A stretch of DNA of 21,010 nt from a virus, in IMG/VR virus record IMGVR_UViG_3300032893_003196, positions 1 through 21,010 of that record. One strand, 5' to 3'. Below, piece after piece: positions 1 to 21,010 of this stretch. The translations under genes were made by a program, and so were the position numbers. The notes under the pieces were generated by a model. The model saw only the letters and a program-made list of their open reading frames with translations. It did no database searches and was not told the origin of the DNA. Positions within the stretch are counted from its first letter, which is position 1; every line of letters starts with the position of its first letter.

Positions 1-276
1 TCAGGACGTCGGCGCGGCGACGATCGCGCCGTTCTGGACGCTCCATTCCAGGGGATAGGCGCATTGCGCCTGAGTGCAGGCGACGGCGCCGTCTGGCAGT
101 TCCCCGTTCATGCTCATACCGCCGACGGTGCAATTCAGCGCGCCGTCATGGCGGAGCCAGAACATGGGCCCGGCGGGCGCCGCTGGCGGCTGGGGATTGG
201 GCAGCGTCGGCTCAGGAACGTCGAGCTTAGTGTTGGCGGCCGGCGCAGGTTCGGTCGGCGTCGTTTCCGTGGTCAT
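1..276 (-). CDS. Small protein of unknown function next to the tail fibre
   Basis: 91 residues from the ATG at 274-276, with GAGG six bases upstream. A TTG twelve bases earlier is less likely. The TGA stop is the first three bases of the window. Residues 1-36 are rich in Thr/Pro/Ala (MTTETTPTEPAPAANTKLDV and PEPTLPNPQPPAAPAGP) and probably disordered. Residues 37-91 look folded: FWLRHDGALNCTVGGMSMNGELPDGAVACTQAQC split as strands with Cys spaced along it, then PLEWSVQNGAIV. No family is recognised. The position eight bases after the fibre gene suggests a fibre-associated protein, but it does not resemble a known tail fibre assembly chaperone. Confidence 0.6.
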   Translation of the reverse strand: MTTETTPTEPAPAANTKLDVPEPTLPNPQPPAAPAGPMFWLRHDGALNCTVGGMSMNGELPDGAVACTQAQCAYPLEWSVQNGAIVAAPTS

Positions 277-284
277 GACAAGCC

Positions 285-992
285 TCAATAGGTCGGGCGA
301 TAGGGCACGAAGGTGAAGGTGGTGTAGGCGTCGAACTGCTGGTTGCCGCTAGTGTTGCACCCCAGCGTGTAGCTGCCGGCGCCCACCGCGCCGGCCCAGG
401 AGCAGGTCGAGCTGGTCGGAGTCGACGCATTGTCCACCATGGTCCCGTTCAGATAGATGCTGAGGGGCTGGGAGACCGAGAAGGCGGCGGCATTATTCCG
501 GCCGCAGAAGACGGTCAGCAGGCCGCCGATCGCGGTGGTGAAGCCGATGTAGGGGGTCAAGGTGCCCCCGCCCACGCCGGTATACTGGTGGAGCGTCGAG
601 GCCTGGGGCTGCTCCATGCCGTCGATCAGGCCACGCGCATAGGCCTGGACGTTCACATCGTTGCCCGAGGCCCAGGCGACCGCGTTGTTATAGGCGTTGG
701 TGTAGGCGGTATTGGCCCGGGTTTGGGCGTCGATCGCCGCAGCGGCTTGGGCGGCGGCGGCCTTGGCCAGGGCCACGGCCGTGACGGCTTGCGCCAGCTG
801 TGTGAAGTCGCCGGCGTTGAGGGCGAGCCCCTGCGCCTCGATGAAGCTGCAAAGCTCTTCCTGGATGTTGTTGAACCAAAGGGCGCTGAGCTTGGTGGCC
901 AGAATGCCCGAGGTCGGATTGCCCGCCAGGAAGCCGTTCTTGCCGGGCCCGAAAAGGTTCAGGGCGACGTTGCTGGTGTCGATGCGTTCCAT
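285..992 (-). CDS. Short tail fibre protein
   Basis: 235 residues from the ATG at 990-992, with AGGA six bases upstream (AGGACCCCCGATG). The frame is open further upstream but overlaps gp48. Residues 9-70 (ALNLFGPGKNGFLAGNPTSG, LSALWFNNIQEELCSFIEAQ and LNAGDFTQLAQAV) are the conserved attachment domain of many phage tail fibres. Residues 70-125 are Ala-rich and helical, like a trimeric coiled-coil stalk. Residues about 130-235 are a beta-rich tip (YIGFTTAIGGLLTVF, LSIYLNGTMVD, GSYTLGCN and TTFTFVPYRPTY). It is much shorter than Mu gpS and lacks a chaperone-type partner of the Mu gpU kind, so host range may rest partly on the second spike locus at 16697-20750. Confidence 0.8.
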   Translation of the reverse strand: MERIDTSNVALNLFGPGKNGFLAGNPTSGILATKLSALWFNNIQEELCSFIEAQGLALNAGDFTQLAQAVTAVALAKAAAAQAAAAIDAQTRANTAYTNAYNNAVAWASGNDVNVQAYARGLIDGMEQPQASTLHQYTGVGGGTLTPYIGFTTAIGGLLTVFCGRNNAAAFSVSQPLSIYLNGTMVDNASTPTSSTCSWAGAVGAGSYTLGCNTSGNQQFDAYTTFTFVPYRPTY

Positions 993-1000
993 CGGGGGTC

Positions 1001-1561
1001 CTAAGAGCCGTAGGCGAAAATGGCGGTGGTGTGGGCGGGCTTCACGCGGTTGATCGCGCACTCGAGGACCTCGTTGCCCCAGGTCTCCAGGCGGTCGTCG
1101 CAGGCGCTTTCGCAGGTCATGTAGTCGATGGTCGACTCCGGCGCGTTCACCCGGAACGACACCCGGTTGGCGTCCGACGCGTCGGTCAGGAACTCGGTGA
1201 TCGTGACGGTGTAGCCGAGCGCCGCCGCGACCGAGATCAGGTAGGCCGGGCTTTGGCCGCCCAGCTCGGTCAGCTTGGCGACGATGCGGGTGCGCCGGCC
1301 GGCCAGGCTCTGGTCGCCCACGTCGCCGGCGCAGGGATCGGGCAGGCCGCACATCGCCTCCCAGTCGCCGATCAGCTCGGTGGTGGTGCGGGGATCCATC
1401 TCCAGCAGCAAATCGTCCACGCGCGCGTCGAGCGCCGCCAGCTCGTCGGCCAGAGCCAGCATCAACTGGGCCAGGGTCGATGACGGATCGCGCGTCCAGG
1501 CCAGCCCGGGCGGGAGCAGCTGCAGCAGCATGGTCTGATAGGCGGATGCGTTGAGCGCCAT
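1001..1561 (-). CDS. Baseplate/tail protein, Mu gp48 (DUF2313) type
   Basis: 186 residues. It matches the DUF2313 family: SAYQTMLLQLLPPGLAWTRD (6-25), STLAQLMLALADELAALDARVDDLLLEMDPRT (27-58), ELIGDWEAMCGLPDP and RRTRIVAKLTELGGQSPAYLISVAAALGYTV. The C-terminal part contains SFRVNAPESTIDYMTCESACDDRLETWGNEVLECAI and AHTTAIFAYGS. It works with gp47 at the baseplate edge and usually attaches the fibre, which is the next gene. The family Cys pattern near the C-terminus is present (Cys near 150, 154 and 168). The ATG lies three bases after the gp47 stop. Confidence 0.93.
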   Translation of the reverse strand: MALNASAYQTMLLQLLPPGLAWTRDPSSTLAQLMLALADELAALDARVDDLLLEMDPRTTTELIGDWEAMCGLPDPCAGDVGDQSLAGRRTRIVAKLTELGGQSPAYLISVAAALGYTVTITEFLTDASDANRVSFRVNAPESTIDYMTCESACDDRLETWGNEVLECAINRVKPAHTTAIFAYGS

Positions 1562-1564
1562 GGC

Positions 1565-2632
1565 TTAGGACCAGGTGATCGCGCCGAGGGTGGCGATCTG
1601 GGTGGCCGTCTGGGCCACGTCGGCCGCCGGGGCGGTCACCACGCTGTCCTGCACCCCCGGCGCGTCGGCGATGGCGGCGCGAAACTGGCTGATCTCGATC
1701 GTCGCCCCCGGCGTCGCCACCCGGCTCAATAGATCGTTCAGCGCCGCCGTCACGGCCGCCTGGGTGGCGGGGTTGGACGGATTGAGGTGGATCGTCGGGT
1801 TGATCGGCACGGGCGTGGGCGCGATCGCCGTCACCAGGGCGGTCACCGGCTTACGGCTAGGATCGGTCAGATAGGCCTGCACCGCGGCTACGTCGTCGCC
1901 GGTGGGAATGATGTCGGCGCGGCCATCGCACACGAACACCACGCCCACCCCGTTCACCGCCCCCTCATACTGGGGGATGACCCAGGCCCGCGTGACGCCG
2001 GCGACGGCGGTCGCCCATGCCACATAGTCGTCGGCGCAGCCGCCCTGCGGCGGCTCCTGGATGCGCTGGAGCACCTGGGCGAGAAGGGAGGCCGGCGATT
2101 CGGCGTCGTTGCCGCCGGTAAGGCCGCCCTCGCCCACCGTGAACTCGCTCGGCACGCCGTCCACGGGCGACGCCAGGGTGAGGATCACCCCGGCGATCGC
2201 GTTGCCGGCCGCGCCGGGAACGACCGCCTGGACGTTGACGGTCATGACGCCGCCCACGGTCTCGGCGTCGGCCGTGACCGTGTACTGCACACCGTTTCCG
2301 TCCTGAAGGATCGACGCGGCCGCGATCGTCGCGCCGGCGTCGGCCGGGGCGCTGGAGGCTGGCCCGGCCGCCGCCGTGGGGCCGTTGGGCGAGATGCCCC
2401 AGATGCTGGCGAACCGCACCAGGTTGGCCTGCGTCTGGGAGCCGGGAAAGATCTGGTCGGCGATGTTGTCGAGGTAGCCGTAGAGCGCGTCCAGGGCGCC
2501 GCCCTGCGACGCCGCGATGCCGCCCAGGGTGCTCCGGCGCAGGCGCGAGTCCGCCCCGGCGATGCGGGCGTTCAGATCGTCGCGGATGCGGTTGATCAGG
2601 TCCGACCGGCTCGGCCGAGCGAAGTCGCTCAC
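1565..2632 (-). CDS. Baseplate J-like protein, Mu gp47 type
   Basis: 355 residues from a GTG at 2630-2632. The frame is open for 88 codons further upstream, but that part lies in the gp46 gene and is not phage-like. Family features: DFARPSRSDLINRIRDDLNAR (3-23), ALDALYGYLDNIADQIFPGS and ANLVRFASIWGISPNGPTAA. The conserved core follows, with GVQYTVTADAETVGGVMTVNVQAV, GAAGNAIAGVILTL, LTGGNDAESPASLLAQVLQRIQEPPQGG and DDYVAWATAVAGVTRAWV, ending AVTALVTAIAPTPVPIN and a C-terminal strand-helix part. This is the wedge protein joining hub to baseplate periphery, like P2 gpJ and T4 gp6. Stop and next start are three bases apart. Confidence 0.93.
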   Translation of the reverse strand: MSDFARPSRSDLINRIRDDLNARIAGADSRLRRSTLGGIAASQGGALDALYGYLDNIADQIFPGSQTQANLVRFASIWGISPNGPTAAAGPASSAPADAGATIAAASILQDGNGVQYTVTADAETVGGVMTVNVQAVVPGAAGNAIAGVILTLASPVDGVPSEFTVGEGGLTGGNDAESPASLLAQVLQRIQEPPQGGCADDYVAWATAVAGVTRAWVIPQYEGAVNGVGVVFVCDGRADIIPTGDDVAAVQAYLTDPSRKPVTALVTAIAPTPVPINPTIHLNPSNPATQAAVTAALNDLLSRVATPGATIEISQFRAAIADAPGVQDSVVTAPAADVAQTATQIATLGAITWS

Positions 2633-3072
2633 ATCATCCTCCACATGAAGTCGTAGCGGCTCGTTCCGCTGGGCCGCGCGATGGTCACCGCGATGTTCAT
2701 CCAGCCGCGCCTCGGATAGCTGGTGACGACGGCCACGGCCGAGGCCGCGCCGTCGTCCACCAGCCACTGCAGGGCGTCCTGAGCGTAGCCCTGGGCCTTG
2801 GTGAGCACGTCCGTGGTCTGCTTTGAGCGGCCGAGTGTCCACAGCAGCGACCCGATCTGGTCGCCGGGGATTTCCGCGTAGGCGTCCGACCACCACCCCC
2901 GCCGGTCGCCGCTGTTGTCGGGCAGCGCCACGTCGTCGGGCGCGCGCTTGTCGGTGAACAGCGAGATGATCACGGCGGTCTTCATGCCGTCGTCCATCTG
3001 CAGGTCCGCCCCAGCCAGGGCGATGTCGAACGGCACGTCGGCGAACACGGCGTTGAGGGCGATGTCGCTCAT
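2629..3072 (-). CDS. Baseplate protein, Mu gp46 (gpW/gp25-like) type
   Basis: 147 residues. It matches the phage gp46 family: FDIALAGADLQMDDGMKTAVIISLFTDKRA (within 15-44), GDRRGWWSDAYAEIPGDQIGSLLWTLGRSK (55-84) and LTKAQGYAQDALQWLVDDGAAS. The protein is related in role to P2 gpW and T4 gp25, which build the baseplate wedge and start sheath assembly. It starts within the gp45 stop (ATGA). Its last codons (TGG AGG ATG ATG TGA) double as the ribosome-binding site and GTG start context of gp47. Confidence 0.9.
   Translation of the reverse strand: MSDIALNAVFADVPFDIALAGADLQMDDGMKTAVIISLFTDKRAPDDVALPDNSGDRRGWWSDAYAEIPGDQIGSLLWTLGRSKQTTDVLTKAQGYAQDALQWLVDDGAASAVAVVTSYPRRGWMNIAVTIARPSGTSRYDFMWRMM
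2637..2642 (-). promoter_or_regulatory. Ribosome-binding site fixing the GTG start of the gp47-type gene
   Basis: GGAGGA on the minus strand ends four bases before the GTG at 2630-2632. The two nearby ATG codons are out of frame for the gp47-type gene, so this site decides the start. Confidence 0.75.
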
Positions 3073-3584
3073 ACCGCCTTCACCTTGGTCGAGGAGGCCA
3101 CGATCACGCCGCCCACCACCGGGTCGCCATCGAGGGCGACCTTCTTGCCGCCCAGCGCTCCGAGGTTGACGTTGCCGGACAGGATACCGACCTCGGCCGC
3201 GTTCACCGTCACCGTCTTGGTGGTGGTGATATGGATGCCGTCGCGCTTGATCAGGATCGTCTGCGCCTGGTCGTCATAGAGGCCGCCTTCGCCGGGCTGC
3301 AGGCCGGTCGGCCGATAGCGGCGGTCCTCGACGGCGATCACCACCGCGTGCGAGCGCAGGCCCGCCACGGCCACGGCGATGCCCTCAGCGCCGGCGAAGG
3401 GCACGCTGGTGAAGCCGTACTCCTGGAAGCGCTCGACGTCCTCGGCCAGCTCATCGTCCAGCAGCGAGATCTTGAGCGTCTGGCACTTGGTCGTATCGGT
3501 GACGGCCTCCAGCACGCATCGGCCGACCGCCATGTAGACGCGGCGCTTCAGCTCCCGCACGTGGCCCTTCAGCTCCTCGATCAT
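3069..3584 (-). CDS. Baseplate central spike/assembly protein V, Mu gp45 type
   Basis: 171 residues. It matches the Mu gp45/baseplate assembly V family: an N-terminal helix (MIEELKGHVRELKRRVYMAVGR), LKISLLDDELAEDVERFQEYGFTSVPFAGAEG (OB-fold type region) and VAVAGLRSHAVVIAVEDRRYRPTGLQPGEGGLYD. A beta-helical C-terminus begins at about residue 108 (ILIKRDGIHITTTKTVTVNA and GILSGNVNLGALGGKKVALDG). It trimerises into the membrane-piercing tip of the tail. The tip of Mu gp45 binds iron through an HxH-type site. Here the only obvious histidine in the C-terminal part is in GIHITT, so that site seems absent or changed. Overlaps with gpP and gp46 are both ATGA. Confidence 0.92.
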   Translation of the reverse strand: MIEELKGHVRELKRRVYMAVGRCVLEAVTDTTKCQTLKISLLDDELAEDVERFQEYGFTSVPFAGAEGIAVAVAGLRSHAVVIAVEDRRYRPTGLQPGEGGLYDDQAQTILIKRDGIHITTTKTVTVNAAEVGILSGNVNLGALGGKKVALDGDPVVGGVIVASSTKVKAV

Positions 3585-4702
3585 TCCAGGCTCCCCAGCG
3601 CGGCGGGGTTGGAGCCGCCGGTGCGGCCCTTGCGGGCGCGGGCGCCACGGCCGGCTCCGGCCTTGTCCAGGCGCGACAGGCTGCTGCCCTTGACCTCGCC
3701 CAGGCTGTAGGCCTCGGGGCGCACGACGGTGATCACGGCGCTCTCGCCTTCGCCATCGACCGTGACGGCGATCTCCGAGGCCAGCAGGTCGTCCTGCAGC
3801 CCGAGGTCGGCCGCGTTCACCGGGATGATCGTGTTCGGCTCCCAGAAGGCGCCCGAGGCGTCGCGGTCGCCGAAGGTGGTCAGCTCGCCCGATTGCGCCC
3901 GGCCGGCGCGCACGGTGGCGGCGAACTGCGCGCGCTGCGTCGCCGACAGCCCGGTGGCCTGCTCTTCCGCCAGGATCATCAACGGGCGATAGCGCGTCAC
4001 GCCGGGGTCGCTCGCCTTGCCCGTCACCTGCGAGACGGTCTTGCCGTTGTCCTGGTCGGTGCCTCGCCGCGTGCCCTTCACCACATAGGTGCTGAACCGC
4101 CCCTGGGCGGCGTGCTTGGCCTTGCCCTTGCAGTTCTGGCCCAGGGTGAGGCCGCCGCCGGCGCGGGTCTGGCCCGGGCGCGCGAGCACCAGGTCACCGG
4201 TGTCGGTCTCGATCGGCAGAAGGCCGCGCTGCTGGACGATGCGGTCGATCGCGTCCTTGACCGCCTCGCCCTGCTGGAGGGCGAAGGTGGCGAAGGCGGC
4301 GCCCACGTCGGTGGTCGCGGTGACCGAGATCCCAAACGGCTTGCACAGGTCGGCGATGATCTGCAGCGCGGTCCGGTTGCGCCAGCTGCCCGGGCTGTTC
4401 ATGGCCGAGCAGTCGATCAAGTCGCCGGTGCGCCCGCGCCCGCGCACGGTCAGCTTGTGCTCGTCCTGCTCCTCGTCGATCTCCACCTCATCGACCCAGC
4501 CGGTCAGCCGCAGGACGCCGTCGGCCATGATCTTGATCGCCAGGCCGGTCTGCAGCGGCCAGTTCGCCGGCGCGCCCGGAGCCTTGTCCGTGACCTCGAT
4601 CTCGAACGACCGGGCCATGGCGTCGAGGCTCTTGCGATACTTGATCGAGGTCCATCCGCCGTAGATCTGGCCGCCGACCGACAGGGTGTAGGCGCTAGAC
4701 AT
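3581..4702 (-). CDS. Baseplate hub protein, Mu gpP (gp44) type
   Basis: 373 residues. It matches the Mu-like gpP/late-control-D family: YTLSVGGQIYGGWTSIKYRKSLDAMARSFEIEV split over residues 5-37, then GLAIKIMADGVLRLTGWVDE, GRGRTGDLIDCSAM, LQIIADLCKPFGISV and AIDRIVQQRGLLPIETDTGDLVL. Also visible are RYRPLMILAEEQAT and the PNTIIPVNAADLGLQDDLL region. It forms the central hub of the baseplate, comparable to T4 gp27. The C-terminal 30 residues are basic and low complexity (AGAGRGARARKGRTGG), an unusual tail that may be disordered. The start lies inside the gpN gene end, and the stop overlaps the gp45 start (ATGA). Confidence 0.93.
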   Translation of the reverse strand: MSSAYTLSVGGQIYGGWTSIKYRKSLDAMARSFEIEVTDKAPGAPANWPLQTGLAIKIMADGVLRLTGWVDEVEIDEEQDEHKLTVRGRGRTGDLIDCSAMNSPGSWRNRTALQIIADLCKPFGISVTATTDVGAAFATFALQQGEAVKDAIDRIVQQRGLLPIETDTGDLVLARPGQTRAGGGLTLGQNCKGKAKHAAQGRFSTYVVKGTRRGTDQDNGKTVSQVTGKASDPGVTRYRPLMILAEEQATGLSATQRAQFAATVRAGRAQSGELTTFGDRDASGAFWEPNTIIPVNAADLGLQDDLLASEIAVTVDGEGESAVITVVRPEAYSLGEVKGSSLSRLDKAGAGRGARARKGRTGGSNPAALGSLE

Positions 4703-5957
4703 TGCTCAGCACCTCCAGCGGCCGGCCGCCGGGCGTGAAGCCCGGGTTGAACACGAAGTTGCGGGCCAGCAAGGCCTCGGTCTGGGTCGCGTCGCCATAA
4801 AGGCGCTGGGCGATGACGACCATCGGTTGGGTTGTGGGCGGCGTGTAGCTGTAGAGCCGGGCCAGGGACGCGCCGCGCGCGGTCACGTCGGCGATCATGG
4901 CCAGGCGCAGGGCGTCGATCGAAACGGCCACGTCGACGGCGCCCGAATCCGAAACGGCCGTGGCGAGCTGGTCGAGCTGGTCGGCCAGGGCGTCGCGGAT
5001 CCCGGCGGCGTCGTCGTAGCTGGTGAAGTCGATCTGCGACACGGTCGTCACGGCCGCCGCCGCCGCCGCGCACTGCACCATCTGCGTCAGCGCCGTCTGG
5101 TTGTTGGCCTGCACCTGGCGCGCCGGCGTGGTCAGGGGCACGGCCGGCAGCGCCGCGCCGAACGCCAGCAGGCCGCCCAGCGGCTGGGCCTCGGCCGAGC
5201 CTGACGAGAGCGGGCCGGCGATGAACGGGCCGCACAGGGCCGTCAGGGCGTCGTCGGCGTAGGGCGCCAGCGCGCCGATCGCCGACACGGTAGAGAACAC
5301 GCCGGCCACAAGCGACGCCGGCGCTTCCAGCAGGCTCAGCCCTTGGGTGGTGAACGCCTGCAGCTGCTGTTGCGCCGAGAACAGCGCGTCGGCCGGGGCG
5401 TTGATCGCCGCCAGGGCCTGCGACATGGCGCTCTTGGCCTGAGCGAGCACGCCCAGCGCGCTCGAGGCGACGAAGGTCGGCTGATTGGTGATCAGCACCA
5501 CGTTGGGCGCGTCCTGGGTCAGGGTCTCCTGAAGGTTGGCCGTGACCGAGGCGGCCTGGGTGTCCACGGTCACCGTGGGCTGGTTGTCGACGCCGGTCTC
5601 GACGAACTGCAGGGAGAAGCTCGCCATGCCGCCGCCGGCGGTGCTCTCGGTGACCTGCGCGGGCTGCTCGACCGACGCGGTGACCGTGCCGAGGTAGGGG
5701 TGCACCAGCGTGCCGCCGCCCTTGCCCTCCAGCGCCGCGATCAGGGCGTCGCGCGCGGTCATGTAGTCGTCGCCGACGACGAAGCACTCGATGTTCCAGC
5801 GCCGCGCCGCCCGGCCGAGATCCTCGGTGTAGGGCGCGTCGCGCTGGGGATACTCGTTGACCTTGTTGCGCCGGCCGAACTGCGCGCGCGAGTCCGTGAT
5901 GTAGAACGCCGCGCCCCGGTACGAGCCCTGGCCGGTGACCGTGTCGCGCCAGGTCAT
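4695..5957 (-). CDS. DNA circularisation/tail protein, Mu gpN (gp43) type
   Basis: 420 residues. The N-terminal 95 residues match the DNA circularisation N-terminal domain: MTWRDTVTGQGSYRGAAFY, RRNKVNEYPQRDAPYTEDLG, RRWNIECFVVGDDYMTARDAL and KGGGTLVHPYLG. The rest is long, Ala/Gln/Leu-rich and helical, with a C-terminal VIAQRLYGDATQTEALLARN-type segment (around 384-405) that recalls LysM-like or gpN-type tail ends. In Mu-like phages it belongs to the tail hub or baseplate and has been linked to circularising or protecting injected DNA. It shares an ATGA overlap with the tape measure gene and overlaps the next start by 8 bases. Confidence 0.92.
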   Translation of the reverse strand: MTWRDTVTGQGSYRGAAFYITDSRAQFGRRNKVNEYPQRDAPYTEDLGRAARRWNIECFVVGDDYMTARDALIAALEGKGGGTLVHPYLGTVTASVEQPAQVTESTAGGGMASFSLQFVETGVDNQPTVTVDTQAASVTANLQETLTQDAPNVVLITNQPTFVASSALGVLAQAKSAMSQALAAINAPADALFSAQQQLQAFTTQGLSLLEAPASLVAGVFSTVSAIGALAPYADDALTALCGPFIAGPLSSGSAEAQPLGGLLAFGAALPAVPLTTPARQVQANNQTALTQMVQCAAAAAAVTTVSQIDFTSYDDAAGIRDALADQLDQLATAVSDSGAVDVAVSIDALRLAMIADVTARGASLARLYSYTPPTTQPMVVIAQRLYGDATQTEALLARNFVFNPGFTPGGRPLEVLSNV

Positions 5958-7570
5958 TCGGGCAACCGGCCGCGGTCGATCGTCAGCGCCGCGCCCGAGG
6001 CGGACGCGCGCTTGACCTGGGTCTTTCCGTCCGAGGTGACATGCAGATGCACGTGGGCCACCGCCGGGTCGGGCGTCGCGCCGCGACCGCCGGGACGCGC
6101 CACGCCGCCGGCGGCGGCCGGTGCGCCGCCATGGCCGGCGGGAGCGCCGGCGGGCAGCGGAGCGGGCGCGCCCGGCGCATGGCTGCCGCCAGGCGCTGCG
6201 ATCGAGTTGATGTCGAAGCGGATGACCTGACCACCGAGGTGAAGAAGAGCCTTGAGCCAGGGGGGCGTCAGCGCCTCGATCCGTTCCCAGGCCCCTTTGA
6301 ACACCTTCTCAACGGTGTTCAAAAGGCCGCCGAAGAAACCCGAGATCGGCGTCCAGTTGTTGACCACCAGGACCGCCAGACCAGCGAGCGCGGTCACCGC
6401 CAGGATGAACATGCCCACGGGGTTGGCGGCGAAGGCCAAGTCCAGCAGGGCGATCACGTCGGCGAAGCTCTGGATGCCGGCTGTCAGCGCCAACAGGCCG
6501 CTGACCACGCCGACGAACTCGGTGAAGGCTACGACCCCGCCAGCGATTGTCGCGATCAGCTGTGCGAAGCCTATGAGAAGTTGGACGCCCACCACGACGC
6601 CGAGCACCGCCAGGGCGCTTTTGACCACCAGGGTGTTTTGCGCGAGCTTGGCCATGCCGTCGGCCAGTTGGGTCACCAGATCGAGCAAGCGCACGAAGTG
6701 CGGCAGCAGGGGCGGAAGGTCGTTCAGCAGCGCCGTGATCGAGGCCGTAAGGCTCTGGATGGCCTTCGGCTGGATGTGCTCCAGCGTATCGGTCACCTTG
6801 TTATTGAACTGAGTGAAAGCCGGAAGCAGCTTCACCCCGATCTGACGCTGGAGGCCATCCAAGGCATCGCTCATGCGATTTTTCGACTGGATGTACGCCT
6901 CCGACGCCTTGGCGTCCTCGGTGGTCATGACGCCATGGGCCGCGTCGAGCTGGCCCATGAACTTCTCGATCTCCTCGCGCCCGGCGCTGAGCATCGGCAG
7001 CATCTGGTAGCCGCCACGGCTGAACAGATCCATGGCTACCTTGGCCCGCTCGGTCGGGTTCTTGATCCTGGTGATCCCATCGACCAGGCGCAGGAAGGCC
7101 TCCTGCGGATCGCGCGACAGGGTCTTCAGATCCTTCATCGAGATGCCGAGCAGCTTCAGCGCCCCGCGCGCTTCCTTGTTGCCCTCCACGGCGTTGGCCA
7201 GGTGGGTCTGGAACAGGAAGAAGGTGTGCGACAGGGCGTCCTGGTCGACGCCGAGCTGCTTGGCGGCGAACTGCAGGCGCTGGATCGATTCGACGCTGGT
7301 GCCGGCCTTCTGCGCGGCGTGCAGGGCCGCCTCTCCGTATTCGGCGGTCTTGTTGGTCAGCTCCCAGATCGACTTGCCCGCCTCGACGACCGCGCCCGTG
7401 AAGAACGCGCCGCCCAGGAACTCGGCCAGGCCGAGCTTGTGCAGGCCGGCTTCCAGGCGCTCGACGCGTTCGCCGACGCCCTTGAGACCCTCGCCCACCT
7501 TGCGCAGCGGTTCGGTGGCGCGGTCGAGCGCCTCGACGATCAGGCTGAGTTTAAGGTTCGGAAGCGACAT
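5954..7570 (-). CDS. Tail tape measure protein, Mu gp42 type
   Basis: 538 residues. The N-terminal part is helical and coiled-coil-like (EALDRATEPLRKVGEGLKGVGERVERLEAGL within 13-43). Residues 80-240 match the phage tail tape measure core: TSVESIQRLQFAAKQLGVDQ, FLRLVDGITRIKNPTERAKVA and LFSRGGYQMLPMLSAGREEI. Hydrophobic segments at about 313-368 and 384-403 would form membrane-inserting helices, as usual in this family. Residues about 459-503 are a Pro/Ala/Gly-rich linker before a short beta end with VAHVHLHVTS. The protein sets tail length and leaves the tail during injection. At roughly 1.5 angstroms per residue it would specify a tail near 80 nm (inference). The stop overlaps the next start (ATGA), and the start lies inside the frameshifted chaperone gene. 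Confidence 0.92.
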   Translation of the reverse strand: MSLPNLKLSLIVEALDRATEPLRKVGEGLKGVGERVERLEAGLHKLGLAEFLGGAFFTGAVVEAGKSIWELTNKTAEYGEAALHAAQKAGTSVESIQRLQFAAKQLGVDQDALSHTFFLFQTHLANAVEGNKEARGALKLLGISMKDLKTLSRDPQEAFLRLVDGITRIKNPTERAKVAMDLFSRGGYQMLPMLSAGREEIEKFMGQLDAAHGVMTTEDAKASEAYIQSKNRMSDALDGLQRQIGVKLLPAFTQFNNKVTDTLEHIQPKAIQSLTASITALLNDLPPLLPHFVRLLDLVTQLADGMAKLAQNTLVVKSALAVLGVVVGVQLLIGFAQLIATIAGGVVAFTEFVGVVSGLLALTAGIQSFADVIALLDLAFAANPVGMFILAVTALAGLAVLVVNNWTPISGFFGGLLNTVEKVFKGAWERIEALTPPWLKALLHLGGQVIRFDINSIAAPGGSHAPGAPAPLPAGAPAGHGGAPAAAGGVARPGGRGATPDPAVAHVHLHVTSDGKTQVKRASASGAALTIDRGRLPE

Positions 7571-7984
7571 GAATCCGCTTGGCCTGGTCGTACCAAAAGA
7601 GAAGGTCGTCGCCGTCCATCGCCATCAGCTCGGCTGAGGCGAAGTGAAAGACGGCCGCTAGGTCGCCAACGAGCCCTGCCCAGTCCGCAGGGAAGCCGGC
7701 AAAAAACTTTCGATCAGCTCCGACAGGCCGGCGATGTCCTCGGCGTCGAGCGAGTCGACGGCCTTCTGGTCGAACGGCGCGTCGCCATCGAAGGTCAGCA
7801 GGCGCTGGAGCAGCCCTAGGGAGGCGCCCGCCTTGCCCTTCTGGCCTTCCAGCCAGCGCATGTCGCCGCCGTTCATCCGGCGCACTTCCACCGTGTGGAT
7901 CGTCTCTTCCTGTTCGGCCGCGCCATTGACGCGGGTCTTGCGCACGAACGGGTGCTTCAGCTCGTAGGTTTCGGTGGCCCCCAT
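7551..7984 (-). CDS. Tail assembly chaperone, -1 frameshift product (gp41-gp41' fusion)
   Basis: About 144 residues. A -1 shift on T-TTT-TTG (7700-7706) after codon 95 enters a frame that runs to a TAA at 7551-7553. It encodes AGFPADWAGLVGDLAAVFHF, ASAELMAMDGDDLLFWYDQA and KRIHVASEP (49 residues). The core 'F....AELMAM..DDLLFWY.QA' is the hallmark of the P2 gpE'/Mu gp41'-type second chaperone, so the second frame is a real gene part without a good start of its own. The shifted product would be the minor form that bridges tape measure and tube proteins. It overlaps the tape measure start by 20 bases. That the shift occurs is inferred, but the codon-level fit, family knowledge and RNA signals all agree. 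Confidence 0.85.
7658..7984 (-). CDS. Tail assembly chaperone, Mu gp41 type (unshifted product)
   Basis: 108 residues from the ATG at 7982-7984. A longer open frame upstream lies inside the tube gene and is not used. The sequence YELKHPFVRKTRVNGAAEQEE, then VEVRRMNGGDMRWLEGQKGKAG and LLQRLLTFDGDAPFDQKAVDSLDAED is typical of the first tail assembly chaperone of Mu/P2-like phages. This chaperone coats the tape measure during tail building and is absent from the finished virion. The position between tube and tape measure is diagnostic. Near its 3' end it carries a slippery run, TTTTTTG (7700-7706), leading into a second overlapping frame. Confidence 0.9.
   Translation of the reverse strand: MGATETYELKHPFVRKTRVNGAAEQEETIHTVEVRRMNGGDMRWLEGQKGKAGASLGLLQRLLTFDGDAPFDQKAVDSLDAEDIAGLSELIESFLPASLRTGQGSLAT
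7674..7706 (-). other. Programmed -1 frameshift signal: slippery heptamer, spacer, stem-loop
   Basis: Reading the minus strand: the heptamer TTTTTTG (7706 to 7700) lies in zero frame as AGT-TTT-TTG, so both tRNAs can re-pair one base back. A 7-base spacer (CCGGCTT, 7699-7693) follows. Next is a perfect 6-base stem CCCTGC (7692-7687) / GCAGGG (7679-7674) with a 7-base loop (GGACTGG). This is the standard layout for bacterial -1 frameshifting. Confidence 0.82.
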
Positions 7985-8349
7985 CACAGCACCTCGGTGG
8001 CCGCCGGCCCGTTGAAGGTGATCTTGGCCTTGCCCGACTTCTGGTCGATCGCCGGCGGGTTGGCGGTCCACGCCCCGTTGATCATCCAGGTCTGGCCGGT
8101 GTCCGCCACGAAGCTCACCGTGGCGTTGGTGATGTTGCGGAAGGTGTTGATCGAGAAGCTGGCGTCGATCGAAACGCTGACCTCCAGCTTGGATTCGGCG
8201 GTGGCTTCCTGGAAGCCCTGCACGGTGCGGCCCTTGACAACCGTGCGGATCACACCGCCCGGGTCGAGGGTCGCGTCATCGCCGGACAGCAGCGTCACGC
8301 CGTCGACGACGACGTCCGCCAGGCCCAGCATCTTCAAGGGCGCGCCCAT
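7984..8349 (-). CDS. Tail tube protein, Mu gpM type
   Basis: 121 residues. It matches the Mu-like tail tube family: LADVVVDGVTLLSGDDATLDPGG, the conserved EATAESKLEVSVSIDASFSIN (47-68), NITNATVSFVADTGQTWMINGAW and a short C-terminal strand (KAKITFNGPAA). The subunit stacks into the inner tube within the sheath. The ATG (8347-8349) has GAGGAG eight bases upstream, among the strongest ribosome-binding sites in the window and fitting for an abundant protein. The TGA stop shares one base with the ATG of the chaperone gene. Confidence 0.93.
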   Translation of the reverse strand: MGAPLKMLGLADVVVDGVTLLSGDDATLDPGGVIRTVVKGRTVQGFQEATAESKLEVSVSIDASFSINTFRNITNATVSFVADTGQTWMINGAWTANPPAIDQKSGKAKITFNGPAATEVL

Positions 8350-8361
8350 GGTTCAAGCTCC

Positions 8362-9819
8362 TCAGAAAGCGAAAGCGATCTGGGCGCGAACGACGCGCAG
8401 CCCAGGGATGATGTCGGGCGGGATGTACATATCGACCGTGTCCGGGTCCTCGGCGTTGATCTCGACGTTGAGCAGCGACGCGAAGGTGTCGAGATCCTGC
8501 ACCAGGCCAGCGCTCTCCCAGTCCTGGGCCAGGGCGTTCAGCTCGGCCTTCAGGGTCTTGGGCGTCACCATCGCCTGCCCGGGCGTGATCGTGGTCCCGT
8601 CCTTGGCGATCTTGATCCGGGGGAACTTGGTGTTGACCCGGATCACGAACGAATAACGCAGGTAGGACAGGGTCTTCATCGTGGTCACGTCCAGGTAGGA
8701 CGCGTCGGCCACGCCCTGGGCGTTGAGACGATAGGTAGTGATCGGCCGCTCCAGCTGCAGGACGCCGGACACCACCTTGTGGGTCGAGACGCCGTCGTAC
8801 AGCAGGGCGTTGCGCTCGGTCTGGGTGAACGCCTCGCTATCGTTGGGGGCCATGTCGCCCGTCATCTCCAGCGTCTGCAACGGCCGGTTCGGGTCGATCG
8901 AGCAGTAATAGTTGCACAGGCCCGCCTCGCGCGCGGCCCGCTCCCAGGTCGGCGTGGGGCCGACGGACTCGGGGAAGCACAGGTCGGGGCTGTTGGGCGA
9001 CTCGCCGAAGGTGGCCAGCGCGCCTTGTGAGCCCTTGGCGGCCGTGTAGGAAATGCCCTCGATCATCTCCATCGGGCCACGGCGATTGGCCATTTCCGCC
9101 GAGATCAGGGCGATGTTCGCCCCGTCGCCCCAGGGGAAGACGATGTCGTGGTACTGCTTGGACCCCAGCGCCGCGATCGCCGCCGCCGCCGAGGGATTGC
9201 CCGCGCCGGCGACGCCGGCGGCGGTGGCCAGCGCCAGGCCGGCCGGCATGACGTCGGTCGAGTAGTAGTTGGTGCGGAAGTCCACGTCGTTTCCGGTCAG
9301 GCCCTTCCAGCGGACCGTCGAGGTCACGACGGAGCCGGCGACGGTGGCCGTGACGGGCAGGTCGGCGTCGGCGTTGATCGCCGCCGCGATCGCCGTGGCG
9401 ACCTGCGCCGTGGTCATGGCCGCGGTGATCCCGACGTCGACCAGCTGCCCGGCGATGTAGAGCGCCAGGGTGCCGGCGGCCGTCGGCGGCGCCGTGACCG
9501 TGGTGAGGTAGGTCGCCGCGACGCCCGCGCCGTTGTCGTCCACCGCCATCGCCCAGGTCTCGGTCGAGGCGTTGACGTCGAACAGGGCCTTGATCATCCG
9601 GTCCAGCATCGAGCCCTGGCCGAACAGGGCGATCCCGTCGTCCTTGGTGTTGATCTGCACCGGCTGCAGCGACGCCTGAGAGCCGCCGGCCAGCTTCTGG
9701 CCCAGCAGCAGGATGCGCGTCGTCCATGGGGCCAGGTTCGGCGCGGCGCGCGCGTTGGAGAACTCGGCGAAGGTCCCCGGGGTGCGGATGCCCACCGGAA
9801 TCTGGTTGAAGCTGATCAT
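8362..9819 (-). CDS. Contractile tail sheath protein, Mu gpL type
   Basis: 485 residues. It matches the Mu-like tail sheath family: N-terminal FNQIPVGIRTPGTFAEFSN, then WTTRILLLGQKLAGG, DEC-type inner segment AVDDNGAGVAATYL, an inserted outer domain (about 110-190) with WKGLTGNDVDFRTNYY, YHDIVFPWGD, RRGPMEMIEGISYTAAKG and the C-terminal sheath core with YLRYSFVIRVNTKFPRIKIA and TPKTLKAELNALAQDWESAG. The subunit forms the contractile outer layer of the tail that drives the tube through the envelope. Length is normal for the family. It is followed by a 12-base gap carrying a good ribosome-binding site (GAGGAG) for the tube gene. Confidence 0.95.
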   Translation of the reverse strand: MISFNQIPVGIRTPGTFAEFSNARAAPNLAPWTTRILLLGQKLAGGSQASLQPVQINTKDDGIALFGQGSMLDRMIKALFDVNASTETWAMAVDDNGAGVAATYLTTVTAPPTAAGTLALYIAGQLVDVGITAAMTTAQVATAIAAAINADADLPVTATVAGSVVTSTVRWKGLTGNDVDFRTNYYSTDVMPAGLALATAAGVAGAGNPSAAAAIAALGSKQYHDIVFPWGDGANIALISAEMANRRGPMEMIEGISYTAAKGSQGALATFGESPNSPDLCFPESVGPTPTWERAAREAGLCNYYCSIDPNRPLQTLEMTGDMAPNDSEAFTQTERNALLYDGVSTHKVVSGVLQLERPITTYRLNAQGVADASYLDVTTMKTLSYLRYSFVIRVNTKFPRIKIAKDGTTITPGQAMVTPKTLKAELNALAQDWESAGLVQDLDTFASLLNVEINAEDPDTVDMYIPPDIIPGLRVVRAQIAFAF

Positions 9820-9822
9820 GGG

Positions 9823-10020
9823 CTATTGGCCGTCCTTGGCGGGGGAAGCTTTGGCTTCGGGCGCGGGCGTGAACTCTTCCACGTCGCCGTCCCGCACTCG
9901 GCGCTCCCAGTAGCTCGACCAGGGCAGCTGCAGGCCATCGGCCGGGAGCACCTTGGGCGAGCCCGGCAGTCGGACCTTGCGGCCAGGTAGCGGGCGATAG
10001 AAGCGCAGGTCGGGGGTCAT
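9823..10020 (-). CDS. Small protein, DUF2635 type
   Basis: 65 residues. The pattern RPLPGRKVRLPGSPKVLPADGLQLP followed by SSYWERRVRDGDVEEF fits the DUF2635 family, small proteins found directly before the sheath gene in Mu-like phages. The C-terminal 15 residues are Pro/Ala/Lys-rich. Function is not known; position suggests a tail assembly role. The start overlaps the gp37 stop (ATGA), and the TAG stop lies three bases before the sheath start. Confidence 0.82.
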   Translation of the reverse strand: MTPDLRFYRPLPGRKVRLPGSPKVLPADGLQLPWSSYWERRVRDGDVEEFTPAPEAKASPAKDGQ

Positions 10021-10655
10021 GAATCACCCTGAGGGAGGTTGACGATGTCGGTGGCGATGGCGTGCGCGTCGTCGGGGATCTGCACGCCGGGTTTGACGGG
10101 GTCGGCGTCCACATGGCCGTAGGGCGCGGGGTCCCAGTTGGCGTGGATCGTCTTGAAGGGGAACGCGTCGGTCGGCATCTGCTCGGTCTCGAAGTAGAGC
10201 GCCGTGGCGAAGGTCACCGCGAGCATCGAGATCTGCTTGAGCTTGGGGATGTCAGACGTCTCGACCGGCTCGATCGACACGGGCGCCAGGGCATCGATGT
10301 CCAGGCCGAGGGTCTGGTCGCCCAGCAGGGCCACGATGTCCTGGGCCATCTGATAGGTGCCGACTTCCGACTCCGTCCCGCCAAACCGGCGCGAGCGCTC
10401 GTTGCGCTTGTTCTCGGCCGCCGCCACGAGGCCGAAGGTCGCGTGGGATCGCCACCGGCCCTTGGTCACGCGCTCGGTCGAGCGCACGCCGCCGAACACC
10501 GACCACAGCGCCGGGTACTTGATGGTCTGGCTCGACAGATAGTCGTCGAACTCCTTCGGCCAGCTGTCCGTGGTGGCGTAGGTGTAGCCCAGCACCTTGG
10601 CCATCGACGCGTCGACCACGCGCTTGATCATGCCGTTCTCGACCGCGCCGATCAT
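10017..10655 (-). CDS. Tail terminator-like protein, Mu gp37/DUF1834 type
   Basis: 212 residues. It matches the DUF1834 family (Mu gp37): MIGAVENGMIKRVVDASMAKVLGY, then YPALWSVFGGVRSTERVTKGRWR (47-69), HATFGLVAAAENKRNERSRRFGG, VGTYQMAQDIVALLGDQTLGLDI and the C-terminal SMLAVTFATALYFETEQMP. Members lie between the connector genes and the sheath gene and are thought to cap or complete the tail. Length is normal for the family, with a longer C-terminal tail rich in Asp/Pro (about residues 185-212). Both ends overlap neighbouring genes as ATGA. Confidence 0.85.
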   Translation of the reverse strand: MIGAVENGMIKRVVDASMAKVLGYTYATTDSWPKEFDDYLSSQTIKYPALWSVFGGVRSTERVTKGRWRSHATFGLVAAAENKRNERSRRFGGTESEVGTYQMAQDIVALLGDQTLGLDIDALAPVSIEPVETSDIPKLKQISMLAVTFATALYFETEQMPTDAFPFKTIHANWDPAPYGHVDADPVKPGVQIPDDAHAIATDIVNLPQGDS

Positions 10656-11149
10656 GCGAGGCTCCGCTCGATATCGAGGCGCACCTGGTCGGCGATGCTG
10701 TCCCGGTCGCGGTTCGAGATCCCGAGGTACGGCCGGGCGGGAATGGCCACCTTGGCGACCTGACGCCAGCCGACGCCCTTCATGAAGAACCGCAGCGCCT
10801 TGGCGTGCTTGGCCACGATCACGCCGCCCACCTGGTGGATCAGCCCGTAGATCAGGTTGGTGCCGACCATGGCCCGCCGATCGTCGGCGGCCGAGGTGAT
10901 CGAGTCGCGCAGCCGGCCGCTCAGAACCAGGGTCTTACCGCCCGAGGCGCTGGCGCGCAGGCTGGGCTTCCAGGGCACGCCGTCGGGGGCGATGCCCGTG
11001 CGGAAACGCTGGCGGGTGCTGTTCTCCAGCACCACGGCGATGCGCTTCATCAGCCGGTTGGGCGAATGGGTGGCGGCGGCCAGGTGCGCCAGGCGCGCCT
11101 CGACGTCCTTAAGGCCGGTCGGCTTGAGGGTGAGGGTCACGCCGGCCAT
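10652..11149 (-). CDS. Virion morphogenesis protein, Mu G type (tail completion)
   Basis: 165 residues. It matches the phage virion morphogenesis family that includes Mu gpG and P2 gpS. Visible parts are an N-terminal beta/helix segment with VEARLAHLAAATHSPNRLMKR, then ENSTRQRFRTGIAPDGVPWKP (42-62), the conserved KTLVLSGRLRDSI (72-84), MVGTNLIYGLIHQVGG and PARPYLGISNRD (135-147). Members act in tail completion or head-tail joining. The start overlaps the DUF1320 stop (ATGA) and the stop overlaps the gp37 start (ATGA), so translation is likely coupled. In Mu itself G follows F. Here it lies after the DUF1320 gene, an order seen in other Mu-like phages. Confidence 0.87.
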   Translation of the reverse strand: MAGVTLTLKPTGLKDVEARLAHLAAATHSPNRLMKRIAVVLENSTRQRFRTGIAPDGVPWKPSLRASASGGKTLVLSGRLRDSITSAADDRRAMVGTNLIYGLIHQVGGVIVAKHAKALRFFMKGVGWRQVAKVAIPARPYLGISNRDRDSIADQVRLDIERSLA

Positions 11150-11571
11150 CAGGCCCCCCTCAGCGAGCGGCGGTCGAACAGGCGGCGGTTGCTGCTCGCC
11201 TCGACCGTGGCCGGGCGCGGCGCGGGCTCGACCCCGGCGACGTCGATCTTGACCGTGCCGTTGGCGATCTTGGTCAGGGTCGCGATCGCGTCCTTATAGC
11301 GGGTGGCCACCTGCTCGGTGGCCTGGTCGGCGTAAAGCCGGTACCGGGCGATCTCGCAGTTCAGCTCGACCAGCAGCGCGGGCGTGGTGGCCAGCGGCAG
11401 GGCGTATTTCACCCCCACATAGCCGTCGATCACCATGGCGCCGCCGTCCAGCGCGGCCTGGGCCACGTCCATGTCGATCGCGTCCGTCGGTGGCGTGCTC
11501 TGATCGGTGAGCTGGATCAGCTCCCGTTCGGAGTAGCGCGTGATCAGATCGGTGACGGCGGCGTAGGCCAT
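11149..11571 (-). CDS. Head-tail connector, Mu gp36/DUF1320 type
   Basis: 140 residues. It matches the DUF1320 family (Mu gp36): MAYAAVTDLITRYSERELIQLTD, then AALDGGAMVIDGYVGVKYALPL (50-71), PALLVELNCEIARYRLYAD (75-95) and VATRYKDAIATLTKIANGTVKID (100-122). These proteins are helical head-completion or adaptor subunits comparable to gp6/gp15-type connectors. The helical organisation and length are normal. The C-terminus (about 125-140) is basic. Its TGA stop overlaps the start of the next gene (ATGA). Confidence 0.87.
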   Translation of the reverse strand: MAYAAVTDLITRYSERELIQLTDQSTPPTDAIDMDVAQAALDGGAMVIDGYVGVKYALPLATTPALLVELNCEIARYRLYADQATEQVATRYKDAIATLTKIANGTVKIDVAGVEPAPRPATVEASSNRRLFDRRSLRGA

Positions 11572-11603
11572 GGCCTGGCGGGGATCCTTGATTGAGGGTT
11601 GGC

Positions 11604-11636
11604 GGCGGGGCCCGCTGCTCGATTGCGCACCCCGCC
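11604..11636. repeat. GC-rich inverted repeat in the 72-base gap after the gp35-like gene
   Basis: A perfect 7-base inverted repeat (GGCGGGG / CCCCGCC) with a 19-base loop lies in the gap at 11572-11643. On the transcribed strand it is not followed by a T-run, so it does not look like an intrinsic terminator. It may be a pause or RNA-processing structure. No promoter is clear in the gap. Confidence 0.4.
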
Positions 11637-11643
11637 TCCGGTA

Positions 11644-12021
11644 CTAGCCGGCCTTACTAGCGGCCGACTTGCTCGATCCCCTGCGCCGGGGCGCGGGGGT
11701 GTAGTTGGCCGGCGTGGCTTCGGCCGGTGGGTCGCCTTCGGCTTTCGATGCCGGGTCGGCGTCCTCCGCACCCGCGAGGTCCGTGGCCTCGTCGGCGACG
11801 GGGGAACTCGCCGGTTCCAGCTCGCCCTTCTCGATCACCATCTCGTAGGTGATGTTGGGGTCGGTCAGCAGCGACCGTGCGTTGGCCTCGCCGAGGGCGA
11901 CGTACTGGTCGCGGGTCAGCTCGATCAGCGCGTGGCCGGCCGCTGTGCGGCGACAGGTCCGGTCGAACAGCAGGCCTCCGCGCCGGTAAGGCGATCGCCG
12001 CGAGATGAACCGCACCCGCAT
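11644..12021 (-). CDS. Small head-region protein, Mu gp35/HI1506-like
   Basis: 125 residues. The N-terminal part (1-65) is compact and basic: MRVRFISRRSPYRRGGLLFD, then LIELTRDQYVALGEANARSLLTDP and ITYEMVIEKGE. This pattern matches the small protein found directly after the capsid gene in Mu-like prophages (HI1506 of the Haemophilus Mu-like prophage). Residues 70-125 are low complexity: first acidic and Ala-rich, then Pro-rich, and finally basic (APRRRGSSKSAASKAG). This tail is probably disordered and could contact nucleic acid or acidic partners. The exact function in the family is not established. The gene starts five bases after the capsid stop and is followed by a 72-base gap. Confidence 0.68.
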   Translation of the reverse strand: MRVRFISRRSPYRRGGLLFDRTCRRTAAGHALIELTRDQYVALGEANARSLLTDPNITYEMVIEKGELEPASSPVADEATDLAGAEDADPASKAEGDPPAEATPANYTPAPRRRGSSKSAASKAG

Positions 12022-12026
12022 GGTCG

Positions 12027-12935
12027 TTAGGCCAACCAGGGGCAGTTCACGGGCTTGGCGGTGCCCTTGTAGACGTTGCTCACGGCCGCGCCGCCCTGGA
12101 GGACCAGCTCGGCGTTGAGGATCTGCAGGGCGTCAGCGTCCAAGGTGGGCGCGTACACCAGCGTGTCCGGCACGATGCCGAGTGGGCGCCCATAGTCGCC
12201 CTTGAGCGACATGAGGGCCTCACGCGCCGCGCCGTAGTTGTCGGGCGTGAGCGGGGCCTTGGAGCCCCAGCAGAACTGCGGGAAGCCGTAGCCGACGTTG
12301 CTGCGCGAGTCGGAGCCGTAGATGAACTCCTTGCGCATGAACACATTCTCGTCGTCCGGCTTGTCCATGCTGACGAAGTTCCAGGGCCGACGATTCTGGA
12401 AGATGATCGGCTTCAGGAAGCGCTGGGTCGCCATCAGGAACCACGCCGGCCCGTCGCCCTCCTCAGCGTCGGTATTGGCGTAGGTCGTCAGATTGCCGTT
12501 TACGTCCAGAACCGGGTGAGCGGTGGAGAAGTACGGCTGCCCGTCGAAGCACGCGGTGACGAAGCCAGCGGCCAGAAGGCCGAACACCAGCTGGTCTTTG
12601 TGGGCGGCGGTCGAGAGGCCCATTTCGGAGAACAGCGGGGCATAGATCCCCAGGTTATCGTCCTCGATGTCGTCGCGATCGACGCCGATGGTCAGTTCCC
12701 AGGGCTCGTTCTTCACGGTGTAGCCGGAGTTCGAGATGTTCTGGACGACGCGGTCACCGGCCCATTTGCGGACCGACGGGATCTTGCCGATCCAGCCGTA
12801 GTCCTGTTCCTTGGTGCTGGACGGCACCTCGGTCGACACCATCGCGGCCTGGGAAGGCGCTTGGCCGAGCGCGCTCTGGAAGGCAGCGTTGAAGCTGATG
12901 CCCAGGTTGCGCAGGTTGGCGTTGTTGATTTGCAC
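12027..12935 (-). CDS. Major capsid protein, Mu T (gp34) type
   Basis: 302 residues. It matches the Mu-like major head subunit family: the N-terminal NLRNLGISFNAAFQSALGQA, then KEQDYGWIGKIPSVRKWAGD (43-62), NEPWELTIGVDRDDIEDDNLGIY and HKDQLVFGLL. Also visible are the strongly conserved CFDGQPYFSTAHPV (around 128-142), NRRPWNFVSMDKPDDENVFM, FIYGSDSRSNVGYGFPQFCWGS and PDTLVYAP. The subunit forms the icosahedral shell with an HK97-type fold. The start is GTG (12933-12935), preceded by GAGGG nine bases upstream; the next in-frame ATG would lose conserved N-terminal sequence. Twelve bases separate it from the decoration gene stop, and five from the next gene. Length is normal for the family. Confidence 0.93.
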   Translation of the reverse strand: MQINNANLRNLGISFNAAFQSALGQAPSQAAMVSTEVPSSTKEQDYGWIGKIPSVRKWAGDRVVQNISNSGYTVKNEPWELTIGVDRDDIEDDNLGIYAPLFSEMGLSTAAHKDQLVFGLLAAGFVTACFDGQPYFSTAHPVLDVNGNLTTYANTDAEEGDGPAWFLMATQRFLKPIIFQNRRPWNFVSMDKPDDENVFMRKEFIYGSDSRSNVGYGFPQFCWGSKAPLTPDNYGAAREALMSLKGDYGRPLGIVPDTLVYAPTLDADALQILNAELVLQGGAAVSNVYKGTAKPVNCPWLA

Positions 12936-12947
12936 GGGTCAGATCCC

Positions 12948-13715
12948 TCAGTAGGTGATTTCGACGTAGCCAGAGACCGCGCCGGCCGCAGCGAACCCTG
13001 CCGGGATCACCTGGATGCGCTGGTCGATGGCGACGGCGGTGGTGGCGTCGCCCTCGGTCGGGACGTCGCTGTTGATCGTGCCCTTGGCCGAGCCGTTGGC
13101 GATCGCCACCGACAGGCCGGCGACCGGGGTCGCGCCCACGTCGACGGTGAGCGCGCCGCCGGTGGTCACAGCCACCTGGTTGGTGGTCACGATGCGCGAG
13201 ATGTTGCCGTTGACCGGCGCGATCAGCTCGGCCGACGTGCCCGCGAGCAGGTCGGTCTGGTTGATGGCGAAGTACAGCCGCACCGTCTTGGGCGCTGGCG
13301 GGCTGACCGCCACATCGACCCACACCCCGACCTCGTCCAGGTCGACGATCGTGCCGGCGAAGGGCCGCACGCCGCCGCCGTTGAACTTGCCGACCGTGTG
13401 GTCGTCCAGCGCCCAGCAGCCCTTGCCGATGTCGTGCGCGGTGAAGGCGTCCACCCCGGCGGCGTTGTCGTAGCGGAACACGCCGCGACGCACCTGCATG
13501 GAGTCGGCGCCGTCCACGCCGTTGGTGTTGTCGTAGTGCCGCTCGGCGCGGCCATCGACGAACAGCGCGCTGGCGGCGCTGGCGGGCACCAGGAAGCCGG
13601 CGGCGTTCAGGGCCACCAGGGCGCCGACCTGGATCACCACGCCGGCGGCGATCGGCCGCCCGTAGTTCTCGCCGCTGCGGAAGGCCGTGTTACGGCCCGA
13701 GGTCAATCCAACCAA
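12948..13715 (-). CDS. Head decoration (capsid cement) protein with an added beta-sandwich module
   Basis: 255 residues, from a TTG at 13713-13715. GGGGAG lies eight bases upstream and no ATG is available near the N-terminus. Residues 1-135 match the small head decoration proteins of Mu-like phages: GRPIAAGVVIQVGALVALN, GFLVPASAASALFVDGRAE, DNTNGVDGADSMQVRRGVFRY, IGKGCWALDDHTVGK and GVWVDVAVSP. Residues about 140-255 are a second module with YFAINQTDLLAGTS, ELIAPVNGNISRIV, VTTGGALTVDVGATPVAGL, GDATTAVAIDQRIQVIPA and GAVSGYVEITY. This type is also found as a separate phage structural protein. The first module would bind the capsid surface and the second would project outwards. The gene lies directly before the capsid gene, the usual place. 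The non-ATG start is odd for an abundant protein. Confidence 0.75.
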   Translation of the reverse strand: MVGLTSGRNTAFRSGENYGRPIAAGVVIQVGALVALNAAGFLVPASAASALFVDGRAERHYDNTNGVDGADSMQVRRGVFRYDNAAGVDAFTAHDIGKGCWALDDHTVGKFNGGGVRPFAGTIVDLDEVGVWVDVAVSPPAPKTVRLYFAINQTDLLAGTSAELIAPVNGNISRIVTTNQVAVTTGGALTVDVGATPVAGLSVAIANGSAKGTINSDVPTEGDATTAVAIDQRIQVIPAGFAAAGAVSGYVEITY

Positions 13716-13716
13716 C

Positions 13717-14235
13717 TCAGTTGCTCCCCTTCAGGATCTGCATGCGGGACTTCTTGAAGGCCTCCTCGGAGACGCCCACCGCAGAGGCGGCGGCCTTCTC
13801 CTCGGCGCTGAGCGGCGCGTCGGGATCGACCCCGGCTGCAGCGGCGGTTTGGGAACCGCCCGGCTTGATCACCGCCGGGGCCGAGCCCACGAAGTCGGCG
13901 AAGGCGGACGGGTCGGCCTTGTAGAGCTTCAGGGCGTGGTCGCGGCCGGCGGGCGTGACCTTGCCGGCGACGATCGCAGCGTCCACGGCGGCCGTGGCGG
14001 CGGCGGTGGACTCGGTCTCCTGCAGCTGGCGCACCTGGCCCTGCAGCTCCTTGAAGCTGGCCATGGGCACGAAGGCCTTGGGGTCCGGCTCGGCGCGGCC
14101 CGAGGCGGCGGCGGTCAGCTCCTCGACCGAAGCGCCGTCCTTGAGGCCCAGCGCCTTGGTCGCGGCGGCGACGATCTCGTCCATCGTCGCGGTCGCCGCG
14201 AGCCCGAGGGCCGCAGCGAGTCTGGTCAGATCCAT
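13717..14235 (-). CDS. Scaffold protein from internal in-frame start (Mu gpZ-like)
   Basis: An ATG at 14233-14235 is codon 175 of the protease frame and would give 172 residues, beginning MDLTRLAAALGLAATATMDE. It is preceded by GGAG at 14241-14244 with a 5-base spacer (ACACC), a much better ribosome-binding site than that of the full-length gene. The position falls at the boundary between the protease part and the Ala-rich helical part. In Mu the scaffold Z is known to be made from an internal start within I, so the same arrangement is inferred here. C-terminal features include QGQVRQLQETES (coiled-coil-like) and the basic end KKSRMQILKGSN. Confidence 0.72.
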   Translation of the reverse strand: MDLTRLAAALGLAATATMDEIVAAATKALGLKDGASVEELTAAASGRAEPDPKAFVPMASFKELQGQVRQLQETESTAAATAAVDAAIVAGKVTPAGRDHALKLYKADPSAFADFVGSAPAVIKPGGSQTAAAAGVDPDAPLSAEEKAAASAVGVSEEAFKKSRMQILKGSN

Positions 14236-14757
14236 GGTGTCTCCGTTTGGATCGGTGGCGCTGGCCACGGCGGCCAGCTCGGTGATCGCGGGGTAGTTGG
14301 TGAGCCCCCCGTGAAGGATGCGGGTCACGTCCTTGGTGGACCCGTTGAAGGCGAAGTACGGGCTGAAGTAGCGGTACTCCTTGGCCCGCAGCTTCGCCTC
14401 GGCCGCGTCGGTCCACTCGACGTCGGCCCAGATGCCGTCGGGCTTAGCCACCAGGGTCTTCATCCAGCCCGAGGCCGGCGCCTGGCCGCCCTTGCCCTCG
14501 CCTTGGCCGAAGACCAGCTGGTGGTCGTAATCGATCGGGATGTCGGTGGCGCCGGCCGTGGCCTTGGACGCGTCGACCACGGCCTGGGCGTGCGCCAGGT
14601 CGCGCAGGTTCCAAGAACGGCCGTCCCGCGTGGACGTGATCTTGCCCATCGGCAGCAGCCGGATGTGCTTCAGCGGCTCGCCCTCGGCGCTCGCGGCGGC
14701 GACGGCTTCGCCGATGGCGGCGACGGCAGAGGCGGAGGTGGTGGACCGGATCGTCAT
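13717..14757 (-). CDS. Head maturation protease with C-terminal scaffold (Mu gpI type)
   Basis: 346 residues. The N-terminal half matches the Mu gpI protease family: IRLLPMGKITSTRDGRSWN (32-50), IDYDHQ (75-80, with His79), WMKTLVAKPDGIWADVEWT (98-116), EYRYFSPYFAF (127-137, with Ser132 as a likely nucleophile) and GGLTNYPAITELA (150-162). Assigning His79 and Ser132 as catalytic is inference from conservation. From about residue 175 the protein is Ala-rich and helical, with a probable coiled coil near 230-250, as expected of the scaffold around which the head shell assembles. An internal start with a strong ribosome-binding site yields the scaffold alone. The gene follows a 121-base gap with two hairpins. 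Its TGA stop (13717-13719) lies one base before the TTG start of the decoration gene. Confidence 0.9.
   Translation of the reverse strand: MTIRSTTSASAVAAIGEAVAAASAEGEPLKHIRLLPMGKITSTRDGRSWNLRDLAHAQAVVDASKATAGATDIPIDYDHQLVFGQGEGKGGQAPASGWMKTLVAKPDGIWADVEWTDAAEAKLRAKEYRYFSPYFAFNGSTKDVTRILHGGLTNYPAITELAAVASATDPNGDTMDLTRLAAALGLAATATMDEIVAAATKALGLKDGASVEELTAAASGRAEPDPKAFVPMASFKELQGQVRQLQETESTAAATAAVDAAIVAGKVTPAGRDHALKLYKADPSAFADFVGSAPAVIKPGGSQTAAAAGVDPDAPLSAEEKAAASAVGVSEEAFKKSRMQILKGSN
14241..14244 (-). promoter_or_regulatory. Ribosome-binding site of the internal scaffold start
   Basis: GGAG on the minus strand lies five bases before the ATG at 14233-14235. The full-length protease start has no comparable site, so this one supports separate, probably stronger, translation of the scaffold. 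Confidence 0.65.
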
Positions 14758-14759
14758 TG

Positions 14760-14779
14760 CCCAGCCAGGATCGGCTGGG
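14760..14779 (-). promoter_or_regulatory. Hairpin abutting the protease start codon
   Basis: A perfect 7-base inverted repeat (CCCAGCC / GGCTGGG) with a 6-base loop (GATCCT) ends two bases before the protease ATG (14755-14757). No clear Shine-Dalgarno sequence exists outside the stem. The only G-rich stretch close enough to the start (GGCTGGG) is in its 3' arm. Folding would therefore be expected to lower protease initiation. Confidence 0.5.
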
Positions 14780-14793
14780 GGACGGCCTCAAAA

Positions 14794-14815
14794 CACCCTG
14801 AACTAATTCAGGGTG
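14794..14815 (-). terminator. Terminator-like hairpin between F and protease
   Basis: A perfect 9-base inverted repeat (CACCCTGAA / TTCAGGGTG) with a 4-base loop lies in the gap after the F gene. In the direction of transcription it is followed directly by TTTT and then GAGG. The stem is stable, but the T-run is only four bases, so it may be a weak terminator, a pause or attenuator, or a processing site that alters F-to-protease expression. Confidence 0.5.
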
Positions 14816-14878
14816 AAGCCGGCGAAGGGAGGCGTGAGCCCGGAAACTATCGGCTGAAAAGAAGGTTCTGAGAAGCCT

Positions 14879-16123
14879 CTAAGAGGCCGACCAGGCCAGG
14901 TCGCCTTTGCGCATCTTGGCCAGGTCCACGCCGCCGGCGAAGGACGTGGTCGCCCACCACCCGCCGTTGGCCCAGTCGACCACCACATCGATGGGCCGGC
15001 CGTCGACCTCGAAGTGGGCGATGTAGCGCCGGGTCAGCAGCGACGCGCCCTCGGGCCCGCTGCGCCAGGCGCGCCAGATCTCGGCCGGTTCGCGCAGCGC
15101 CTGGCCGACCAGGGGCAGCGCGCGCAGCAGACCCCTGTCGAGCGTCACGGGCCGGCCGACCGAGTTGCGGAATAGCCCGGGCCCGACGACCAGGCCGTCG
15201 CCGGTCTTGTCGGCGAAGATCCGCGCCTGGTGGGGGCTGGCCCCGAAGCCGCCCAAGAACGCCGCCTCAGCCTCGGCCGGCGTGGTGTCGGCCGGCAGGA
15301 GATGCTCGGCCGGCGTGACCACGCGGCGCGGGTGCGCCGACGCGCCGTCCGCGTCCTCGCCGGCGGCGCCGTCGTCGGGCGGCCCCATGGGCGAAGGGGT
15401 CTGCTGCTCCAGATAGGCCTTGCCCACGTTGTAGCCCCAGCCCGGGCCGATGCCGCCTTCCACCCGCACCACCTCGCCCGTGCGCGGGTTGGTGTAGCCC
15501 TTCATGGGGAAGGCGACCGGCTTGTCGGTGACGCCGCCCTCGTCCTTGGCGTCGCGCTCGGACATTTGGATCGTGGTGCAGCGGCAGCCCCAGTCGCACG
15601 GCGGATAGTGGGTGTCCCACCAGTCGTCGTCGGCCGGCAGGATCGTACCGTCCCAGGCGGCGTGCTCGGGCCGCACCCGATCGTCCTCGACCGTCTGGTA
15701 CTTGAGGTAAGGCAGGGTGTCCTTGACGTCCTGGATGCGCTCCCACCGGCCGGCGGCGTAGGCGGTGCGCATGTTCACGTCGAAGATCGTCCGCAGCCGG
15801 CGCGGCGAGCCCAGCTGCACCTCGCGCGTCTCGCCGGTGAGCGGGTCCGTCATGGCCTGCTTGCCCCACCAGCCCTGGGCCTCCAGCTTCGGCCGCAGCG
15901 CCGCCTTGAAGGCCTCAAACGTGGTCCCGTCCGCCAGCGCCTGGTCGACCGCGTCGCGGATGTCCTGGAGGATGCTCGAGCGCATGGCCTTGGCCACGGT
16001 GAAAGCCTTGGCGTGCTCCTCCTGCCAAACGTCCTGCCAGGCGAACGAGGCCTTCAGCCCCTTCTTGCGGAAGTAGGCGATGGCCTCGGCCGGCGGCAGC
16101 GGCTTCAGCTCGATCTGGGCCAT
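14879..16123 (-). CDS. Minor head protein, Mu F (gp30) type, with C-terminal PBECR-like nuclease domain
   Basis: 414 residues. Residues 1-240 match the phage Mu F head-morphogenesis family. After an N-terminal helical part come FDVNMRTAYAAGRWERIQD (114-132) and the conserved block VEDDRVRPEHAAWDGT (145-160). The block continues into DTHYPPCDWGCRCTTIQ, with Cys176, Cys180 and Cys182. F-type proteins sit at the portal vertex or inside the head and are needed for head assembly. Residues about 245-295 are an acidic, Ala/Pro-rich linker. Residues about 296-400 form a separate compact domain with LVVGPGLFRN, TLDRGLLRALPLVGQALREP, a DP-EIW-like EPAEIW, RRYIAHFEVDG and WWATTSF. This resembles the PBECR family (barnase/EndoU/colicin E5-D/RelE-like fold) reported fused to phage head proteins. 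If active it would be an RNase delivered with, or packaged in, the virion. The start follows the membrane gene by four bases; a gap of 121 bases follows the TAG stop. Confidence 0.88.
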   Translation of the reverse strand: MAQIELKPLPPAEAIAYFRKKGLKASFAWQDVWQEEHAKAFTVAKAMRSSILQDIRDAVDQALADGTTFEAFKAALRPKLEAQGWWGKQAMTDPLTGETREVQLGSPRRLRTIFDVNMRTAYAAGRWERIQDVKDTLPYLKYQTVEDDRVRPEHAAWDGTILPADDDWWDTHYPPCDWGCRCTTIQMSERDAKDEGGVTDKPVAFPMKGYTNPRTGEVVRVEGGIGPGWGYNVGKAYLEQQTPSPMGPPDDGAAGEDADGASAHPRRVVTPAEHLLPADTTPAEAEAAFLGGFGASPHQARIFADKTGDGLVVGPGLFRNSVGRPVTLDRGLLRALPLVGQALREPAEIWRAWRSGPEGASLLTRRYIAHFEVDGRPIDVVVDWANGGWWATTSFAGGVDLAKMRKGDLAWSAS

Positions 16124-16127
16124 GGGC

Positions 16128-16700
16128 CTATTGCGACAGGATCAGGGCGACGAAGAAGCCGAACAGGGCGCCGCGCGTGAACTCCACCACTGCGTTCAGT
16201 CCTGGCCACGTGGCCTCGCCCTCGTGAAGCAGCACGCCCAACAGCGTGGCCTGCAGGGCGAAGATCGCCACCAGCAGCGAAGCCATCAGCACGCCGTGCC
16301 CGGTGGCCAGCGACGCCAGGATCACTCCGGCCGCCAGCAGATGCCGCAGGAACAGGCCCAACGCCTGGGGCGCGCTCGCCGGGTCCATGTCGCCGCCGAA
16401 GGCTGTCCAGCCGTCCCAGCGCCAGACGGTCCACGCCAGGCCGAACCACGCCCAGCTGGGATGAACGGCCGCGAGGACCGCGCACAACAGCAGCCCGGCC
16501 CAGAAGGTCGATCGGGCGTTGGCCACGTCGATCAACAGCGTGCCGATCAGCGAGACATGCGCGGCGAACTGGCGCGACACCCAGGCCTGCACCGCGGCGA
16601 TGTACGAGCCGCCGGCCAACCGATCGGCGACGCCGAACAGCAGCGCCAGGCCGAGGGCCAGGAGCGGCGCAAGGTGCGGCGTGGGGAGGTATCCCGTCAT
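16128..16700 (-). CDS. Multi-pass membrane protein of unknown function
   Basis: 190 residues from the ATG at 16698-16700, which overlaps the spike stop as ATGA. A longer open frame upstream is Arg-rich and lies inside the spike gene, so it is not used. Hydrophobic segments are visible at about residues 10-27, 66-79, 80-94, 114-133, 136-158 and 176-189, so five to six transmembrane helices are likely. A polar stretch with WDGWTAFGGDMD lies near 95-106. The N-terminus is short and almost uncharged, and the protein ends VALILSQ. No family is recognised. A holin-like role is possible, but the protein is larger than most holins and no endolysin lies next to it. A lysogenic-conversion role, or an inner-membrane partner of the exported repeat protein, would also fit. 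The stop TAG (16128-16130) lies four bases before the F start. Confidence 0.7.
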   Translation of the reverse strand: MTGYLPTPHLAPLLALGLALLFGVADRLAGGSYIAAVQAWVSRQFAAHVSLIGTLLIDVANARSTFWAGLLLCAVLAAVHPSWAWFGLAWTVWRWDGWTAFGGDMDPASAPQALGLFLRHLLAAGVILASLATGHGVLMASLLVAIFALQATLLGVLLHEGEATWPGLNAVVEFTRGALFGFFVALILSQ

Positions 16701-18904
16701 AGGACATAGGCCTCGACGGAGTCGACGTAGCCGTAGCCGTTCAGGCCATAGGAGTGCAGCTGCACGCGCGCCTTCACGGCCCCCGGCGGGATGCGGCACA
16801 CGATGCCGAGCGGGGCGTAGGGCGTCGCCGCCGTGGTGCTGGTCGCGACCTGGCCGCCGGCCGGCGTCGCCGGGTTGGTGATTTGGGCGCCGTTGCCGTC
16901 ATAGAACAGGGTGTTGAACTGCAGGAACCCGGACGCCGCGTTGATCGGCGCGGCGAAGTAGGCCTTGCCGATGAAGATGCGGCCCGCGTCCTTCAGGCTG
17001 AGCGCGACGTCCTGGTAGACGTTGACGTTGCCCGAGCCCGCATTGTTCAGGAACAGCGCGTTGGTCCCGGCCTGCTGCTGCGTCCCTGTGGTGTCGATCC
17101 CGTGGGTGTGGACCGGGGCCGTGCCGGTGTTGAGGGCCGTCAGCAGGTTGGACGGGCTCACCGACGCCAGGTTCTTGATCTCGATCGCCGAGAACTCGAT
17201 CGTGCAGTCCACCGTGACGCCGCTGGGGACGTACCAGTGGAAGCCCGCCTGGATGCTCGCGCAAGTCGCCTGGGCGCAGGTGTAGCTCCCGGTATAGGTC
17301 TGGACTTGGGCGGCGGGGGTCAGAGCCGAGGCGTTGGTCGTGCTAAGCACGGTGCCTGTGGCGGCGGCGGCCGAGTTCAGTTCGCTGGTCTGCGGCGTGA
17401 TGGTCGCACCGCCGCCCGGCAGCGCGCCCGCCGCCAGGCGATAGTTGAAGGTGATCTGCTTCTGCGAGCCCTTGAGCGCGGCTTGGCGACCATAGGCGCC
17501 GCCATGGAAGATCAGCCCCATCGAGCCGACGACGCCGGTCGAGGTGCCGAAGATGCGGTACTGGATCGTGCCGGCGGCTTGGTTGAACCCGACAATCTGG
17601 GCCTGCAGGCCGTTCTGGTTGCTGACGCCGTAGATCTGCCAGTCGGTCGGGATCGTGCCCAGCGCGCTGCCGGTCCCCGCCACAGCTCCGGCCATGATCG
17701 TGTTGCGGCACTCGTTGAAGTAGACGTCCGAGTTCCAGAACGACAGGCCGGATTCGAAGCCCCCGTTCTGGACGCGGCTGAGCAGCTTGCACACCGAGGG
17801 CGGGCAGAAGGTGCCGCCCATGCCGGCCGAAATGCCGATGTCGATGTTGTCCCACACCAGGGCCGGGGCGATTCCGTCGGTCGCCTGAACGATCTCGGTG
17901 CCCGAGGCCCCCGACAGGTGGAACGACGAGTCGCGGATGCTGATCTCCGGGCCGCCGGTGGTCTTGATCAGGGCCGGGCGGTTCTGCGACCCCGCGCTGA
18001 TCTGCTCCGCGCCGTAGTGGGCCACGCCGTCGATGTAGAGTTTGGCCGGGGACGTGACGCGGCACATCTCCTCGGTCCAGCCGGCCGCGCCGTTCTCGAT
18101 GTGGCCATTGAGGAACACGGTGCCCGACGAGATATCCATCAGGCAGTCGGCGTAGTCGAGCGACAGCCCCTCGCACTGCCATTCGCCAGTAGCCACCCCG
18201 CCGACCGGAGCCGGCGTGTAGAACGCCACGCCCGTGCCGCCGCCCGCCAGGGCGTTAGAGGAAGCGCCGCCGATGGTCCCTGTGACGCGGACGTTCTCCC
18301 CGGCGGTAGAGCCGGACAGGCCGCCGTTGAAGGTGTAACGCCAGTTGAAGCCCAGGTTGACCCTGAGCCAGTTCAGATAGAAGTCCTGGCCGAAGGTCAG
18401 GCAGTCGCGGAACCCGTGGATGTCCAGGTCCACGACCATGCCGTACATGTTGGTCAGCAGGACCCCGTCGGTGTTGACCCCGGTGTTCCAGACGGGCGTC
18501 GCATAGGCCGGATAGCGGCCCGCGCCGACCTGGCGCACCCTGAAGTCGCGCCAGGTGGCGTTCGGCACCAGGTTGGAGTTCGCGCCCACCGACGAACCAG
18601 GCACGACCAGGCCGCCGTCGATCGTGATCGCCGGCCCGCTCACGTTCAGGCTCGTATCGACCATGATCGTGCCGCCCTGGCCGAAGTCGCAGCCCATGCC
18701 GGACGGCAGCGTGATCTGGCTCGCGATGATCGGCGCATCGTTTTGGCGCAGCGACGGGATGCGGCCGTTCAGCCAGCACCACTCGAAGTGCTTCACCAGG
18801 TTGGTGGCCTGGTCGCCCTGCGCGAGCACGCCCGAGCAGTTGCCGCCGTACTCGTGGAAATAGGCCTGGGCCGGCGCTGTGGGATAGACCGTGTTTTCGG
18901 GCAT
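16697..18904 (-). CDS. Beta-helix spike-like protein (pectate-lyase-like fold), probable receptor-binding or glycan-acting virion protein
   Basis: 735 residues from the ATG at 18902-18904, which shares its last base with the upstream TAA. The reading frame stays open far upstream, but that part overlaps the signal-peptide gene and is not used. Residues about 60-375 show short repeating beta rungs rich in Gly/Asn/Asp (LPSGMGCDFGQGGTIMVD, AITIDGGLVV, LYIDGVAHYG, ISIRDSSFHLSG), as expected for the right-handed beta-helix of tailspikes. Residues about 379-580 begin NGGFESGLSFWNS and end CTIEFSAIEI, like a carbohydrate-binding beta-sandwich. Residues about 620-735 form a second sandwich ending YVDSVEAYVL. 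It has 14 cysteines and no visible signal peptide. Likely role: binding or cleaving a host surface glycan. Catalytic residues cannot be assigned from the sequence. Its position between portal and F is unusual, since Mu-like fibres normally lie at the distal end. Confidence 0.65.
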   Translation of the reverse strand: MPENTVYPTAPAQAYFHEYGGNCSGVLAQGDQATNLVKHFEWCWLNGRIPSLRQNDAPIIASQITLPSGMGCDFGQGGTIMVDTSLNVSGPAITIDGGLVVPGSSVGANSNLVPNATWRDFRVRQVGAGRYPAYATPVWNTGVNTDGVLLTNMYGMVVDLDIHGFRDCLTFGQDFYLNWLRVNLGFNWRYTFNGGLSGSTAGENVRVTGTIGGASSNALAGGGTGVAFYTPAPVGGVATGEWQCEGLSLDYADCLMDISSGTVFLNGHIENGAAGWTEEMCRVTSPAKLYIDGVAHYGAEQISAGSQNRPALIKTTGGPEISIRDSSFHLSGASGTEIVQATDGIAPALVWDNIDIGISAGMGGTFCPPSVCKLLSRVQNGGFESGLSFWNSDVYFNECRNTIMAGAVAGTGSALGTIPTDWQIYGVSNQNGLQAQIVGFNQAAGTIQYRIFGTSTGVVGSMGLIFHGGAYGRQAALKGSQKQITFNYRLAAGALPGGGATITPQTSELNSAAAATGTVLSTTNASALTPAAQVQTYTGSYTCAQATCASIQAGFHWYVPSGVTVDCTIEFSAIEIKNLASVSPSNLLTALNTGTAPVHTHGIDTTGTQQQAGTNALFLNNAGSGNVNVYQDVALSLKDAGRIFIGKAYFAAPINAASGFLQFNTLFYDGNGAQITNPATPAGGQVATSTTAATPYAPLGIVCRIPPGAVKARVQLHSYGLNGYGYVDSVEAYVL

Positions 18905-20088
18905 TAGTTGAACACCTGGACAGTGAGGGTCGAGCCGCTGGTCCCCTTGACGTAGAGGCTGGTGTTGGGGATCACGCCGCCGGTGAAGTCGAACGAGCCG
19001 CCGAGGCCGTTGGCGAAGGGGATGCCGCCCGTGGTCGTGGCGCCCGCCAGGGAAGCGTTGAAACTGTAGTCGCCGCTGGCGTTGCTGTTGGAGGCGAAGC
19101 CAATCACCACCCGCTTGGCGGCGGCGGCGGTCCACACCAGCTGCCAGGTGCCGTTCATGGTGACGGTGGTCTCGGTCACGGACGCCTGGGGCGCGAGGGC
19201 GCTGACGGTGCCGGTGATCGCGACCGAGCCGCCCGTCTGCTGCATGGGGGTGTTGAGCGCCGTGATCAGGCTGGTGAGGCGCTGGTTGAGGCGCTGGATC
19301 AGGGCGTTGAGCGAGCACGACGAGGTGTCGGTGGCGCAGGCGGTGTCGCCCTTGGCCCCCAGCACCGACGCGGCGGCCGTCTCCTGGGCGATCTCGCTCG
19401 TCTGGTTCGCGGCCGTGGCCTGGCTGGCCAGCTGGGTCAGGATACTGGCCAGGGTGGTGTTGGCGGTGGCCTGGTTGGCGGCGGTGGAGACGCCGGTCAG
19501 CTCGGACTGGATCGCGGCCAGGGCCGTGTTCGAGGTGGCCTGGTTGGCCGACGACGCCAGGCCGGTGAACGCCGAGAGGATGCTGGCCAGGGTTGTGTTG
19601 GCCGTGGCCTGGTTGGCGGCCGTGGCCGCGCCGTTCAGCGCCCCGAGGTTGAAGGTCGGCGTCCCCGAAATGCCGACGGTCCAGGCGCCGGACTCGGTCG
19701 CGCCGAATTGGGTGTTGCCGATCGAGCCGCCGGCCTGGAACGGTGAGCCCAGGTTGGCGACCAGGCTGGACAGGTAGCCGTTGGCCGCCGTCTGCAGCGT
19801 CGAGGTCGCGGCCAGGGGCGGCAGGTTCAGCAGATGCATCCACACGCCATTGTCGGCGGGATCGATGGTGAGAGGCGTGGGCGCCCCGGCCTGCATCCCC
19901 TCGTCCACCGCGCAGGGGTGCAGGACGCCGGCGACGTTCTTAGCGCAGGTGGTCTGCACCGTGTTGGCCGCGTCGTGGACTGTCAGGCCGTCGGCCAGGG
20001 CCTGGGGCGCGCCCAGGGCGAACAGGCCGGCGGAAGCGAGGGCCGCAATGGCCGCGTGGCGAAGGGACAAGGGAAGGCTCCTGATCAT
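18904..20088 (-). CDS. Repeat-containing protein with Sec-type signal peptide, phage spike cassette
   Basis: 394 residues; no family recognised with certainty. Residues 1-32 look like a classical signal peptide: MIRSLPLSLRH positive region, Ala/Leu-rich hydrophobic core, and an A-L-A cleavage motif at 30-32 followed by DG. Residues 157-225 hold three consecutive 23-residue repeats starting AANQ/SANQ, with a partial fourth. They are Ala/Thr/Asn-rich and helical-looking, as expected of a trimeric coiled-coil stalk. Residues about 270-394 are beta-rich (for example TVTMNGTWQLVWTAAA and GSFDFTGGVIP) and end in VQVFN, like a compact fibre-tip domain. Four cysteines (48, 59 and a pair near 253-260) fit an exported protein. 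The start ATG overlaps the preceding stop (ATGA), and the TAA stop shares one base with the next ATG. Repeat-stalk proteins of this kind are seen near phage tail fibre genes. A cleavable signal peptide is odd for a virion protein assembled in the cytoplasm. Confidence 0.6.
   Translation of the reverse strand: MIRSLPLSLRHAAIAALASAGLFALGAPQALADGLTVHDAANTVQTTCAKNVAGVLHPCAVDEGMQAGAPTPLTIDPADNGVWMHLLNLPPLAATSTLQTAANGYLSSLVANLGSPFQAGGSIGNTQFGATESGAWTVGISGTPTFNLGALNGAATAANQATANTTLASILSAFTGLASSANQATSNTALAAIQSELTGVSTAANQATANTTLASILTQLASQATAANQTSEIAQETAAASVLGAKGDTACATDTSSCSLNALIQRLNQRLTSLITALNTPMQQTGGSVAITGTVSALAPQASVTETTVTMNGTWQLVWTAAAAKRVVIGFASNSNASGDYSFNASLAGATTTGGIPFANGLGGSFDFTGGVIPNTSLYVKGTSGSTLTVQVFN
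19414..19620 (-). repeat. Three tandem 69-base repeats encoding 23-residue units
   Basis: Codons 157-225 of the secreted repeat protein form three back-to-back units of 23 residues. They begin AANQATANTTLASIL, SANQATSNTALAAIQ and AANQATANTTLASIL. A fourth, degenerate start (AANQTSEIAQ) follows directly. The spacing is exactly 23 residues each time, and units one and three are nearly identical over their first 15 residues, so recent duplication or gene-conversion-like exchange is plausible. The period is compatible with a helical stalk. Confidence 0.85.
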
Positions 20089-20750
20089 CGGATGATTTCG
20101 ATCTCTGGGTTGCCGGGCTGGCTGAAGTCGGTGTTGCCGCCGGGTTTGTGGGCGGCGGCCAGGGCGTCGATCGCCTCCTGGACGGTGGTGACGCCGAGGC
20201 CGGCGGCGGCGTCGTCGTAGCCGACGGTCGAGGCCACGCCGGTGCCGGGCACGCCGCGCGCCCCGCGCTGGCTGATGATCAGCCGGGGCGACTGGGGGGT
20301 CTGGAAGATGACGAAGCGCGCTGCGCCGGCCACCGTGTCCGCCGGCGGGGGATCGCCCACCGCCATACCCGGGTCGTCGAGCACCCGGATCGAGAAGGTC
20401 GCCGGCTGCATCAGATAGTCCTTGGCGCCGGTGGTCAGCAGCTCGAACAGGACGTAGCGGACGTCCAGGCCGACCTTGCCGGGCGGGACAAGCGCGATCA
20501 GCTCGGCGCTCGCCAGGGTGAACTGGGAATAGTTGCCGGTGGAGTCGGCCATGTTCACGCCGACGGCCTCCAGCAGCACCGCGCCGCTGCGGTCGATCAG
20601 CCGCTGCACGAACACGCGCTCGTCCAGAACCTCGTCGGAATAGTCGCCGGCGTCGTCGGGCGCCTGCAGCTCCAGCTGCAGCACGGCGTTCTCGCCGGCG
20701 TAGACCAGGCAGCTGCCGTCGGCGGCGTAGGGGGTGCGGGTGAAGCTCAT
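20085..20750 (-). CDS. Fibre/baseplate-type structural protein with BppU-like N-domain and C-terminal trimerisation-like segment
   Basis: 221 residues. Residues about 10-130 look like an all-beta domain: alternating hydrophobic strands, an 'RSGAVLLEAVGV' strand, and a 'VRYVLFELLTTGAKDYLMQPATF' pattern. This resembles the N-terminal Ig-like domain of BppU-type baseplate proteins. After a Pro-rich linker (residues about 130-150) come a short collagen-like stretch (GARGVPGTG) and the segment DDAAAGLGVTTVQEAIDALA. The latter is a motif common near trimerisation regions of phage fibres. The extreme C-terminus is Pro/Gly/Asn-rich. The start ATG (20748-20750) overlaps the portal stop, and the stop (20085-20087) overlaps the next start as ATGA. 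The protein is probably an adaptor or stem for the spike proteins encoded just downstream. The assignment is by pattern only; family membership is uncertain, but a phage structural role is likely. Confidence 0.55.
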   Translation of the reverse strand: MSFTRTPYAADGSCLVYAGENAVLQLELQAPDDAGDYSDEVLDERVFVQRLIDRSGAVLLEAVGVNMADSTGNYSQFTLASAELIALVPPGKVGLDVRYVLFELLTTGAKDYLMQPATFSIRVLDDPGMAVGDPPPADTVAGAARFVIFQTPQSPRLIISQRGARGVPGTGVASTVGYDDAAAGLGVTTVQEAIDALAAAHKPGGNTDFSQPGNPEIEIIR

Positions 20751-21010
20751 TCTGCGCCCTCCAGCGTGACGCCAGCGACGCCGGCGATGCGCGCGGCGAA
20801 CCCGGCCTGGGCGAGCAGCTGGGCGACCTGGTCCACGCTCATGCCGTCGATCGCGCCGGCGAGCTTGTCGCGGAACTCCTCGAGGCTGGAGCAGCTGGCC
20901 AGCAGCTCCTCGACCGGCGCGACCAACGGCTTGGCGAGCGGCTTCCAGTCGTCGAGCGCGCCGTCGATCGAGCGGTCGATGGCGTCGGTCTTCGGGGGGG
21001 CGGTTTTGGG
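20747..21010 (-). CDS. Portal protein, Mu gp29/DUF935 type (C-terminal end, partial)
   Basis: This frame enters from the right edge of the window and ends at a TGA at 20747-20749, giving about 87 visible residues and no start. The visible part has a Pro/Lys-rich stretch, then helical sequence with LAKPLVAPVEELLASCSS, LEEFRDKLAGAIDGM and VAQLLAQAGFAARIAGVAG. This pattern (a 'PV..LL....SLEEF...L' helix followed by an Ala-rich 'LL.QA...A..AG' helix) is the usual C-terminus of the DUF935 portal family of Mu-like phages. That family forms the dodecameric portal ring at the head vertex through which DNA is packaged and ejected. The identification rests on the tail end only and on the F-type head gene further downstream. 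The stop overlaps the next start as ATGA. In Mu the next gene would be F, but here four other genes intervene. Confidence 0.72.
   Translation of the reverse strand, partial: PKTAPPKTDAIDRSIDGALDDWKPLAKPLVAPVEELLASCSSLEEFRDKLAGAIDGMSVDQVAQLLAQAGFAARIAGVAGVTLEGAE

Follow-up and report, generated by a model that had tools for sequence, protein, structure and literature searches.

Fibre devices on the head or neck of particles and accessory regions in the head module of Mu-like phages are already known, so the locus reported here does not represent a new category. The RcGTA head spike consists of a base protein, Rcc01079, and a fibre protein, Rcc01080 (PMC7296036), and the fibres gp82-gp81-gp80 of cyanophage A-1(L) sit on the neck (PMC10966104). 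In DT57C, LtfC is the ring holding the lateral fibres (PMC10713586), and in Pseudomonas aeruginosa Mu-like phages the head-module accessory ORF h is a virion protein (PMC4378225). A literature search found no description of fibre cargo between the portal gene and F.

The stretch analysed here (the window) comprises 21,010 nt of IMGVR_UViG_3300032893_003196, with a GC content of 69%. Searches of Pfam and PHROG showed that portal, F, I protease, gpT, sheath, tape measure protein and baseplate genes follow in the order of a Mu-like head/tail module; transposition genes lie outside the window. These genes are on the minus strand. The portal gene (Mu gp29/DUF935-type; 20747..21010; phrog_113, E 1.9e-13), of which only the C-terminal end remains because the window edge cuts it, is followed by four genes designated A, B, C and D, and then by F, the I protease, a phrog_1731 structural protein, the major head protein gpT, sheath, tape measure, baseplate and short tail fibre. 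The last (285..992; phrog_2617, 1.1e-19) is of the ordinary short kind and lies at the tail end, as is usual. F (14879..16123) encodes a Mu F-like minor head protein (PF04233, 1.3e-23; phrog_220, 6.5e-92) with a C-terminal PBECR2 nuclease-like domain (PF18810, 8.7e-17), which makes it a fusion of Mu F with a toxin-like domain.

A (20085..20750) encodes 221 aa with an N-terminal Ig-like domain (20346-20750) and is a presumed virion-docking adaptor; B (18904..20088) encodes 394 aa with a predicted Sec signal peptide, a Cys pair and AANQATANTTLASI-type repeats; C (16697..18904) encodes a spike-like protein of 735 aa that lacks a signal peptide; and D (16128..16700) encodes a predicted membrane protein of 190 aa. 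None of the four matched a family in Pfam, PHROGs or NCBIfam. A to D overlap the portal gene and one another by 1-4 nt (ATGA at portal/A, A/B and C/D; TAATG at B/C), and a gap of 4 nt separates D from F. Portal, A, B, C, D and F are one translationally coupled operon. The GC3 of A to D (0.92-0.95) is the same as that of the flanking head genes, indicating that they are not decayed remnants. A simple sigma-70 scan of 14800-21010 returned 0 promoter-like and 0 terminator-like sites, in DNA of 69% GC. Taken together, the overlaps, the matching GC3 and the lack of promoter- or terminator-like sites indicate that A to D are intact and most likely coexpressed with the head genes. The description in the earlier note of four tightly packed genes between portal and F was confirmed, all four frames being real and overlapping and both flanks correctly named, and the intact coupled frames and core-like GC3 speak against its alternative of remnants. 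Its gene starts needed revision: C begins at 18904 and D at 16700, rather than further upstream in longer ORFs.

The portal-F gap was measured with profile HMMs in loci collected with F relatives (about 140 viral and 80 from bacterial genomes). The results showed a median gap of 37 nt and a 90th percentile of 786 nt over 218 intervals, only 18 of which exceeded 1.2 kb; the gap in the window is about 4.6 kb. Likewise, no gene is annotated between portal and F in eight annotated reference phages (Rhodovulum RhkS_P1, RcapMu, RR1-B, StM171, Lsp-JY19, MuM16-2, JBD25 and PeaS-P1), and the two are at most about 300 nt apart there. The separation is therefore as unusual as the earlier note had supposed. 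However, the interval comparison that it proposed also showed that the wide gap is not unique, since a recurrent cargo slot exists in the clade. When 110 F proteins are placed on a tree, the 19 big gaps require at least 11 changes, at least four of which are forced by well supported branches. In the clade of the window's F (40 rows from Caulobacterales, Sphingomonadales and uncultured sources), 36 slots are filled, 24 of them mid-sized and 12 big, and four are empty. The portal-F gap is an insertion hotspot in this clade, where filling is the rule. Even close relatives differ in slot content: the window's F shares 67-72% identity with its five nearest counterparts over their length, yet phmmer found no match to B, C or D in any fetched relative or its flanks; only A recurs.

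The proteins encoded in these slots are mostly of surface type, namely SGNH hydrolases, collagen-like and tail-fibre repeats, a cellulase and spikes; the families matched were Lipase_GDSL_2, Cellulase, Collagen, Laminin_G_3 (weakly) and tail-fibre phrogs. SGNH/GDSL hydrolases were found in L012 and L171 and, with weaker matches, in L152 and L123. L097 has a collagen-like fibre, L068 a GH5 cellulase with a signal peptide, L012 a weak LamG match, L013 and L093 tail-fibre repeats, and L091 and L110 spike-like proteins bearing signal peptides. The intermediate slots of sphingomonad prophages encode a single conserved protein (alignment A4) with a match to a tail-protein phrog; this protein also comes first in L013 and L171, whose slots are larger. 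This short protein (TFSRPTAA..PRFDH..GLLVE) is the sole slot gene in L106, L104, L155, L175 and other sphingomonad prophages, where it sits 500-800 nt behind the portal. Fibres are not the only cargo of the slot, since elsewhere it is occupied in a minority of cases by DNA methyltransferase-like or other genes; by eye, such methyltransferase-like genes occur in other Mu-like lineages at L015 8331-9083 and in the L218 slot. Two further observations concern the cargo. A moron-like gene for a membrane-anchored SGNH hydrolase lies antisense within the slot of L112 (4230-4853, minus strand), and an ORF resembling a tyrosine recombinase by eye (L123 3323-4177) lies beside an SGNH protein in the slot of L123.

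The N-terminal region of A, about 130 aa, recurs within the portal-F gap of nine phages, the window included (HMM, alignment A3). It is a free gene in the window, L091, L110 and L068 (third in the slot in L068), and it forms the N-terminus of long fibre ORFs (about 930-1600 aa) directly behind the portal in L192, L093, L243, L247 and L248. These fusions continue into repeat stalks; the L093 protein carries tail-fibre repeats and that of L248 a C-terminal Pfam GDSL domain, and by eye those of L247 and L243 end like L248, with no Pfam match there. That the domain is found fused to fibres in cis as well as encoded next to them in trans argues more strongly than anything else for A belonging to a fibre. 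Among host genomes A3 is rare (1/385 class genomes and 3/249 family genomes). All six of its members matched 0 Pfam families at E up to 10, and no meaningful relative was found among PDB sequences; A itself gave no tblastn match in 50,697 phage records and no hit in a single-sequence scan of viral contigs.

The AlphaFold model of A is an Ig-like sandwich of middling confidence (pLDDT 71.5, pTM 0.64). A Foldseek search of BFVD with this model gave E values down to 3.6e-5, including 4.2e-4 to a phiM12 BppU N-terminal protein and 8e-4 to an LtfC/p132/Gp6 protein. VIA-align gave Z 7.7 to T5 p132, 7.6 to the DT57C collar, 7.8 to the mycobacteriophage Douge baseplate and 7.0-7.2 to two neck proteins; common arrangements also reach 7-8, and values below 8 are common. 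Sialate O-acetylesterase Ig domains headed the VIA-align PDB list, from which BppU itself was absent. The predicted fold of A thus weakly resembles phage fibre-docking domains (BppU-N, LtfC/p132), a likeness that is suggestive rather than conclusive. The earlier label 'BppU-like coiled-coil' needs correction: A consists of an Ig-like domain with a short tail and not of a coiled coil.

The signal-peptide rule placed a Sec cleavage site in B after ...PQALA, and the protein has a conserved Cys pair, a 69-nt repeat unit in 3.5 copies (19402-19642) and a C-terminal region that looks beta-rich. B gave no tblastn match in the 50,697 phage records, and hhalign showed no signal when single B or C sequences were compared with slot proteins. 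A full-length homologue was found in L250 (34% over residues 9-229); it has its own signal peptide and shares with B the Cys-containing stretch behind it, TTC..NVA.V.HPC.V.EG. Relatives in L251, L253 and L254 share the repeat region and start with signal peptides, and one in L252 lacks the signal. The spike locus of L250 encodes, in order, a spike-like protein of 1025 aa, a protein that appears Ig-like from its sequence, the B homologue and an exported protein called SGNH-like by motif, with no Pfam match. The counterpart module comes after baseplate and collar-fibre genes in L251 and between two baseplate wedge genes in L254. The window thus shows in the head block a kind of module that other phages encode at tail-fibre or baseplate positions. 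In addition, runs of fibre-like proteins with Sec and Tat-like signals (RRDFL, RRRLL) were seen at L253 4954-12153 and L254 2316-5520, the latter lying between baseplate genes.

C looks like a spike protein: tblastn gave a weak match, at 24% across 280 aa (E 8e-5), to a Klebsiella jumbo-phage protein that is encoded in an array of large tail/spike proteins, and the label 'beta-helix' reflects this match and the impression given by the sequence. No Pfam match was found, including for pectate-lyase-type beta-helix tailspikes, and nothing meaningful among PDB sequences. No fold is claimed for C, since its single-sequence AlphaFold model (pLDDT 34.8) is unusable. D has five hydrophobic segments by hydropathy, in agreement with the membrane protein expected as the fourth gene; tblastn against the same phage records found no homologue, and scans of viral contigs with single C and D sequences found none.

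From the gene order, the coupling, the slot hotspot and its content turnover, the domain fusion and the conserved signal peptide of B, we infer a swappable adhesin or spike module in a lineage-specific portal-F slot, with A docking on the particle and B and D at the host envelope, a reading to which we give an even chance. The slot of alphaproteobacterial Mu-like phages would be filled, emptied and refilled with surface-interaction modules, and the A-B-C-D module would be translated within the head operon. A would be an adaptor for docking on the virion, with an Ig domain like that of BppU-N/LtfC, and, by analogy with the relatives in which this domain is the N-terminus of a fibre, would attach a spike to the particle, C being the likeliest candidate, either at the neck or head or at the tail. 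This spike would be a second receptor- or glycan-engaging device alongside the short tail fibre, and Sec-exported B and membrane protein D would act at the host envelope. A virion role is favoured by the five relatives in which the A domain is fused to fibres, and a role at the host envelope by the predicted Sec signals conserved on B and its homologues. The idea of a surface module away from the fibre end stands as far as an accessory module in the head block, additional to the short tail fibre (992-285), is concerned, but the arrangement is not unique; 'complete module' and 'head-borne' are interpretation, and sequence does not tell apart the mechanisms that had been proposed (head-borne fibres, a second receptor-binding system, lysogenic conversion).

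The export signals bear on the possibility, which we consider unlikely but worth weighing, that the genes form a host-surface module for lysogenic conversion or superinfection exclusion, in which exported B, C and membrane-located D alter or cover the envelope and A is incidental or assisting. The four loci with a free A contain 11 non-A slot genes, and Sec signals were predicted on nine of these, compared with one among 33 genes in the remaining listed slots (Fisher 7e-7). This count comes from a simple rule with five start codons picked by eye and genes that are not independent within a locus, and the enrichment should be taken as a pattern for testing and not as a rate. Over all slots the contrast with downstream genes is weak, whether only the first start is used (10/48 versus 7/144, Fisher p 0.002) or six starts are allowed (10/48 versus 12/144, p 0.03); its effect lies in the free-A loci, and half of it comes from L068. 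The 9/11 signals do not fit virion assembly in the cytoplasm; they speak for a host-surface module, as do the strong signal on B and its homologue, the Tat-like and Sec signals in the related clusters L253 and L254, and the predicted membrane protein D. A host-acting product, as expected of a moron, is indicated by the Sec signal on B and the hydrophobic segments of D, which are signals only. However, typical morons have their own promoter. The lack of a promoter-like site here, with full coupling to portal and F, suggests that expression is late and lytic, and the fusion of the A domain to fibres also argues against this possibility.

Alternatively, the four genes may be ordinary tail-fibre genes encoded in the head block, with products on the baseplate rather than the head or neck, which we regard as rather improbable. 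In L250, L251 and L254 the counterparts are encoded at the tail-fibre end or between baseplate genes, and baseplate or tail-tip docking domains predominate among the phage fold matches of A, both of which are consistent with such genes, but a short tail fibre is already present at the usual place, the portal-F location is kept in all nine A-domain phages, and the fold matches include neck proteins as well. The earlier note had itself raised the prospect of the same genes serving as ordinary tail genes throughout the lineage; counterparts do occur in the spike and tail-fibre loci of L250 and L251, but slot contents vary between close relatives.

Less probable still is a split adhesin. Here A would be built into the particle in the cytoplasm while its fibre or spike partners, exported by Sec or Tat, would fold and become oxidised elsewhere and, at lysis, either join particles or pretreat the host surface; the portal-F gap would then be one of several such insertion sites. 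Random accumulation or a decaying, functionless insertion is very improbable, because the weak match of C and the lack of homologues of D are outweighed by intact overlapping frames, GC3 equal to that of core genes and clade-wide recurrent filling with surface-type proteins.

On the preferred reading of a swappable module, fibres, spikes and glycan-modifying enzymes would be exchanged through a variable slot located in the best conserved region of Mu-like genomes. The findings suggest that the slot is an under-described place for swapping bacterial-surface tools in phages of soil and water alphaproteobacteria, whose fibres are overlooked when fibres are annotated only at the tail end. A3 may represent a previously unlisted Ig-like docking domain usable for finding such fibres, and the Sec signals on fibre-like partners of free-standing A raise the question of exported phage fibre proteins.

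Compared with the BppU-N and LtfC (T5 p132) domains, A has a weakly similar predicted Ig-like fold and shares the N-terminal position and, in five relatives, fusion to fibres; unlike them, it has no Pfam or sequence match and is encoded behind the portal, not at the tail tip. The RcGTA head spikes likewise belong to an alphaproteobacterial particle and are a second surface device, glycan-binding in RcGTA, made of separate base and fibre proteins; the RcGTA base is a jellyroll on capsid pentamers (PMC7296036), whereas A is predicted to be Ig-like and no relative of A3 was found among PDB sequences. As in the window, the A-1(L) neck fibre genes form an operon, encoding there anchor, repeat and distal carbohydrate-module proteins (PMC10966104); for A the neck is only a possible attachment site, and the window's B differs in carrying a predicted Sec signal. 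In the plasticity regions of P. aeruginosa Mu-like phages, variable accessory genes interrupt core genes as they do here, but those regions hold mostly ORFs of 34-100 codons (PMC4378225), whereas the fibre, spike and hydrolase genes of the portal-F gap span 2-6.7 kb.
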